Shown: positions 1 through 64,000 of the stretch, piece by piece | Position numbering within the stretch: the stretch's first letter is position 1 | How the letters are laid out: the number at the start of each line of letters is the position of its first letter | From: Desulfoscipio gibsoniae DSM 7213 | Lineage (GTDB): Bacteria; Bacillota; Desulfotomaculia; Desulfotomaculales; Desulfallaceae | Reading direction: 5' to 3' | DNA: 64,000 nucleotides | Assembly (NCBI RefSeq): GCF_000233715.2 | Contig: NC_021184.1 | Location: 4,274,001-4,338,000, forward strand | Made by a program: the position numbers and the translations under genes | The notes under the pieces: generated by a model | Seen by the model: the letters and a program-made list of their open reading frames with translations, nothing else | Told to the model about the DNA's origin: nothing | Databases searched by the model: none

Positions 1-96
1 TTGTGGCTACACAAGCATTAATCCCCTCCGCAATTAACTAGACTCTATCTTGCTAATGATCAGTCAGTTATATACTATGGGGAAAATGAAGTGAAA

Positions 97-291
97 TCAT
101 GTTTTCGCATCTTTTATTTCCGTTAAGATTTTCTCTATATTACGAACCCTACGTCTAATGTCATTGATAATAGAAAATAAGTATATTAATAACACTATGG
201 GCATGATTAAAAATACGACCAGCAGTATAAAATTTAATATCTGAACTGCAAACGTCATATTTAAACCAAGAGATTCAATCAGGCTGCCCAT
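97..291 (-). CDS. small single-pass membrane protein, unknown function
   Basis: This 64-residue protein has one long hydrophobic stretch at about residues 10-42, followed by a basic tail (DIRRRVRNIEKI) that would lie on the cytoplasmic side and could form a short coiled coil. It lies 28 bp downstream of the sigma-like gene on the same strand and probably ends the ECF sigma operon. I do not recognise the family. Small membrane proteins at the end of sigma/anti-sigma operons are sometimes accessory regulators, but nothing in the sequence shows that here. Confidence 0.55.
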   Translation of the reverse strand: MGSLIESLGLNMTFAVQILNFILLVVFLIMPIVLLIYLFSIINDIRRRVRNIEKILTEIKDAKT

Positions 292-319
292 TTGGCTTCT
301 CTCCCTTCATAATTGAAAC

Positions 320-811
320 TTACTTCGCGATAGGATATTTTTCAGGCGGTCTTCTTTGACTCGGTAGCGGAGCTAATTGTTTTCGTAGCTCCCACCGTCC
401 CGCATTCAGCAGCCGGGTTACAGCTATTTTTTCTATACCGGTCAACTCTGCTATCTCGGTATAATTTAATCCTAATACCTCTCGCAAAACGAGTACTAAC
501 CTTTCTATGGGCGACAGAGTTAATAGTGCTTCTTGAATTTTGTCTGTGCTATTGTCTTTTGCCGGCGGGCTGCTTTTAGCTTTAGGTAAATTTTTGCCCG
601 GGCTGGATGTGGTTTTGTTTCTATATATTAAACACAGGTTTTTCAAGGCTATGTTTATAGATATATTACCATTTAATGCGTTAAAAACGGCTGTTAACAG
701 TTCTTGGGTTTTATTGTGACTACCGGTTAATCTATAACCTGTGTTGTAGAGTAAATTTACTATTTGCTCGGAAGAATTACCCTGCTTAGACATTTCTCCC
801 AGTTTGGGCAT
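320..811 (-). CDS. sigma-70 region 4-like protein with degenerate N-terminus
   Basis: The C-terminal half (about residues 90-150) reads as a sigma region 4 helix-turn-helix: LSPIERLVLVLREVLGLNYTEIAEL followed by a recognition helix. The N-terminal 75 residues keep only a faint resemblance to region 2 and lack the usual aromatic -10-melting segment. At 163 residues it is about the length of an ECF factor. The ATG at 811 follows the purine-rich AAGGGGAAGGGA. It lies downstream of the ECF sigma and anti-sigma genes on the same strand, so it may be a partner or co-sigma of the upstream factor. It could equally be a decaying paralogue. Confidence 0.7.
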   Translation of the reverse strand: MPKLGEMSKQGNSSEQIVNLLYNTGYRLTGSHNKTQELLTAVFNALNGNISINIALKNLCLIYRNKTTSSPGKNLPKAKSSPPAKDNSTDKIQEALLTLSPIERLVLVLREVLGLNYTEIAELTGIEKIAVTRLLNAGRWELRKQLAPLPSQRRPPEKYPIAK

Positions 812-841
812 GGTCCCTTCCCCTTCTCGTTTAAAATTCGG

Positions 842-2314
842 TTAACGTGCGACATCAAGTTCAAAATCAACCTTGGGCATCCTCTCCCCCACACTTCTCA
901 ATTGCAAAGTAACCCGGTCGTTCTCAGGCATGGGGAAAGATATTTTGACATGATTATCATCAAACCATTCCATACGGATATGCTTATGCCAGAATTCTTG
1001 ATCTTTAATATGAAATTCAGGGCGGTAATAATAAGGCGGTTTATCCCCGATCCCTTTAAAACTGAAGTAACAAACCAACTGATTATCCTCTATAACAGCC
1101 TTTTCCAAGCTATAAGTAATAACCCCGTAGTTAAAAACTCCGCTTAATGCTTGTTCCCCCTGGCGGGGACAGTTGAACTCCATTGTTTGTTCATTTTCCG
1201 TGAAGCGGTACAGGTACAGCGGCGGTGAGGTCAGCTTTAATTCCCTGGCCGAGGGGTCTACAGGTTCAAAGTGGAACGAGCCCGTAATCCCACCCGTTAC
1301 GGGGTCGGTTTGGGTGCGGGTTTCATTGAGCTTGATTCTTTTACCGTTGGTTTCGTCAATTAGATCCGCCCAGTGACCGGGTAAGAAGGCACCGTATTCT
1401 TTGATCATCGGTGCCGGCGGAGTGCTGCTACCCCGGCTTTCCATGCTGGTGGGCCCATTGGGTCCCATAACGGTATACATGGGACTGTCCAGCCCAATAC
1501 CCACACCGGCTATGGACGGGTCCTGCGGCCAGCGTACCCGGAAAAAGATAATGCTTTCGGATAGGCCCAGCACTGCCCGGTCCAGGGCCATCTCTACCGG
1601 CTCTATGGTTTTTTTCAGGTTGGGGTAAAACTCCCTGGTGTTTTGGGCCACTAAAGTAGGGTCGACTGGTATTTCAAACTGCGTTTCCCCCGGCATTTCA
1701 CCAGTGCTAAAGGACAGGGTTAATTTCTGGGCATCCAGATTAACCGGCTCCAGATCGTATACAAAATATTTACCCTGTATGCCCCTGCCGCCCCGTGGGT
1801 CATAATGCACACCTTTATCGTCGGCCATGTTGATATAGATATTGCTGTCTCCCTCCAGTTGCGGGTCGATACTATAAAAAACGGTGGTCCGGGCGGAATC
1901 CAGCAATATTTTATCTACTGTGATGGTATAGGGACCTAACTTTTTTGACTGGTTTACCTCTGTAAAGAGATCCATCTGCTTGGCCTGTTGGAATGACGGG
2001 TCCCGCAGAGCCATGTTTCGCCCCGCTTGGTATGAGGCCCAGGCGATGGTAGAAGCGGTAATGATTATACATGCCATAAAAACCGCCGCCACCCGGCGCA
2101 GCCGCCCCCAGGCTTTATCTAAACCGGATAAGGGTGAAGTTTTAGCTGCAGGGGATTTCGCAAAAACAGGCCGGGTGCATTCATCTAGCAGTTTCCGGCA
2201 GGATGCGCATTCTGCCAGGTGGCGTTCCACCATCTCCAATGAAGCCTCGCTGGCCACACCGTCGGCGTACAGAGGCAAAAGATCTTTTATTATTTCGCAT
2301 TCATATTTAGTCAT
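842..2314 (-). CDS. anti-sigma factor, zinc-finger (zf-HC2) N-terminus with DUF4179-type extracytoplasmic part
   Basis: This should bind and hold the upstream ECF sigma at the membrane. The first 45 residues carry the anti-sigma zinc-finger pattern (Cys, then HLAECASCRKLL). A membrane segment (VAAVFMACIIITASTIAW) lies at about residues 75-97. About 390 residues of beta-rich extracytoplasmic domain follow, resembling DUF4179/DUF5643 anti-sigma proteins of Bacillota. I chose the ATG at 2314 because AGAAGG lies 8 nt upstream. It overlaps the sigma stop codon by 8 bp, so translation is probably coupled. The signal sensed by the outer domain cannot be read from the sequence. Confidence 0.85.
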   Translation of the reverse strand: MTKYECEIIKDLLPLYADGVASEASLEMVERHLAECASCRKLLDECTRPVFAKSPAAKTSPLSGLDKAWGRLRRVAAVFMACIIITASTIAWASYQAGRNMALRDPSFQQAKQMDLFTEVNQSKKLGPYTITVDKILLDSARTTVFYSIDPQLEGDSNIYINMADDKGVHYDPRGGRGIQGKYFVYDLEPVNLDAQKLTLSFSTGEMPGETQFEIPVDPTLVAQNTREFYPNLKKTIEPVEMALDRAVLGLSESIIFFRVRWPQDPSIAGVGIGLDSPMYTVMGPNGPTSMESRGSSTPPAPMIKEYGAFLPGHWADLIDETNGKRIKLNETRTQTDPVTGGITGSFHFEPVDPSARELKLTSPPLYLYRFTENEQTMEFNCPRQGEQALSGVFNYGVITYSLEKAVIEDNQLVCYFSFKGIGDKPPYYYRPEFHIKDQEFWHKHIRMEWFDDNHVKISFPMPENDRVTLQLRSVGERMPKVDFELDVAR

Positions 2315-2822
2315 GGTCATCACCTTCTAATTGTTTATATAGTTGGTGAAATTTTTGCCTGGCCCGGAATAGAGTTACCCGAGCTGTTGCCGGGGATTTG
2401 CCCAGTATGTCCCCTATTTCCTCAAAAGATAATCGTTCCTGTTCCCTGAGAATTATCACCGTACGGTAATCCACAGGCAGCTGCTCAAGGGCTAGCCGTA
2501 CCAGCCGCCGGTTTTCTGCTTCTTCCAGATGCCGGGCCGGATCGCCTGCCCTGTTCTCGTCCGGAATATCATGGTTTAGCGGTAAATTGCGCTCCCCGGG
2601 ACGGCCCCGCAGATAGCCGGTGTAAACATAATAGGCTACGCGAAACAGCCAGGTGGACAGGGCGGATTCACCACGAAAGTTTTTTAGGGATACCAATGCC
2701 CGGCAAAAGGTTTCCTGGGTTAATTCATCCGCCAGGTGATAATCTCCGCCCATACGGTATAAGTACCGGAAGATCGATACTTTATAACTTTGATAAAGTT
2801 TTTCTATAGTTGACATGGCCAT
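2307..2822 (-). CDS. RNA polymerase ECF sigma factor (SigW/SigM-like)
   Basis: The protein is 171 residues with both ECF domains. Region 2 (about 10-75) contains the typical ADELTQETFCRALVSL core and ALSTWLFRVAY. Region 4 (about 110-165) contains LPVDYRTVIILREQERLSFEEIGDILGKSPATARVTLFRARQKF (two stretches joined by the usual short turn). AGGAG lies 10 nt before the ATG. It is the first gene of a four-gene minus-strand operon whose second gene is its anti-sigma factor. Such operons are usually autoregulated, but I did not identify an ECF promoter with confidence. Confidence 0.92.
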   Translation of the reverse strand: MAMSTIEKLYQSYKVSIFRYLYRMGGDYHLADELTQETFCRALVSLKNFRGESALSTWLFRVAYYVYTGYLRGRPGERNLPLNHDIPDENRAGDPARHLEEAENRRLVRLALEQLPVDYRTVIILREQERLSFEEIGDILGKSPATARVTLFRARQKFHQLYKQLEGDDHD

Positions 2823-2899
2823 ATCAAAAAACGCTCCTGGTTATTGGTGTCCGAACTTAGGAAAATGTTACAGCAATTATGCAATTTTTTTGCACAAAA

Positions 2900-2932
2900 A
2901 AAAAGATACTTTATTACGTTAAGTATCTTTTT
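2900..2932. terminator. bidirectional terminator-like hairpin
   Basis: AAAAAGATACTT is repeated in inverted orientation across a 9-nt loop. The stem itself begins with A5 and ends with T5, so either strand could terminate. Confidence 0.6.
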
Positions 2933-3110
2933 CCTGATTACCTTTGGTACAACTATCCCATACCAAATCCAACTAAAATTACATTTTATACCTTTGCCCT
3001 GAAACTATCTAATATTTTATGAACTTCAATAAATAAAACAAGTTCCTTTATAATGAACTGGGCCAGGAGCGCTTTTTTTACATTTTTAAGCAATATTCTT
3101 TTTAGCATTT

Positions 3111-3140
3111 AAAAGCAGGGATGGAAATCCCTGCTTTTTT
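3111..3140 (+). terminator. rho-independent terminator-like hairpin
   Basis: The stem AAAAGCAGGGAT/ATCCCTGCTTTT has a 4-nt loop and a run of six T. It reads on the plus strand 130 bp before the next plus-strand gene, with no gene upstream on that strand. Confidence 0.6.
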
Positions 3141-3270
3141 AACTTACGTATGGGGGTGGTAAATATCATACTAATACTTAATTTTGACCACTCACGGATG
3201 ATTTGTGGCGAATTATGATTTCAAGAATACACATACTAAAGATTACAATAAATAAAAGGATGTGCTATAT

Positions 3271-3960
3271 ATGTATAATAAACCTCAAATTAACGTTTTT
3301 TCTCCTCATACAAGGCAGGATAAAATTGATAAAATTGCCGAGTTCTGCAACGATAAAAATTTGGATTGGCGTCATTTACTAGATATAGGTACTTCAAAAT
3401 TATTAAGATCGTTATTAGATGAAAATGATCTGGATGATCATATCAGGTATTCCAAGTGCCGCAATTATGCAGATGAGGCTGTTCATTACTTAAACGATAA
3501 AGTAGGAAATGACAGGCTTCGTTTTCGAGGAATAGCCTACCTGTTAAAGTCAATGTGCGGTACCATGTTTCAAGTAGGTTATAATACCCCCTGTCATATA
3601 GAACCAGAGCTGCAAACTAATTTCTTTACGCCTATAACGTCTTCTATAAGTCTGGAAGCTATTTCACAATGCTGCCAGGAGAACGAGATAACAGCCCTTG
3701 AACTGCTGGACGTCGGGCTTTCTCTTTACGGTGTGGAAGAGGTTATTGCAGATTATTCTCCCCCTCGAGAGATTGCCATGCTTGATGCTGACAGGATCGG
3801 AAGTGGAGCTTTAGCCGGTAAGATGTTAAATGGATATTTAAGATACCTGGGAGCCTCTGTACTGGATAGAGTTATAGTCACGTTATTGATGACAAAAGCC
3901 GCTGCAGTAAACTTATTAGGCGTATGTGGGAAAAAGTGTAGTGGAGATTGTTCTTGCTAG
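3271..3960 (+). CDS. hypothetical protein with Cys-rich C-terminal tail
   Basis: A 229-residue soluble protein of no family I recognise. It seems built of two similar alpha-helical halves: both contain a segment of the form E-F/C-C-x-x-x, then LELLDVG or RHLLDIG, about 130 residues apart, which suggests an internal duplication. The last 12 residues, CGKKCSGDCSC, hold four cysteines and could bind metal. The ATG at 3271 has AAAAGGA at a better distance than the in-frame GTG at 3262. It stands alone, with no operon partners. Confidence 0.6.
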   Translation: MYNKPQINVFSPHTRQDKIDKIAEFCNDKNLDWRHLLDIGTSKLLRSLLDENDLDDHIRYSKCRNYADEAVHYLNDKVGNDRLRFRGIAYLLKSMCGTMFQVGYNTPCHIEPELQTNFFTPITSSISLEAISQCCQENEITALELLDVGLSLYGVEEVIADYSPPREIAMLDADRIGSGALAGKMLNGYLRYLGASVLDRVIVTLLMTKAAAVNLLGVCGKKCSGDCSC

Positions 3961-4310
3961 GGCCATTGATATCAAGGGGAAGATAGCGGTAATACACGCA
4001 TGGTAGTACAATTGGAAATCCCTTATAAGAAAGTAGTTGCTGTCCCTCTATATTACTATTTGTTTTTTTTAAACGGCGCCTGTACGCCTTCGGGCAACCG
4101 GCGCTGAATTTTATTTGTCCTTCAGGAACCTATGAAGTAAGACAAGGGGACGTTTCGTTTGTCCCAATAGACTGAGAGATGTTTATAGTTATTCTTGTTT
4201 AGGGGTGTTCTTTTTTTATGTACAGGAAATAGGTACCAAAGTAAAGACTAAATACCCAAAGCTGGTTTATAATGTGTCTATCAATTGGTTAATAAAAGGA
4301 GGTAGATCAG
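3961..4310. other. intergenic region with hairpins
   Basis: No convincing ORF. It contains a GC-rich hairpin around 4073-4107 (GGCGCC ... GGCGC) and a GGGGAC...GTCCC hairpin at 4147-4165 that resembles the short GGGAC-type repeats near 36.8, 48.6 and 49.3 kb. AAAGGAGGT at about 4295 is the ribosome-binding site of the next gene. Confidence 0.5.
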
Positions 4311-6470
4311 GTGCAAAGGATAGGAATAATTAGTGCATGGGTGCTCAGCATGCTGCTGCTCATCACCACTGTATCGGGCTGCAGCGGCGACTCAGGACAA
4401 GTGGAACAGCATCCTGCCGCAGGAGAGATTGGAACGCCGGTGGCCCTGGCTTCGAGTTTTGCCGTTTATAAAGATGTTCCGGTGGACTTTTCCCCGACAC
4501 TGGAGCCCTATAAGGTGGATCCAGAGCTAGACAATGTAACTAATAAGGAAATGTTTCAACTCTCTCCAGAGGCAAAGCAGCTGCTGGTGGAAAACGGATT
4601 TGTGGTGGTGCCCAACCAATACAACCGGGAGTTTTTTATGCTCTATGAAACCAACCTCTATGAACCGGTGCCCAGCTTTATCACCACTGATTCAATGCTG
4701 CATAATTACCACTTGTTCTTCAGCCACCTGCTGCGGGTTATCGAAAAGGGAAAACTGGCCCCGGAATTAAAAGAGCTTACCGCAGCCATGCTCACCGCAT
4801 CCCAAAAACAGTATGCTGCCCTTAAAGGCAGCGATTGGGAGAACGCCGCCCGGAGGAACATTGGCTTTTTCGCCGTGGCCGAAAAACTTTTAGATCCCCA
4901 AATGCCTGTTCCATATCAGGTAGAGCAGGTTGTGGAAGAGGAACTGCGGCTTATCGAAAACGCTTCAGGTATCCAGAACTCCCCTTTGATGAATATGGGG
5001 CAGGACCTGAAGGGTACGGACACCCTGCAGGAAGATTACTCCCAGTACATTCCTCGGGGCCACTACACTACTGACGAGATGCTGCAGTCATATTTCAAGG
5101 CTATGATGTGGTACGGAAGAATGACTTTCCGGATCAAGAGTGAAGATGAAACCAAATCCGCTGTTTTGATAACTTCGGCCCTTGGTGAAAGCGATTTCGA
5201 GCAAAAATGGGATAAAATATACCAGCCCACCAGCTTTTTTGTAGGCAAAGCCGACGACCTGTCCTACCCGCAGTATCGGGAACTGTTGGACAAAACCTAT
5301 GGCACCGGGATCAGGCTAAAGGACCTGGCCTCCGGTAGCGATCAATGGACAGCCTTTATGGAAGCGGCAGCAGAGCTGGAACCCCCGGTTATAAACTCCA
5401 TTCCCATCTTTGATGAGGAATTACAACCCGATCGCGAAGGTGCAATCAAAGGCTTTCGCTTTATGGGGCAGCGCTTTACCCTTGATGCCGCCGTTTTCCA
5501 GCGGCTGGTTTACCGCAATGTTAAAGAAAATAGCCAGGGCGAGCGCAGGATGCTGCCCAAGGGCCTGGACATCCCTGCAGCCATGGGCTCTGGGGAAGCT
5601 TACTCCATATTGGAGGCTGAGGGGGAAACGGATTATGCGGGCTACCCTGCTAACATGAATAAACTGCAGCAATACATCGCCGGCCTGGATAAAGAAATTT
5701 GGACCCAGAACCTGTACTGGGGCTGGCTTTATACCCTGGAACCCCTGCTGCAGGAAAGAGGAAAAGGTTATCCCTCATTTATGCAAAGCCAGGCCTGGAC
5801 CAGAAAAGATTTGAATAGCTTTTTAGCCAGCTGGACCGAGCTCAAGCACGATACCATCCTTTACGCCAAACAGATTTACGCTGAAATGGGCGGCGGTATG
5901 GCTGGAGTGGATGACCGTGGTTATGTGGAGCCAAACCCGCACCTTTACGCTCGCCTGGCCGCACTGGTGAACATGACGCGGGAGGGTCTAGCATCGCGGG
6001 ATCTTCTTGATCAGACAGATCGGGACAGTCTGGACCGGCTGGAACAGCTGGCCCTCTCTTTAAAGACCATTTCGGAAAAGGAACTTTCCGATATACCCCT
6101 GACTGACGAGGAATTTGAACTGATCCGCTCCTACGGCGGGCAGCTGGAGCATTTCTGGCTGGAGGCACTAAGCGATATAGGGGTGGACCACCGCTCAGCA
6201 ATAGACGAAAACCCTGCAGCACTGGTGGCCGATGTAGCCACCGATCCAGGAGGCCGGGTGCTGCAGGAGGCTACGGGGCACATCTTTGAAATTTATGCTG
6301 TAGTGCCCGTTGATGGTAGCCTGAGAATTGCCCGGGGCGGTGTTTACTCCCACTATGAGTTTTCCTGGCCACTCAGTGACCGCTTAACCGATAAAAAATG
6401 GCATGAGCTGCTGGATTCCGGACAGGCGCCACCCCTGGCCGGGTGGACTAAAACCTTTATCGCCCAGTGA
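4311..6470 (+). CDS. DUF3160 family lipoprotein
   Basis: A 719-residue protein starting at GTG behind a strong AAAGGAGG. The signal peptide ends in a lipobox (VSGC, Cys24), so it should be anchored on the outer face of the membrane. The body matches DUF3160 proteins: YKVDPELDNVTN, then LSPEAKQLLVENGFVVVP, then the TDSMLHNYHLFF segment at about residue 125 that is typical of the family. The biochemical function of the family is unknown to me. Its stop codon overlaps the GTG start of the CapA-like gene by 4 bp, so the two are almost certainly co-translated and may act together at the cell surface. Confidence 0.85.
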   Translation: MQRIGIISAWVLSMLLLITTVSGCSGDSGQVEQHPAAGEIGTPVALASSFAVYKDVPVDFSPTLEPYKVDPELDNVTNKEMFQLSPEAKQLLVENGFVVVPNQYNREFFMLYETNLYEPVPSFITTDSMLHNYHLFFSHLLRVIEKGKLAPELKELTAAMLTASQKQYAALKGSDWENAARRNIGFFAVAEKLLDPQMPVPYQVEQVVEEELRLIENASGIQNSPLMNMGQDLKGTDTLQEDYSQYIPRGHYTTDEMLQSYFKAMMWYGRMTFRIKSEDETKSAVLITSALGESDFEQKWDKIYQPTSFFVGKADDLSYPQYRELLDKTYGTGIRLKDLASGSDQWTAFMEAAAELEPPVINSIPIFDEELQPDREGAIKGFRFMGQRFTLDAAVFQRLVYRNVKENSQGERRMLPKGLDIPAAMGSGEAYSILEAEGETDYAGYPANMNKLQQYIAGLDKEIWTQNLYWGWLYTLEPLLQERGKGYPSFMQSQAWTRKDLNSFLASWTELKHDTILYAKQIYAEMGGGMAGVDDRGYVEPNPHLYARLAALVNMTREGLASRDLLDQTDRDSLDRLEQLALSLKTISEKELSDIPLTDEEFELIRSYGGQLEHFWLEALSDIGVDHRSAIDENPAALVADVATDPGGRVLQEATGHIFEIYAVVPVDGSLRIARGGVYSHYEFSWPLSDRLTDKKWHELLDSGQAPPLAGWTKTFIAQ

Positions 6471-8098
6471 GATTCCCCCAGTTAGTGCCGGTCCTCATGC
6501 TGGCGGTGGGACTGCTGTACTGCTTCGGAGGCTGTACCCCGCAGCAGTACGGCGGCAGCAGGGTTTTCCATGACCTCGCGTCTTTTAAAGAATACCGCAT
6601 GAAACTTCCGGAAAAACATGATTCCCTGTGTCTGGTGGCTGTGGGAGATATCATGCTCTCCCGGTACGTGGCTCAAAAAATAAAAGAACACGACGACCCG
6701 AACTATCCTTTCGCCGGGGTTAAATGGTTCTTGCAAGGCGGGGACGTTGGCTTCGGCAACCTGGAAGGCCCGGTAACCCCGGGGCGGGAAATAAAGATTC
6801 CCGAGATGGTTTTAAGGGCTGACCCCCGTGTGGCTCCGGCCCTTAAAGATGCCGGTTTTGACATCCTGTCGCTGGCCAATAACCATGTGCCCGATTTTGG
6901 TGAACAGGGAATACTGGACACCTTACATTACCTGGACGATGCTGCAATCCTCCATGCCGGTGCCGGTAGAAATAAGCAAGAAGCTTTTGCGCCCCAATAT
7001 ATGGAGGTAAAGGGTGTAAAACTTGCTTTTTTGGCCTTCAATGACCCGGCGGTTGTGCCGGATTCCTACATGGCAGGTGATAGCCCCGGCACCGCTGTCC
7101 TGGAACCTGAAAAGGTAACTGCCACCGTCAAGGAGGCGGCGGATAATGCTGATTTCACGGTGGTTTCCCTTCATGCCGGCACCGAATATGCACCCATGCC
7201 GGATGACACCCAGGTACACTTTGCCCGCCTGGCCATAAACGCCGGGGCTGATCTGGTGTTGGGCAGCCACCCGCACGTGGTACAAAAAATCGAGCAATAC
7301 CGGGGAAAATACATCCTTTATAGCCTGGGCAACTTTATTTTTGACCAGCTATGGTCCCGGGACACTCGGGAGGGTGTTATCGCCAGGATCTATATCAGCG
7401 AAAACAGTGTGGAAAAGATGGAATTCCTGCCGGTATACATCAACGATGATGCACGTCCCGTGGCTTTAAGCAGGCGGGAGGGACAAAAAGTACTGGAAAA
7501 ACTGGGACTGAAACTGGATATAAAAACTTTACCGGCATGGGATAATGAAAAAAAGATTTTCGCAACAACTGAACAATATGTATTCCAGGCCAGCAAGTCC
7601 CCGCTGGAATACAGACTGGTGCAAAGCCAACAGTTCGATATGGACGGCGATGGCATCCTCGAAGAATTTAATCTAAGGAACGGGAGAATAACGGTACGGA
7701 GCTCTTCCCGCATTCTCTGGCAGTCACCGGATGACTGGTGGGTGGACTATTTCTTTTCGGGCGACGCCAACAACGATGGTACGCCGGAGTTTAACCTGCT
7801 GGTTTGGAAAGCAGGAAGTTTCGGTCCCCACAGGCCTTTTTGGGTAAAAGAAGAAGATACCAGCATTAAAAACCACCTCTTTGTCTTCAAGCTGAGAGAA
7901 GGCAGCGTTAAACCGGTGTGGCAGTCGTCCAACCTGGACCGTCCCAATTACCGTGCCGCCCTTATTGACCTTAACGACGATGGTAACAACGAGCTGGTGG
8001 TTACAGAAGGCAGTTATATCGACCCCGCCAGTAGAGAAGTGACCTTATGGAAGTGGAACGGCTGGGGCTTTTCCCGTATTACTTTAGCGGATGAGTGA
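6467..8098 (+). CDS. CapA-family (PGA_cap metallophosphatase-like) lipoprotein with EF-hand-like repeats
   Basis: The signal peptide ends FGGC (Cys23), indicating a surface lipoprotein. Residues about 50-310 form the CapA/PGA_cap fold: VGDIMLSR, GNLEGPVT, SLANNHVPDFG, HAGTEY, LGSHPHVVQ and YSLGNFIFDQ, which supply the usual Asp, Asn and His metal-site residues. The C-terminal third carries FG-GAP/VCBS-like Asp-rich repeats (DMDGDGILEEF, DANNDGTPEF, DLNDDGNNEL) that probably bind calcium. The GTG start overlaps the DUF3160 stop codon. No polyglutamate synthesis genes (capBC) lie nearby, so a capsule role is not supported; a surface polymer or peptidoglycan hydrolase role is equally possible. 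Confidence 0.88.
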   Translation: MRFPQLVPVLMLAVGLLYCFGGCTPQQYGGSRVFHDLASFKEYRMKLPEKHDSLCLVAVGDIMLSRYVAQKIKEHDDPNYPFAGVKWFLQGGDVGFGNLEGPVTPGREIKIPEMVLRADPRVAPALKDAGFDILSLANNHVPDFGEQGILDTLHYLDDAAILHAGAGRNKQEAFAPQYMEVKGVKLAFLAFNDPAVVPDSYMAGDSPGTAVLEPEKVTATVKEAADNADFTVVSLHAGTEYAPMPDDTQVHFARLAINAGADLVLGSHPHVVQKIEQYRGKYILYSLGNFIFDQLWSRDTREGVIARIYISENSVEKMEFLPVYINDDARPVALSRREGQKVLEKLGLKLDIKTLPAWDNEKKIFATTEQYVFQASKSPLEYRLVQSQQFDMDGDGILEEFNLRNGRITVRSSSRILWQSPDDWWVDYFFSGDANNDGTPEFNLLVWKAGSFGPHRPFWVKEEDTSIKNHLFVFKLREGSVKPVWQSSNLDRPNYRAALIDLNDDGNNELVVTEGSYIDPASREVTLWKWNGWGFSRITLADE

Positions 8099-8128
8099 CT
8101 TTGTTTTATCTCCGGGATGCCCAGCCCC

Positions 8129-9016
8129 TCACCGTTTTTTTAAATCATTTATTAAAGATGTCATATCGTCCGGCAGAGGGGCCTCCAGTTGCATGATCTC
8201 CTTTGTGACAGGATGGTTAAATTGCAAACGCCAGCTATGTAAAGCCTGGCGTTGGATCAGGTCTAAACTGCCCCCGTATAAATCGTCCCCCATCAAGGGA
8301 TGGCCTATATGTTTCATATGAACTCTTATTTGGTGGGTACGACCAGTTTCCAACCGCAATTTGACCAGACTGCCGCTGGCGAAACGCTGCATTACGGTAA
8401 AATGAGTGATCGCTTCTTTGCCACGGGGTGTTACTCCAAAGATAAGGGAGTCCTCATAGGGCCTGCCAATCGGTAAATCAATTATTCCCGAATTTGCAGT
8501 TATTGGGCCATGCACCACCGCCAGGTATTTCCTCCGGCATATGCCGTTTTGCATTTGCTCGGCAAGCTGATGACAGATGTAACTGCTCTTGGCGATTAAG
8601 ATGGCTCCGGAGGTATCTTTATCCAACCGGCTGACCGCTCTAAATTTACTATTATGCCCTTGCAGCTGCCAGTGATAAATTACGCCGTTAGCCAGGGTAT
8701 TCAGAACATGATGGGAAAGCGGGTGTACCAGCATATTGCATGGTTTGTTCACTACCAGGATGTGCTCGTCCTCAAAGAGAATATCCAGGGGAATATCCTG
8801 GGGTATCACCGGCTGTTCCTCATCCTGAAAATTTACCCGTATTAAATCGCCTTCTTTTACCAATGTATTTAAACGAACGGTTTGATCGTTCACCATAAGT
8901 CCGGCACAACGTTTAATCCTTCGTATTTCACCACGGGAAAATTTTAGTTGGGTCTTAAGTATCTGTGAAACTTTTCGATTAGCATTATCTTTTACTACCC
9001 TGTATTCGATATACAT
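8129..9016 (-). CDS. RluA/RluD-family pseudouridine synthase with S4 domain
   Basis: It isomerises uridine to pseudouridine in RNA, most likely 23S rRNA. An S4 RNA-binding domain lies at about residues 10-65, and the catalytic domain holds the RLDKDTSG motif with the nucleophilic Asp, then KYLAVVHG and GRTHQIRVHMKHIGHPLMGD. I use the ATG at 9016 (GGGTGAAA upstream) rather than an in-frame TTG 18 nt earlier; this gives 295 residues, normal for the family. It converges with the CapA-like gene. The exact target (RluD, RluC or YjbO type) cannot be told from sequence alone. Confidence 0.9.
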   Translation of the reverse strand: MYIEYRVVKDNANRKVSQILKTQLKFSRGEIRRIKRCAGLMVNDQTVRLNTLVKEGDLIRVNFQDEEQPVIPQDIPLDILFEDEHILVVNKPCNMLVHPLSHHVLNTLANGVIYHWQLQGHNSKFRAVSRLDKDTSGAILIAKSSYICHQLAEQMQNGICRRKYLAVVHGPITANSGIIDLPIGRPYEDSLIFGVTPRGKEAITHFTVMQRFASGSLVKLRLETGRTHQIRVHMKHIGHPLMGDDLYGGSLDLIQRQALHSWRLQFNHPVTKEIMQLEAPLPDDMTSLINDLKKR

Positions 9017-9185
9017 GACTATTTCACCCTTCAATTATACGCATTATTCTTCTTTCCCAATTGGCTTATTCATAAACCCACCTCTAATAAGATGTCTCAT
9101 AATGTTTATGACTGGCTTGCCATTCACCTGTCGAACCCAGATGGTAGGTTTTTATATTTTTCGGACAATCATCTCCAAAAAAATA

Positions 9186-9617
9186 TTAAAACCTTGCCTT
9201 TAGCTTATGCCACAAACCACTGCCGATCATTTTATCAGCTATCTTTAAGATTCGCTGTATAACTTCTAATACATCCCCTTCACCAGCCCAATGTTTTCTT
9301 ACAACATCAGGGTCCGTGTTATTTATAATAGAATTTAAAACATAGGCGGCTACTGCAATGTCATCAACATATCCAGCGGGGCCAAGTAAAGCTTCCGGAA
9401 CTATATCTATTGGGCTGATGAAATAAGCAATTGCTGCTACCAGTTTTGCTTTGTCAGCAACCAATACCTCCCTATCAAGGGTCAGCTTATATAACAAATA
9501 AAACAAATCAGGGGCAAGCATGATGTACTCAGCCCACTTGTTATTTGAACCGTCTTTATTTAGCCAGTCTTTAATTTTCCACCTGAGACTTAGGTAGAAA
9601 TCAGCCTCTTTGGACAT
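9186..9617 (-). CDS. DUF1232 (YkvA-like) protein
   Basis: A 143-residue protein with the DUF1232 core: DKAKLVAAIAYFISPIDIVPEALLGPAGYVDDIAVAAYVL (two adjoining stretches), where IDIVPE followed by DD is diagnostic. The core is usually a membrane-associated hydrophobic hairpin. I use the ATG at 9617 with GGAG 8 nt upstream. The family function is unknown. The gene is monocistronic, and the spacer toward the pseudouridine synthase (9017-9185) holds only a 35-codon open stretch without a clear start. Confidence 0.85.
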   Translation of the reverse strand: MSKEADFYLSLRWKIKDWLNKDGSNNKWAEYIMLAPDLFYLLYKLTLDREVLVADKAKLVAAIAYFISPIDIVPEALLGPAGYVDDIAVAAYVLNSIINNTDPDVVRKHWAGEGDVLEVIQRILKIADKMIGSGLWHKLKARF

Positions 9618-9676
9618 GGCAATCACTCCAACAATTTTAGTTTAAAGCAAGTTCTTATTTTATTCCCTTTATCCTT

Positions 9677-9826
9677 TTATTCGGCCATTTCATCTAATAT
9701 AAGGTTTTGGCAGTCCATTTGATATACTCCTTTATTGGTAGCAGCTAATATAATATTATCATTAATTATCAAATCAAGTACATCACCATTAATTTTTATT
9801 ATTTGCCATGTCTGCCCTTTATCTAT
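9677..9826 (-). pseudogene. remnant of a beta-propeller (BNR/Ycf48-like) protein
   Basis: The minus strand reads about 48 codons in frame, starting KGQTWQIIKINGDVLDL and ending in TAA at 9677. The G-x-TWQ turn followed by hydrophobic strands is typical of one blade of BNR or photosystem-assembly-type propellers. There is no start codon, and a stop precedes the stretch, so only the 3' end of a gene survives. Confidence 0.45.
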
Positions 9827-9926
9827 CTATAAAAAAAATGCTGGATTAAACGCTACCACAGTTTTAAATTAAATCCATGATTAATTTCGCTCTGAATTGG
9901 TATTCTATAGCCAGGAGGGGATTCTC

Positions 9927-10208
9927 GTGAATAAATACGGATCACAAAAACCTCATATCCGCTTTAGGACACCGGAGCAACTGCAAGGTTACCTGGAAAG
10001 AGCAGGCAATGCCGAGTTTAACTTTCGTGCTTATCCTATATCCGGGTCTCCTGAAACCTTCCATTACAGCGGTGAGGAGAAAGTTGTTACCAGGGAAAAC
10101 GACCGGAAGTCCTTTGACAACCTGGAGGACTTTACCTGCTACACCTTTCAGTGTGATGCTGAAGGTTACAGCCACACCGAATATGTTGATTTTGAATTGT
10201 TAAACTGA
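9927..10208 (+). CDS. hypothetical protein
   Basis: 93 residues from a GTG at 9927 preceded by AGGAGGGG, a very strong ribosome-binding site that argues the gene is real. The protein is soluble, acidic and rich in aromatic residues, with no signal peptide or recognisable motif. It stands alone between remnants on both sides. Family not recognised. Confidence 0.6.
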   Translation: MNKYGSQKPHIRFRTPEQLQGYLERAGNAEFNFRAYPISGSPETFHYSGEEKVVTRENDRKSFDNLEDFTCYTFQCDAEGYSHTEYVDFELLN

Positions 10209-10708
10209 ACCCCAACCCGGTTTCATTTGTTAACATTGCTATTTTTTAGACCGTTCACTGAACAGCAATTATTCCATCCTTAATGGAAGAATAACCGCTA
10301 TTTGTAAAAATGTCGCACATAACTTTTTTATAAAAAATAATAGTTTGTGAAAAGTTCGACTACGGAAATTGGTAATTGGCAGCAAAAAGGTTTCTACCAG
10401 CAGCCAAGAGGGATAATATATCATAAAGAATTGCTCAGAAATTCGTCGAGGCCATGGAAGGAAGCGTCATCCCGACCAAAATTCCGGGCGGGTCTTACAA
10501 CGTTATTTGAAAATTCAGCAACTTGTTTCAAATATATTCACCTCGCATAATATTTTAAAAACCTTTTACCAGAAAAAATTTGCTTAAAGTACCGACATAA
10601 AAAAATTCCACTTCGAGTTCATAATGTTTTGTATTTTCTGATAATCACTTTAGCATATTGAACATGACTTGAACATGTCCTAAGTAGTTGAAAATGCAGG
10701 ACAATTTA
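10209..10708. other. intergenic, probably decayed sequence
   Basis: No convincing gene. One plus-strand frame around 10436-10510 reads AQKFVEAMEGSVIPTKIPGG and then stops, suggesting the tail of an unidentified dead gene. The remainder is AT-rich with no clear terminator. Confidence 0.35.
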
Positions 10709-11008
10709 TTAACCAATGTAGGCTATGAGCCACTCTACTAGCTTACTTAAAACATTATCTACCACGTTAAGCCAGAAAAAAAAAGCTCTGGTTGCTTCCC
10801 TGTGCGGGTGATTAAACATAGCCTCGGTTGTTCCGTATTCCACTACCTGGCCATCAGCCATAAAACGGTATCTTGTGCCACCCTTTTAGCCTGAAAAAGA
10901 TTGTGGGTTACAATGACTATGGTCAGCTGCGCGGATAGATCGACCAATAGCTTTTCAATTAACAATGTAGAGGGTCCAAATTGGAGCAAGGCTCATCCAA
11001 TAACAGGC
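10709..11008 (-). pseudogene. remnant of a PstB/TupC-type ABC transporter ATP-binding subunit
   Basis: Reading the minus strand from about 11008, the Walker B and D-loop of an ABC ATPase appear (LLLDEPCSNLDP). After a frame slip come STLLIEKLLVDL and then the H-loop TIVIVTHNLFQAKRVAQ. After another slip come ADGQVVEYGTTEAMF and a tail ending at TAA 10709-10711. The TIVIVTHN...A-RV pattern is that of phosphate (PstB) or tungstate/molybdate importers. Walker A and the signature are missing, and there are at least two frameshifts, so the gene is dead. Confidence 0.7.
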
Positions 11009-11266
11009 ACCGTCAAAGCATTTGCCACCGGCAAAAACAGCAAAGACGGCACACAGATATTACTCTACGATGGTGATGAGTACTTCTACATCTCAGCCAC
11101 ATACGAAACCGTAATCATTGAAAGCGATGAGGACATTCCTGATTATGGGCACGAGGCTGAACTGGAAGAATATCTGGAATACAACATGAAAGTTAAAATT
11201 TGGCTGGATGAAAATGAAGAAGATGACTCTGCGGATAAAGACGAAATTAAATTGTACCTGAACTAA
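10901..11266 (+). CDS. hypothetical acidic protein, 5' end doubtful
   Basis: The frame gives 121 residues, and the last 85 look like a compact domain (ITGTVKAFATG, QILLYDGDEYFYISATY) with an acidic tail, somewhat OB-fold-like. The first 35 codons lie antisense to the ABC ATPase remnant, the only upstream starts are a TTG and internal ATGs without a ribosome-binding site, and no signal peptide is present. This is most likely a gene that lost its 5' end at the junction with the pseudogene. A good hairpin terminator follows at 11290. Confidence 0.35.
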   Translation: MWVTMTMVSCADRSTNSFSINNVEGPNWSKAHPITGTVKAFATGKNSKDGTQILLYDGDEYFYISATYETVIIESDEDIPDYGHEAELEEYLEYNMKVKIWLDENEEDDSADKDEIKLYLN

Positions 11267-11285
11267 CAGTTTTAAAATATTCACC

Positions 11286-11346
11286 GAAAAAAGGGGGCTG
11301 TTGCATAACGAGCTACAAGTTCGTAGTGCTGCAGCCTCTTTTTTGT
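11286..11346 (+). terminator. rho-independent terminator
   Basis: GGGGGCTGTTGCA pairs with TGCTGCAGCCTC across a loop and is followed by TTTTTT. It lies 20 bp behind the acidic hypothetical gene. Confidence 0.65.
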
Positions 11347-11401
11347 CACTAAATACAAACAACGGGTCCCAAAGAACCCGCTGTTGCAGTATAATTAAGT
11401 T

Positions 11402-11578
11402 ATGCCACTAACAAAATTATACAGTAAAAATTATACTGAATTTAAAAGGACTTATCAATTATTTCTTCCATTTAATTTTGAAGTATTAATACCGGAAGAT
11501 GACTCAGTTCGACTGCTAAGCCACATATTAACAGAATATTTTACAATCCCTTATATTGTGAACAAAGCCGGACAATAA
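11402..11578 (+). pseudogene. N-terminal fragment of an IS1182/ISL3-like transposase
   Basis: 58 codons from ATG read MPLTKLYSKNYTEFKRTYQ and later FEVLIPEDDSVRLLSHIL, which is the conserved N-terminus of IS1182-type transposases (LIP-DDxVR-L). It then runs into a premature stop. Just upstream an inverted repeat (ACGGGT...ACCCGC at about 11364-11384) could be an element end. Only the first tenth of a transposase remains. Confidence 0.6.
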
Positions 11579-11603
11579 CAGACACCCGCAACTTAACACT
11601 AAA

Positions 11604-12074
11604 TTACAAACGAAGGGTAGCAATTAATCTCTTGGGCTGCAGCAGCAGGTCCAGGCCATCTGTGATTTCCTTTACCGCCACATCGGCATTTTGCAGCGCC
11701 TGTACAGAAGTTCCTTCCGGTCCCAATATAACAATACCCAGGGCCGCTTTCGCCAGCATCAGCCTGTCATTGGCTCCATTGCCCACCGCCACGGTATGCT
11801 CCGCCCCCAGGCTTTCCACAAAGGCTTCTTTTGCTTCGCCCCCAACCGGCTGGGACAGGATCTGGACGGTGCCATTGATGCCTTTGCACTCCCCCCGGCA
11901 TTTACCGAAGGTGTCGGCAGTCAGAATGTGCACTTTCAGACACTCGCTAAGCCGGTTTAAACTTTTCTCGACGCCGGGCAGCAGCATGCCGTCTTTAGCC
12001 ATTGTGCCGTTGTAATCCAGCACGATGTGTTTAAGCTGCAGCGTGCCGCGGCCGGGTATATCCACTGAAATCAA
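11604..12074 (-). CDS. HAD-superfamily soluble P-type-ATPase-like phosphatase
   Basis: 156 residues. The HAD motif I is present as LDYNGTMA (the nucleophile Asp, with Asn at the second Asp position), motif II is LTADTFG, and motif III/IV is VGNGANDRLMLAKA. This pattern belongs to the stand-alone HAD domains related to the P-domain of P-type ATPases (COG4087). The substrate is unknown. I choose TTG at 12074 with AGGTGG upstream; the frame stays open to 12104 but that stretch reaches the IS607 boundary. The IS insertion sits about 30 bp upstream and has cut the gene from its original promoter. Confidence 0.7.
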   Translation of the reverse strand: MISVDIPGRGTLQLKHIVLDYNGTMAKDGMLLPGVEKSLNRLSECLKVHILTADTFGKCRGECKGINGTVQILSQPVGGEAKEAFVESLGAEHTVAVGNGANDRLMLAKAALGIVILGPEGTSVQALQNADVAVKEITDGLDLLLQPKRLIATLRL

Positions 12075-12109
12075 GCTTTCCACCTGGTTTCTGAAACCTA
12101 TCAAAACCT

Positions 12110-12365
12110 ACAATAGGTTCCTCACCCGTTCGACTACAACCTCAAGGGTTGCCAGCGGGCGGCAGTATCACAGGATTCAACTGCTTAGCTACAGGCTTTC
12201 GCCTGTATTTCGAGTAGATTATCTTACGATAACCCGCCGCTAACCTTGAAGGCTAACGTGCTGCCCGAAAGGGGGTGTTACCCACCGCCTGGTTGTTAAC
12301 TGTACAGCACAGCCTTTCACCACGTGTACCGTGCCATACTTTAGCGCGAAATTTATGTCAAGGTG
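12110..12365 (-). ncRNA. candidate omega RNA / right-end RNA of the IS607 tnpB
   Basis: The minus-strand sequence directly downstream of tnpB has no ORF but several hairpins, among them ACAGGCGAAAGCCTGT at about 12192-12207 and a CAACCCTTGAGGTTG hairpin at about 12140-12155. It ends in GGGTGAGGAACC close to the element boundary. By the known organisation of TnpB systems, such an RNA starts in the tnpB 3' end and its guide is the flanking DNA just past the boundary (here the HAD gene 5' region). This is inference from position and structure. Confidence 0.5.
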
Positions 12366-13829
12366 TTAACCCGAAACTAACAGTTGTTTTCTGTAATGTT
12401 GCCAAGAGACCAGGCTTTGCACCTCCTTCTTGGTATGTTTTTTTATTGCGGCAACCACCGCTTTTTTTATGGAACTCCACTGTTTCCAGTTGGTTAGCTT
12501 AGAAAAACCGTCTTTCTTTTTCTTTTTGATAAACTGCTTTACCAGTGGCTTGGGTACTTTTTCACAGTTAAGACCTAATCCCCGCCGGGCTATTACATAG
12601 CCTGCCGCTTCGTGGTTGGAAAGACCGTATTGAACCTGATATTTTAAGATTCCGATAACTGATGTAAAAGCCGGTTTTATTTTAACCAATGGTACACCTT
12701 TTCTTAAAGCCCGGCGCTGGGTCATAGCTAAAAACTTCGACCAAATAAAACCGTGACTCATCCGGTTAAACTTAGCAGTCATCGATTTATCGTCTTTAAA
12801 TTCCAGGTCTTCCACTACCAAGAGGCAGTTTAACTTTTGGGCTAAGTCCACTACGTTTGCCGCAGTTTCACCGATGAGGTTTTCCCGCCGGTTTGTCCGG
12901 GCATAGGTACACTCACTTAAAGACAGCCACATATTCTCTTTAAACTGCCCAAGGTAGTCAGTACGTGTTATTCCTAGCCCATCCGGGTTAGTATCTACCC
13001 CGATAGCACCATTTCTTGCTGTATATGGGGCAGGTGTTTCTTCTTCAATACTTACATGGATATAGTAGCGTCCTTGTTCCCTGATGATTTCTACCTGATA
13101 TGCATTACCTGTTTTTAGATAATCCAGTACTATTTGCCGGTAGTTAATGCCGTTTATCTGCCCGGTTTTCTTAGACGGCTTGTGAGCTAAGTAGACAGGT
13201 ACGGTAATACGGTTGTATCTTACCGACTTTCCTGCCTGAACCTGTTCAGCAGCTATATCCAGGTAAATGTTGTCATCTACGAGGTATATTCTGGTGTTTA
13301 AGTTACCGCCTTTGGTTTTGTCTCCCCGTGATAGATAACGGTTACTTCTGGCCTCCCGCCATTCTTCCCGGCTGATTAAGCCTCTACACCTTTTAAGAAA
13401 GAGTTTCTTGCCACCAAAGACTACCGGTGGAAATGTACCGTTATCTATATGTTTTTGCCAGAAGGCTAGTGCTCGATGCTCTTTGTCCAACCGCTTTTGT
13501 AGATTAGTTATTCTTTTAGGGGATTTGGCTTTCTTCAGTCTCTTTTCGATGAATTCCACTTTTTTTTGAGCATTGGCATAATGCAGTTTAACCAACTCTT
13601 TTTGTGAGGTAATCACTGTTTTGGCATCGTATACTGCATCATTAGCTTGTCGGGAGTTGAGGTTAAAGTTAGGTTGTACGGCTAACCGTATGTCCTGCGT
13701 TTTTAAGCCTTCCAATAGCCTTTTAAATGACCAGCGAACGGCGGCACAGTAGCGATTCATGAGGTCACTGAGAAAGGATTCTTGTTCCGCTGTAAGAGCT
13801 GGAATAACACCTCTAACTGTTGTTTTCAT
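12366..13829 (-). CDS. tnpB: TnpB-related protein, RuvC-like, without zinc ribbon
   Basis: A 487-residue IS607-associated TnpB. An N-terminal HTH/coiled-coil region (about 1-130) is followed by a beta-rich part and the RuvC fold: GVDTNPDG supplies the first catalytic Asp at about residue 277, and LLVVEDLEF supplies the Glu at about 340. The C-terminus differs from canonical TnpB: no CxxC pairs of the zinc ribbon and no DRDxNAA box. Instead it has FTSVIGILKYQ and LSNHEAAGYVIARR. That form is shared by the TnpB-related accessory-protein clade. Whether it cleaves DNA is unclear. Confidence 0.85.
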   Translation of the reverse strand: MKTTVRGVIPALTAEQESFLSDLMNRYCAAVRWSFKRLLEGLKTQDIRLAVQPNFNLNSRQANDAVYDAKTVITSQKELVKLHYANAQKKVEFIEKRLKKAKSPKRITNLQKRLDKEHRALAFWQKHIDNGTFPPVVFGGKKLFLKRCRGLISREEWREARSNRYLSRGDKTKGGNLNTRIYLVDDNIYLDIAAEQVQAGKSVRYNRITVPVYLAHKPSKKTGQINGINYRQIVLDYLKTGNAYQVEIIREQGRYYIHVSIEEETPAPYTARNGAIGVDTNPDGLGITRTDYLGQFKENMWLSLSECTYARTNRRENLIGETAANVVDLAQKLNCLLVVEDLEFKDDKSMTAKFNRMSHGFIWSKFLAMTQRRALRKGVPLVKIKPAFTSVIGILKYQVQYGLSNHEAAGYVIARRGLGLNCEKVPKPLVKQFIKKKKKDGFSKLTNWKQWSSIKKAVVAAIKKHTKKEVQSLVSWQHYRKQLLVSG

Positions 13830-14457
13830 CGGTGCTCACCTCTTGCTCTATGATATTACTTAACTTTTTTGCGACCCGACCGCCACGCTTACCATAGATT
13901 CTTGCCGAAAACGAGGTGGTGATAGTAATCAGGTCTTCAACTAATTCTTGCTGGTCGTTAACTTCTTTTTCTTCCACCACGAGTATTTGACCACCAAAAT
14001 CAGAGACGTATCGTTCTAAGTAAATATAACCAAAGCGTGTTAGGCGATCTTTGTATTCAACGATTACCAAGGCATTGTTACTTTCTCGTACTGTTTGAAG
14101 AAGTTTTTGTAACCCTTTCCGATTTTCATTTAAACCACTTGCAATATCTTTAAAAACTTTATGAATGGTATACCCGTTTTTAATGGCATATTCAGTTAAC
14201 CTGCCAATTTGCCGGTCAAGGTTTCCAGCATCCGCTTGTTTTTGAGTTGACACTCGAGCGTATATGTAAGCTGACTTGGGAGTAGTTCTTTGATATTTCT
14301 TTAATTCAAATGATTCTATTTGTGATAGTTCATAACGCCGGTGTCCTGTGGGAGTACGTTTGGGAACTAAGATACCTCTTTTTTCCCACATTCTTAATGC
14401 GGATATACTTACTCCTAGTATTTTAGATGCCTTTCCAATACTTATCCATTTTTCCAT
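13813..14457 (-). CDS. tnpA: IS607-family serine recombinase (MerR-type HTH + resolvase)
   Basis: The transposase that moves the element. Residues 1-60 are a MerR-like HTH (IGKASKILGVSISALRMWEKRG); residues 62-200 are the serine-recombinase domain, starting YIYARVST with the catalytic Ser and continuing to EYKDRLTRFG. This HTH-before-catalytic order defines IS607. The ATG at 14457 has AGGTG 6 nt upstream. It overlaps tnpB by 17 bp. Confidence 0.92.
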   Translation of the reverse strand: MEKWISIGKASKILGVSISALRMWEKRGILVPKRTPTGHRRYELSQIESFELKKYQRTTPKSAYIYARVSTQKQADAGNLDRQIGRLTEYAIKNGYTIHKVFKDIASGLNENRKGLQKLLQTVRESNNALVIVEYKDRLTRFGYIYLERYVSDFGGQILVVEEKEVNDQQELVEDLITITTSFSARIYGKRGGRVAKKLSNIIEQEVSTDENNS

Positions 14458-14511
14458 GTTTATCACCTATCTACTATTATATTATGTTTAGATAGATGAA
14501 GATAGATTAAA

Positions 14512-14813
14512 TTAGTTTTTTAGAAGCAGTTTCAACCTCCTTTCCAGGGGAATGACCCGCCCTTCGGGGCTTTCACCCAAACTGATTAAGCTTTGCAGCT
14601 TTAGTAGGTCTTTTTTAACCTGCTCGACCTGCGCCAGCTGCATTTGAATTTCCGCCATGGCCACGCCGGTATATATTTCTCCTGATTCTTTTTAGCCAGA
14701 GCGCGCTCCAGCACGGCCCGCGTTTGACTGACCACCGCTTGAAATTTTTCTTCCAGTACCTTGGCAAACAAGCGCACACTTTTCTCTACCCGCTCCGTCA
14801 TATCATACCGCAC
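14512..14813 (-). pseudogene. frameshifted small coiled-coil protein, unknown
   Basis: The minus frame from 14813 reads MRYDMTERVEKSVRLF and continues to about residue 43. A single slip then moves the plausible protein to another frame (SGEIYTGVAMAEIQMQLAQ to the stop at 14512). Joined, the product is about 100 residues, helical and charged. One base change or sequencing error would restore it. Its 3' end touches the presumed left end of the IS607 element, and before insertion it would have lain directly upstream of the HAD gene. Confidence 0.45.
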
Positions 14814-14873
14814 CCGGGCGTTGCGGGGTAGACCCCAATAACTGACGCAGAATTAGAAAGAGGTTTAGTGATC

Positions 14874-14999
14874 ATGAACGAGCAAGATATTCAAGGGGAA
14901 GCCATTGGCACCTGGATGAATAAAAGTGAGCTGGAAAAAACATTGTCCATTGGCATGTACGGGCCTCCAGAACTCAAACACGATGAAAAAATTCATTAG
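14874..14999 (+). pseudogene. short fragment resembling a DUF1694 (YueI-like) protein
   Basis: 41 codons from ATG to TAG, ending GMYGPPELKHDEKIH. The PPELK-DE pattern matches the region before the YLGxFRERV block of DUF1694/YueI proteins, but that block is missing. It is probably an N-terminal stub of a deleted gene. Confidence 0.4.
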
Positions 15000-15039
15000 G
15001 CAGCCTCTTTATTAGCTTCGCTAACCTGGAGGTTAGAGT

Positions 15040-15222
15040 TTATGTCAGGTGCGGGAATAGCCGGCCAGCACATGGATCGCCTTCCTGTGCGTCATTAAAG
15101 TAATTAACTATACCCGTGCAGATAGATCGGGCTAGATTCTCGCGGTACATGGCGTCCAACTTAGCTTTACTATTGGCAGGTAAAGAGTTCCTGTATTTAT
15201 GAAACAAATCTGTTGCCCCCAA
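15040..15222 (-). pseudogene. C-terminal fragment, possibly of an N-acetylmuramoyl-L-alanine amidase-type protein
   Basis: 60 codons ending in LARSICTGIVNYFND and a short tail. The A-x-I-x-x-GI-NYF pattern is what closes amidase_3 domains, but the rest of the domain is absent and the ATG has no ribosome-binding site. Identification is weak; it may also be unrelated. Confidence 0.3.
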
Positions 15223-15263
15223 AGCAAGTCTAATTTATATTTAATGAGAGGTGTTAATTAATT

Positions 15264-15356
15264 ATGAGAAAGTACTCAAAATCAGATGATGATGATTCCG
15301 GGCTAATTTGGGGCTTTTTGGACAAATACTCAAAAGGAAGGCGTGTTTTTAATTAA
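15264..15356 (+). CDS. possible 30-residue small protein
   Basis: ATG with GAGAGGTG upstream gives a charged 30-residue peptide (MRKYSKSDDDDSG...) whose end overlaps the acetyltransferase start by 14 bp. It could be a leader peptide that couples translation of the acetyltransferase. There is no other support. Confidence 0.3.
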   Translation: MRKYSKSDDDDSGLIWGFLDKYSKGRRVFN

Positions 15357-15834
15357 TATGAGTAATAAGTTTAATATTGTTAAGGGTTCCATTGAAGTTA
15401 TTGAGAAAATGGTATTATTGCATTTAGCACTTTTTGAAGAACTAGATAAATTAAAACCTCTTCAAGAGGAACATCTTATTGAAACTTCAACAAAAGAGTA
15501 TTTGCAAAAAGCACTTTCAAACAATGAATTTATATCCTATATTGCGGAAACCAATAGCGAAACTGTAAGTATCTGTGGAATATCTTTATTTAAGGGACCA
15601 CCATATTCAGAAAATTCTCAAGGGATTGAGGGCTACATTCTTAGTATGTATACCGTCCCTAAGTATCGTGGAAATGGTTTAGCGAAACGATTGCTCGGAA
15701 ATTGTATTGAGATAAGTAAAAAAAGCGGCGTTAAACGGATTTGGGTGCACGCATCTGAAGATGGGAAACATCTATACAAAAAAATGGGCTTTACCTATAC
15801 AATGAAGAATAATGAAATGGAACTGTTCCTATAA
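15343..15834 (+). CDS. GNAT family N-acetyltransferase
   Basis: 163 residues. The acetyl-CoA-binding motif A is clear: SMYTVPKYRGNGLAKRLL at about 103-120, then RIWVHASEDGKHLYKKMGF near the end. The substrate cannot be deduced. The GTG at 15343 follows AAAGGAAG closely; an ATG 15 nt downstream is the alternative start. AT content is higher than in the genes around it, which may reflect acquisition. Confidence 0.85.
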   Translation: MFLINMSNKFNIVKGSIEVIEKMVLLHLALFEELDKLKPLQEEHLIETSTKEYLQKALSNNEFISYIAETNSETVSICGISLFKGPPYSENSQGIEGYILSMYTVPKYRGNGLAKRLLGNCIEISKKSGVKRIWVHASEDGKHLYKKMGFTYTMKNNEMELFL

Positions 15835-15985
15835 TAACCATAGGTAGGGGTTATTATATTATATTTGACTACCTGATCATCCTGAATGATAGCGCTGTGC
15901 AGGAGACAACCCCGCATGGTATCAACAACTGATGTTGCCTGTGTTTTAACAGGTGTATTTTTTTGCTTGTCGCATAAGCTATATT

Positions 15986-16456
15986 ATGAAAAATTTGCAA
16001 TATCAGGTCCTGGTGCTGGGTTTAGGTAATTTAATTATGTCAGATGATGGCCTGGGTGTTTACGCGGTTAATGAACTTAAAAAGCAAAAATGGTTGCCAG
16101 GGGCAGCCATATTAGAGGTGGGAACTTCTATAATCAATTACCTGGAGGAAATAAGCCACGCTCAAAATATTATTGTTATAGATGCAATCAGCTTTGGTTA
16201 CCCCCCCGGAAAGATCTACCGGTTTAATTTTGATGATATTGACTGGCCCAGTGCGTCATTGGATGCCCACGGTATATCATTGCCCGCGATAATTGCAATG
16301 GCCAGGGTAATATCGCGCCTTCCGGCCAAGGTAATTATTTATGGAATTGAACCGGCGTTTGTGCTGCTGGGCAGCAAACTTTCAGAACCAGTAAATAAAT
16401 CGCTGCCTTTATTAATAGAAAAGGTCTCCCGCGAGGTACAAATGATACTAGAGTAG
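15986..16456 (+). CDS. hydrogenase maturation protease (HycI/HyaD family)
   Basis: It removes the C-terminal extension of a [NiFe]-hydrogenase large subunit after nickel insertion. 156 residues starting LVLGLGNLIMSDDGLG, the family's N-terminal motif with a nickel-sensing Asp. DAISFGYPPG follows at about residue 63, then DAHGISLP at about 92 with the conserved His. I use ATG 15986 rather than the in-frame GTG at 15953 because the family begins just before LVLGLGN. No hydrogenase structural genes are in the window, so the target is encoded elsewhere. Confidence 0.9.
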   Translation: MKNLQYQVLVLGLGNLIMSDDGLGVYAVNELKKQKWLPGAAILEVGTSIINYLEEISHAQNIIVIDAISFGYPPGKIYRFNFDDIDWPSASLDAHGISLPAIIAMARVISRLPAKVIIYGIEPAFVLLGSKLSEPVNKSLPLLIEKVSREVQMILE

Positions 16457-16553
16457 GTACCATTTTCCTTCTTCGGAATATCATATATTTACCAGGCATA
16501 GATTTGTATTAGTTAATTGCTATTTATGCAATGTCTGTGAGAGGAAGTTCAGA

Positions 16554-17831
16554 ATGTCCCTGGCTATAACGATTTTTATATGTACATATGTTTTAATCAT
16601 TTTTGGACTGGTTCACCGGACTGCTGCCGCTTTCGCCGGTGCTGTGTTAATGCTTGCTTTGAGGGTTATAAATCCGACCCAAGCGTTTAACTCCATTGAC
16701 TTTGATACCGTTGGATTGCTGACCGGCATGATGATAATAATGGGCATTACCAGAAGGACTGGGTTATTTGAATTTCTTGCCATTAAGGCAGCTCAGGGCG
16801 TTAAGGGCGAACCGATTAGAATTCTGTCCTCGTTGTGTCTGATAACGGCTTTTTTTTCAGCATTTTTAGATAATGTAACCACGGTGATGCTGATTATCCC
16901 CGTTACCTTTGCCATCACCCAACAGCTAAGAATAAACCCAGTCCCTTTTTTAATAGCGATTATTATTGCGTCCAATATCGGCGGTACCGCCACGCTTGTC
17001 GGTGACCCGCCCAATATCATGATCAGCGGCTTCACAGGCCTTGGTTTTATGGACTTTGTTGCCAATTTATTGCCCGCCGTACTGCTTATTTATATTATTA
17101 TCATATCGGTTATTAAGTTTTTATACAGGTACCAAATAACAACTTTCCCGAGTCTTCAAATGCGGCTGATGAGTTTAAACGCAGCGGACGAGCTTAACGA
17201 CAGGGCATTGCTCCGCAAATGCCTGGCAGTAATTTTTGTAACCGTCCTGGGCTTTGTTCTGCACCAGCAAATAAGGCTGGAACCGGCTCTTATTGCTATG
17301 GTTAGCGCTTGTGTATTGCTTTTCATATCCAAAAGCAGCGTGTTAAGGTCTTTGAAATATGTAGAATGGTCTGTGATTGTATTTTTTATAAGTCTATTTA
17401 TTATGATAGGTGCTATGGAACAGATTGGCTTATTCGAAAAGTTGGCCGGAGTCGGTCTGGATATAACAGGCGGCCATATTTTACCCACAGCACTAATAAT
17501 CCTGTGGCTATCCGCCATTTTATCCGCCTTTGTCGACAACATACCCTTTGTTGGGGCCATGATCCCTCTAATTCAGGATATGGGTCGACTTGGTGAAATT
17601 TACGATTTAAATTTTCTTTGGTGGTCCCTGTCTCTAGGCTCGTGTCTTGGCGGTAATGGAACGGCCATAGGCGCGTCGGCTAATGTTGTGGTTATCGGCA
17701 TGGCGGAAAAAAGGGGGATTCATATAAGCTTTATAGATTTTATGAAAGTTGCCTTCCCGTTAATGATTACAACCATATTAATCTCAACAGGATATCTGTT
17801 TGGCTGGTATTACATAAATATAATGCGTTGA
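16554..17831 (+). CDS. ArsB/NhaD-type ion permease (P-protein/SLC13-like)
   Basis: 425 residues with about 11 hydrophobic segments. Two inverted repeats carry the family signature loops: LDNVTTVMLIIP with GGTATLVGDPPNIM in the first half, and VDNIPFVGAMIPLI with GGNGTAIGASANVV in the second. Such permeases exchange cations for arsenite, Na+/H+ or carboxylates; the ion cannot be read from sequence. GAGAGGAAG lies 6 nt before the ATG. No ars genes accompany it. Confidence 0.85.
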   Translation: MSLAITIFICTYVLIIFGLVHRTAAAFAGAVLMLALRVINPTQAFNSIDFDTVGLLTGMMIIMGITRRTGLFEFLAIKAAQGVKGEPIRILSSLCLITAFFSAFLDNVTTVMLIIPVTFAITQQLRINPVPFLIAIIIASNIGGTATLVGDPPNIMISGFTGLGFMDFVANLLPAVLLIYIIIISVIKFLYRYQITTFPSLQMRLMSLNAADELNDRALLRKCLAVIFVTVLGFVLHQQIRLEPALIAMVSACVLLFISKSSVLRSLKYVEWSVIVFFISLFIMIGAMEQIGLFEKLAGVGLDITGGHILPTALIILWLSAILSAFVDNIPFVGAMIPLIQDMGRLGEIYDLNFLWWSLSLGSCLGGNGTAIGASANVVVIGMAEKRGIHISFIDFMKVAFPLMITTILISTGYLFGWYYINIMR

Positions 17832-17833
17832 TG

Positions 17834-18634
17834 TTATTCCCGACTGTTCAAGACAAAGGACTGCAAACCACCATCATTGTTAAAAAGTTTTTTATAAGAC
17901 AGTCCCACCAATATCAGACAGCCGATGGCCACAGCAGCAGCGATCATCAGCACTACGACTATTTGATAACGCACTGCTTCCCTTGGGTCGGCACCCCCTA
18001 AGATTTGTCCCGTCATCATCCCAGGTAGACTAACAAGCCCAACAACCATTAATGAGTTGATAGTAGGGGTCATGCCAGCCCTGATGGATTCACGAACACT
18101 GGTTTGAATAGCTTCCCAAGGAGTTGCGCCGAAGGTGAGCATGGCCTCAATTTCGAAAGCGCGGGACCTAGCCTCCAGGTAGAGGCGGTCCAGGGACAGG
18201 GCTATGCCGTTCATGGAATTACCAAGGATCATGCCAAAAATGGGTATGGCAATCCGGGCCGAGTACCAGGGGTCGGGAGAAATGATGAGGGTGGTAACAA
18301 TAGTTCCAACCAAGTAGGTACTGGCGACAAGGGATAAAAAGGCCAGTGCGGTAGGATAGCCGGTCACGTTGGGCGTCCTTTTTACCGCGGCACGGGAGGC
18401 AATATAACACATAATTGTAATGATTAAAATTATTAACCACAGGTTATTAACCTGGAAAATATAGGTTAATGCATAGCCTATCAATGTTAGTTGCACGAAG
18501 GTTCGTATAGTACCCCAAACTAATGGTCTTAAAAGTCCCAATTTTAAAAATGAGGAAATGCCTCCGGTAATTAAAATTAAGATAAAGGTAAATGTGAGCT
18601 GAAGATTTGTAATCGGGATAACGGAACTTTCCAA
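17834..18634 (-). CDS. fetB: ABC transporter permease, FetB/UPF0014 family
   Basis: 266 residues with about seven membrane segments and the UPF0014 signature LGNSMNGIALSLDR, FGATPWEA and SLPGMMTGQILGGADP. It is the membrane part of the FetAB exporter, linked in E. coli to iron efflux and oxidative-stress resistance. It starts 1 bp after the ATPase gene ends, so it is the third gene of a padR-fetA-fetB operon. A degenerate copy of an internal stretch occurs at 19785-19837. Confidence 0.9.
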   Translation of the reverse strand: MESSVIPITNLQLTFTFILILITGGISSFLKLGLLRPLVWGTIRTFVQLTLIGYALTYIFQVNNLWLIILIITIMCYIASRAAVKRTPNVTGYPTALAFLSLVASTYLVGTIVTTLIISPDPWYSARIAIPIFGMILGNSMNGIALSLDRLYLEARSRAFEIEAMLTFGATPWEAIQTSVRESIRAGMTPTINSLMVVGLVSLPGMMTGQILGGADPREAVRYQIVVVLMIAAAVAIGCLILVGLSYKKLFNNDGGLQSFVLNSRE

Positions 18635-18635
18635 A

Positions 18636-19289
18636 TTAACGACCTCTTTCCAAAGGTTTGATGTCTAGATACTTAAAATGTTCCATCTGCTGGTAGTCAT
18701 TATTATGGGATATTAGCAATGCGGCATGGTCCGCTACCTTTAACCACCCGGAAAGAACCCGGTACAGAGCCTGCCGTGCCAGCTCATCAAGGGCTGCAGT
18801 GGGCTCATCCAAGAGTAAAACTGTTGGGTCAACAAGTAAGGCACGGATAAAGGCAAGCCTGGATGCTTCACCACCGGACACTGTTCGGGCATCCTGATTC
18901 CATAACTCCGGTGATAAATGCAACTGTTCCATTAACTCTTTGGCCCTGTTTTTGTCCAGTTTTCTTTGGCCTCCTACCCTGGTTTCGAAGGGTTTGAATA
19001 AGTTGCCCGCTACTGTGCCATCAAAAAGAGCCGGTTTTTGAGCCAGGTAATGGACATTTATTCGCCAGCTAGTACTTGGTATTTGCAGCCAGTTTTTCCC
19101 CCGCAGGAAAGCTTCACCCCCGGAACCAGGTTGGAGGCGGGATAGAATTCTTAACAAAGTTGATTTTCCGGCTCCCGAAGGGCCTCTGACTATTAAAACC
19201 TCCCCGCTTTTGACTGCTCCTGAAACAACAATATTACGTCCTGAATCATTTCCAAGGGTGTAGGTAATATCTCTAAACTCAAACAGCAA
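18636..19289 (-). CDS. fetA: ABC transporter ATP-binding protein, FetA-like
   Basis: 217 residues with Walker A GPSGAGKSTLLR, the signature VSGGEASRLAFIRAL, Walker B VLLLDEPTAALDE and the H-loop LLISHNN. It energises FetB. I place the start at TTG 19289 because GGGGAGG lies 9 nt upstream and the family begins here; a longer frame to 19358 runs inside padR. The padR stop codon ends 1 bp before this start. Confidence 0.88.
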   Translation of the reverse strand: MLFEFRDITYTLGNDSGRNIVVSGAVKSGEVLIVRGPSGAGKSTLLRILSRLQPGSGGEAFLRGKNWLQIPSTSWRINVHYLAQKPALFDGTVAGNLFKPFETRVGGQRKLDKNRAKELMEQLHLSPELWNQDARTVSGGEASRLAFIRALLVDPTVLLLDEPTAALDELARQALYRVLSGWLKVADHAALLISHNNDYQQMEHFKYLDIKPLERGR

Positions 19290-19290
19290 A

Positions 19291-19596
19291 TTAAAGATCC
19301 TCCCCAAGCACTTCCAGGGCAAGTTCCCGAATCCTTTTTTTGGATTCAAGTAAAACATTGTTGCCTTCTTCGGTAATGCTATAGTATTTTCTTATTTTTC
19401 CTTCCACATTCACCTTCTCGGATACCAGGAGACCGCTTTGTTCTAGTTTTTGCAGGATGGGATACATGGTCCCGGGGCTTACGTGGTAACCGTGGCTTTC
19501 AAGCTCTTCAATTAATTCCAACCCATAAACCGGACTTAGCGAAGCATGATAAAGAATATGCACCCGAATAAAACCCAAAAAAATATCTCTTAACAA
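19291..19596 (-). CDS. PadR-family transcriptional regulator
   Basis: 101 residues: a winged helix with YGLELIEELESHGYHVSPGTMYPILQKLEQSGLL and a short C-terminal helix. It starts at TTG (GAGGTGG upstream), which is unusual but matched by an almost identical start at 29.16 kb. It is the first gene of the fet operon and presumably represses it through the palindrome 16 bp upstream. The copper, iron or drug signal is unknown. Confidence 0.9.
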   Translation of the reverse strand: MLRDIFLGFIRVHILYHASLSPVYGLELIEELESHGYHVSPGTMYPILQKLEQSGLLVSEKVNVEGKIRKYYSITEEGNNVLLESKKRIRELALEVLGEDL

Positions 19597-19611
19597 TTCA
19601 AACCACCTCTT

Positions 19612-19626
19612 TATCGCGAGGCGATA
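19612..19626. promoter_or_regulatory. palindromic operator in front of padR-fetAB
   Basis: TATCGC-GAG-GCGATA, a perfect 6-bp inverted repeat just upstream of the padR ribosome-binding site and inside the likely promoter region. An equivalent site (TATCGC-AAA-GCGATA) lies in the duplicated sequence at 29183-29197, supporting a function as PadR binding site. Confidence 0.6.
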
Positions 19627-19689
19627 TCGGTTTTAATTATTATTATCATATACTAATAGATTTTGCAAGATAAAATAAATAAAAGAAAT

Positions 19690-19940
19690 CTACGTTGACC
19701 AAAGTGTTATGTTATTACTGCGTAAGTAATTCAAAATGCAAAATGGACTTCCCAAAAACCAATGCGGCAACCCCCCTAATGCAAAGTTGGACGAAGGTTC
19801 GTATCGTACCCCAAATTAATAATGGCCTTAAAAGGCCTAGTATTTTCTTATCTTTCCTTCCACCATTAACCTTCAGCGCCAATCATCAGCAGCCCCTTCT
19901 AGATCAAAGGCTAGCCCTGCCTGAGGATTAGTTAGTTTTA
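19690..19940. other. rearranged fragments of fetB, padR and another locus
   Basis: A patchwork: 19722-19784 matches 59765-59825; 19785-19837 matches an internal part of fetB (18489-18535); 19838-19873 matches an internal part of padR (19382-19415). The end, read on the minus strand, gives ATIPLGTPNGLKLTNPQAG and then a stop, a piece of an unidentified gene. All fragments are too short to be functional. Confidence 0.65.
19722..19784 (+). repeat. 63-bp dispersed repeat, copy 1
   Basis: GTAAGTAATTCAAAATGCAA at the start and AATGCGGCAACC near the end, nearly identical to 59765-59825 with one 2-bp indel and one C/T difference. Confidence 0.85.
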
Positions 19941-19999
19941 GTCCGTTAGGGGTACCTAGTGGAATGGTTGCAGTCCTTGGTACTAAACAGCCGGGAATA

Positions 20000-20038
20000 A
20001 AGAAAAAAGAAGCCACTTGCTTAGTAGTGACTTCTTTT
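20000..20038. terminator. bidirectional terminator
   Basis: AAAAAAGAAGCCACT pairs with AGTGACTTCTTTT across an 8-nt loop; one mismatch. It lies just behind the selenoprotein gene (minus strand) and probably ends the lactate permease-selenoprotein transcript. Confidence 0.7.
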
Positions 20039-20046
20039 CGCTCTAT

Positions 20047-20301
20047 TTACTTTTTCCCCAGCTTTTGAGCCACAACTATTTCCAGCTCTTCCTGATTTGC
20101 GTTTTTACCTAATTCCACATCATCACAAATAAATTGGGGATTAATGCCGTCATCTCCTTTATTACCCAGACCCATGAATCCTTTGTAAATAACTTCTACC
20201 TTTACAACATCAGAACCAAACTTTTCACTGGCCGCACCGGCCATTTTAGAAAGACCGGCTCAGCAGGGGCCTGCAGAACGGTTTGAGTATACTTTGATGT
20301 T
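20047..20301 (-). CDS. small thioredoxin-fold selenoprotein (CU motif), start codon not recognisable
   Basis: Reading on the minus strand from about 20301 gives NIKVYSNRSAGPCUAGLSKM, with UGA at 20262-20260 directly after a Cys, and 65 more codons to TAA. The Cys-Sec pair after the first beta strand is a redox motif, and the downstream sequence aligns with the selenoprotein at 35936 (VEVIYK against VEVIYP). An inverted CCGG...CCGG right after the UGA could serve as the bacterial SECIS. No ATG, GTG, TTG or CTG exists between the UGA and the preceding in-frame stop; the frame starts 2 bp behind the permease stop. Either the 5' end was lost or an ATA/ATC start with translational coupling is used. 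Confidence 0.65.
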
Positions 20302-20302
20302 G

Positions 20303-22057
20303 CTAAAAAATATGAAGTTGTATCATGGCTAAAGCGCCAAGCAACAAAGCGAAAATAATGCTGATACCAAAGACCCGGCGTAGTAATTCTCCTTCAATTC
20401 CCGGCTTATTTAATGTTGCACTAGCAATAACCAGGTCCTGAAAAGCTATAGCTTTACCCATTGTGCCACCAGAAGCCAGCGTTCCGGCCGAAAAGACCGG
20501 GTCGATGCCCAACTGCGCTCCACTAACCACCGAAAGGTTGCCAAACAAAGCGTTGGAAGCTGCAACACTACCTGCCAGCGTACATCCCAGCATACCCATC
20601 AAGGCAACGGCCACTGGAAAGAGAAAACCGGTAGCAGCAAAAGCAAGACCAATGGTGTAGGTCATAGCGGCATAATTCATAAGATAAGCAATGCCTAAAA
20701 TACAGATAATGGTAACGCCCGGCAGCAGTAAATTTTTTAGTGTGGAAACGTAAATTTGCGCTGCTTTGGACGGTTTTATACCCAGGACAAAAACTGAAAT
20801 AATTCCCGCAAAGAATACCAGAGAACCACCAACTACCAGTAGGGGTTGGCTGTAAACAGCCGCGTATGGCTCCGGCTGCGGAACAACGGGCGCTAACTTC
20901 CAAACCGCATTATGAAGCCCCGCCCATTCAAAATTAACGGTACTAATCTGGGTCAGCCATTTTTTCATCGGAGTACCGGTTACTAACCCGATAACGGCAA
21001 TTAACAGTAAGTACGGTGACCAGGCCCGGATAATCTGCCCTGTAGGTAATTTTTCTTCCGCCTTGTCTTGGATATCGGTATTCTTTTCACCTGGAAATAG
21101 CCAGGTGTTCTTAGGGCGCCAAAACCGTAAAAAGATAAGTATAGTTAAAATAGATGCCAGGGAAGCTGAAATACCTACAATATAGGGACCTGATTTGGAT
21201 GCCAGCATACCGACAACAGCATAACTGAATCCAACGGCAAAGGTTAACGGCCAGATTTCTTTAAAACCTTTCCAACCCGCAATTAATATTACCAGGGCAA
21301 TAGGGAAGAAGGCTGTAAGTATGGGCGCCTGCATCCCGGACATGGCCGAAAGTTCATTGATGTCCAAACCAGTCACTGAGTTCAAGACTACTACAGGCAT
21401 ACCCTGAGTACCCCACACGCTTGGCGTGGTATCGGATAGGAGTGCCACCGTGGCGGCAGTTAGAGGGGGGAATCCAAATCCAAGCAGCATAGCCGTTACA
21501 ATGGCTATGGGCGCACCAAAAGCCGCTATACCCTCCAATAGCGTAGTAAAACCAAAGCCCACCAGCAATGTTTGTATCCGACGATCTTTACTAACATAGC
21601 CCAGCGAACTTTTAACAATTTCAAAATAACCGCTTTCTACAGTCATATTAAATATCCATACCGCACTGGACAGTGTCCATAAAATGGGAAATACCGCCAT
21701 CAGCATCCCCATTAAGGTACTATTAAAAGCAAGCCCAACCGGCATTTTCCATACCCCAATAGCCACTAGTAATGTTGCCAGCAGGGAAATTATTGCTGAA
21801 ACGTGAGCCGGCTTTTTCAAACCGCCTAGCAAGAGGAACATTGAAAGAATAGGGGTACCCGCCAGTAAGGCTGATAGATACAGATTATCTCCTATCGGGG
21901 TATAGTTTTGCACCCATTTAATAGTCTCGGTGGAGAATAAACCGCCAGGCAGCCATGCTGTTATTAAAAAAACCAGAAAAAAGCAGGCTGCCACTGCTGG
22001 CCGCACCCAGTTTCTTGGTTCGGGGTGTATTTGCTGTTCCTTTCTTTGTTGCTTCAT
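20303..22057 (-). CDS. L-lactate permease (LctP/LldP) family transporter
   Basis: 584 residues with about 14 membrane segments and family blocks such as GFGFTTLLEGIAAFGAPIAI, ALLSDTTPSVWGTQG and the C-terminal GCTLAGSVAASNALFGNLSV. Family members import lactate or glycolate with protons. I use ATG 22057 (GGAGG 8 nt upstream). It is downstream of the SLC13 permease and sulfotransferase on the same strand, so the real substrate here could be another short hydroxy or sulfonated acid. Its stop codon lies against the selenoprotein frame. Confidence 0.85.
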   Translation of the reverse strand: MKQQRKEQQIHPEPRNWVRPAVAACFFLVFLITAWLPGGLFSTETIKWVQNYTPIGDNLYLSALLAGTPILSMFLLLGGLKKPAHVSAIISLLATLLVAIGVWKMPVGLAFNSTLMGMLMAVFPILWTLSSAVWIFNMTVESGYFEIVKSSLGYVSKDRRIQTLLVGFGFTTLLEGIAAFGAPIAIVTAMLLGFGFPPLTAATVALLSDTTPSVWGTQGMPVVVLNSVTGLDINELSAMSGMQAPILTAFFPIALVILIAGWKGFKEIWPLTFAVGFSYAVVGMLASKSGPYIVGISASLASILTILIFLRFWRPKNTWLFPGEKNTDIQDKAEEKLPTGQIIRAWSPYLLLIAVIGLVTGTPMKKWLTQISTVNFEWAGLHNAVWKLAPVVPQPEPYAAVYSQPLLVVGGSLVFFAGIISVFVLGIKPSKAAQIYVSTLKNLLLPGVTIICILGIAYLMNYAAMTYTIGLAFAATGFLFPVAVALMGMLGCTLAGSVAASNALFGNLSVVSGAQLGIDPVFSAGTLASGGTMGKAIAFQDLVIASATLNKPGIEGELLRRVFGISIIFALLLGALAMIQLHIF

Positions 22058-22234
22058 GCACGTCACCTCCAGTTTAAAAAATATTGCCCGATAGCTGTAG
22101 TAGACTTTCGGGCAGAAAACAAACCTTTCTAAATTATAAAGAACTATGATGAATGGTAAGAGAAGAGTTGTAATTAGTTAATTGATTTTTTAAACAGTTT
22201 TGTAATAAATAAAGTTTATATCCGCTATAAGTGT

Positions 22235-23713
22235 TTATAAACCAGGAGGCATTGTGTAAAATGGCAACTTCAACACGCCCACCGTGATAACAAAGTATAT
22301 AATTGTGACTATCGAACATATAAATGCTACCAGAAGTCCATAATAAAACATTCTTTTAATATTGGAGCCGAACCCCGCTACCATAGCCTGGGCGCCTGTG
22401 GCGGATACCACCGCAAAGCTCCAGCTCAATGAAGCACCGGCAATCCAGATAAAAGCAACGGAACCCTTTTGTAAACCGGCCCAATTATTAAACGCTTCCA
22501 TTGCAATGGGGATAAGGATACCTGCCGCTGCCGTATCGGACACGAACTGGGACAAGAATGTAGAGCCCACGCTAATACCAATTATCGCTGGTATAGTACC
22601 TGCATCGATAATTGGTTGAAGCCATCCTGCGAAAACTGCGTCGGCACCGGTTTTAGATATCACCCTTCCTAAAGCTATTGCTCCTGGCCAGATAAATAAT
22701 ATGGCAGCCGGGAAGTTTTGTACTACGGTTGGAATAGTAAGCAGCGTCTCTCCCTCTTTTTTAGATGGAACTATGAACAGCAACATTGCAAAGATAAAGA
22801 ACATATGCGCCGGATGCAGCCATTCAAACCAGGGACCCGATAGAACATCGACGTATAGCGGACGAGCAATGGCCAGGATAATGATTAGTAAAAAACCATA
22901 GCCGGTAAACTTTTCCTCAAAGCTCATAGGACCCATTTTTTTAAGTTCTTGCTTATAGAAATCACGGGTCCCTTTAAATCTTTCTTCTTCGGGGTCTGGT
23001 TTCATTACATAATAAAAAACCAATGATACTACTGTCATAACCAGTAGGGAAACGGGGAGCATTCTCGCAGTCCAATCCAGGAAAAATACTTCTCTGCCTA
23101 CATATTCATTTAGGAAGCTCCAGGTGACCAATGCCTGACCGCCGCCCAGCGGGGTTACCATTCCGCCAATAGAAGCGCCCCAAGCGACCGCTACAAGAAC
23201 ATTAGAAGCAGCTTTGCTATCATATCTTTGTTGGAAGGTTTTGTAACCCGCATAAAAAAGTGCAGCTACGGCAATAGGCGCAAATATTGCACCCACCGGC
23301 GTATTTCCCATTACGAAACTGGCTATGCCGCATAGCCAGAACCAGCCCACAGCCTGTACCCGGGTATTGTTACTAAAATAACTTAAAAAGTTGAGCGATA
23401 CTCTCTTGGCCAGATCCCACCTTACCCAGGCACAGGTAATTAAAGATGCGCCTACGATAAGGAACAGGTCTTTATGCATATATAGTTTTAGAACATCTTC
23501 ACGTGGTATAAAGGGGTAAAAAGCTACCACAATTATTGGCACCAGGCAGGTAATTTTCATATCTACAACTGCAGTTACCCACCAGTAGACCATCCAAAAA
23601 AGTATACCAAAACCCAATCTCGGTGTCAGCGTTTCACCGAAAAAGGGGACAGCTAAAGCAATTAACATCAGCAGCGGTCCAACCATTATTTTGGGTAGTT
23701 TAGAAGCATCCAT
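22235..23713 (-). CDS. SLC13/DASS-type anion permease
   Basis: 492 residues, about 12 membrane segments. The paired signature loops are present: GNTPVGAIFAPIAVA in the first half and SQFVSDTAAAGILIPIAM in the second, with GGMVTPLGGGQALV between. The family moves sulfate, dicarboxylates or sulfonates, usually with Na+. ATG 23713 follows AGGGGGAAG. It lies between the sulfotransferase and the lactate permease homologue, which suggests a sulfated or sulfonated substrate (inference). Confidence 0.85.
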   Translation of the reverse strand: MDASKLPKIMVGPLLMLIALAVPFFGETLTPRLGFGILFWMVYWWVTAVVDMKITCLVPIIVVAFYPFIPREDVLKLYMHKDLFLIVGASLITCAWVRWDLAKRVSLNFLSYFSNNTRVQAVGWFWLCGIASFVMGNTPVGAIFAPIAVAALFYAGYKTFQQRYDSKAASNVLVAVAWGASIGGMVTPLGGGQALVTWSFLNEYVGREVFFLDWTARMLPVSLLVMTVVSLVFYYVMKPDPEEERFKGTRDFYKQELKKMGPMSFEEKFTGYGFLLIIILAIARPLYVDVLSGPWFEWLHPAHMFFIFAMLLFIVPSKKEGETLLTIPTVVQNFPAAILFIWPGAIALGRVISKTGADAVFAGWLQPIIDAGTIPAIIGISVGSTFLSQFVSDTAAAGILIPIAMEAFNNWAGLQKGSVAFIWIAGASLSWSFAVVSATGAQAMVAGFGSNIKRMFYYGLLVAFICSIVTIIYFVITVGVLKLPFYTMPPGL

Positions 23714-23771
23714 TTTCTTCCCCCTTGTCATTAACGATTTCCCAGCAACACTCTAAGTTTAATTGGTAGGT

Positions 23772-23794
23772 AATGCGGGGGCTACCCCCGCATT
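23772..23794 (+). terminator. strong 10-bp GC-rich hairpin between sulfotransferase and SLC13 genes
   Basis: AATGCGGGGG-CTA-CCCCCGCATT followed by T7 on the plus strand. The flanking genes are on the minus strand, where the hairpin has no U tract behind it. It may act as an mRNA stabiliser or attenuator there, or as a terminator against antisense transcripts. Confidence 0.55.
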
Positions 23795-23797
23795 TTT

Positions 23798-24958
23798 TTA
23801 GAAAACAATCCCTTTGGCTGTATATTGTCTTTTAATGCTGAAATGCTCTTTCCATTTCTTCCAGGCCCGGAATCCTACGATAAGTTCTTCGTGAGAATGT
23901 CCGATGGGGAACATATCCTTGGGAATATCTGCTTCACTCCAGATACCTTGCCTTCTTCTTGCCTCGCGCTGGTCTACCAGCCAATCGCGGTAGCTTTCAA
24001 AGAGGATGTGCCCTTCGGGGGCGTCCAGCAGTGCCGCCCTAATCCGGCCGTCAAACTCCCTCCAGCGGGCTTCGTCCTCCGGAGTAATCGTCAGGGGCTC
24101 CACATCATTCTGATAACCGGCTTCTGCCAATTCCTTACCTGCTACGGCTGCAAAGATTCGCTGATCCCGAATGCTGAGCAGCTCTTTATAAATACCAATA
24201 TATTTGTCGCTGACCGCATGACCAAGCGGTTTGTGATCGCGGGTGGTGCCGCGTTTTTGGCCAATGTCGCCCTTCCAAAAGTCCAGCATGGTGGATTCGT
24301 ATTCTTCGCCTATAAAATCACAAATCTTCCTGAGTACTTCTTCAGGCTTGCGGACCAGGTCCTCATAGGTAATATCCATCCACTCTTCAGCGCTAAGTTT
24401 CTCGCGCCAGGGTTTAACTGCGTTCCAGGTCATCTTCCAGTTTTCCGCGGCACAGAAAATATTCGCCGGCCCGAAGGAGGATTCCAAATAATCTACGCTG
24501 GCATCACGGCCGTCTCTGACAATATAGATAAATTGAGCATCGGGGAAACATTCTTTGATAGGGCCGACAAAATAGAGGTTGTGTGGCGTCTTCTGGCCCC
24601 AACGAGGCTTATTGCCGTTTTTACGGGCAAACATCTCATGCATCGCACAGTATACGCCGGCAAAACTTTTTTCTTTAACTTCAGCTAAAAGTTCATTAAC
24701 CGCTGTTCTGGGATTTAAATCCATTCCCCAAAGATGACGATTTAGACCAAAAAGCATCTCGTCTGCAAGAGTTCTAAGATTTTCTTCTTTATTTAAATCA
24801 CCATAGGTATACAAATAGGGGTAAAAACGGGGGAACAACCAGCCTACCTCAGGTACAGCAATTCGGGAATGCTGGCCTAACATAACCATTACTAATGTGG
24901 TTCCGGACCTCTCATTTCCAATAACAAAGATTGGTTTTTCCTTTAACATAATAGCCAC
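23798..24958 (-). CDS. PAPS-dependent sulfotransferase family protein
   Basis: 386 residues. The 5'-phosphosulfate loop is FVIGNERSGTTLV near the N-terminus, with the conserved RSGTT. The 3'-phosphate-binding segment is FIYIVRDGRDASVDYLESSF at about 145, and ITYEDLVRKPEEVLRKICDFIG follows at about 200. It should move sulfate from PAPS to a hydroxyl or amine of a small molecule or glycan. GTG 24958 has GGAGGT 9 nt upstream. It is first in the operon with two anion permeases, below a LysR gene, a setting not typical for capsule sulfation. The substrate is unknown. Confidence 0.85.
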   Translation of the reverse strand: MAIMLKEKPIFVIGNERSGTTLVMVMLGQHSRIAVPEVGWLFPRFYPYLYTYGDLNKEENLRTLADEMLFGLNRHLWGMDLNPRTAVNELLAEVKEKSFAGVYCAMHEMFARKNGNKPRWGQKTPHNLYFVGPIKECFPDAQFIYIVRDGRDASVDYLESSFGPANIFCAAENWKMTWNAVKPWREKLSAEEWMDITYEDLVRKPEEVLRKICDFIGEEYESTMLDFWKGDIGQKRGTTRDHKPLGHAVSDKYIGIYKELLSIRDQRIFAAVAGKELAEAGYQNDVEPLTITPEDEARWREFDGRIRAALLDAPEGHILFESYRDWLVDQREARRRQGIWSEADIPKDMFPIGHSHEELIVGFRAWKKWKEHFSIKRQYTAKGIVF

Positions 24959-25319
24959 TTTTGTTTACCTCCATTTAATAATTTGAAATAATTCTCTAGC
25001 TACATAAAATTTTAACTTTTAATTTACCATTGCCAACCAAGTTGCAGATAACCTATAACTATAAACATCACTCCTTGCTCAAACACGGTAGACCAACAAA
25101 ATCTTTGTGCAATTAAAATAATTATTTAAGAATAAATAAACTAGAAAGGAACATCTTAGCAAATTTAACATTGTACTTATAATAACTTGAACTTAATCTA
25201 AAAGTAACACAACCATTACGCTTATTCAAATTACCTCCCGGAATAACTGTATTACCATATGGAATGATAAAAATAAGTTATGGTTATCTTTGACTTTGGA
25301 CTATAGATGTGCAGGAAAT
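24959..25319. other. AT-rich promoter region of the sulfotransferase operon
   Basis: 360 bp between the LysR gene and the sulfotransferase, no ORF. It contains short dyads that could bind the LysR protein, for example ACCATATGG at about 25254-25262 and AATAACTGT...AAGTTAT around it. The binding site itself cannot be assigned by eye. Confidence 0.4.
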
Positions 25320-25354
25320 AAAAAAAGCACGTACATTATTTTGTACGTGCTTCA
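25318..25354 (-). terminator. terminator of the lysR gene
   Basis: On the minus strand GAAGCACGTACA and TGTACGTGCTT form an 11-bp stem followed by TTTTTT, 25 bp behind the LysR stop codon. It isolates lysR from the sulfotransferase operon. Confidence 0.8.
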
Positions 25355-25377
25355 CAAAAACAATTTAGTATTAGCTG

Positions 25378-26280
25378 TTATTTAAGTGGCTTTTTACCTG
25401 TGCAATTAGTTCTTAAATAATCTATAAAATTATTAAAAGTTTTAGAAGACATTTTTTCTTCGTTATACAATAAATAAAAGTACCTGTGCAGATCTAAGTT
25501 CTTAATTTTAACTGTTTTAACTCTGTTTAATTCAAGGTCTTCAGCAATAGCATATTCGGATACAATAGAAACTCCAAGTCCTGCTTCAACTAGTTTTACT
25601 ATCGCTTCGTTGTTAGGCATTTCAGTAACGTTATCTAACTCAATACCGGCTTTGCGCAGCCTCTCTTCAACCACGTACCTTAGCCCGGAACCTTTTTCCC
25701 GCAAGAAAAAAGGCTGACTTTTTAAATCGGATGCCGATATTTCGCTTTTCTGACACCAGGGATGGTGCTTGGCTACTATAAGTTTCAATTCTTCTGAGAT
25801 AAAGGGCAGGTATTTTAAACTTGTCTTATGCACCAAAGCCCCTATAATACCCACATCAATCGAACCATCCACAAACTCGTCCAGAATTTTTTGGGCGTTG
25901 CTTATTTCAATTGTAAATTGTACCTTGGGGTATTTTTTTAAAAAACTTTTTAATACCTCTGGTAAAATATAAACTCCTACCGTTGATCCAGAACTTATAA
26001 CAATTTTTTCTTCAGACTGTAGTTTATCTTCATTTAAAGCTTCTTTAGCTTCGTCAGCCAGTTTCAGAATTTCATTGGCAAACTGCAGCAGCTTATTACC
26101 CGCCTCTGTCAGTTCAATATGTTTTCCTATGCGACGGAAAAGGACCACCCCGTAAAAATCTTCAATTAGCTTAATATTTTTAGAAATAGCCGGCTGCGTC
26201 ATAAACAATTCATCTGCCGCACGAGTGAAGCTTTTAAATTGAGCTACTTTACTGAATACCTTAAATCTTTCTATATTCAT
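25378..26280 (-). CDS. LysR-family regulator (CysL/CysB-like)
   Basis: 300 residues: N-terminal winged HTH (FSKVAQFKSFTRAADELFMTQPAISKNIK, two joined stretches) and a periplasmic-binding-like effector domain with VGIIGALVH and FFLREKGSGLR typical of the CysL/Cbl group. It sits upstream of the sulfotransferase operon on the same strand and divergent from the TauE gene cluster, so it is the obvious candidate regulator of both. Confidence 0.9.
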   Translation of the reverse strand: MNIERFKVFSKVAQFKSFTRAADELFMTQPAISKNIKLIEDFYGVVLFRRIGKHIELTEAGNKLLQFANEILKLADEAKEALNEDKLQSEEKIVISSGSTVGVYILPEVLKSFLKKYPKVQFTIEISNAQKILDEFVDGSIDVGIIGALVHKTSLKYLPFISEELKLIVAKHHPWCQKSEISASDLKSQPFFLREKGSGLRYVVEERLRKAGIELDNVTEMPNNEAIVKLVEAGLGVSIVSEYAIAEDLELNRVKTVKIKNLDLHRYFYLLYNEEKMSSKTFNNFIDYLRTNCTGKKPLK

Positions 26281-26565
26281 GCCACACCTCTTCTCATCCA
26301 GCTCTATAAAAATAACAAAAAAAAGCCAGCTACTTTAAGGCCATAATTCTTTTTCATATTTTGATACCAAATAATTATAACATACCTTCGACAATATTAG
26401 ACATTGCGAAAAAACTATATCTAACTTCAATTCAAATATTCAGATTTATAGATCATAGCTTTTAGGCATGCATATTATAGCATATAGTAATTTGATTAGA
26501 TAACTTAGAAATGTTAATTTAATAATTATAATAACTTAATTTTTTGAATTGGGGATGAACTGGGT

Positions 26566-26823
26566 ATGAAAGTTCAAACACGAAATAAATATGTATTCTG
26601 GTTATTGTTTTATTTACTAGCTAGTACAGTACTATATTACCTTGTTTTTTCCTATAATGAAAATATTTTACCCATTATTCAAAGTAAAAAAATTATCGCC
26701 CCGCTGCTAGCTATGTTTATAGTGTTAGCTGCATCAGAACTTTACGGTAATGTTGTGTCGATAATTTTTAAAAATACCTTGGAGAAAAAGCTTAATCTTA
26801 ACCGCTTAAAAAGAAAGGGATGA
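26566..26823 (+). CDS. small two-helix membrane protein
   Basis: 85 residues with two hydrophobic segments (about 10-30 and 44-68) and a basic C-terminus. It ends 4 bp before the TauE/SafE gene on the same strand and is presumably translated with it. No recognised family; possibly an accessory subunit of the exporter. Confidence 0.6.
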   Translation: MKVQTRNKYVFWLLFYLLASTVLYYLVFSYNENILPIIQSKKIIAPLLAMFIVLAASELYGNVVSIIFKNTLEKKLNLNRLKRKG

Positions 26824-26827
26824 TTAT

Positions 26828-27892
26828 ATGGAAATTGGAACGATAACGGAAACTGCTTACTTAATAACGCTAACTCCGGAAAATATTCTGGCATTAATCG
26901 GCATTGGGCTTTTGGGAGGCATATTAAGCGGATTCTTAGGTAGTGGCGGGGCTTTTATTATGACCCCGGCGATGATGAATCTTGGCATCCCGGGAATACT
27001 AGCTGTTGCTGCAAATATTACCCACAAGTTTGGCAAGGCTATTCAGGGTGCAAAAAAACATAATGAACTGGGAAACGTTGATAAAAAGCTGGGCATAGTT
27101 ATGTTTGTTGCTTTATTAACTGGTGTAAAATTAGCATTCCATGCTAATAGTGGTATCTTAAAACAACTTGGAGAAGCTTACTCTGATTTATATATAAATA
27201 CTATATTTGTTTTGATTTTAAGTTTTGTGACTGTTCTGATAATAATTGATATTATTAAAAGAAGAGGGTCCAGTGATAATTCAACAGCCAAAGTAATGAA
27301 TACAAAATGGTTGGAAAAATTAAATGTTCCTCCTGTTATATATTTCCCTGTAGCTAAAGTGCATGTGTCGCTTTGGGTAGTTTTACTTGTTGGTCTTACA
27401 ACCGGTTTCCTGGCTGGCACTGTAGGGGTAGGGGGATTCATCGGTGTCACGGCTATGATCTACATTCTTAGAATGACACCACAAGTAGCCGCGGGAACTG
27501 AGCTTTTTTTAGCCATCTTTTCAGGGGCCTATGGAGCCTATTTATATACAATTAATGGTTATCTTGATATTAGAATAGTACTTTTATTATATTTAGGATC
27601 GTTAATTGGTATATATATTGGGGCTATAGGTAATAAAATCGTGACTGGCCTGCAAATTCGCATTATTATGGCGATAACTGTTGGGATGGTTACACTTAGC
27701 AGGGCAGTTAGCTTACCCGGTAATTTAGTTAAAATTGAATATATATTTTTAAGTGAAAAGACAACGGAAATTCTTCATTTTATAAGTACCATTATTCTTT
27801 TTGGCAGTGGGATAATTAGTGTTTTAATGATAACCTATCTGGTGATAAATAATTTATACGGGAAAAAACCTGCCTTCAAGTTATTTAGATAA
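26828..27892 (+). CDS. TauE/SafE-family sulfite/sulfonate exporter
   Basis: 354 residues, about nine membrane segments, with the duplicated family core: GGILSGFLGSGGAFIMTPAM in the first half and GFLAGTVGVGGFIGVTAMIY in the second. Such proteins export sulfite, sulfoacetate or related anions. A long insertion between the halves distinguishes it from the short SafE forms. With the divergent LysR/sulfotransferase operon it forms a sulfur-compound cluster. Its last 12 bp overlap the end of the convergent gene at 27881. Confidence 0.85.
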   Translation: MEIGTITETAYLITLTPENILALIGIGLLGGILSGFLGSGGAFIMTPAMMNLGIPGILAVAANITHKFGKAIQGAKKHNELGNVDKKLGIVMFVALLTGVKLAFHANSGILKQLGEAYSDLYINTIFVLILSFVTVLIIIDIIKRRGSSDNSTAKVMNTKWLEKLNVPPVIYFPVAKVHVSLWVVLLVGLTTGFLAGTVGVGGFIGVTAMIYILRMTPQVAAGTELFLAIFSGAYGAYLYTINGYLDIRIVLLLYLGSLIGIYIGAIGNKIVTGLQIRIIMAITVGMVTLSRAVSLPGNLVKIEYIFLSEKTTEILHFISTIILFGSGIISVLMITYLVINNLYGKKPAFKLFR

Positions 27893-28198
27893 ATTTAACT
27901 CAACTGCAAAGATAATAGCCCAAAAACCTGCTGCCGGAATGAAAATCGTATCTACCAGTCCACCAAAAATTCCCCAGTGTGCCTTTGAAATAGCCAGAAA
28001 TACTTCGTTTAACTGCTTACCGGTTCCCCAACCAGGAAGACCGTTTAAAGCCGGTACGTTTCTAACAAAAATTTCGTGCATTAATCTATACCCCAGCCAG
28101 ATACGTATCAGGGATATGGTTAAGGCCACCTGGTCAACCTTTTTAGTGTAGACAAAAAGCCCGTAGGCAGTAAATCCTAACAGGACAGCTAAGTCCAT
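27881..28198 (-). CDS. small membrane protein, partner of the DoxD-like protein
   Basis: 105 residues with about three hydrophobic segments; RIWLGYRLMHEIFVRNVPALNG looks like a helix entering a membrane loop. It starts 2 bp behind the DoxD-like gene and is surely co-translated with it. Family not recognised; it may supply the second membrane subunit of a quinone-linked complex. Confidence 0.55.
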   Translation of the reverse strand: MDLAVLLGFTAYGLFVYTKKVDQVALTISLIRIWLGYRLMHEIFVRNVPALNGLPGWGTGKQLNEVFLAISKAHWGIFGGLVDTIFIPAAGFWAIIFAVELNLSK

Positions 28199-28200
28199 AC

Positions 28201-28872
28201 TTACATTTTAATTTTACCGGTTTCAATGACTGCTAATTCAAGTAAGAAATAGACCGCCAGAACAGCGCAGGCTGAAGCTATAATGTGACGGATACCGGGA
28301 GTGACAAAATTTAATGTAAGCACCGCTGTGAGGAGTTTGGTCTGGGTAGTTTTGACCGAGCTATACCTTTTCATTAACCAGGCATCAATTCCATAGTACA
28401 TTCCCGCATTGGTTCCCAGTATAAAGAGGTGTCCCAGTGAGAAAAAGGGTGGGATTCGGGAGTTACCCAGCATCATAATGAATAGATCCAGACTTAGTCC
28501 GACTAAAGCCATAGGTCTTGCAAATAAGCCAAAAATGAATGCTAAAGCCAAGATGACCTGTATAGCTACTGCAAAGTAACCCCAAAGGGCGGCGTGGGGA
28601 TACATGACATTTTGTAGGATCCAGCTAAAAAATTCCCAGGTGCCGGCATTAATTCCGGCATTCCCCTGCTCCATTAAATAACTACTGCCGGCATTGGGAC
28701 CAAACCAACCCGGGTGAGGCCCGAAGGTAAAGCTCCCTATTTTCCAGTTGTGTCCTATCGTAACTTCATACAACCAGAATAAGCCGAGAAAAATTCGTGT
28801 AAATGCAATCCAAGGTCCCACTGTAAAAGGTTGTGTTGTTGGATAAGAATGATGCCGAACAGGGCTAACCAA
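28201..28872 (-). CDS. DoxD/TQO small-subunit-like membrane protein
   Basis: 223 residues with four or five membrane segments and the DoxX/DoxD features FTRIFLGLFWLYEV, LGNSRIPPFF and GHLFILGTNAGMYYGID. DoxD is a subunit of archaeal thiosulfate:quinone oxidoreductase; bacterial homologues are membrane oxidoreductase subunits of uncertain substrate. The TTG at 28872 and the first 15 residues overlap, in another frame, a histidine-kinase remnant, so the true N-terminus may have been replaced at a junction near 28830. Confidence 0.65.
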   Translation of the reverse strand: MVSPVRHHSYPTTQPFTVGPWIAFTRIFLGLFWLYEVTIGHNWKIGSFTFGPHPGWFGPNAGSSYLMEQGNAGINAGTWEFFSWILQNVMYPHAALWGYFAVAIQVILALAFIFGLFARPMALVGLSLDLFIMMLGNSRIPPFFSLGHLFILGTNAGMYYGIDAWLMKRYSSVKTTQTKLLTAVLTLNFVTPGIRHIIASACAVLAVYFLLELAVIETGKIKM

Positions 28873-29025
28873 TGAAGACTCCTTGCCAAGCCAAATCGGC
28901 TGTGCTGTCGGTTTTTAAGCAGAATGCCAAAACCCATTAAGAAAAAAATCATCCCATAGACAAAGATAACAATACTTGTATTTGTTGCAAAGAATTCATT
29001 AAATGATGAAATAACAAGATACCTC
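28835..29025 (-). pseudogene. N-terminal fragment of a membrane sensor (PAS/histidine-kinase type)
   Basis: On the minus strand about 60 codons read FVYGMIFFLMGFGILLKNRQHSRFGLARSLHWLALFGI (given here as a continuous helix pair in two parts: the YGMIFFLMGF membrane helix and the SRFGLARSL linker). This is the start of a common Bacillota/delta-proteobacterial sensor N-terminus. It breaks off inside the start of the DoxD-like gene; the sensor remainder is gone. Confidence 0.55.
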
Positions 29026-29129
29026 TTTCAAACTAGGTAGATGAATTAATTTTACTACATTAAAATCGGCATTACAAAAAGATGTAACGGATAGTATATT
29101 ATCTTAGATTTCTATTCTAACCGATTCTC

Positions 29130-29230
29130 TGTTTTAAATGACCTTTAAAAAAATATCTCTTAGCAATTCAATCTACCTCCTCTATCGCAAAGCGATATCG
29201 GTCTTAATAATTATTATCATATACTTAAAG
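29130..29230 (-). repeat. duplicate of the padR promoter, operator and first codons
   Basis: Nearly identical to 19578-19660: the AT-rich promoter stretch, the palindrome TATCGC-AAA-GCGATA at 29183-29197, a GAGGAGG ribosome-binding site and the start TTG CTA AGA GAT ATT TTT, coding for MLRDIF as in PadR. After about nine codons the frame stops. Only the control region and the first codons of a second padR copy survive. Confidence 0.75.
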
Positions 29231-29232
29231 GC

Positions 29233-29508
29233 TTAGCAAACGATAGCTTTAACCCTTTCCTCATTACGTGCACCATAAGCCTGCCCAATAAGAATAGAAC
29301 TGCCTGCCCCTATGCCAATGACGAAAGATACGCCAAAAAAAATAGCGGAAAGAAGGCTGAAATTGCGGCTAACTCCGTTACACCCAGCCACCTTCCGACA
29401 ACAATGCTGCCAAACAACTGGCCCACTGACTGCAGCCCATTACTAAGAATTAACGGCAGGAGAAAAACAAGCATGAAGCGCCATACAGGCTGACTCTCAA
29501 AAATCTGG
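29233..29508 (-). pseudogene. MATE-family efflux pump fragment
   Basis: The minus strand reads in one frame VWRFMLVFLLPLILSNGLQ, then SVGQLFGSIVVGRWLGV and GIGAGSSILIGQAYGARNEE, the first two helices of a MATE drug/Na+ antiporter, and then stops. The other ten helices are absent. It lies directly upstream of the duplicated padR control region, perhaps marking a former padR-regulated efflux locus. Confidence 0.75.
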
Positions 29509-29524
29509 GGGCTGCTGTTTGGAA

Positions 29525-30685
29525 TTAACCGCTTCCATTACCTGGTTTTTCTCCTTTTAGAGGTTTATGGTAACCACGCTCTCCATATGGCTGCAGCTTC
29601 TCCAGCCACTTCTTTTCAAGCTTTTTCAGCTCATCCGCTTTATCAAAGTAGCCCTCTTTCTTTTCCTCCAAAACCTCAAGCACTTCAAATACAAAGGCAT
29701 CTTCACCAAATTGATTCCATTCCTCTTGAAGCTGTCTGCTTTTATGCACTCCCCCTCTTAACATACCTCGTTTTCCGTTCAGGGTTTTTAAATTTGGAGT
29801 TGAGGCCACAAAAACCTTCTGATTTATGGTATTTCTAATCTGGTAAACTCCGCCTTCAGTTTTCATTTCCTTGTACTGCTGCTTCAATTCTTTTCTGCGA
29901 TCCATGTCTCCTACCCCCATCCCGTTAGATTCACTTTTTAACCAATACCGACTGCCATCCGGCTTTCTATCTATGAACCCATAATCAACCAAATACCTTC
30001 TCAAAGTAACAAAATCATTATAGACAGCGCTTAGTATTTCGTTAACTTCCTTCTCGTTATAAATCTTTTGGACTTCGAATTTCTTGGCAACTTCCCTTAA
30101 AACAACTAATCTATTCTTTTCTTTCATTTTTAAAGTCTTCAGAGGGCCATCCGTACCTTCAGGGAAGTATTTTTTAAGTATTTTCTCCCTTTCCTCCTGC
30201 GTAAGGTTATAACGATCATCTAGCATCATTGCTGTTTGATGTGGAGGTAAATAGCCCGGAGAGCGGTTATTCTTACCCTTCAAGAGTTCCATGAGCACCA
30301 GATATACTTTTGCCTGGCGTTCTTTTTCCTTTAGTACAAAACGGTGATTTCGGATAGTGGAAGCACTGCCTATGTTCAGTTCCTTTTGAATTTCTTTATC
30401 GCTTTTACCCTGGTAAAAAAGCTGCAGTAGGCTTTTCTGATGGTCTGTCAGACCTGTAAGCCTTTTATCCAGCTGGATCAGGTAATCAAACACCGATGCA
30501 TGGTCCTTCTCAATATGAATACGGATATACCTTCCGGCTTCATAGAGAATCCCATCCTCGGAATAAATAATCCCTTTCTCTATTTTTCTACCACAGAGCA
30601 GGCAAATAAAATAATTCTCGTTTTCTACATACCCGTCTTTAAGTTCTTCCGTCGAAGCATTCCAGAATTGGTCCGAAATATTCAC
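29525..30685 (-). CDS. fusion regulator: zinc-ribbon-like N-terminus, LuxR-type HTH, DUF2087, GIY-YIG domain
   Basis: 386 residues from GTG 30685 (AAGGA upstream; longer in-frame starts up to 30754 exist). A CLLCGRK...H segment (about 30-60) could bind zinc. LTDHQKSLLQLFYQGKSDKEIQ is a LuxR-like HTH. LKKYFPEGTDGPLKTLKMKEK to VDYGFIDRKPDGSRYW (two stretches) is a DUF2087 domain. The C-terminal 120 residues hold GGVYQIRNTINQKVFVAST, a GIY-YIG nuclease start, with later RGM and E residues. The combination suggests a DNA-binding regulator whose GIY-YIG fold acts as nuclease or ligand domain. Function unknown. Confidence 0.7.
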   Translation of the reverse strand: MNISDQFWNASTEELKDGYVENENYFICLLCGRKIEKGIIYSEDGILYEAGRYIRIHIEKDHASVFDYLIQLDKRLTGLTDHQKSLLQLFYQGKSDKEIQKELNIGSASTIRNHRFVLKEKERQAKVYLVLMELLKGKNNRSPGYLPPHQTAMMLDDRYNLTQEEREKILKKYFPEGTDGPLKTLKMKEKNRLVVLREVAKKFEVQKIYNEKEVNEILSAVYNDFVTLRRYLVDYGFIDRKPDGSRYWLKSESNGMGVGDMDRRKELKQQYKEMKTEGGVYQIRNTINQKVFVASTPNLKTLNGKRGMLRGGVHKSRQLQEEWNQFGEDAFVFEVLEVLEEKKEGYFDKADELKKLEKKWLEKLQPYGERGYHKPLKGEKPGNGSG

Positions 30686-30848
30686 TATTAAACACATCCT
30701 TAAAATGATTGTTCTAGCTATAAACATTTTAATAATGTGTTTGCTTATTGTCAACTATATATAAAGATTCTTCATTAATTATCCTTCTCTACTCCAGGCG
30801 GAAGTCGTACTCAACTGGTTGGGTAACGGATGCTCAATTTCTCGCAGG

Positions 30849-31772
30849 TTATGGAGCACCTTTGCGGCATGTAATTTTATGTTTACTTGCCCACTTTCGC
30901 ACATAATTCAAAAAAGCAAGAACGGCGGGATATAAATGCATATCTTTAACCGAAACGATATGGCAATTTAACGCAATTGTAGAATTGCCATATTCAACCC
31001 GGTACAGGATTCCCGATTTAAGTTCTTGTTCCACTGCATGGTGCGGCAGGAAGGCAGTGCCCATCTGCTCTATAACAAGCTGCTTGATAGCCCCGGAATC
31101 GCTTACCTCCGCCCGGTTTTTAAAAGTTAGCCCTTCTTCCTCCAGGTATTGTTCCACTAAATCCCTGGCCGCGGAACCCTTTTCTCTCCAGAGTAACATT
31201 TCACCCTTTAGCTCGGCCGCCGTAATATTCGGTCGGACCAGAGGGTGCTGCGAAGAAATAACCAGCACCAACTCTTCTCGAAAAATAGATTCTATATGCA
31301 GCGCAGGGTTCATGATGCTTCCGGCTGTAAATCCCAGGTCCAGGTCTCCGCAGGTGACCATGCGCTCTATAGTGGAACTGTTGGCTAATAATAACGATAC
31401 CTCAATGTGGGGGTGCATTTGCTGAAAGCTTTTCATTATTTGTGGGATTAACAAGCATCCTATGGTAATACCCGCACCTATAAAGACCTGGCCTCGTTCC
31501 AGGTCTTTATATTCTGCCAATGTCCTTTCAGCCCGGTCCACCAAATGAAATATGCGGTCGGCGTAATCGAACAAGCTCCTACCGGCATCAGTAAGTTCCA
31601 CCTGACGGCCCCGCTGCACAAACAAGTCCATGTCCAGGCTTTTTTCTAACGCCGCCACCTGTCGTGATACGGCGGGCTGGCTGATGGCCAGTTCTTCCCC
31701 GGCCCGGGAATAATTAAGATGCCTGGCCACGGTGTAAAAGGTTTTTAGGTGGTATAGATTTAATTCGCCCAT
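30849..31772 (-). CDS. LysR-family regulator, CysB-like
   Basis: 307 residues: HTH FYTVARHLNYSRAGEELAIS with QPAVSRQVAALE, and an effector domain (GAGITIGCLLIP, LGFTAG). It is divergent from the J-domain gene. A 15-bp dyad lies 24-71 bp upstream. Distinct from the LysR at 25378 (different effector domain, higher GC), so not a recent duplicate. Confidence 0.9.
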   Translation of the reverse strand: MGELNLYHLKTFYTVARHLNYSRAGEELAISQPAVSRQVAALEKSLDMDLFVQRGRQVELTDAGRSLFDYADRIFHLVDRAERTLAEYKDLERGQVFIGAGITIGCLLIPQIMKSFQQMHPHIEVSLLLANSSTIERMVTCGDLDLGFTAGSIMNPALHIESIFREELVLVISSQHPLVRPNITAAELKGEMLLWREKGSAARDLVEQYLEEEGLTFKNRAEVSDSGAIKQLVIEQMGTAFLPHHAVEQELKSGILYRVEYGNSTIALNCHIVSVKDMHLYPAVLAFLNYVRKWASKHKITCRKGAP

Positions 31773-31795
31773 TGTCTACCCGGCCTCCGGTTTTC

Positions 31796-31843
31796 TATAA
31801 TTTAAATGCATACCACTTATATATATGTTGCATTTGAATTATA
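31796..31843. promoter_or_regulatory. imperfect 15-bp dyad, probable LysR operator
   Basis: TATAATTTAAATGCA pairs with TGCATTTGAATTATA (one mismatch) across 18 bp in the divergent promoter region of the LysR gene. Position and symmetry fit autoregulation. Confidence 0.5.
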
Positions 31844-31973
31844 GTATATACTGTGCTAACCTGTAAACAGTAATCTTAATAACCGGTTTTGTAACTAACA
31901 GCAGAATTATTTTAGGATGGTAGGCAACTAATGGACTGAGCGAAATTTCTAAAATTAGCGTGGTGATGTAACA

Positions 31974-32285
31974 ATGAGAAGGGCGGAATTAAGAAGAAAA
32001 GCAAGACTTATACTGTGTGTGTCCGACAAAGCAGGTATCGAAGAAATAAAACACGCCTACTGGAAGCTGGCAAAAAAGTTTCACCCCGACCTCAATGGCG
32101 GGGACCAGAGCTTAACCGATAAATTTAAGCAAATCACTGAGGCCTATGAAATATTGACGCAGGATAAAAACGACCACAGTTACATTATGGGTAAAAATGA
32201 AGTTTGGAACCCAGACAACCGGTCTTTTATGGACGATAAATCGTACTGGGAATGGTGGAAAAAAATGTACGGCGACCTTATATAA
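31974..32285 (+). CDS. J-domain (DnaJ-like) protein
   Basis: 103 residues; the J-domain occupies about 12-65 with the essential HPD in [14 protein letters not shown]. There is no zinc-finger or C-terminal substrate domain, so it is a short co-chaperone that can stimulate a DnaK-type ATPase. No DnaK gene is nearby. Confidence 0.88.
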
Positions 32286-32594
32286 AGGGTGACAATTTTA
32301 TTAATCTGAAAAAAATTTAAATATTTAGTTGTAGGGGGCGCTCTGGTGGTATCGCTCCGCTGCTCTTATGAATGGTAGTTTTTTGGATATATGAGGTAAA
32401 AACAGCAAACATTGTCTTATAATATAAAGTAATTCTTGAACGCGAAACATATTACCTAAACGCATACTACCTATGCAAATAAATCATTTGTATTATGCTT
32501 ACCAATCATGCTATTTTAATTAACAAAATCAGAAAATGCCTTAATAAATTTTTACTTATCGGAGGTGAAACTCATACACGGTTAACTTGATTAA
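32286..32594. other. intergenic region, nothing recognised
   Basis: AT-rich spacer with no ORF or clear hairpin. A GGAGGTGAAACTC sequence at about 32561 looks like a ribosome-binding site, but the frame behind it stops after five codons. Confidence 0.4.
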
Positions 32595-32753
32595 TTGTTT
32601 GAATCCCGTAAAACTCTACAACTAAGCATACTCTTAGCTTTGAATTATTTAAGTATAATACTTGCGACAACTATTTTTGTCTTTATTACATTAAAATTTA
32701 ATCAGGCGGAAAAGAAAAATAAATTAGGTATGGAAAAGGTTAGAATAGCTTAA
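32595..32753 (+). CDS. possible 52-residue membrane peptide
   Basis: From TTG 32595 a single hydrophobic helix (LSILLALNYLSIILATTIFV) is followed by a lysine-rich tail and TAA. It lies 55 bp before the UxxC selenoprotein. The start is uncertain and there is no homologue I recognise. Confidence 0.35.
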   Translation: MFESRKTLQLSILLALNYLSIILATTIFVFITLKFNQAEKKNKLGMEKVRIA

Positions 32754-32807
32754 TAATGTTACTCATTTATCTCAAAGTTCCAATATAAACAAAGGAGGTT
32801 TGGTTTA

Positions 32808-33065
32808 ATGGTTAAAATGGTTGTTTTTCACAGCGGGAATCCAAATTGAAAAAGCTGCCAAATGGCTATAGGTATAGCCAAAAAAATGAAGGAAAAATTC
32901 GGTGACAAAATTGAACTAAACATTTATCAAAATGATTCAGAGGAGGCAAAGGGTTATACTCTGTTATCATCTACCAATGTGTTTGTAAATGATCAATTAA
33001 TTTCCAGGGAAATAGCTTTGGATAAAGAAAACATGTACGACTTCCTTAATAACATCATAAACTAG
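32808..33065 (+). CDS. glutaredoxin/thioredoxin-like selenoprotein with UxxC motif
   Basis: ATG behind AAAGGAGG gives MVKMVVFHSGNPNUKSCQMA with UGA at 32847-32849, and 71 further codons to TAG (85 residues in all). U-K-S-C stands exactly where thioredoxin-fold proteins have CxxC, after the first strand; the later TNVFVNDQLIS corresponds to the strand before the substrate groove. Directly after the UGA, GGCTATAGGTATAGCC can fold into a short stem, a plausible bacterial SECIS. It probably acts as a small thiol-disulfide or selenosulfide oxidoreductase. A terminator follows at 33100. Confidence 0.8.
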
Positions 33066-33099
33066 ATACCACAAGACAATAAATAGAATAAAATATTAA

Positions 33100-33127
33100 G
33101 GCCACTATTAATATGTGGCCCATGTTT
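33100..33127 (+). terminator. terminator of the UxxC selenoprotein gene
   Basis: GGCCAC and GTGGCC pair across a 9-nt AT-rich loop, followed by CATGTTTTTT. Confidence 0.7.
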
Positions 33128-33319
33128 TTTATTAACTTAATCCATGACCTAAGAGGTTGGGGTCTTACAGGCTATGCGAAGATAAACAGGCTCTAAAGGT
33201 CTGAGGTGTGAAGTCTGAAACCGCCCTTACGGGGGTGCACAAACTAAAAAGGGTATAGCAAACAGACCATCCATAGGATGATCTTTAAAAAGCGAGTAGT
33301 AACAACCTATGTATTTCCA

Positions 33320-34558
33320 TTAAACCTTAACTACAGAGTACCCGTGCCTTCGAGCTATAAGAATAGCTAGTTCTACTGTGATTTCACGAGATGCGGGTAT
33401 GAGTTGCGTTTTCTTATAAAGCTCGGGGTTGTAAGGTTCACCATTCTTAAGGATGTGATAAATAGCAGTAAGCAACATTCGTGCAATAGCTATAATAGCA
33501 CGCTTATGGCCACGCCGCTTTTTAATGGATAAATAGCGGCCCTTGATTTCAGGGTGTTTATCACTTTTAACAACAGCGTTGGCGCACTGTACTAAAAGTG
33601 GTTTGATATAAACACCGGCACGAGAAATGCGTACAGAATGTTTTTTGCCCGCACTCTCGTTGTTTTGAGGAGTCACCCCTGCCCAAGAACACAAGTGTTT
33701 GGCTGTAGGGAACACAGACATATCAACCCCGATTTCTGAGATTATAGCGATAGCAGAAAAAGGATTTTTGATACCTGGTACAGTAGACACTAAGTCACGT
33801 TCCTTGGCATAAGGCTCCGACAGCGAAAGGATTAAGGATTCAAGATTGGACTTGCATTTTTCCAATCCGTTGTAATGCTGAAGGATAATATTTATTTTCC
33901 GCTGTTGCTCGAGTGTAATCATCCCGTCTAAAGCAAGGCGGATCTTATCCACCTTACCCAGCATAGATGCGTGAAGAAGAGGAACAAAATCGAAATCCTT
34001 ATCATCAGGATTTTCAAGCAAGTAGTCAATGATTCTCATTGAACTCTTACCGAAAGTATCAGACACCACATTGGCAAGTTGGATATTTGATACAGTAAGA
34101 CAATTTTGAATCCGGTTCTTCTCGCTGGACTTAAAGTTTGTGAGCTTAAAACGGTAACGCATTAAGTCACGCAATTGACGAATTGGAAGGGGCGGCATAA
34201 AGCTTCCGGCAACGAGGTCGTGCTTAAACAGGTCAGCAATCCACTTGGCATCCTTTTTATCAGTTTTTTTGCCGCGAATCGCCTTGACGTACTTTGGGTG
34301 GGCCAGGGTGATTTTACAGGTGGCTTCCAAAATATTGTACACAGGTATCCAATACTTGCCGGTGGATTCCATGCAAACGTCTGTGCAGGAATTAGAGGTA
34401 AGCCACTCTGACAGCTTTCGCAAATCGTTAGTGAAGGTAGAAAAACGATGGGATTTGTAAGTGGTAATCCCTTTGTCGTTGGTAAAGGCAATACAGGCAA
34501 TAAGAAACTTTTTATGGACATCAATTCCACAACAGATTGGGTAAACAATTTTTAACAT
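33320..34558 (-). CDS. IS110-family transposase (DEDD recombinase)
   Basis: 412 residues from ATG 34558 (GGGAGA upstream). The N-terminal RuvC-like domain shows GIDVHKKFLIACI, CMESTGKYWIPV, then KTDKKDAKWIADLF, giving the DEDD tetrad. The C-terminal Tnp_2 domain has VSTVPGIKNPFSAIAIISEI, LCSWAGVTPQNNESAGK and the serine-containing region. By current knowledge it acts with an RNA encoded in an element end. Confidence 0.92.
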   Translation of the reverse strand: MLKIVYPICCGIDVHKKFLIACIAFTNDKGITTYKSHRFSTFTNDLRKLSEWLTSNSCTDVCMESTGKYWIPVYNILEATCKITLAHPKYVKAIRGKKTDKKDAKWIADLFKHDLVAGSFMPPLPIRQLRDLMRYRFKLTNFKSSEKNRIQNCLTVSNIQLANVVSDTFGKSSMRIIDYLLENPDDKDFDFVPLLHASMLGKVDKIRLALDGMITLEQQRKINIILQHYNGLEKCKSNLESLILSLSEPYAKERDLVSTVPGIKNPFSAIAIISEIGVDMSVFPTAKHLCSWAGVTPQNNESAGKKHSVRISRAGVYIKPLLVQCANAVVKSDKHPEIKGRYLSIKKRRGHKRAIIAIARMLLTAIYHILKNGEPYNPELYKKTQLIPASREITVELAILIARRHGYSVVKV

Positions 34559-34605
34559 CAAAGTCTCCCTTCGCAAAAGATTATTGAGAGAAGCAGGCAT
34601 TGACT

Positions 34606-34691
34606 GACTGTCCAGCTATAAACGAGTTGTTTATACAAAGATAAGTCTTCGTGCTCTGAAGGCACACTTATTTGTGCTTGAAAGGACAGTC
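34606..34691 (-). ncRNA. candidate bridge RNA region of the IS110 element
   Basis: The non-coding stretch upstream of the transposase forms a closed structure: the 8-bp outer stem GACTGTCC/GGACAGTC encloses TATAAAC...GTTTATA and a nested ATAAGT-CTTC-GTGC...GCAC-ACTTAT hairpin. IS110-group elements encode a bridge RNA at this position. Strand and limits are inferred; loop guides were not matched to targets. Confidence 0.4.
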
Positions 34692-34859
34692 TACACATAT
34701 AATAATGCGGTCTGCTCCCAAAAGAGTAGCGCACTCACCTCCACGTGATTTGTAGTTGCCTGTTATCTCAACAATATAGTTTTAAAACAAAAAAAGCTCG
34801 AAAGCAACGGTTTCATGCCGTTTTGTGCCTTGAGCGAAGCGAAAGGAATGGGAATAATA

Positions 34860-35909
34860 ATGAAGAATCAATCGTTAAACGTCAAACTTACATCTTACTC
34901 ACCGGGTTCGGGGTGAGCATGCAAGATAGGTCCTGCGGACCTGGCGCAAGTTCTGCGCTGCCTACCCCCGGTGAGAGACCCCAATGTCCTGGCCGGTCGG
35001 GATGATAACGCTGCGGTATACAAGCTTAATGATGAATTGGCCATGATCCAAACCATTGACTATATCACCCCGGTGGTCGACAACCCCTACCAGTTCGGGA
35101 TGATTGCCGCGGCCAACGCTCTCAGCGACATATACGCTATGGGCGGCAGGCCGGTGACCGCCCTGAATATCATCGGGTTTCCCAACCAGAGCCTGCCCCT
35201 GTCCATTATGGAGGACATCATTAGAGGCGGGGCGGATAAAGCCGCCGAAGCCGACGTCACCATCGTCGGCGGGCATTCCATTACCGACAGCGCCCCAAAG
35301 TACGGCCTGGCGGTTACCGGTTTTGTGGATCCGGGCCGGATGGTGGGAAAAAACGGTGCCAAACCGGGAGACCGGTTGATTCTTACCAAGCCGCTGGGTG
35401 TTGGGGTAATTACCACCGGTATAGACCATAAGCTGGTGCATGAAGACCAAGTGGTAAGAGTTACGGATATTATGCTGACACTGAACCGGCGGGCTTCGGA
35501 GATTATGTTGGAGGTCGAGGTCAATGCCTGTACCGACGTGACGGGGTACGGACTGCTGGGGCACCTACGGGAAATAGCCGTCGCCAGCGGGGTAGGGGCC
35601 CGGGTTAACGCATCCACGGTGCCCGTGCTTCCGGAAACGGAAAAGTTGGTCCGAGCCGGCGCGGTGCCCGGGGGCACCCACAACAACTACCGCTATCTTC
35701 GTGACATGGTGCAGTGGGACCCGGCACTGTCAAGTGAGATGAGGCTGATTCTTTGCGATCCGCAAACCTCCGGCGGTTTATTGATGGTTGTGTCCCGGGA
35801 AAATGTGGACCGCCTGCTAGCCGCTTTGCGCAAAGACCCGGAAGTGGTACTGGCGGAGGAAATAGGAGAAATAGTAAGCGACCCCGGGTTTATCAATGTC
35901 ATTGCCTAA
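34860..35909 (+). CDS. selD: selenide, water dikinase SelD, itself a selenoprotein
   Basis: It makes selenophosphate from selenide and ATP, the selenium donor for Sec-tRNA. ATG 34860 begins MKNQSLNVKLTSYSPGSGUACKIGPADL; the UGA at 34914-34916 encodes Sec at the catalytic Cys/Sec position (residue 19), one residue apart from the Cys-Lys that follows. A 6-bp stem AGGTCC-TGC-GGACCT at 34928-34942 fits a SECIS. RDDNAAVYKL, TVVDNPYQFG, GGHSITD and DVTGYGLLGHL belong to the ATP/metal sites. 349 residues, full length. The selenoprotein at 35936 is 26 bp downstream, so the two form one operon. Confidence 0.93.
34928..34942 (+). promoter_or_regulatory. putative bacterial SECIS of selD
   Basis: Perfect hairpin AGGTCC-TGC-GGACCT starting 12 nt after the UGA, the position expected for SelB binding. 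Confidence 0.6.
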
Positions 35910-35935
35910 TAATAGTTAAAAGGAGGATTTGCAAT

Positions 35936-36172
35936 ATGATTAAGATTACTGTTTACTCCAATACACCCGCCGGCAAAGGTTGACAGGGCTTAATAGCCCT
36001 GGCCGGGGAAGTCAGGGGAAAATACCCGCAGCAGGTGGAAGTGGAAGTGATATACCCTTCGCAGCTGCCCGGGGTTAAAAACCTGCCTAAGGCACCTGCT
36101 ATTGCCGTGAGTAGTAAAGTTTTTGATAAAAATGCCACTTTTGATGATATTGAGAAAGAACTTAACGTCTGA
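35936..36172 (+). CDS. small thioredoxin-fold selenoprotein, GU motif
   Basis: AAAGGAGG precedes ATG 35936. The product MIKITVYSNTPAGKGUQGLI has UGA as codon 16 (35981-35983) and continues to a second UGA at 36170-36172, giving 78 residues. Immediately after the first UGA, CAGGGCT-TAAT-AGCCCTG forms a 7-bp SECIS-like stem; the terminal UGA has no such stem. It aligns with the protein at 20047 (VYSN, then AG-x-x-U-x-GL, VEVIY), but lacks the Cys before Sec. Part of the selD operon; probably a redox or selenium-handling protein. Confidence 0.8.
35984..36001 (+). promoter_or_regulatory. putative bacterial SECIS
   Basis: CAGGGCT-TAAT-AGCCCTG, a 7-bp perfect stem beginning at the base after the UGA of the selenoprotein at 35936. 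Confidence 0.6.
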
Positions 36173-36221
36173 TTTCACAATACTTAAAAATAAAAGGAGC
36201 GGGGCGGTAAATTTTCAAATG

Positions 36222-36622
36222 TTTATTTCCCGCTCCGAACGTGCGCCTCAAAATAGAGTTAACCCTCCGTTAAGTCCAAGAATAGAAAAGTGTTGGGTTG
36301 ACGGTAAATTGATTTTAATATTTGAAATTGACTGGAGTCCGAAAGTACACCAAATCACCGATGGACGATATCTGCTCCGGGTAGTGAACAACAATAAGAG
36401 GAGCCGGGCAACCCTGTTGATTTAATGGCGAAAAAGTTGGTTCCGGTACTAAAAGCAAAAGGGGTTATTACAAATGCCGACCTAAGGGGCTTAATGCAAA
36501 TCTCCCGCCCTGAGGCCACTCGCCGGCTGGCCGCTCTTGTTAATGAGAGTTATCTAGTTTTGAAGGGAAAGAAGTACATAGCTGGCCCCAAGATTATCCC
36601 ATTAATTAAAAAAGACATTTAG
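36222..36622 (+). pseudogene. remnant of an AlbA_2/Schlafen-type regulator
   Basis: Two frames overlapping by one base at 36425. The first holds GKLILIFEIDWSPKVHQ and TDGRYLLRVVNNN, the strand-loop of the AlbA_2 (divergent AAA_4) domain. The second holds a winged-helix tail (NADLRGLMQISRPEATRRLAAL). Both belong to one regulator of about 400-500 residues; the N-terminus and the middle are deleted. Confidence 0.6.
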
Positions 36623-36998
36623 TTTATTTATGATTCATCTTGATTCATCCTGATTCATTGGGCTGCAATCCAGAGTATGTGCGATATAGTGGTAGATAAT
36701 TTATCATTTTCGACTTATTTTCTAAACGACTGTCCCGAAAATTTGTAAGAAAAAACCATCCTTACAAATTTTCCCAAAGAGGGACTGTCCCTGGACACGT
36801 TATTTATTGATTTAGCTTATTAACGCAGCGAGGAACAGACCCTTTATAGGAGAATCCGGAAGACTATTCAGATCTTCTGAATTCTCCGGACACGAAACAT
36901 AGCCTAGAGCGTCAGTTGACCGACTTAGCCAATAAAACCTCACGCCTCCGCTATAATTGTATTAATAATATTAACTTAATCCTTTGCCTCGAAAGGCA
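36623..36998. other. intergenic region with a 13-bp inverted repeat
   Basis: It contains three imperfect repeats of GATTCATC(C/T)T(T/G) at 36630-36660, a perfect 13-bp inverted repeat GAAAATTTGTAAG/CTTACAAATTTTC at 36737-36773, and AGGGACTGTCCCT at about 36780, related to the GGGAC repeats elsewhere. No gene. Confidence 0.55.
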
Positions 36999-37740
36999 CT
37001 AAATATCGGCATGATACTCTGTCCACTCTTTGTCACGATCGAAACTTCTTTTTATCGTTTGCACTAAATCCTTTAGGTTTTTTACTTCCTTGCTGATCTC
37101 GCTGCCCATCTCAAGTTGAGCTCTTGTGGCGTTAGTCAAGAAACGGAAATTGGCATTTTTGGCAATCCAAGCTGCAATGTCTGCGCCTGCAAGTAGAACT
37201 ACACAGTGATCGCCCGCGCCTCGAGCCCCTCTACCGATTCCCTGCTCGATACGTTGTGCTAGCATCCGTGTAATAGAAACGCCACCATACAGAGCACTCG
37301 CTCGAAAAAGCTCATAACTTGAAGTTCCCGATGGAAGGCCGCTCATAACTAGTAGACGGCACGAATCACCAGGTAGATCTATCCCATCATATCGGTTTGC
37401 AAACACAGCGGGGCCATAAGTTTTTCCTGTCTGCAACTCCTCTACAAGATTTTCGACATTGTGAGACCCTTCTGCTAGGGTTGCAACTTCTGACCATTGT
37501 GCAGCCGCCTTGCTTGATGGAGCGAGGATCACGGCCCCAAGCTTAAGTTTCGCCGTCCATTCAACCAATTTTTCAATAGCTTTCTTTAAATCGAACTTGA
37601 ATGGCATCAAGTCGGGGATTAAGATCATTCGCTCACTAACACCAGCTAGCGACCTAGAAGTTAGTGCGTTTTTAACAGATTCTGGGTTGGCATCGAAAGT
37701 ACGAACTATCTCGCTGTCAGCTTTAACAAAAAAAAGGGCT
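36999..37740 (-). pseudogene. C-terminal part of an XPD/Rad3-like superfamily 2 helicase
   Basis: About 245 codons remain open on the minus strand. The frame includes LVMSGLPSGTSSYELFRASA, RMLAQRIEQGIGRGARGAGD (motif VI, arginine fingers) and a charged tail, the HELICc_2 domain of XPD/DinG-type helicases. The N-terminal motor domain is missing; the frame starts abruptly near 37740, next to the palindromic repeat. It is presumably a relic of a helicase of the defence island. Confidence 0.65.
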
Positions 37741-37879
37741 ATATGTCGAATGAATATTTTCAGCTTAAGAACTAAAAATTAAGCGCCATACTTTGGGAGA
37801 ATTGAAAGCCCCCCGGCCCCCTGAATGGGGACCGGGGGTTGATGGGTTGAATTGAAGGACCCCAGAACAGGTTAGTGCG

Positions 37880-38051
37880 CCCGCAAAGCCAGAGCAGTAA
37901 TTTTAGACCCAAAGCGGCTTTACCAACACTTCGGCCGATATGCAAAGATCCCTCGGAGTCAGGGCATGCACGGCTAATAAAGCCATGAATTATCAGGCCC
38001 GACTCAGAGAAGTACCCGATAGCTGGACCTAGTAATATATGGCTTCCTTTC
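37880..38051 (-). repeat. palindromic dispersed repeat, copy A
   Basis: Read on the minus strand it begins AAGGAAGCCATATATTACTA, pairs imperfectly with GATAATTCATGGCTT about 45 nt later, and ends AAAGCCGCTTTGGGTC...GGCTTTGC. It aligns over its whole length with 48234-48410. A GC-rich CCCCGG...CCGGGG hairpin follows at about 37810-37838. Confidence 0.7.
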
Positions 38052-38118
38052 ATAGTCCCGCTCCAAGCCAGGGCGGGAAACATGCAGTGGAAAAGCGTAA
38101 ATCAATTATCCGGGCAAG

Positions 38119-39102
38119 TTAAACTTCAAAAGCACCCTTCACATGCTTAAACTGCACATCCGGCAACACCTTAAAGTGAGCTTTACCGCATCTTATCTTA
38201 TCCCACTCGCTTTCACGCAACTTGGCCGGGTCAGTGGTAGATTTGGTTTCACTCACCAAATATAGCTTTTCTTCCTCTCCTTCCGCCTGTTTAACTATGG
38301 CCCAGTCGGGATTATATGTGCCCAGCGGGGTGTCCACTTTAAACCAGCGCGGCAGTTTAATGAATAGCTTGATATCGTTGCGGCTGTCCAATTCCCGAGC
38401 AAAATCATACTCCACATCAGAATCAAATTCAATCGCGTCATAGATGGATTTTTTCACTTCCAGCATGCGGCTTATATATCCCTGAATTTCATGACGGGGA
38501 TCAGCAAAAAGAAACATTTCGTATTCAGCCCCGGCAATACGTTCATATTTAATACCATCAACCATAATATCGTTTAATGTTTTACGTATCGCCCGGGTGG
38601 CCTGTTCCAGGAACCGCTGGGGATTTATCATTACATCACCCAGCCTGCCCGACCTGATGAGCATATCGGCAATGGTACCGCGAGTCAGTTCGGTTTCCCG
38701 CTGAATATAGCCTATTAAATCAGGTATTTGCAACGCTTTATAGGTAACATTACTTTCCTGCACCGCTAGCATGCGCTCGGTTACCCCTTGTTTGGTAATA
38801 TCCAGGCCCATTTTTTGGGCAATTATTTTGGGGCTTTCGATAGCCGACATGTGGCGCACTGCCCGGGCGGCTCGGACAATCAGATCCGCTGTTTCATATT
38901 CAACGGAATAACGGGTTTTGTGTTTTATTCGCTCCCACAGAGTCAGAAAATTTTCATCCAGCCGCCAGCCTTTTTTCAGGTGGGCTTTGCGGCGTTCCCG
39001 CTTGTTGCCTATGCGGCCGCCGTCAAATTTAACGCCACATTCTTCCTCTATCTCGGTCTGCAGCGCCCGGGCAAAATCTTTGTAACTTTCATTGGCCACC
39101 AC
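38119..39102 (-). CDS. res: type III restriction enzyme Res, C-terminal part (frameshifted)
   Basis: 327 codons that continue the Res protein in the next frame. NINRLTVVANESYKDFARAL spans the junction, and the C-terminal segment YNPDWAIVKQAEGEEEKLYLVSETK is the PD-(D/E)xK endonuclease domain (D...ETK). The ATG at 39102 is an internal Met, not a real start. If the frameshift is genuine, this half is not made or only as an inactive fragment. Confidence 0.8.
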   Translation of the reverse strand: MVANESYKDFARALQTEIEEECGVKFDGGRIGNKRERRKAHLKKGWRLDENFLTLWERIKHKTRYSVEYETADLIVRAARAVRHMSAIESPKIIAQKMGLDITKQGVTERMLAVQESNVTYKALQIPDLIGYIQRETELTRGTIADMLIRSGRLGDVMINPQRFLEQATRAIRKTLNDIMVDGIKYERIAGAEYEMFLFADPRHEIQGYISRMLEVKKSIYDAIEFDSDVEYDFARELDSRNDIKLFIKLPRWFKVDTPLGTYNPDWAIVKQAEGEEEKLYLVSETKSTTDPAKLRESEWDKIRCGKAHFKVLPDVQFKHVKGAFEV

Positions 39103-39104
39103 AG

Positions 39105-40757
39105 TTAAGCGGTTGATATTTCCTCCAATACCCGGTTGCCCGTTTCATCCACTGGTAGCCTTAAACCACGCCCAATTTCCTGACGTTTTTTAATTTCCGA
39201 ACGGGTTTCGTTAAGCGTGCAAATTTGAAACACATTGGGGTTATCCCAGCCCTCCCGCAGCGCGGAGTGGCTAAAAATAAAGCGCAACGGTTCTTTTACG
39301 GAAAGTAATCTTTCCTTGTCCTGCATAATCAGTTCATAGACCTCATCATCAGCTTTGGTACTCCCGCTAGTGTCCTTGGGTACCCCTTTTTGATTCTGAG
39401 CAAAATAACCGTTATGCACCAGTTCCACCGGCGGCAGATGCAGCGGTTTGTACAGTGGATTGGCCGCTAGCCCCTGGTATATCTCTTCAAACCAGAGGCG
39501 GATTTTACCGTCCACCGGCGCGTAATTGGCTACCCGATCAATGAAAAACAAAGATAACACTTTAAGCCGCCTACCTTCGGGCAGCATTTGCATTATTTCC
39601 AATTCTTTATTTAGGTGGTTTTTTAACGTTTCCCTGATTTGCGCCTTCATTATTTCATCAGTATAACCACCGATGCTCTGACCGGTTTTCAAGGTGACCC
39701 CGTTCGTAAAAGCAATAAAACCCAGCCCGGCATCAATACCAGCCACTATATATCCTTGATACGCTTCCCGGCCACCGGTCAAATCAAACAAATCGACGCC
39801 GTTTTTGCTAACCGATACCGTAGTGCGCTTGACCGCGCCGCCCCGTTGCACGTCAATGGTCAGCCTGGCGGTGATCTTTGTTTTGGTAGCTTTGATTGAT
39901 TCCACTCTGATGAAAGGCCGGTTGAAATCAGGCTCATCCAGAATGGAATCTACTTCTATCCGTTTGACTAAATGCATATCGTAAGCCTTAACCGGGTCCA
40001 GGCGATACATTAAATTATAAAGATTACGGTGGGTGGCTGAATACCGCAGGGTGCACAGGGGACTCAGGCTGGCGATGGCATTCTTCGCCTGCGCGCTTTC
40101 CATGTTTTGCGGCTCATCTACAATGACTATGGGGTTAGTAACTTGTATAAATTCAATGGGCTTGCGTCCCGAAAGCCGATCGTTATCTTTATGAATGACG
40201 TTGTTGTCCTTTTTATTGAAGGCATCTATGTTGATGACTAAAATCTGCAGCTGGTTGGCGTTGGCAAACTGCCTTAATGAAGACACCTGTTTGGAATTAT
40301 ACACCCAATAATCAAAGGGCTGGTTACCGTAGATATCCTGAAAATGTTCCCAGGTGATTTCGATATTTTTCAGCACACCCTCACGAATGGCCACACTGGG
40401 CACCACGATGGTGAATTTATTAAATCCATATTGTATGTGCAGTTCCCAAATGGTACGCAAGTATACATAAGTTTTCCCCGTACCGGTCTCCATTTCCACG
40501 GAAAAATTCATACCGTCCAAAAACTTAGATTTTTCCAGGTTGTGTTGTTCCTGAACCTTTTGCACATTGGCAAGAATTGTCTCCCGATCGAGGGTTAGCC
40601 GATTGCCAACACCTAATTCAGTAAAGAGCACACCTTGCTCTCCGGACATATTTATTTCAAACTTTCCTTGTGCCCGGGGCTGGCCTTCAAAGATATTTAC
40701 TATGGCATTAATGGCGTCCAGTTGAAACTGCTGGTGGCTATCAAATTTTATTTTCAT
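39105..40757 (-). CDS. res: type III restriction enzyme Res, helicase part (frameshifted)
   Basis: 550 codons with the translocase motifs: MNFSVEMETGTGKTYVYLRT (Walker A), VDEPQNMES (DEPQ box), SATHRNLYNLMYRLDP, SHSALREGWDNPNVFQI and RQEIGRGLRLPVDETG (motif VI). It then reads VLEEISTA and a stop. Restoring one A in the GGAAA run just before the end returns the frame to ENINRLTVV, so a single-base deletion separates it from the nuclease half. Res would cut DNA together with Mod. It starts 11 bp behind mod. Confidence 0.85.
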   Translation of the reverse strand: MKIKFDSHQQFQLDAINAIVNIFEGQPRAQGKFEINMSGEQGVLFTELGVGNRLTLDRETILANVQKVQEQHNLEKSKFLDGMNFSVEMETGTGKTYVYLRTIWELHIQYGFNKFTIVVPSVAIREGVLKNIEITWEHFQDIYGNQPFDYWVYNSKQVSSLRQFANANQLQILVINIDAFNKKDNNVIHKDNDRLSGRKPIEFIQVTNPIVIVDEPQNMESAQAKNAIASLSPLCTLRYSATHRNLYNLMYRLDPVKAYDMHLVKRIEVDSILDEPDFNRPFIRVESIKATKTKITARLTIDVQRGGAVKRTTVSVSKNGVDLFDLTGGREAYQGYIVAGIDAGLGFIAFTNGVTLKTGQSIGGYTDEIMKAQIRETLKNHLNKELEIMQMLPEGRRLKVLSLFFIDRVANYAPVDGKIRLWFEEIYQGLAANPLYKPLHLPPVELVHNGYFAQNQKGVPKDTSGSTKADDEVYELIMQDKERLLSVKEPLRFIFSHSALREGWDNPNVFQICTLNETRSEIKKRQEIGRGLRLPVDETGNRVLEEISTA

Positions 40758-40768
40758 CGTGTATCACC

Positions 40769-42631
40769 TTATACCGTGCGGAATTGGATATCGTACGACT
40801 TCATTTCCAGCACTGTATTGGTCTTAAGCTTGTCCTGGCCATGAAAGGCGGTATCCAAACATATTACTTGCCGGGGCTGCAGTTTCATCATGCTCCGCAG
40901 GGTTTCGCGATTGATGACCTGCTCCGGGCAGATTAATAACTGCCCGCCGGCAACGGAAAACACTTCCTGCCCGGCTGCAGCTATTTTACTAACCTCGGTC
41001 GTTAAAGGTAGCCCCGCTTTTAATAATATCTCGTAAAGGATATCCAGCTGGGAGCGGTCCGGCTTAAGATTATCGGCAAAAAGGGTTAGTTGTTTAGCCA
41101 ATTCATCAGCATCTCGCGATGCTTTGGCTGTATCCCAGATTTTAAAGTTGCTGGAGGTAAGTTTGAAAAATTTAAAGCCACGATCTAGCTGTGCTCTTTC
41201 TTTGTCGTTTCCTTCATTAAATTTATTAATAAAATTGCAAATACGTACTTTAGCAATGTCCATTAGTGATTTAAGTTTATCCTCTCGGACAGGTAATTCT
41301 TCCGGTAATTGTACACAAATAAAATGTCTATTACCGTCATCTTCATAATTTTGTTTTAGCACTGCGTGGGCAGTAGAGGCACTGCCGGCAAAGAAATCTA
41401 AAACAATGTCATTATCCGATGGTTTAGTAGCTAATTTTAAAATCCGCTGGATTAACTTTGTTGGTTTTACAGTATCAAGTACATTATCAGTATTCTTAAA
41501 TGAAACATACTCTAATAGTTCTTTTTTTGCTTCCTGCGTGTGGCCGACCTCCTTATACTTCCATAAGGTTTGTGGCACAATTCCTTGTTTAACCTCCGAA
41601 AGAAAACGCTTTAAAGCAGGCATATTATCGCCTCTAGGCCCCCACCAAATGCGATCATCACGATCAAGTTCTAAAAACTTATCATATTTTACTAGCCAAT
41701 ATCTTCCGATTGAGGGCTTGAATTTTTTGCCACCTGGACTAACAACTTCATATTGCCCTTCACTATAATAATTACGCGCTGTTAAATCTCCCGGTTTCCA
41801 AGGACCACGCGGGTCGTTGTCAGGGTTATCATACCTGGAGTTGGCTTCCTCAGTTCTTGGCAACAAATTAGGACGCCATAAATCTCCATTTCGTGCATAA
41901 ACAACGATATAATCATGATCCTCTGAAAAATGACGAGCTGTATTCTTAGGTGAATATACTTTTTGCCATATTATTGTACTGATAAAATTCTCTTCCCCAA
42001 AAATCTCATTCATCAACAACCTTAAATTATGTACCTCGTGATCATCAATGGAAACAAAAATAACCCCGTCTTCCCGCAATAAGTTCCTGGCCAAGAAAAG
42101 CCTGGGGTACATCATATTAAGCCACTTGGAATGATACCGGCCGTCTGTCTCGGTGTTGGTCGTTAACTTAATTCCATCACCATTCATTTGTCCCGAATAA
42201 CGCAGGTAATCCTCCAGGCCTTCCCGGAAATTATCAGGGTAAATAAACTCATTTCCCGTGTTATACGGCGGGTCAATGTAAATCATCTTAACCTTGCCGT
42301 GATAACTTTTTTGCAAAAGCTTGAGCACTTCCAGGTTATCGCCTTCGATAATCAAATTTTCGGTGGTATCAAAGTTTACCGACTCTTCGGACACCGGCAC
42401 CAGAGTGCCGACACTAGGCGTTTGAATGTTCTTGATGGCTTCCGACTTACCTGCCCAGGTTAAGCCGTAACGCTCCCGACCCAGGTCTACTTCTTCCCCC
42501 AGAGCCTGCTTTAAGGCCTCAAAATCAATTATGCCCTCCCGAAAAGCCTCCGGTAACAAATCTCGAAGTGTATCTAATCTTTCCGCCAGAATATCTTTTG
42601 AACGTAAATCAATTTTTTCGGATTCAGCCAT
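40769..42631 (-). CDS. mod: type III DNA methyltransferase Mod
   Basis: 620 residues. Catalytic motif IV is MIYIDPPYNTGNEFIYPDNF at about 115-134, and the AdoMet-binding motif is DIVLDFFAGSASTAHAVL at about 410. That order (IV before I) is the beta class used by type III Mod proteins (N6-adenine). The central 240 residues form the target-recognition domain. It methylates the recognition sequence and guides Res. An upstream start at ATG 42631 with AGGAGAGG fits. If res is dead, mod may act as an orphan methylase. Confidence 0.92.
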   Translation of the reverse strand: MAESEKIDLRSKDILAERLDTLRDLLPEAFREGIIDFEALKQALGEEVDLGRERYGLTWAGKSEAIKNIQTPSVGTLVPVSEESVNFDTTENLIIEGDNLEVLKLLQKSYHGKVKMIYIDPPYNTGNEFIYPDNFREGLEDYLRYSGQMNGDGIKLTTNTETDGRYHSKWLNMMYPRLFLARNLLREDGVIFVSIDDHEVHNLRLLMNEIFGEENFISTIIWQKVYSPKNTARHFSEDHDYIVVYARNGDLWRPNLLPRTEEANSRYDNPDNDPRGPWKPGDLTARNYYSEGQYEVVSPGGKKFKPSIGRYWLVKYDKFLELDRDDRIWWGPRGDNMPALKRFLSEVKQGIVPQTLWKYKEVGHTQEAKKELLEYVSFKNTDNVLDTVKPTKLIQRILKLATKPSDNDIVLDFFAGSASTAHAVLKQNYEDDGNRHFICVQLPEELPVREDKLKSLMDIAKVRICNFINKFNEGNDKERAQLDRGFKFFKLTSSNFKIWDTAKASRDADELAKQLTLFADNLKPDRSQLDILYEILLKAGLPLTTEVSKIAAAGQEVFSVAGGQLLICPEQVINRETLRSMMKLQPRQVICLDTAFHGQDKLKTNTVLEMKSYDIQFRTV

Positions 42632-42941
42632 GTCTTGTACCTCTCCTTAAGAAGCAATACGTTAAAACTTGCCTACCTTATGTTAGTGCCATCTATAATC
42701 ATTAACAGGAAAGATCTGTTAGAACCGCATCATTACTACTCTCGCCATTAGTGCTAGCCAAGTCATTTATATCCTTTAGATGTAACTTCATTAAACAAGT
42801 GAAACACCTTTGCCCTATGTCATAATATTTCTACTTAAGATTCTTCAAACCTTTATTGACATATTGGGGTAATTTCTTTAGATCAGGACTTTCTCCTGCC
42901 CTTATTAATACCCCCGACTGGGTGTTTAGGGTAAGCGTATT
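42632..42941. other. intergenic region between mod and the MazG-like gene
   Basis: No ORF or distinct hairpin seen; AT-rich, probably containing the mod promoter and the end of the MazG transcript. Confidence 0.35.
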
Positions 42942-43277
42942 TTATTTATACCGCCCTCGATAACGATTTATCGGGTACTTCTTAGCATTAACCATTACTT
43001 TTTCCCGTATGGCCGTGGACAAATCAATACCAGTGGCGTTAGCTAGTGAAAGGCAATAAATAACAACGTCAGCCAGTTCCTCCCGTACCCGCTCATGGGG
43101 TATACCGGCAGTATCGGTGCCGTCAATCCATTGGAACAGTTCCATTAACTCAGCAGCTTCAATGGCAATGGACATGGACAGATTCTTGGGGCTATGGAAC
43201 TGCTTCCAACGGCGCTCTTCCACAAAATTATCTACTAGGTCTTTAAGCTGCTGAATATTAGTGGTAACATCAGACAT
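42942..43277 (-). CDS. MazG-like nucleotide pyrophosphohydrolase
   Basis: 111 residues with the all-alpha NTP pyrophosphohydrolase motif EAAELMELFQW (ExxE) and EELADVVIYCLSLA (ExxD), which bind Mg2+. Short MazG forms hydrolyse dNTP or house-cleaning nucleotides, and are common in defence islands and phages. ATG 43277 follows AAGGAGG. It lies upstream of mod on the same strand with a 310-bp gap, so it is probably a separate transcript. Confidence 0.9.
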   Translation of the reverse strand: MSDVTTNIQQLKDLVDNFVEERRWKQFHSPKNLSMSIAIEAAELMELFQWIDGTDTAGIPHERVREELADVVIYCLSLANATGIDLSTAIREKVMVNAKKYPINRYRGRYK

Positions 43278-43496
43278 TAGCCAAAACCTCCTTGATATAC
43301 TTAAGCAAAAATCAGGAAGCTGTATTTCTTATTGCTTTTATTTGTTATTCCAGACTAATAAGCAATTTGAATTACTCAAAATAAGATGCTAAGTCTTTAA
43401 ATAATATTAACACACCTTCGGGGTAATGCTTTGGTCATTAACAACAAAACCAGGTATTTTACCTGGTTTAACAGAAAACAGAAAACAGTTATTTTT

Positions 43497-43679
43497 TTAA
43501 GTACTATGGCTACATTTGGGAGCAACCCCATCATGGGACTTCCCTAATATCACTCTATCGCCTATAAACTGATCATAGGGATGAATGCTACTTGTGGGGT
43601 ATACCAGTACTGCTTCCTTATAATTCTTAGCTATGGCATAGGTAGCTACTTGGGATACATCACCGGGCAGTGGTGTATG
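43497..43679 (-). pseudogene. C-terminal fragment resembling McrC (McrBC restriction component)
   Basis: The minus strand reads GDVSQVATYAIAKNYKEAVL and VYPTSSIHP in one frame, ending at TAA 43497. The D-x-x-Q-x-x-x-YA motif followed by a VLVYP strand is the end of the McrC nuclease domain. The remaining gene is absent. Confidence 0.5.
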
Positions 43680-43837
43680 GTTGGTTTATAGTAAGTAGAT
43701 CTTTTGCCTCCGGGCGGTTACAGAGGAGAGATTATATAAATTAATTCATTATAACAAAACTATTTCATGGAAAGGAAAACCCGCCTTTTAAAATAGGCGG
43801 GTTTGATAGCGTATGGTATGTTAGCACATTTGTAGAC

Positions 43838-44179
43838 CTAAATAGCAGATTTCAATGTCTTATTTTGTTGCATTCCTTTAATACGACTTATTAGGTTGCT
43901 TGTTTCTAATTGGCGATTAAAAATAACCTCTTCATATTCTGAAGTTTTCATAATGACTTTTTGGAGATTGTCATTAAAATCAAAATAATAATAAAAGATC
44001 GCTTGGGTTTGTTTGTCTAATTGGCATTTCATGGATACTAATATTCCATCATTGTGTTTTGAGTAATTCACATATTCATAGTTATCTAATTTGACATTAT
44101 CAACAAGATTATGAGGAGTTAGTATGGGTGAAAATAGGAGTTCATAAAGTTGTTGTATCTTGTCCTCCATTATTAACAC
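43838..44179 (-). CDS. hypothetical protein paired with the helicase
   Basis: 113 residues, soluble, with a beta-rich middle (NYEYVNYSKHNDGILVSMKC) and charged ends. It starts 32 bp behind the helicase gene on the same strand and has similar AT-rich codon use, so it is likely co-transcribed. No recognised domain. Confidence 0.6.
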   Translation of the reverse strand: MLIMEDKIQQLYELLFSPILTPHNLVDNVKLDNYEYVNYSKHNDGILVSMKCQLDKQTQAIFYYYFDFNDNLQKVIMKTSEYEEVIFNRQLETSNLISRIKGMQQNKTLKSAI

Positions 44180-44211
44180 CCCCCTTCCCTCGCAAAACAG
44201 ATAATTTACTT

Positions 44212-46110
44212 CTACGCTTGACCTGTAAATTCCTCCAAAACCTTAATTAAATATTCTTCAATCTCATCTAATTTTTTTTCAGCCAGATCCCAATCCGATG
44301 TAACCCAGTCCTGTCTTTTGGCACCAATCATATCCTTTAGTACAGTATTAATGTATACAGCTAGAAACGCACCGTTATTCTTATAATTTATAGGTATCCA
44401 AAAATACTTCCCCTTAAAAATTCTACAAGAGCTTAAATCTGTAGATTCTTTATCTAAGGAAAACTGGTCTAACAATGAGGGTACAATATCTTCCTTTATT
44501 CGAGAATCAATGCCGGTTCTTTTTCGTTTTATAAATAAGTCTGGCCGTCTTATAGTTGAGGAAATGCCTTTCGATTGGGCAATTACTTTGCGTGCCTCTT
44601 CAATTGGTATATTTAAGATTTGTTGAATGGCTTTCAATTTCTCAAGTTCTTCTTCTTCCTCACGTTTTCGCTGTTCAATAATCTTTGTAGTTAAATAAGT
44701 GTCACCTATTAGTTTGCCAATTCCCTCCTCTGTAGCAATACCATAACTCGTATCCTTTGGTTTACCCTTTTTGTCAACGTACGAATCATCCTCTTCATTA
44801 TCTAAGTTAAGAGAGGCAAGATATTTAATTGTTTCACTCTCTTGAATCTCCTTTTTGTAATACTCCCACAAATCATCAAGGTTTAGTTCTTTATGACAAA
44901 TAATTTGTGCTATACTATCTGAGACCCGTGTTACCTCTTTATCTGGTAGGGCTCTTAAAATTCTCCCTATAAATTGAGCATAAGGGAGCTGTGACCGAAA
45001 CGGTCTAAAAATTGCAGCTATTGATAAATATGGGTGATCGTATCCTTCTCCTAGCATGGCAACGTTTATTACCACATTAACTCTATGATTCTCAATATCT
45101 GATAATGCCTTTTCCTTATCATCTTTACTTAATCTACTATGTATAATTGCCGATTTATAACCATGCTTTTCGTATAGTTCCTTAATTTGTTCTGCGTGTT
45201 TTATGCTACAAGCTACCGCGATAATTTTATGTGGTACTGTGTTTTGATTTGATAACTTATTCTCTAAGAGTTTTACTGATTCAACTATAACCTTTTCGGA
45301 ACATTCTGGTGAATACGCTACAGTACGACTTACCCAATCTTGATCTCTTATGCCCATTTGGAGAATTTGCTCAACAGTATATTGTTTTAAACTATCATCA
45401 TCAAGAGTAAGGTATAATTTATCAGGTATATAGAAAAATTTTTCCAAGCTTTTAACATAACCGTGAGCCATTGCAGCACTTAACTTATATTCATAAGTAA
45501 TGTCGCCAAAAATTTTTTTCTTATCTGTTCTGTAAGGTGTGCCAGTAAGTTTAATTACTTTTGCGTTATTAAAGTGCCTTAACACTTCAACCCAAGTAAG
45601 GGCAGTGGAATGATGTGCTTCATCTATTATTATTAAGTCAAAAAAGTTAGATGGTAGCCTATTCATAAGACTGTTGGCAAGCCTTTCTTGAAGTTTTTGG
45701 ACATTAACCACGACTATATTTGTTAGTTCTAACCATTCATCTTTTGTTTCCTTACCTTCATATTCGATTAAATTTGGTAATTCCTGAATTCTGGTGAAAA
45801 CATCATATTTTAGCCAAAAATTTGCTGGATATTCTGGGTCGAGTGAACCAACGACATTATCTTTAATAACTAATTGTGGTGTAATAATTAATACTCGACC
45901 CTTAGATATCCCATAAGGGAGGAGCCCCATTAAGCCTGTTTTACCAACACCTGTTGGTAAAACAATGATTGCATGTGAGGTTTTGTTATCTATAACAAAA
46001 TGTTCAAAAGCTTTAGAATAAGCATTTTTTTGTGGTTCCCTCAATTTTTTATTTTCTTCTATATTAGGTGAAGAAGTTAAGAAGTAATGAGGATCATATA
46101 TAAACTCCAT
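44212..46110 (-). CDS. stand-alone DEAD/DEAH-box (ResIII/SSL2-like) helicase
   Basis: 632 residues. Motifs in order: Walker A IIVLPTGVGKTGLMGLL at about 50, DEAH in LIIIDEAHHST at about 160, LTGTPYR (motif III), IAVACSIKHAEQIKELYE, VNVAMLGEGYDHP and QFIGRILRALPD (motif VI). A coiled-coil stretch (EQRKREEEEELEKLKAIQ) and a C-terminal domain of about 130 residues with no nuclease motif follow. Its AT-rich composition and place in the restriction island suggest acquisition and a defence role with the 113-residue partner. Confidence 0.82.
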   Translation of the reverse strand: MEFIYDPHYFLTSSPNIEENKKLREPQKNAYSKAFEHFVIDNKTSHAIIVLPTGVGKTGLMGLLPYGISKGRVLIITPQLVIKDNVVGSLDPEYPANFWLKYDVFTRIQELPNLIEYEGKETKDEWLELTNIVVVNVQKLQERLANSLMNRLPSNFFDLIIIDEAHHSTALTWVEVLRHFNNAKVIKLTGTPYRTDKKKIFGDITYEYKLSAAMAHGYVKSLEKFFYIPDKLYLTLDDDSLKQYTVEQILQMGIRDQDWVSRTVAYSPECSEKVIVESVKLLENKLSNQNTVPHKIIAVACSIKHAEQIKELYEKHGYKSAIIHSRLSKDDKEKALSDIENHRVNVVINVAMLGEGYDHPYLSIAAIFRPFRSQLPYAQFIGRILRALPDKEVTRVSDSIAQIICHKELNLDDLWEYYKKEIQESETIKYLASLNLDNEEDDSYVDKKGKPKDTSYGIATEEGIGKLIGDTYLTTKIIEQRKREEEEELEKLKAIQQILNIPIEEARKVIAQSKGISSTIRRPDLFIKRKRTGIDSRIKEDIVPSLLDQFSLDKESTDLSSCRIFKGKYFWIPINYKNNGAFLAVYINTVLKDMIGAKRQDWVTSDWDLAEKKLDEIEEYLIKVLEEFTGQA

Positions 46111-46392
46111 TTAATTTACCTTCTTTCGCAATCAAAGTTACTTGAAAATATGTTGTTTTTGTCAAATCCCTTTTAAACTTCAGAACCCACGTTCATGGCG
46201 TAGGCATTTTTTGTTAAATTATGTTTCGACGAGAAAAGAGAAATTCCTGTTAATATTCACATCTATTCCAAAGATAATTTGATTATAACTAAGCAAAGTA
46301 CAACTACTTGGTAACCGGTATTTAATTGTTTAATCAAACCTTATAGTATTAAAACTTATTATATATGCCGCCCCTCGGACCAACTACAAGCA

Positions 46393-46469
46393 CTATAAAC
46401 AATGTGGTTTTTTATTGATTTTATATACTGTACGGTAGTTGCCGATGCGCAGCCGGTAGAGTCCTTCTA
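46393..46469 (-). pseudogene. RelE/ParE toxin C-terminal fragment
   Basis: 25 codons read LEGLYRLRIGNYRTVYKINK and then a stop. LRIG-YRxxY is the core strand of RelE toxins. No antitoxin or remaining toxin sequence is present. Confidence 0.5.
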
Positions 46470-46581
46470 GTTAACCAGTTAATTGTTGCTCTGACAAATG
46501 ATTAAACTTTTTTTATACAATGACCGCCAGCTTTGATATTATCAATACCCCTTGGTGTTTATGCTTCGGATAGTATATAAA

Positions 46582-46607
46582 AAATTTACCGGCATCGAAG
46601 CCGGTAT
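46582..46607 (-). terminator. terminator downstream of the ComEC-like gene
   Basis: On the minus strand ACCGGC-TTCGAT-GCCGGT is followed by AAATTTTTTAT, 15 bp behind the stop codon at 46622. Confidence 0.7.
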
Positions 46608-46621
46608 TTAATATGTAATAA

Positions 46622-47176
46622 TTATGGTTTACATACCCCACAAGGAACGTAGCCCTGCGCCTGTGCATCAGCAGCATCTATAAACCAAATCGCATTCTCC
46701 GGGGATATGCTTTCTGCATATCGGCAATCAGGATAGTAGTATTTATTTGATTTCGTACTGCCAACAAACTTCCCGTTTGATATCGATACCGGAGTTGGTT
46801 GCGGATCAGTCTTAACTGGTGCCGGTTGCACTACTGGCTGTGGTGTAATACTAGCCCTTTGGGTTTTAACTTTATATGATTTACCATCGGTGGTTATCAC
46901 TATATTCCCGTTCAAGTCTGTACGGTAGACTTTTGCACCGGCATTTTGCAACCTTTGAACTGTTTCACCCGCCGGGTGTCCATAGCTGTTATCTGCACCC
47001 ACACATATGATTGCTACTTCCGGGCTAACCTTGTTTATGAATGCAGCGGAAGATGATGTACTGCTGCCGTGGTGACCGACTTTAAGGATCTCTGCTTCCA
47101 GGTTTCCGGATAGGGCTGCTTCTGCTGGTCCTTCAGCGTCGCCAGTGAACAGAAATTCAATATCACCAGTATCCAA
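46622..47176 (-). CDS. ComEC/Rec2-like metallo-beta-lactamase C-terminal part with Cys-rich tail, truncated
   Basis: 184 codons. FLFTGDAEGPAEAALSG and LKVGHHGSSTSSSAAFI are the last metal-binding part of ComEC-type hydrolases (GDAE, HHGS), then SYGHPAGETVQRLQ. After a proline-rich linker a 45-residue domain ends in PDCRYAE...CGVCKP, the Ada-like zinc motif often found on secreted nucleases. The frame is open up to 47230 with matching residues (DDTNDYSVICRLDTGD) but the N-terminal half with HxHxDH is missing, so the gene is probably inactive. Confidence 0.7.
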   Translation of the reverse strand: MDTGDIEFLFTGDAEGPAEAALSGNLEAEILKVGHHGSSTSSSAAFINKVSPEVAIICVGADNSYGHPAGETVQRLQNAGAKVYRTDLNGNIVITTDGKSYKVKTQRASITPQPVVQPAPVKTDPQPTPVSISNGKFVGSTKSNKYYYPDCRYAESISPENAIWFIDAADAQAQGYVPCGVCKP

Positions 47177-47233
47177 CCGGCAGATTACCGAATAGTCATT
47201 GGTATCGTCCCAGGTTTCCGGGCCGGTGAGTAC

Positions 47234-47449
47234 TTAGAGGGATATGCTCCCGAAAGTATAAGTGCTACGATTGTCTTCCTGATAAACTGCACCTTCTTTT
47301 TGAACTGCAATTTCATATTCGCTGTATATTTGACTATCTGTAAAGTATCCGCTATCAACTATCTTCTCTACCTCAAAGACATTCAGAGGCCGGAATTCCC
47401 CCGATATGGTCCTTATATATAGATATGAATTCATAATCCTTATATACAA
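47234..47449 (-). CDS. hypothetical 71-residue protein
   Basis: A small beta-rich, tyrosine-rich protein (MYIRIMNSYLYIRTISG...) ending just before the truncated ComEC-like frame. No family recognised; it may be a separate gene or the other side of the deletion that truncated its neighbour. Confidence 0.35.
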   Translation of the reverse strand: MYIRIMNSYLYIRTISGEFRPLNVFEVEKIVDSGYFTDSQIYSEYEIAVQKEGAVYQEDNRSTYTFGSISL

Positions 47450-47979
47450 TGGTATTTATCGATACATACCAAGTTAATAAAGAAAAAACTGTTTTTTATT
47501 TTATTACTTTGTAAAGGTTAATGATTGCATTTAAGAAATAATTAAAAGAATGGCTAATTATTCATTGAAATTACCACTCCAATTTCTTATGTCGTATAAT
47601 AGAGATGATGTGTCTTAATGAATGTTTGTCTATAGAATTTCTTACGTTAAGTACGTTAAGGTCTATAATAAAGGATGGTTCAGTTTACCACGAAAAACGT
47701 ACGCTAAGCGAAAAAGTACATTATGAAGCCGGAATTTCCGTACGCTAAGAAGTTCCGGCTTATCTTTTTTATTATCCGGGTATCTAGCTTACAGCGGGCT
47801 TGTGCCACTTGAAAAACCAGCTAATCCGTACTGCAGGGGATCCAAAGCCCTCTTGGGAAGCTGAAAAAATTAACGCCTCCGGAGTTAACCGAAAGGCGTT
47901 TTATCGTTCATAGTGTCTTAAGACCGGTTTTGGCGGCAATTATATCTTAATCACAGCTTTTTGTGGATTATTCTGCAGC
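47450..47979. other. intergenic region with two terminator-like hairpins and CGTACGCTAAG repeats
   Basis: AACGTACGCTAAGCG occurs at about 47697 and CCGTACGCTAAGAAG at about 47739. AAGCCGGAA...TTCCGGCTT with a T-rich tail lies at 47726-47770, and AACGCC...GGCGTTTT at 47872-47902. No gene of convincing quality. Confidence 0.5.
47726..47770 (+). terminator. terminator-like hairpin
   Basis: AAGCCGGAA pairs with TTCCGGCTT across 18 nt, followed by ATCTTTTTTATT on the plus strand. Confidence 0.5.
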
Positions 47980-48125
47980 TTATAATGTTGCTGGATTGGC
48001 CCTTCCCTTCAATTGGCCCCGGTCCCGTAGACTTTCCTGCAGCAGGACGGAGACATCGTCACTACCAAGGTTTGCCGTAGACAGGTCTAACCTAACGTCA
48101 TTGTTAAAGTCCACCGAGGTAATGC
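47980..48125 (-). pseudogene. FG-GAP/VCBS repeat fragment
   Basis: The minus strand reads GITSVDFNNDVRLDLSTANL and GSDDVSVLLQ, one calcium-binding FG-GAP/VCBS unit of a secreted beta-propeller protein. It runs into the palindromic repeat at its upstream end, so the rest is lost. Confidence 0.6.
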
Positions 48126-48233
48126 CTAAAGGAGCTCGACAGGCTACCAGGGCCGGCCGCTGGTCCATTAGAGTACGCTTAGTGATGTGTATGCGTCGTG
48201 CTTTTGTTGGAAGCGGGTCTGGTGAAAAGATAC

Positions 48234-48410
48234 AAAAGGAAGCCACACATCACCAGGCCCAGCTTTGGGGTAATTCTTTGGGGTCAGGCCTGGTAATGTG
48301 TGGCTTGATTAAACGTTCATGCCCGGGCTCCGGAGGTCTTGTGCATGTCGGCCAGAGTGCCGGCAAAGCCGCTTTGGGGTCGTAACTTACCGGTCCGGCT
48401 TTGCCGCTGT
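48234..48410 (+). repeat. palindromic dispersed repeat, copy B
   Basis: AAGCCACACATCACCAGGCC pairs with GGCCTGGTAATGTGTGGCTT (one mismatch in 20) around a 24-nt loop. Then comes a GC-rich middle, and CGGCAAAGCC pairs with GGCTTTGCCG (10/10) around 27 nt. It aligns along its full length with 37880-38051. It truncates a DUF421 gene on one side and an FG-GAP fragment on the other. Confidence 0.75.
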
Positions 48411-48560
48411 TAGGTAGTTATAACCCGCCAGGATACCTACTTCGCGATGGCCCATCCACCGAACGCCGATGATCAGGGCAAAATAAAGCAGTGTAGCCCG
48501 CACCACAAAACCCCAGAGGGGTATTTCCTTGGCTCCGTTAAAGACCGCCTGCCATTCCAT
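48387..48560 (-). pseudogene. DUF421 (YetF-like) membrane protein, N-terminal stub
   Basis: ATG 48560 follows GGGAGG and gives a membrane helix (VVRATLLYFALIIGVRWMG) and REVGILAGYN, the conserved start of a DUF421 protein. After about 50 residues the frame enters the palindromic repeat and stops. Probably inactivated by the repeat. Confidence 0.6.
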
Positions 48561-48579
48561 GTTTTTCCTCCCTTCAATT

Positions 48580-48690
48580 AGGGACATTCCTCCATAATTG
48601 AGGACATTCGACCAATAAGCTTCAACCCCAAAGAGGAGGTGTGTCCCATGACCGATGGCCCCAAAAGCAGAGGTGTGTCCCCTTTCTTCT
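48580..48690. repeat. cluster of short GGGACA/GAGGTGTGTCCC repeats
   Basis: GGGACATTCCTCC and GAGGACATTCG face two copies of GAGG(T)GTGTCCC (about 48637 and 48671). Similar copies occur at 49215, 49250 and 49300, flanking the CopD-like gene in inverted orientation. Confidence 0.5.
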
Positions 48691-49198
48691 ATGACTCTAA
48701 AAGCTCGGCCAGGATAACCGCCAGTATAATTACCGTTATTCCAAGAACCAAGTGAGTCCAGGACCAGAAATTGGCCGTATTACCCGCCCGGGCTATTTCC
48801 AGTGCGTTTTCCTGATCTTTGGGCGTAGCCGGATTAATTAATTTTTTCATTTGAGGACTTAAGGTATATATCTGGTACAGCAGTATAACAATCAGGGCTG
48901 CCACCAGCAGCAATTTTACAAACAGTACGATACCTGCCGGTTGTCCAAATAACGTGGACAACTTATCCACATTACCCGAAACAGCGTAGATGCCGGTAAC
49001 GATTAACACCGCCAGGCTACCCCAGGTAAGGGGCGAAAATCGTCTGGCGGCGATCATGTTAATGGCGTGCGCCCGGGGAGTACCCAGGTGCTTTAAGGCC
49101 GGCGCCACGGCAAACATACTGTACATCATGCTGCCGATCCAGGTCACTACGGCCAGGAAATGTAAAGAGCCGGATATGCTATGCAGAATTTGTTCCAT
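48689..49198 (-). CDS. CopD-like/DUF4149-type four-helix membrane protein
   Basis: 169 residues with four or five helices. HFLAVVTWIGSMMYSMFAVAP at the N-terminus matches the CopD-type start with a heme- or copper-ligating His and TWIG. A second helix pair follows (WGSLAVLIVTGIYA) and a C-terminal helix with WSWTHLVLG. Likely an integral membrane protein for copper or an electron-transfer function; no cop genes adjoin. Confidence 0.7.
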   Translation of the reverse strand: MEQILHSISGSLHFLAVVTWIGSMMYSMFAVAPALKHLGTPRAHAINMIAARRFSPLTWGSLAVLIVTGIYAVSGNVDKLSTLFGQPAGIVLFVKLLLVAALIVILLYQIYTLSPQMKKLINPATPKDQENALEIARAGNTANFWSWTHLVLGITVIILAVILAELLES

Positions 49199-49204
49199 GT
49201 TGGT

Positions 49205-49330
49205 TCACTCTCCAATTGGGGACACTCCTAGCCACAAAGCATTTCTCTGACGGGGACATACCTCGACCCCAAAGATACCATTCCTTAGACTCTAAAGAGA
49301 GGAGGTGTGTCCCCTTTTCTTGGCTCCCTA
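49205..49330. repeat. second cluster of GGGACA/GTGTCCCC repeats
   Basis: TTGGGGACACTCCT, GGGGACATACCTC and GAGGAGGTGTGTCCCC lie within 110 bp, forming inverted pairs that could fold in RNA. They mirror those at 48580-48690 on the other side of the CopD-like gene. Confidence 0.5.
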
Positions 49331-49529
49331 AAGAGGAGGTCTTTACCCTTTCCCAAATAATTGTTATATCTGTTAGTTTCCCTAATCTTAGGGGGTATAT
49401 TCAGATTTGGAAAAGCAATTGAATGCATAAATAATAATAATTTAGGGGAATTGTACATATGATTTTTTAAAGGCCCTTGACACCGGCACCGGCGGCGGTG
49501 CGCTGAAATAAAACGGGAGGTCGAAAGGT

Positions 49530-49841
49530 ATGCTGCGCAGGTTGCTGGGTAAGGTCGAAAGTGGGCGTTACGGCCGGGCGCTGGCCGGGCTGCAGGCCGG
49601 CTGGCAGTGGGAATGTGAGGTACGCCGCGAGGAGCGGTTCGAGGGACTGGTGCTGTACGGCAGCAAGCGGTACCGAGTGGCCATTGAACGGCGGGGCACC
49701 CGCTATGCAGCACGGTGCAGCTGCGATGACGCGGTTGCCCGCGGGGTGCTGTGCAAGCACATCGCCTTTGCGGCTATGGCCGAGCTCGCCACCGCCGTGG
49801 TGGCGAGCAGTGTGCACCGGCAGCTGCAAGAGCTGGGCTGA
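49530..49841 (+). CDS. SWIM zinc-finger protein
   Basis: 103 residues, GC-rich. The C-terminal half has CSCDDAVARGVLCKHIAFAA, the CxC...CxH SWIM motif of zinc-binding DNA/protein interaction domains; the N-terminal half (RRLLGKVESGRYGRALAGLQ) is the preceding region typical of SWIM proteins. ATG 49530 follows GGGAGG. The surroundings up to 50.05 kb have markedly higher GC than the neighbours, so it may belong to older or foreign sequence. Confidence 0.75.
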   Translation: MLRRLLGKVESGRYGRALAGLQAGWQWECEVRREERFEGLVLYGSKRYRVAIERRGTRYAARCSCDDAVARGVLCKHIAFAAMAELATAVVASSVHRQLQELG

Positions 49842-50064
49842 TGCCCGGCTCTTTTTTTTGGTCACGGTGTGTCCCGTTCCATAATACCGGGGGCGCAGGT
49901 GCGTCCCTAATGCTGTAAAACGCTGGGCTGCTGTCCGGGTATCCAGCGCACCCGAGGCTACTTTTCCCGGGCACATCACACCCCGAGCCGCTTATCAGAT
50001 GGGCTCCGCGGGTCACTGCCCGGGCCGTCGTATGCCTGACTGATCGGTCGTATTATATTATCCT

Positions 50065-51288
50065 TTACTTCAACAAAGCCTTATGGTAAGTTTTCTTTCC
50101 TTTACGTATTTTGACACCGTTTTTTAATTGTCCTGAAGTAATATCACAATCAATGGATTCAACTTTAGCATCATTAATAGATACACCACCCTGTTGAACC
50201 AGACGTCTTGCTTCGCTCTTAGAAGCGGTTATACCACACACCACCATCAAATCCAAAATACTGATAACACCATCGACCAGCTGCTCAGCCGCAATTTCAG
50301 TAGTTGGCATATTTAAATCATCCGTGCCACCTGCGAAGAGGGCGTGAGAAGTATTCTTTGCCTTTTGGGCTTCTTCTTCACCGTGAACCAGCTTAGTCAG
50401 TTCATACGCCAGGATTTCCTTGGCTTCGTTTAGCTGACTGCCTTCCCATTTATCCATTGCGTCAATCTGTTCAAGTGGTAAGAAGGTAAGCATACGTATG
50501 CACTTGAGAACATCAGCGTCATCAATATTACGCCAATACTGGTAGAATTCAAAAGGTGAGGTTTTGTCGGGGTCAAGCCAAACAGCACCCTTTGCAGTTT
50601 TTCCCATCTTATTACCTTCGGAATTCATTAGTAGTGTTATTGTCATGGCATAGGCATCTTTGCCTAACTTACGACGAATCAGTTCCGTACCACCCAACAT
50701 ATTAGACCACTGGTCATCACCACCAAACTGCATATTGCATCCGTAATTCTGATACAGATAATAAAAATCGTAGGACTGCATAATCATATAATTGAATTCT
50801 AAGAAGGATAGTCCCTTTTCCATTCTCTGCTTATAACATTCTGCGCGTAACATATTATTTACAGAGAAGTGAGTTCCTACTTCACGAAGTAATTCAATGT
50901 AATTTAGCTTTAAGAGCCAGTCTGCATTGTTAACCATGATTGCCTTATCATCACCGAATTCGATGAATCTTTCCATCTGTTTCTTAAAGCATTCGCAGTT
51001 ATGCTGGATTGTTTCAGGTGTCATCATAGAACGCAGGTCAGTACGGCCGGATGGGTCACCGATAAAGCCAGTTCCACCGCCTAAAAGGACTACAGGTTTG
51101 TTTCCCGCCATCTGTAAACGCTTCATAAGGCATAGTGCCATAAAATGACCGATATGCAGAGAATCCGCAGTTGGATCAAATCCAATATAAAATGTTGCTT
51201 TACCATTATTAATAAGTTCTTTAATTTCTTCTTCGTTGGTAACCTGGGCAATCAAACCACGAGCTTTCAGTTCATCATAAATTTGCAT
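50065..51288 (-). CDS. tyrS: tyrosyl-tRNA synthetase
   Basis: It charges tRNA-Tyr. 407 residues: Rossmann domain with [18 protein letters not shown] (HIGH), the [14 protein letters not shown] segment, a KMGKT loop ([14 protein letters not shown]), and a C-terminal S4 domain ([20 protein letters not shown]). ATG 51288 has AAGGAG upstream. Controlled by the T-box leader just upstream. Its sequence resembles the Clostridia/Lachnospiraceae-type TyrS and the composition differs from the GC-rich segment next to it. Confidence 0.96.
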
Positions 51289-51299
51289 TATAACAACTC

Positions 51300-51566
51300 C
51301 TTGGTAAAAATTAATAATAAAAATGCCCCCTGCTCCAATTGGAACAGAGGGCAGAAATTGCGGTACCACCTCTGACTTGGAAATTCCTCGCAGAATTCCC
51401 CTCAACAAGTGCAAACACACTCACACGCTGTATCGGGCGTACCCGTCAAACCCTACTAACAATTCAGGCAGCGGCTCCAGGATGTATTCGTATCAGCGCG
51501 TCTGCAGCCTCTCACCAACCGGATGCTCTCTGAATGACGTAAAACTGACCTACTTCTTCCTTTCAT
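51300..51566 (-). promoter_or_regulatory. T-box leader (tRNA-Tyr-sensing riboswitch)
   Basis: On the minus strand the leader has the T-box sequence GAGGTGGTACCGCAA at 51359-51373, then the competing terminator CCCTCTGTTCCAATTGGAGC...GGGGG-TTTTT (51326-51353). The upstream specifier region contains GAATACATCC, giving a UAC tyrosine codon. It turns on tyrS when tRNA-Tyr is uncharged. Confidence 0.88.
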
Positions 51567-51585
51567 AGCTTTTGCATAATTTAAT

Positions 51586-52035
51586 TTAATTAAATTTTAA
51601 TTTAGGAAGCAGTAAAAGTAAAGTCACAAAATGACACATGTGTGACACTTTTGTCTCCGAATTAATATCAGCACCCTTAATCGTCAGATATTTCTCATAT
51701 GTTTTTCTCGTAACCGCAATGTCATAACCACGAAGACCGTTAATGTCACGGCTTGCATAGGCATTTTTCAACACACTATATTTTTCTTGACAAATGTCAA
51801 GATAGCACAACAATGCCTCCTCCCAAGTTAGACCATCTGTTATACGGCCAAAACTGGCTTCATAAAATTGAGCAAAGTACCAGCTAGCAAGATCATATTT
51901 ATCTTTAAAGTGGCGGTAAAAGGTCTTCCTTGAAAGAGATGTGCCTGCTACAATTTCACTGACATGAATATCATCAAGGTTCTTCTTCATCAGCAGTTTC
52001 TCAAGTGATTCCGCTAGTATTTTTTTACTGTTCAT
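51586..52035 (-). CDS. TetR-family regulator, C-terminally shortened
   Basis: 149 residues from ATG 52035 (GGAGAA upstream). The HTH is intact: KILAESLEKLLMKKNLDDIH, then VSEIVAGTSLSRKTFYRHFKDK. The ligand domain is shorter than in DhaS-type relatives (about 185 residues) and ends in a leucine-rich stretch, which suggests truncation by a frame loss near 51600. It lies head-on upstream of the T-box; its target is unknown. Confidence 0.7.
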   Translation of the reverse strand: MNSKKILAESLEKLLMKKNLDDIHVSEIVAGTSLSRKTFYRHFKDKYDLASWYFAQFYEASFGRITDGLTWEEALLCYLDICQEKYSVLKNAYASRDINGLRGYDIAVTRKTYEKYLTIKGADINSETKVSHMCHFVTLLLLLPKLKFN

Positions 52036-52101
52036 AGTGTTTCTCCATAAGTTTATAAAATACAAGTATAAACTTATTCTCTGTAGAATAATACTTATCA
52101 A

Positions 52102-52488
52102 TCTTTGATTTTATTAAAGTTCATAATACATATACTGCTCATCATGTTTTTAAGCCCGTTTATCCTTTATCTCTAAGGGAATGCGAGCTTTTCTAGTGGC
52201 GTACCATCTTTGTAGGCTGCTTAATGCGATATATACATGAAGTTACAATATCAATACCATTGGTATCACATCCCTAAAAAGAAAAATTCCGTATATTCCA
52301 CGGAGTTTGAATTGTAATAATTGGTATTTTGTCTATAAATAATAAATGTGTATTAGGGTTTTTGATGTCCGATACCCTCAAAAATGATAAACACAAATTT
52401 TGTATCACAGCATCTTTGAAATACGACACAACAACATATTATGCATACCCTTTGCCAATAATAAAAAAAACATACTGAAGGTGATATT
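52102..52488. other. intergenic region, nothing recognised
   Basis: AT-rich with several short dyads (for example ATACCATTGGTAT at 52256-52268, ATTCCGTATATTCCACGGAGTTTG at about 52290). The dyad at 52256 could be an operator. No ORF. Confidence 0.4.
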
Positions 52489-53007
52489 TTGAAATTATTG
52501 GAGAAACTTGAACAAATTGGTGATCTAGGTCAATCTAAAAGAGATTTACAAACAGAACTTAATGTGTTTGAAGCAGGACACCTATGGAATTTACTAACAT
52601 CGCGGTATGATGTTATTGAAGTTACGCAGGTACTTCGAAATTTTGCTAATGATCCAGATCTTAAATTAGTTTTGAATCAAGGCTTAAAAACCTTAAAACA
52701 ACAAGTTACTGAATTAGAAGATTTCATAAGTCAGTATGGACTACCACTACCTAAAAGACCACCGGCGAGTTCAGAAAGTACGATTAAGGTTGAGGTTATT
52801 ACTGATGAGTATATATATAGACGTGTACTTTCAGGAATTCAAAGTTTTATACCGGTTCACGGGTTGGCTATGGTTCAGACTACATCAGCTAAGCTTAGGC
52901 AGAGATTTTTAACTTTTTTAATAAAAGAACTCAAAATGTATGATAAATTTTTAGTATATGGCCAGCTTAAAGGATGGGTTATGGAACCACCTGCTTATCG
53001 AGTTTAA
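52489..53007 (+). CDS. DUF3231 family protein
   Basis: 172 residues from TTG with GAAGGTGAT upstream. A four-helix segment with EAGHLWNLLTSRYDVIEVTQ and LEDFISQYGLPLPKRPP matches the repeat unit of DUF3231, spore-coat/ferritin-like helical proteins of endospore formers. The family's typical protein has two such units; here there is one unit plus a partial second. Confidence 0.75.
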   Translation: MKLLEKLEQIGDLGQSKRDLQTELNVFEAGHLWNLLTSRYDVIEVTQVLRNFANDPDLKLVLNQGLKTLKQQVTELEDFISQYGLPLPKRPPASSESTIKVEVITDEYIYRRVLSGIQSFIPVHGLAMVQTTSAKLRQRFLTFLIKELKMYDKFLVYGQLKGWVMEPPAYRV

Positions 53008-53240
53008 TATACCTCTGTGGGTTCTAGGACCAATGACCGTTTTGCTTCGCATAATTCACTATTCATTAAGCGACACAGCCTGTATAAGGCTTTTGGGTCC
53101 AGTTCATATTGCACTATTGAATCTTCGGCTATTTCCTGCTTGAGGATTTGAATAATCAAAAGGTTACCATGTTTCAACAGTCCCAGCTTAACCCAATTGA
53201 AAAGCTCGTTCTTAAATGCAATACCGTGACTTGTGCCCAA
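53004..53240 (-). CDS. hypothetical protein fragment
   Basis: 78 codons from a TTG without a good ribosome-binding site; the frame is open a further 17 codons upstream (KRKTPNQLKKILG). Helical, no recognised family. It overlaps the end of the DUF3231 gene by 4 bp. It may be a remnant. Confidence 0.3.
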   Translation of the reverse strand: MGTSHGIAFKNELFNWVKLGLLKHGNLLIIQILKQEIAEDSIVQYELDPKALYRLCRLMNSELCEAKRSLVLEPTEVY

Positions 53241-53584
53241 TATCTTTTTTAGTTGATTGGGTGTCTTTCTTTTTACCTACCTGTATTGGGCGATTTTCTC
53301 TGGTACAAATACTCGGGAAAAGGCTAGTAACAGGAAATATATAATTATATAAAAATCAGGCCGGTACATAAAAATCAATCCACAGGTACGAACGACTGCA
53401 ATCGAAACCATGGCAGCAGTTTCCATGACGCGGCCGGAGGCGAAAAAATACTCCTTCCACATCCCCGCGCCACCCGGCACCACCGTTCCCCGTCCACGTC
53501 TGATCGAGAAGATCTCCCCTGTGTTAATCTGTGTTAATCTGTGTAATCTGTGATTTATTAACACTTTTGATTGCCGGGTTGAAG

Positions 53585-53908
53585 TCATTCTAAGTCTTTC
53601 ATGAACTTAGGATAATCCGTTCTACCGTCAACAATGTGATAGACGAATACAGTATCACCAATTAGACGGTAAATATAAAGATAGTTTTCACAAATAAACA
53701 TACGATAACCTAGCGTTTTTAACGGTTTATCTGCACAGCTCACACCCATGTTGGGGCTTATCTGTAAAAGTGCAAGCGCATCATAAATACGATTGGTAAT
53801 TTTGCGCGCCGAACCGGGGCCCACAAGTTCCAGGTGAACAAGGGCAATTTCCTCCAACTCACGCTGGGCAGGCGTGAGGATGTGTAGCTTATACTTCGCA
53901 TTGCTCAT
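53585..53908 (-). CDS. RelE/ParE-family toxin
   Basis: 107 residues: ILTPAQRELEEIALVHLELVG with GSARKITNRIYDALALLQ, then LGYRMFICENYLYIYRLIGD and VYHIVDGRTDYP, the RelE/ParE fold. It acts as a toxin (mRNA cleavage or gyrase inhibition). It overlaps the antitoxin gene upstream by 20 bp. Confidence 0.9.
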   Translation of the reverse strand: MSNAKYKLHILTPAQRELEEIALVHLELVGPGSARKITNRIYDALALLQISPNMGVSCADKPLKTLGYRMFICENYLYIYRLIGDTVFVYHIVDGRTDYPKFMKDLE

Positions 53909-54161
53909 AGATTTTCTCTAAACGTTGCTTGGATTCTTCCAGCGTATAGGCCGGCTCTCCGGCAAGACGAGACTTTTCTGCCAGTTCAAGCTTTGCTCTC
54001 AACCGGATTAACTCATCTCGCTTTTCAAATGCGTCTATGCTTATAACCACAAGGTCGCCTTCGCCATTTTTAGTGATGTAGATAGGTTCCTGTGATTCAT
54101 GGGCAAGTCTTGAAATAGCGCCATAATCATTACGCAAGCTGGTTGAAGATTTGATAATCAC
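53889..54161 (-). CDS. Phd/YefM-type antitoxin
   Basis: 90 residues: STSLRNDYGAISRLAHESQE, then PIYITKNGEGDLVVISIDAF is the Phd/YefM DNA-binding fold; the C-terminal helix neutralises the toxin. Starts the two-gene toxin-antitoxin operon, presumably autorepressed. Confidence 0.9.
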   Translation of the reverse strand: MIIKSSTSLRNDYGAISRLAHESQEPIYITKNGEGDLVVISIDAFEKRDELIRLRAKLELAEKSRLAGEPAYTLEESKQRLEKIYEQCEV

Positions 54162-54202
54162 AAGGCTACCTCCTTTGATATAAATTATTCTGCCTTTATT
54201 AT

Positions 54203-54418
54203 ATGATAATTCTTCACTGGTATCAATTCTTTAAGGCGGCAGGCGACTCCGCCGTGCTGGATAAATTCAGCGACAGGGAGGACATCGCCGGATATGCGAC
54301 AAACAGCCTGGCCACCCTGGTGAAGGAGTTGCTGGCCCACATCCGCGCCCTTTCCAGAAGACAAGGAGATATTATGCTGGATGAGTTGACCTTTGCGGAA
54401 CTTCTGTCATATATTTGA
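54203..54418 (+). pseudogene. S-layer homology (SLH) domain fragment
   Basis: 71 codons include LDKFSDREDIAGYATNSLAT with LVKELL, most of one SLH repeat that anchors proteins to secondary cell-wall polymer. No signal peptide or other repeats are present; the remaining sequence is unrelated. Remnant of a surface protein. Confidence 0.55.
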
Positions 54419-54445
54419 CGACTAATAAGTAGAAGGAGTGATAAT

Positions 54446-54982
54446 ATGAAAAAATATCTATGTCTATTCGTTTGTATGGCTATAAGTTTGGTTTTCTTGA
54501 CAGGATGCGGAAATTATGGTAACAGCAATTCATCCGTAGGAACAGAAAACACCGTAACGAAAACTGCTTCAAGCCAGTCTGCTGAGACAACTGACTGGGA
54601 ACCTACAACATATGAAACTGTCAACAACTTTGACGGCGTTACTATGATTGTAAAGGAAGGAACATCTTCCTCTACCAGTTTGACCGTATATTTTGAGAAT
54701 AAATCGAGCAGTCAGTGTATCTATGGCGAATTCTTTTTGTTGGAAAAGAAAATCAATGGAAACTGGTATCAGGTTCCTGTCATTATAGATGGCAACTACG
54801 GATTTGTTGATATTGGCTATAATTTGACCTCTGGAGACAATGGCGAATGGGCAGTCGATTGGGAATGGCTCTATGGCAGTCTGGACACAGGTGAATACCG
54901 CATTATGAAAGATATACAAGATTTTAGAGGTTCAGGGGAATATGACACTTACTATTTGGCTGCTGAGTTTACAATTTACTAA
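54446..54982 (+). CDS. lipoprotein with immunoglobulin-like domain
   Basis: 178 residues. Signal peptide with lipobox LTGC (Cys21), a Ser/Thr-rich linker and a beta-sandwich domain with TSLTVYFENKSSSQCIYGEF, GNWYQVPVI and GEYRIMKDIQDFRG, as in bacterial Ig-like lipoproteins (Big_14 type). Anchored outside the membrane; role unknown. AGAAGGAGTG precedes the ATG. AT-rich relative to the neighbours. Confidence 0.75.
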   Translation: MKKYLCLFVCMAISLVFLTGCGNYGNSNSSVGTENTVTKTASSQSAETTDWEPTTYETVNNFDGVTMIVKEGTSSSTSLTVYFENKSSSQCIYGEFFLLEKKINGNWYQVPVIIDGNYGFVDIGYNLTSGDNGEWAVDWEWLYGSLDTGEYRIMKDIQDFRGSGEYDTYYLAAEFTIY

Positions 54983-55133
54983 CCGAACAAAATGAGTATA
55001 ATAGGTTGCTGTTGTTAAGGCCTATATTTTATATTTATCGATAGCAACAAGGACGGAATTACTCCGCCCTTGATAATTGTGACTAAAAAACCAAAAACAA
55101 CGTTAATAGTATCACCTCCAACCTAGGCAAGCC

Positions 55134-56507
55134 CTATGTATGGATAATCACCAATGTCCCCCGGGGTATGTTTTCGTAAAACCATTTGGCATCACTTTCG
55201 TCCAATCGTATACAACCATGACTTGCCGGAAGACCAAGTTTGTCATGCTCTTCTTCCTTAGTTTTCCATTGGCTATCTTTAGGTACTGAGTGTACAAGTA
55301 TTTGCCCCACTAGTCGCACCCAGTATGTCGCCCCCTCACCAAACCTTGACGACCAAAAACTATAACCGTGATCTTGAGTATAAAAGTAGCCTAGTGGTGT
55401 AGGGGCATCAGGACGTCCCCCTGATGCCGGCATAGAACAAATCTTTTTACTTCCCTGATATACAGTAACAGTATGTTTTTCACCCAGACAGACATCTACC
55501 CATAACCTTTTACCCATATCCAAAGTGGTAAAAGATAATTGACTGTTTATACTTTCCCCGGCTTTGGATTTTGCCTGTAACACTGCTTTATAGCTATGGT
55601 CAGGTAAAAATACACGAGCTGGTTGAAAACGGGCCGTTTTTCGATCAACCTGTGTTTTACCGGGTACATTTTCTCCATCCTTGATTTCCACAACCTTCAC
55701 GGAAGCGGCGGCCATCTCCTGATTAAGAGTAAACTCTATGGTTTGAAAAAGTTGAACGCTCTTTGTATTGTTACTTGGGTTTGTATCGATGACTTCAAGC
55801 TTGGGAGCAGTAGAAAATGCTATTTTATATTGTTTTTCCAAAATACTTCCACTCAAATTTTTTAGACCCGGTTTAATGATGATTTGGTAAGTTGCCTCAT
55901 TTTTAAAAGGTTTTTTCGGGGTGTAGTGCCAGCGGCTATAATCTGTGTAATTCTTACCGTTGGCGGAAAACTCAAAAGCCTTAAGATGCCCTGGTGTAGG
56001 CAGGATAATACTTTTTTTTAGACTTTTAGGATCAACCGGAGTATTAAAAGTTAATAGCAGGGGTCCGCAAGATGGTACATTGTTAATAATTGTTTCCGAT
56101 GATAACTCCAGTGGAGCATAAGGCCTGACACTACCTTGAACACTTTTTTTAATATATGGAATAATGGTAGGAACGTTATCAATTTTAAATGTTAATAATT
56201 GTCCTTGAGGCCCTTTTTCTTGTGTTAATTGCAAAAGCATAGTATTAGAGGATAACCAATTAATCTTATATGAAATTGGTGTATTGGCTATTTCGGGTAT
56301 AATAGTTATTTTAGATTTTATTGATTCCTTGTGCACAGGTAGGATAAAATTAATTCTCACTAAAGTGTCAAAGGGGTTTGAGTTTGTACTAATGTTTACT
56401 ATGGAATAATTTTTAAGACTCAGAATTAATAAAACTATTAAGAATAAGGCTCCCCCAAAACGTCGTTTTATACGTTTTGGTCTCTTTACCAGAGTCCATC
56501 CCTCCAA
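55134..56507 (-). CDS. L,D-transpeptidase (YkuD) with Ig-like (Big_5) domain
   Basis: 457 residues. One N-terminal membrane helix (RRFGGALFLIVLLILSLKNY), then a long extracytoplasmic part with a Big_5-type domain (about 215-310: PSNNTKSVQLFQTIEFTLNQ, SFTTLDMGK). The YkuD domain follows (about 320-455) with HSVPKDSQW and the catalytic SHGCIRLDESDAKWFYENIP (His, Cys, Arg). It forms 3-3 crosslinks in peptidoglycan or attaches proteins, possibly in spores. Confidence 0.92.
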   Translation of the reverse strand: MEGWTLVKRPKRIKRRFGGALFLIVLLILSLKNYSIVNISTNSNPFDTLVRINFILPVHKESIKSKITIIPEIANTPISYKINWLSSNTMLLQLTQEKGPQGQLLTFKIDNVPTIIPYIKKSVQGSVRPYAPLELSSETIINNVPSCGPLLLTFNTPVDPKSLKKSIILPTPGHLKAFEFSANGKNYTDYSRWHYTPKKPFKNEATYQIIIKPGLKNLSGSILEKQYKIAFSTAPKLEVIDTNPSNNTKSVQLFQTIEFTLNQEMAAASVKVVEIKDGENVPGKTQVDRKTARFQPARVFLPDHSYKAVLQAKSKAGESINSQLSFTTLDMGKRLWVDVCLGEKHTVTVYQGSKKICSMPASGGRPDAPTPLGYFYTQDHGYSFWSSRFGEGATYWVRLVGQILVHSVPKDSQWKTKEEEHDKLGLPASHGCIRLDESDAKWFYENIPRGTLVIIHT

Positions 56508-56618
56508 TATATTTACAATATTATCACTTTATGTATATGAACGAAACATTGCAACCTATACGCTTTAAATTAAAAAAACAAGCCCCACGGGATTTTTCTA
56601 TTACCCCAAAAGCTCCTT

Positions 56619-56904
56619 TTATGCCATACTCGATTTTACCATTGGATCCCATGTAGGGTTTTCACTTTCAAAACTCGCTTCCACAATGGCATCCATACTT
56701 CTTTCAAGAATGGCTGTGCGCATATGGGTATTTGCTTGGAAAGTTGAGATAAAAGATCCCCTGGGCAACCCCTACCTCCTTTACAATCTTACTGTCACTT
56801 GTCTCATTATAACCCTTTTGGATGAACAACTCTGTTGCAGCATCAATTATAGCCTGACGGACGCTAGGACTTCCTTATTTTATTACTCTTTTTTCCGGAG
56901 TCAT
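56619..56904 (-). pseudogene. TetR-family regulator, inactivated
   Basis: On the minus strand MTPEKRVIK is followed by an in-frame stop, then RQAIIDAATELFIQKGYNET and SKIVKEVGVAQGIFYLNFPSK (TetR HTH). After a frame slip come NTHMRTAILERSMDAIVEAS and a stop at 56619. One nonsense codon, at least one frameshift and the missing ligand domain make it a pseudogene. Its operator palindromes just upstream remain intact. Confidence 0.75.
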
Positions 56905-56911
56905 CAAGATC

Positions 56912-56963
56912 ATGATTGCATAATGCAATTTTCAATATTAATAGAGTTGCATTATGCAATCAT
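56912..56963. promoter_or_regulatory. 17-bp inverted repeat with two TetR-type half-palindromes
   Basis: ATGATTGCATAATGCAA at 56912-56928 and its exact reverse complement at 56947-56963. Each arm is itself a near palindrome (TTGCAT-x-ATGCAA), as in TetR operators. A degenerate third copy lies at 57048. Confidence 0.65.
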
Positions 56964-57047
56964 TAGAAAATCTATTTATTTAGCCCATAAATTCTTATAA
57001 AATAACACTTATTAAAGTATGCTAACCTTACTTTATTACAGATATTA

Positions 57048-57062
57048 ATTGCATATTGCAAT
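57048..57062. promoter_or_regulatory. third copy of the TTGCA-type palindrome
   Basis: ATTGCATATTGCAAT, related to the operator at 56912-56963; 17 bp before the possible sigma-54 promoter of the activator gene. Confidence 0.45.
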
Positions 57063-57078
57063 CCGCGGGTTTAAGGAA

Positions 57079-57094
57079 TGGCAAAAAAACCGCA
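57079..57094 (+). promoter_or_regulatory. possible sigma-54 promoter
   Basis: TGGCAAAAAAACCGCA has GG and GC 12 bp apart as in -24/-12 promoters; the -12 half (CCGC) deviates from TTGC. It lies about 130 bp before the sigma-54 activator gene. Confidence 0.3.
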
Positions 57095-57222
57095 TTAAAT
57101 TACACATTATTTAAATGGTACGGATCTTGCATTTCATCAGAAAAGAGTTATTTCTTATTAGCTGATTATATGTATTAGACTTTAGTGCTAATTGCTAAGA
57201 ATAAACTTACGGGACGGTTTTC

Positions 57223-58575
57223 ATGGAAAAAATTGATATGTCTATATTAAACAACTTAATACTAGACAGCATAACCGAGGGCGTCATAGCCATAAGCATA
57301 GATCATCGTATTATTTCATTCAATCGCGCAGCGGAGAATTTTACCGGCTTATCGCGGGGTGATGTGCTGGGTCGATACTGCTGGGAAATATTACAACCTA
57401 GCCCCAATAAATGTGAAACCGATTGCCCTCTTAAACAAACTACAGAAACATTAAACCAAGTAAATAACAAAGTGGTGGTAACAACAAACGCCGCTGGCAA
57501 AAAGGTTCATCTCAGCATATATGATGTGGTTTTAAAGGATAACTACGGTCAGGTTATTGGAATAGTAAAAATCAGCCGGGATCTAAGCCTTGTAGAGGAG
57601 CTCAGAAAAGAGCTAAGTGGACGCTATACCTTTGCGGACATTATCAGCAAAAATCATAAGATGCAGCAAATATTCCAGATACTGCCTGACATTGCCGAAA
57701 GTGAAAGCTCTGTTCTAATTGAGGGTCCTACCGGATCCGGGAAGGAACTTCTAGCCAGGGCTATTCATAATTTAAGCCAGCGCCGGGGCCATCCCCTGGT
57801 GACAGTAAACTGTGCTGCCCTTCCCGACTCACTTCTGGAGTCGGAGCTTTTCGGTTACGAGGCAGGCGCTTTTACAGACGCCAGAAAAAGCAAGCAAGGT
57901 CGTTTCGCGAGGGCCAACGGGGGAACCATCCTTCTTGATGAGATTGGCGATATATCACCGGCGCTGCAGGTTAAGCTTTTAAGGGTATTGCAGGAGAAGG
58001 AATACGAGCCACTGGGGTCCACAACTACGGTCAAAACCGATGTGAGGGTTTTGGCAGCTACCAACAAAAATGTCGAACAACTTATAAAGCAAGGTCTTTT
58101 TAGAAATGATTTGTACTACCGGATTAATGTAATAAAGCTTACCCTTCCACCACTGGCTGACCGAAAGGAAGACATTCCGCTGCTAATTAACCATTTTATT
58201 AATCGTTTTAATAATTTAAGGGAAAGGGATGTCGAGGGTATTTCGGAAGATGCCTTGTCTATTTTAATGAGGCATAATTATCCAGGTAACATCCGGGAAT
58301 TGGAAAACATCATTGAACATGCCTTTGTTCTATGCAAAAAGGGTCTTATTATGACAAGACATCTCCCATCGCACCTTCAGGTTGAGAAAGAGCCGGGCAA
58401 GAGTTGTAACGACGCTTGCACGCTGTCAGAAATGGAAAAAAGGTTGATCTACCAGGCTCTCGTCCGGAACAACGGCAACAAAAAGGCTGCAGCAGTCGAA
58501 CTGGGAATTGATAAGACAACCCTATGGCGTAAAATAAAAAAACTTAAGAAAGCAGGTTTACTAAGAGACGTATAG
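57223..58575 (+). CDS. sigma-54-dependent transcriptional activator with PAS domain
   Basis: 450 residues. An N-terminal PAS domain (about 10-130) with a Cys cluster CWEILQPSPNKCETDCPLKQ, suggesting a metal or redox ligand; a central AAA+ domain with EGPTGSGKELLARAIHNLSQ, GAFTDA (sigma-54 contact loop, Asp instead of Gly at position five), GGTILLDEIGDIS and RNDLYYRINV; and a C-terminal Fis-type HTH (NNGNKKAAAVELGIDKTTLW). Likely activates a nearby sigma-54 promoter; the gene at 58630 is the nearest candidate. Confidence 0.95.
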   Translation: MEKIDMSILNNLILDSITEGVIAISIDHRIISFNRAAENFTGLSRGDVLGRYCWEILQPSPNKCETDCPLKQTTETLNQVNNKVVVTTNAAGKKVHLSIYDVVLKDNYGQVIGIVKISRDLSLVEELRKELSGRYTFADIISKNHKMQQIFQILPDIAESESSVLIEGPTGSGKELLARAIHNLSQRRGHPLVTVNCAALPDSLLESELFGYEAGAFTDARKSKQGRFARANGGTILLDEIGDISPALQVKLLRVLQEKEYEPLGSTTTVKTDVRVLAATNKNVEQLIKQGLFRNDLYYRINVIKLTLPPLADRKEDIPLLINHFINRFNNLRERDVEGISEDALSILMRHNYPGNIRELENIIEHAFVLCKKGLIMTRHLPSHLQVEKEPGKSCNDACTLSEMEKRLIYQALVRNNGNKKAAAVELGIDKTTLWRKIKKLKKAGLLRDV

Positions 58576-58629
58576 TTTATCTGGGAGTTTTAGGAAAAAG
58601 AAATATTTTTCGAAAGGGGTATATGCTAT

Positions 58630-59430
58630 ATGTCATTACTTCAGAATCCACTGGATATTTACAAGTTACTCCCAAAATCAAACTGCAAGCAATGTCAGAC
58701 ACCATCATGCCTGGCCTTTGCCGCAGCGATAATTAATGGTCAAAAAAATCTCGCCGATTGCCCTCACCTGGACAGTAATATAACTGAAAGATTTGAAATA
58801 AAAATACATAAGCGGGTACCTCTTGAGCAGCAGCAGGAGCAATTACTGGAGCAGCTGCAAAGAGAAATTGCCACCATAGATTTTTATGCATCGGCAGAAA
58901 GACTGGGAGCATCGCTTTCCGGCGAAAAATTGAAAATTAAGTGTCTTGGTAAGGACTTTTTTATTGATTCTGATGGGAATATTACATCTGATTGCCATGT
59001 TATTGTATGGTTAGCATTGCCATTACTTGATTATGTTTTATCTTGTGCGGGGAAAAATGCTACCGGGGAATGGGTTCCCTTCAGGGAACTAAAAAACGGG
59101 ATGACCTGGGTCCCACTTTTTGAACCGCAATGTGAAAAAGTTTTAAAACAAATTGCTGATAACCATACTGATCTTTTTGAGGACATTTTACATGTATTTG
59201 GCGCAAGGCCGGCAAAGACAAGTTTCTCTTCTGACATTTCGTTAATTTTATACCCCCTGCCAAGAACCCCTATACTCATTTGTTACACTAAGCAGGAAGA
59301 TGAACTTGAATCCAAACTTAATGTTTTTTTTGACACCACGGCGGAAGATAATCTTAACATTCGATCAATCTATGGTATTACCGCAGGGATTGTGAGGATG
59401 TTAGAAAAAATAGCTTTCAGGCATGGTTAA
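58630..59430 (+). CDS. 4Fe-4S domain protein with DUF3786
   Basis: 266 residues. LLPKSNCKQCQTPSCLAFAA...DCP is the C-x2-C-x4-C-x16-C Fe-S cluster motif of the CO dehydrogenase/corrinoid-protein type. The remaining part is DUF3786 (WVPFRELKNGMTWVPLFEPQ). Such proteins occur in anaerobes near methyl-transfer enzymes. The gene starts 54 bp behind the activator and ends at a terminator. Confidence 0.82.
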   Translation: MSLLQNPLDIYKLLPKSNCKQCQTPSCLAFAAAIINGQKNLADCPHLDSNITERFEIKIHKRVPLEQQQEQLLEQLQREIATIDFYASAERLGASLSGEKLKIKCLGKDFFIDSDGNITSDCHVIVWLALPLLDYVLSCAGKNATGEWVPFRELKNGMTWVPLFEPQCEKVLKQIADNHTDLFEDILHVFGARPAKTSFSSDISLILYPLPRTPILICYTKQEDELESKLNVFFDTTAEDNLNIRSIYGITAGIVRMLEKIAFRHG

Positions 59431-59461
59431 CTATAATCGTTAGGCCACAAAAATAACCAAC

Positions 59462-59515
59462 GGCACAGCTAAATTAAGCGTGGCAAGGTTTCGAACTTGA
59501 GCTGCGCATTTTTTT
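59462..59515 (+). terminator. rho-independent terminator
   Basis: GCACAGCT...AGCTGCGC forms the base of a long stem with an inner CAAGGTTTCGAACTTG hairpin, followed by T8. Confidence 0.7.
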
Positions 59516-59577
59516 TGGGGAATGCTACAAAAGATTATCTTATGAAACAATCTCATTTTTTACTTGTGCTTGTTCAT

Positions 59578-59748
59578 CTAAATAAGTGGATCCTTTAAAT
59601 AGCCGCTAAATATCCAACTATATAGATGAGCATCCCCTAAATTTTCAACTATACTGGGTAATACCGTAGCCAGAATTGTTTGCATCATAATAGAGGAAAC
59701 TAATCCTAAAAGTATACCGGTATATGCAAACACTTTAGCCTCATTTCC
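59578..59748 (-). pseudogene. MFS multidrug transporter, N-terminal fragment
   Basis: The minus strand reads YTGILLGLVSSIMMQTILAT and VLPSIVENLGDAHLYSWIFS, the first helix and the start of the second helix of a DHA2-type (EmrB) pump, then a stop. Confidence 0.65.
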
Positions 59749-59764
59749 TTATTCTTGTTGTATA

Positions 59765-59825
59765 GTAAGTAATTCAAAATGCAAAATGGACTTCCCAAAC
59801 CAATGCGGCAACCCTCCTAATGCAA
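59765..59825 (+). repeat. 61-bp dispersed repeat, copy 2
   Basis: Near-identical to 19722-19784; the last bases overlap the stop codon of the PEP-enzyme gene. Confidence 0.85.
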
Positions 59826-62372
59826 CCCTTCAACCGATACCGTTCCAGTCGCACCTTCCACCGTTACCAGCTGGCCATCGCGTAGGATTTGGGTAGCATT
59901 GCCGGTTGCAACCACTGCCGGGATATGATATTCGCGCGCAATGATTGCCGAATGCGACAGAAACCCGCCCGAGTCCGTCACCAGGGCGCCTACACTTGGG
60001 AAAAGTACCGACCAGACCGGCGACGTAATGGGGCATACCAGTACATCCCCGGGCTGAATCCTGTGGAATTCCGACTCGCTAAGAATTACCCGAACCGGCC
60101 CAGTGTAGCGCCCCGCCGACGCAGCGATCCCTTTGAGCGCCCGGGCGTCCGCCTGCCGGCTGCCGCTGGCTGCTGCAGCAAAGACCCGCTCATAGAACCA
60201 CATTACTGCTTCATGAACCCAGCGTGCTTCCGCAGGCAGGGCGGCAAAGGAAGGCGGCGCTGGCGGCAGTGTACCGTAGCTTGCGGGTCCGGGGTTTGCC
60301 AGTACCCAGGCGCGCTCCCCCTTGCGGCGGGCAACCAACTCATGCAGGTTTTCCCCGGTACCTAATGCCATACGGGCCTCTTTGAATTCCAAGAAGAAAA
60401 CATCATCCTGTTTGGCAATTTGCTTGTGCTCGACCAAGCGGCGTCCCATCTCCAGGGAGATATACCGCAAAAGCGCCAGCGGCATGCTGGTGTCGTAGAA
60501 CCCGTGCTCTTCACGTACCGGGTAAGCCCTTTCGGCCCGGGTCATTGCCCGCTCGAAGCGGTCCCGCTCTGCCGCCGGGCGTCCGGACAACATCCGCCGG
60601 GCCTGGGACACCAGGTGGGCGCGCTTTTCCGCCAGTGCCTGTGCGTCCGCCTCCGGGTTATAATTTCGACTGATTTGGTTGGCGATCAGAGCAAGGAGCA
60701 GTTCCGGCGTCTCCGCCAGGGTCGGGTCGGCCACTTCATAGCGGATAGTCCGGCAGCCAAACTCCCGCTGGTATGAAGCAAATGCTTTGGCGAAGCCCGC
60801 GTCTGCCGCGGCCATGCGCTCCAAGGTAGGCCGGTCGGTTTGTTGGAACAGATCCGACAGTGATGGGTTCTCCCGTACTTGCTGGGCAATCCGGGCCAGG
60901 GCACGGGCCGGGGCGCTCGATGTCTCGGAGAGGCCGCTTAACATTTCAAATGCCTGCTCCTCTTTCCAACCCAGTAAATCACGGCAAGTAAAGGTAAACT
61001 CAGCCAGCAGCAGGTTAAGTGATTGGTTAAGCATCATGTGCATCTCCTGGCTCTCCCTAACCAGAAGGCTAACTGCCTCGGCGTGCCTGTCCAGACCGTC
61101 AGCGGGCAGTGTCTGCAGCTTGGTGTCCCTTAAAGCCGTAAGCTGCTTAATCAGGTTCGGCTTGAATTCGGCATACCACTGCTCAATGCACTTGCCCGCC
61201 TTATCGGCGCGGGCCGCCTCTGTGCAATCCCGAATACGTGCCCGCAGCGATGGCAGCAGGCGGATCAATAAACCGGTCAGCCAATCAGGCAGCGGCGGGC
61301 GGTCCTTTCCACCCAGGGGGACCATCCGCAGGTATACCCATCCCCCAATCTCACGTTCTTCCACCGTTTCTGTGAGCAGCCCAAATTCAGTACACATCTT
61401 TCGAAACCCCGGGTTGGCCGCAGGCAGCAGAACCGAACGGGTTAGAGGATATAGCGGCTGCGGGTAGTGGGAATCTCCGCGCTCCCAGTACCCGGAAGGC
61501 GGCTCCACCGGCACTGGTACGGGTTCCGTTTCCCCGGCATCTGACAGCGTGGTAATAGGCCGGGCCTGCAACAAGTATAGTTTGCCATCTTTCAAAACCC
61601 ATTCAATGTCCTGGGGGTTGCCAAAGTATTTTTCCACCTGCCTGGCCAGCTCTGCCACCGCCAGCACTTCACGTTCACCCAGGGCATTTTCCGGAGAACT
61701 CCGGCAGACGGCCCGACCCTCTCGGACCACCCACTCATCCGGGGAAGCCTGCCCGGAGACCAGGCGCTCACCCAGTCCTCGAACGGCGCTGACCACCGTT
61801 TCGGAGCGGTCGCCGGTTACAGGATTGGCGGTAAAAGCTACCCCGGCAGCATCGGCCTCAATCATGGGCTGTATTAGCACCGCCATCCGGTCTGCTCCCA
61901 ATTCCCGGTTCGTTTGGTAGGTCAGGATATGGCCGCTAAAAGCGGAAGCCCAACATTTGCACACGGCATCGGCAGTGGCATTATAACCGCGCACATTCAA
62001 AACCGTCTCGTACTGGCCGGCAAAGGAAGCACCGGCCAGGTCCTCCGCTACCCCGGAGGATCGCACGGCTAGCGGAGCATCCCCAAAGGCAGCGAGGGCA
62101 CGGTGGAGAGCTTCCTCAATGGGGGCCGGCAGCGGTTTTTTAACTATCACATCAGCAGCCTGACCGGGGTCGTTAAAGGTTGCAGCAACATGGGCTGCGA
62201 AAGCCGCGGTGGTTACGACAATACCGTCAGGAACAGGAAACCCCGCGGCCAGCAGGCGTGACAAGTTCGTGGCTTTAGTTCCGACCCGGCCGGAAAGGGC
62301 AGTTTCAGGGGCACGCAGTGGTAAAACGTATGGAATGGTTTCCTGCTGCCGCTTATCATCGCCCTTAACCAT
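59817..62372 (-). CDS. PEP synthase/rifampin phosphotransferase-like enzyme
   Basis: 851 residues. N-terminal ATP-grasp (PPDK_N) domain: GTKATNLSRLLAAGFPVPDG, LAVRSSGVAEDLAGASFAGQ and DGKLYLLQARPITTL. A large central helical domain (about 300-700) corresponds to the rifampin-binding part of Rph. The C-terminal swivel His domain has VTDSGGFLSHSAIIAREYHIPAVVATG with the phosphorylated His. Length and arrangement fit rifampin phosphotransferase better than a PEP synthase, which has a TIM-barrel. The upstream TetR gene is on the same strand; AAGGAGG precedes the ATG. Substrate not certain. Confidence 0.8.
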   Translation of the reverse strand: MVKGDDKRQQETIPYVLPLRAPETALSGRVGTKATNLSRLLAAGFPVPDGIVVTTAAFAAHVAATFNDPGQAADVIVKKPLPAPIEEALHRALAAFGDAPLAVRSSGVAEDLAGASFAGQYETVLNVRGYNATADAVCKCWASAFSGHILTYQTNRELGADRMAVLIQPMIEADAAGVAFTANPVTGDRSETVVSAVRGLGERLVSGQASPDEWVVREGRAVCRSSPENALGEREVLAVAELARQVEKYFGNPQDIEWVLKDGKLYLLQARPITTLSDAGETEPVPVPVEPPSGYWERGDSHYPQPLYPLTRSVLLPAANPGFRKMCTEFGLLTETVEEREIGGWVYLRMVPLGGKDRPPLPDWLTGLLIRLLPSLRARIRDCTEAARADKAGKCIEQWYAEFKPNLIKQLTALRDTKLQTLPADGLDRHAEAVSLLVRESQEMHMMLNQSLNLLLAEFTFTCRDLLGWKEEQAFEMLSGLSETSSAPARALARIAQQVRENPSLSDLFQQTDRPTLERMAAADAGFAKAFASYQREFGCRTIRYEVADPTLAETPELLLALIANQISRNYNPEADAQALAEKRAHLVSQARRMLSGRPAAERDRFERAMTRAERAYPVREEHGFYDTSMPLALLRYISLEMGRRLVEHKQIAKQDDVFFLEFKEARMALGTGENLHELVARRKGERAWVLANPGPASYGTLPPAPPSFAALPAEARWVHEAVMWFYERVFAAAASGSRQADARALKGIAASAGRYTGPVRVILSESEFHRIQPGDVLVCPITSPVWSVLFPSVGALVTDSGGFLSHSAIIAREYHIPAVVATGNATQILRDGQLVTVEGATGTVSVEGLH

Positions 62373-62390
62373 GTTTATGTGCCTCCTTTT

Positions 62391-63020
62391 TTATACATCA
62401 GAATTTGCATTTGCGCCTTGCCGTTTAAGGTCACGTATTAATACTTCCAGCGCCCAGGTAAGTGCGGCCGAAGTATCCTCAGCATCAAGCCCGAACCGCT
62501 GGCGGAGGGTTGCCCAGCCCAAAGAGCCGGCCAGGTAGCGAACTATGGCCGCTGACCGCCGGGCTACCTCAGGTGGTAAATTAGGGGCGCCTTCAGCCAC
62601 AAGGCTGTCAATTATATCGTCCCGCTGCTGCCTGCTTTCCGGCTTAATATTAAGCGCCGCCAGAACGGATATAACGGCCTGAATTGCAGCCGTGTTCTGT
62701 TCGAACACCGGAACAGACTTGGCTATCCAGGCGGGAATTTCATCAATTGTACTGGGGGTGGGCGGCATTTGCGAGCCGGCCACTTCGCTTGCCCACTCGT
62801 ACATTTCTTCCAACAGCGCCTCCCGGGTTGGAAAGTGGCGGTAAACCGAGGCGTAGGAAATCCCGGCTCGGTCGGCTACGTCCTGCACGCTAAAGGTATT
62901 GATGCGGCCTTGGGCAACAAATGAGGCGACCGCCTCCATGATTAGATTGCGGGTATATTCCCGCTGGCGATTCCGCAAGGGACTGGAGTATGATCGTGTT
63001 TCAGGTTTATTCTGAGTCAA
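62391..63020 (-). CDS. TetR/AcrR-family regulator
   Basis: 209 residues: NRQREYTRNLIMEAVASFVA with FSVQDVADRAGISYASVYRHFPTREALLEEM is the HTH. The ligand domain is Ala-rich. TTG 63020 has GGGAG 11 nt upstream (another TTG at 63029). First gene of the operon with the PEP enzyme and followed by it with 19 bp spacing; probably represses both through the palindrome at 63041. Confidence 0.88.
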   Translation of the reverse strand: MTQNKPETRSYSSPLRNRQREYTRNLIMEAVASFVAQGRINTFSVQDVADRAGISYASVYRHFPTREALLEEMYEWASEVAGSQMPPTPSTIDEIPAWIAKSVPVFEQNTAAIQAVISVLAALNIKPESRQQRDDIIDSLVAEGAPNLPPEVARRSAAIVRYLAGSLGWATLRQRFGLDAEDTSAALTWALEVLIRDLKRQGANANSDV

Positions 63021-63040
63021 TTTTTTCAACTCCCTCTATA

Positions 63041-63065
63041 TTGACTAAAGATATTGTTTAGTTAA
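63041..63065. promoter_or_regulatory. operator palindrome of the tetR-PEP-enzyme operon
   Basis: TTGACTAAA and TTTAGTTAA (one mismatch) are separated by 7 bp and lie directly upstream of the TetR ribosome-binding site. Confidence 0.6.
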
Positions 63066-63324
63066 TTTACAAATTATATTATACTTATTGGGTAGATATG
63101 TCAATAGATTCGACAGCCATCATATATACGAAGCACTGATTGACCGTAGTAGCAAACGTAAAAACCCTGAAGAATTGAGTGAGGCAGAAAAGTCTTTGGA
63201 ACGTCGGCTAGAGTGATGATGGGCGGTTTGGTAGGGCGCTGGCAGTTATGCAGGCTAAGAATAACCATATTGCCACAAAAATATTACTGTGATATTCTTG
63301 ATTTGGAAAAAATAAAAATTTGCA
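63066..63324. other. intergenic region, decayed gene end
   Basis: A 29-codon frame at about 63127-63216 (YEALIDRSSKRKNPEELSEA) ending in TGA looks like the tail of an unknown gene without start. No other structure seen. Confidence 0.35.
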
Positions 63325-63445
63325 CAAGGGGAGCTTCTAGTTTGGAGCTGAGAGTGCGGGAAAGACTCGCTGACCCTGGAACCTGAGCGTTATTTGGCGC
63401 TGCCTGCAAAGTACAGGTACTGGATAATACCAGCGGAGGGATGTG
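63325..63445 (+). promoter_or_regulatory. TPP riboswitch (THI element)
   Basis: It contains the conserved core GCTGAGAGTGCGGG, GACCCTGGAACCTGA and CTGGATAATACCAGCGGAGG in order with the expected spacing. It binds thiamin pyrophosphate and shuts down thiM. Confidence 0.93.
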
Positions 63446-63546
63446 ATATAAATATTTTTATTTTACGCATTCTCTTTGGGAATGCGGTTTTTAATTTAAG
63501 CATGAACCATAAACAATGATTGAATTAGGAAGGCGGTTGACTACTG

Positions 63547-64000
63547 ATGACTGAAAAAATGCTAAAAGATATTGCTGATTATTTAATTAAAATAAGAGAA
63601 ACCATACCTTTGATACACAACATCACCAACATGGTGGCAATGAATGATACCGCCAATATCTTGCTACACATTGGCGCTTCCCCGGTAATGGCCCATGCCC
63701 GGGAAGAAGTTGAGGAAATGGTTGCCCTCTCCGGCGCCCTGGTTCTAAATATCGGCACCTTAACACCAGAGCTGGTAGAGAGTATGCTTTATGCCGGAAA
63801 GAAGGCTAACCAACTCGGTATTCCCGTGGTACTGGACCCTGTAGGGGCAGGTGCTACCAGTTTGAGAACCCAAAGTTCATTACGTATTCTCAATGAGGTA
63901 AATGTAACTATTTTACGTGGTAACGCTGCGGAAATAGCTATTTTAGGTGGTCTGGATGCCACCGTTAAGGGTGTGGACGCTGCCGGGGTATCAGCCGGAA
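63547..64000 (+). CDS. thiM: hydroxyethylthiazole kinase ThiM (partial, runs off the window)
   Basis: It phosphorylates 4-methyl-5-hydroxyethylthiazole for thiamin salvage. The first 151 codons are present: [48 protein letters not shown] and [14 protein letters not shown], all typical, with NGNAAE-type block present as [22 protein letters not shown] precedes the ATG. It is first behind the TPP riboswitch; other thi genes may follow outside the window. Confidence 0.95.

Follow-up and report, generated by a model that had tools for sequence, protein, structure and literature searches.

A TsoC-like selenoprotein gene of Desulfotomaculum gibsoniae, probably untranslated, truncated at the stop codon of a lactate permease gene

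How could a selenoprotein be made from a reading frame that has no start codon? This question is raised by a frame within the 64,000 nucleotides analyzed here (the window), which belong to the genome of Desulfotomaculum gibsoniae, a single contig of 4,855,529 bases. On the minus strand, a specification missing from the earlier note on this DNA, positions 20322–20047 are open except for one in-frame TGA (20262–20260). With this codon read as selenocysteine (Sec), the frame from 20316 to 20047 translates to FIFFSNIKVYSNRSAGPC-U-AGLSKMAGAASEKFG...QKLGKK and ends with the stop codon TAA at 20049–20047. The nearest in-frame stop upstream is TGA 20325–20323, and none of the 20 codons between this stop and the Sec codon is ATG, GTG, TTG, or CTG. 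The earlier note had reported this absence correctly, as well as the contact between the frame and the stop codon of a lactate permease gene (TAG, 20305–20303, minus strand). The open frame extends a few codons into the permease; behind the permease stop it reads SNIKVYSNRSAGPC-U-AGLSKMAGAASEKFGSDVVKVEVIYKGFMGLGNKGDDGINPQFICDDVELGKNANQEELEIVVAQKLGKK. Since 20302 is the first base past this stop, and AAC at 20301 the first codon entirely past it, the distance is 1 bp rather than the 2 bp given before. Twenty random codons lack all four start triplets with a chance of about 27% (60/64 per codon). The absence of a start codon is therefore not rare by base frequencies, and the case has to rest on comparison with related genes.

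Judged from sequence, the truncated frame (20047–20301, minus strand, NIKVYSNRSAGPCUAGLSKMAG...QKLGKK) derives from a real selenoprotein gene. Homologues are present in about 15 other genomes, and all of them share the TGA position and have a bSECIS-like hairpin. Within the order they were found in 13 other genomes, with further ones added by profile search; a phylum-wide sample of 398 genomes contributed one additional homologue (G115), and a scan of genome contigs gave six loci, mostly in genomes that were already found. The TGA position is identical in every homologue of this family, which we call TsoC-like for reasons given below. Matches without TGA, from the genus of the window and one other genome, came up by profile search only and with low scores. 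The truncated copy is 76% identical to the intact copy in genome G059. About 16 nt behind the UGA (approximately 20228–20243, minus strand) the window copy contains the hairpin UGGCC-GGUGC-GGCCA (−9.4 kcal/mol), and nearly all homologues have a GG-loop hairpin at +16 to +40 behind the TGA, in which base pairs are preserved by compensating changes (window, UGGCC/GGCCA; G059, UGGCC/GGUCA; others, UUUGGCC/GGUCAAA). Because the folding z-score of this region by itself is weak (−1.5), the support from the hairpin comes from its conservation. Together with the Sec machinery of the genome (SelB above cutoff, tRNA-Sec at 67.9 bits, SelD within the window), the conserved TGA and the bSECIS hairpin with a G in its apical loop bear out the earlier description of the frame as a selenoprotein. 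The window protein alone gave zero matches to Pfam and NCBIfam, and the only Rfam match in the window was a T-box located elsewhere.

What sets the window copy apart from its relatives is the 5′ end. All 18 compared homologues have ATG, GTG, or TTG exactly three codons ahead of a conserved Ile, and the sequences before these starts pair with the anti-Shine–Dalgarno (anti-SD) sequence at −8.6 to −16.8 kcal/mol. The comparison with related genomes that the earlier note had recommended turned up intact copies. At the homologous position the window copy reads TTT with an anti-SD pairing of +0.2 kcal/mol, and it is the sole sequence lacking both the start codon and the ribosome-binding site expected of a bacterial selenoprotein gene. 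It also lacks the first residues that are common to all 18 homologues.

The cause of this loss may be read from the permease side of the junction. The LctP-family lactate permease (20303–22066, minus strand) is intact, matches PF02652 (1.5e-123) and TIGR00795 (above cutoff), and is 86–87% conserved in genomes G010 and G012, where it forms part of a sulfotransferase-CitT-LctP block conserved at 85–92%. Nothing TsoC-like was found behind lctP in either genome. Nucleotide homology to G012 stops at window position 20304, inside the permease stop codon, which places the junction at 20302–20305 (minus strand) between TA and G (G012 TTTTTTAA, window TTTTTTAG). The last Phe codon of the permease is shared: G012 reads TTTTTT and then AA, the window TTTTTT and then AG. 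Homology to the selenoprotein starts within one or two codons of this junction. With the permease match breaking off within its stop codon, the ribosome-binding site and the start codon appear to have been lost at a recombination or deletion junction. From comparison across genomes that include no intermediate, we infer a deletion at this point. An intact lctP-tsoC arrangement was found in none of the genomes compared, so that deletion beside an existing tsoC and arrival of an already truncated fragment leave the same picture. Of the deleted 5′ end proposed earlier, the loss is well supported by the missing signals, the junction within the stop codon, and the internal indels described next, but the choice of deletion over truncated arrival is not. 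Relatives were found neither on viral contigs nor on plasmids, and hence no transfer vehicle could be named.

The body of the gene is also damaged. Alignment with G059 shows two gaps, one of two bases and one of a single base, separated by about 16 bases (approximately 20120–20142, minus strand), and the frame between these compensated −2/−1 indels reads PQFIC (PQFICD) where relatives read PPNLFV (PPNLFVD), the most conserved loop; the next frame keeps PNLFV. A single-codon deletion as the origin of PQFICD was rejected with an alignment score of 20 versus 52 for two indels. The indel pair points to relaxed constraint. Apart from it, the frame stays open as far as its stop, with an intact SECIS-like hairpin, and outside the indel region dN/dS relative to G059 is about 0.09, which suggests that this tsoC copy was functional until recently and that any decay is recent. 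Thus, lost expression signals and disruptive changes relative to intact relatives, the marks of a pseudogene, are both found, in a frame that is still open because the indels compensate each other.

The explanation that we consider probable is that the frame is a recently truncated TsoC-like selenoprotein pseudogene of D. gibsoniae that is no longer translated. Our confidence stops there because compensation of the indels could reflect persisting selection on the frame. A deletion or illegitimate recombination would have joined lctP, at its 3′ end, to a codon inside tsoC. The permease would have been spared at this fusion because TA from one side and G from the other still make a stop codon. 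The truncated gene would still be transcribed with lctP up to an intrinsic terminator with a 14 bp stem and a T tract (20004–20039, minus strand), and ribosomes would find no initiation site on it. Loss of this copy may have been tolerated because a second, intact TsoC-like gene adjoins selD. The orphan frame would then be a gene beheaded at the stop codon of a transporter, and citing it for selenoprotein synthesis without a start codon would not be warranted.

It is unlikely that the truncated gene is still made, either by SD-less reinitiation on AUC or AUA or by a +1 slip on UUU-UAG. Translation by such a route would be a rare natural example either of coupled initiation at a non-AUG codon without an SD or of a frameshift that leads into a selenoprotein. 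Termination–reinitiation by lctP ribosomes at ATC 20298 or ATA 20313 would yield a nearly full-length selenoprotein. The codon aligned with the conserved Ile is this ATC, 4 nt past the permease stop. The junction sits exactly on this stop so that coupling is imaginable, and the intact frame, Sec codon, and SECIS-like hairpin together with the low dN/dS would fit a translated gene. However, no SD precedes either codon (anti-SD pairing +1.3 kcal/mol before ATC and +0.2 kcal/mol before ATA, both less favorable than the median of −2.1 kcal/mol for random 17-mers from the window), so that a start at ATA or ATC has no initiation signal, whereas every compared homologue starts at ATG, GTG, or TTG behind a strong SD. 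IF3 also excludes start codons with weak third-base pairs (PMC10158994). The scrambled PPNLFVD loop and the intact paralogue that makes this copy dispensable speak further against reinitiation, which we judge to be quite improbable. The coupling from ATA/ATC or reinitiation suggested in the earlier note is therefore conceivable, but the sequence does not back it.

A +1 frameshift at U-UUU-UAG-C in the last codons of lctP, in the same manner as the prfB shift, would instead fuse the permease to the selenoprotein domain. The offset between the two frames is indeed exactly +1, and re-pairing on UUU is possible before UAG C. Nevertheless, one random junction in three would give the +1 frame, an SD-like stimulator upstream is absent, and no permease-TsoC fusion was found among relatives. 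G012 already has the T6 run without tsoC behind it, which eliminates this run as a site selected for slippage. We consider such a fusion very unlikely. The proposal that an assembly or consensus error deleted the start region and created the internal indels draws on the use of 454 reads and on the position of the indels in or near short runs (CCCC, GG). The assembly combined 479× Illumina with 27× 454 coverage and was polished to a stated error rate below 1 in 100,000 (PMC4148979). An error would also have to remove the SD and the start completely and to place the join of two loci exactly on a stop codon. Assembly error is unlikely as the cause, and an error that accounts for both the lost start and the indels is hardly credible. 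Finally, a standard gene caller might give the existing ORF 20047–20244 as the product, a 65-residue frame from ATG 20244 (MAGAASEK...) behind the Sec codon, but this start is far-fetched given an anti-SD pairing of just −3.7 kcal/mol, an overlapping SECIS-like hairpin, and a product without Sec and without the first strand of the fold.

If the truncated gene is ordinary gene decay, as we find, then the family behind it is of moderate interest. TsoC occurs in a three-selenoprotein operon with TsoA and TsoB. Like TsoC (NF045708), the homologues are about 85 residues long and contain GxxU with Sec near the N-terminus (GPCU in the window copy), and this NCBIfam model is the best family match of nearly all of them (10 of the 11 aligned members). 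In contrast to the NEPxGxxU motif of TsoC, the homologues read YSNRPAGxxU. Their scores of 16.8–34.3 bits fall below the cutoff of 45, for which reason we call the family TsoC-like rather than TsoC; the startless window copy has no match. One paper (PMC13188914) lists TsoC as a GxxU protein with reference to Haft and Tolstoy 2025 and also describes the Tso operon. TsoX (NF045809) is comparable in size and several homologues match its profile weakly, but its motif is different (HSGNPxU) and the homologue scores stay below 15 bits against a cutoff of 52.

With regard to structure, comparison of an AlphaFold model of the intact homologue from G059 (pLDDT 80, pTM 0.69) with the PDB gave mostly thioredoxins, with TM-scores to the query of 0.5–0.7 and a best Foldseek E-value of only 3e-3; a profile match to 1nho was found at E 0.03. 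The thioredoxin fold is a beta-alpha-beta-beta-beta-alpha arrangement whose third strand is preceded by a conserved Pro. The modeled homologue conforms to this fold, in agreement with the earlier description of the frame as thioredoxin-like; the window copy keeps one Pro in the scrambled loop region. Unlike thioredoxins, the TsoC-like protein is shorter, has GxxU instead of CxxC, and lacks a Pfam match.

In four loci (L018 10060–15648, L019 3740–9432, L021 8848–14618, L115 6828–12405) the intact TsoC-like gene stands in its usual home, a full cluster in which a divergent LysR gene and then genes for SelD, a radical SAM protein, a methyltransferase, and a NapH-like ferredoxin membrane protein precede it. 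L020 contains the same cluster with neither LysR nor SelD seen, and L112, L113, and L114 have LysR, SelD, and TsoC-like genes without those for the radical SAM protein and the methyltransferase. This composition resembles TrsS/DVU_1556-type neighborhoods, but the best models score below their curated cutoffs (TrsS, 386 of 490 bits for the radical SAM protein; DVU_1556, 130 of 155 bits for the methyltransferase), and the partners do not adjoin the window copy. Among the G059 cluster proteins (L018) that were scanned against NCBIfam, only SelD is above cutoff. Because all but SelD fall below, current models miss this conserved cluster, and its GxxU selenoproteins are barely catalogued. The intact protein may serve as a thiol/selenol redox protein for the radical SAM, methyltransferase, and NapH-like components. 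The D. gibsoniae genome contains no close relative of the NapH-like partner, and its best match to the radical SAM protein is at 41%, which makes the copy behind lctP an orphan. Genome G043 contains at L119 (4981–6263) a LysR fragment, a selD with a frameshift, and a tsoC-like frame that lacks a clear start. This locus reads as another instance of decay, and the same genome has an intact copy at L040.

The window itself contains the LysR, SelD, and TsoC-like arrangement at 30.9–36.2 kb. The intact TsoC-like paralogue (35936–36172, plus strand), preceded by AAAGGAGG and starting with ATG, stands directly behind selD and 15.6 kb from the truncated copy. SelD (34860–35909, plus strand) is itself a selenoprotein (GSGUACKIGP, TGA at 34914), and a gene caller without Sec decoding puts its start behind the Sec codon. 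Farther upstream is a TsoX-type selenoprotein gene, intact as judged by its motif (32808–33065, plus strand; MVKMVVFHSGNPNUKSC...), also with AAAGGAGG and ATG and with the HSGNPxU motif that names NF045809. A gene for an IS110-family transposase (33320–34600, minus strand) separates tsoX from selD and interrupts the LysR-SelD neighborhood.

Beyond the terminator, the intergenic strip 19612–20000 is a patchwork of repeat copies, FetB-like and PadR-like fragments of neighboring genes, and a repeat shared with 59765–59825, which fits a region shaped by deletions. This last repeat, 63 bases long with 95% identity between copies 40 kb apart, occupies 19722–19784 beside the truncated gene. A palindromic TATCGC..GCGATA element is present at 19612–19654 and, with 91% identity, at 29183–29225; it is perhaps an operator of the PadR-like regulator encoded at 19291–19596.
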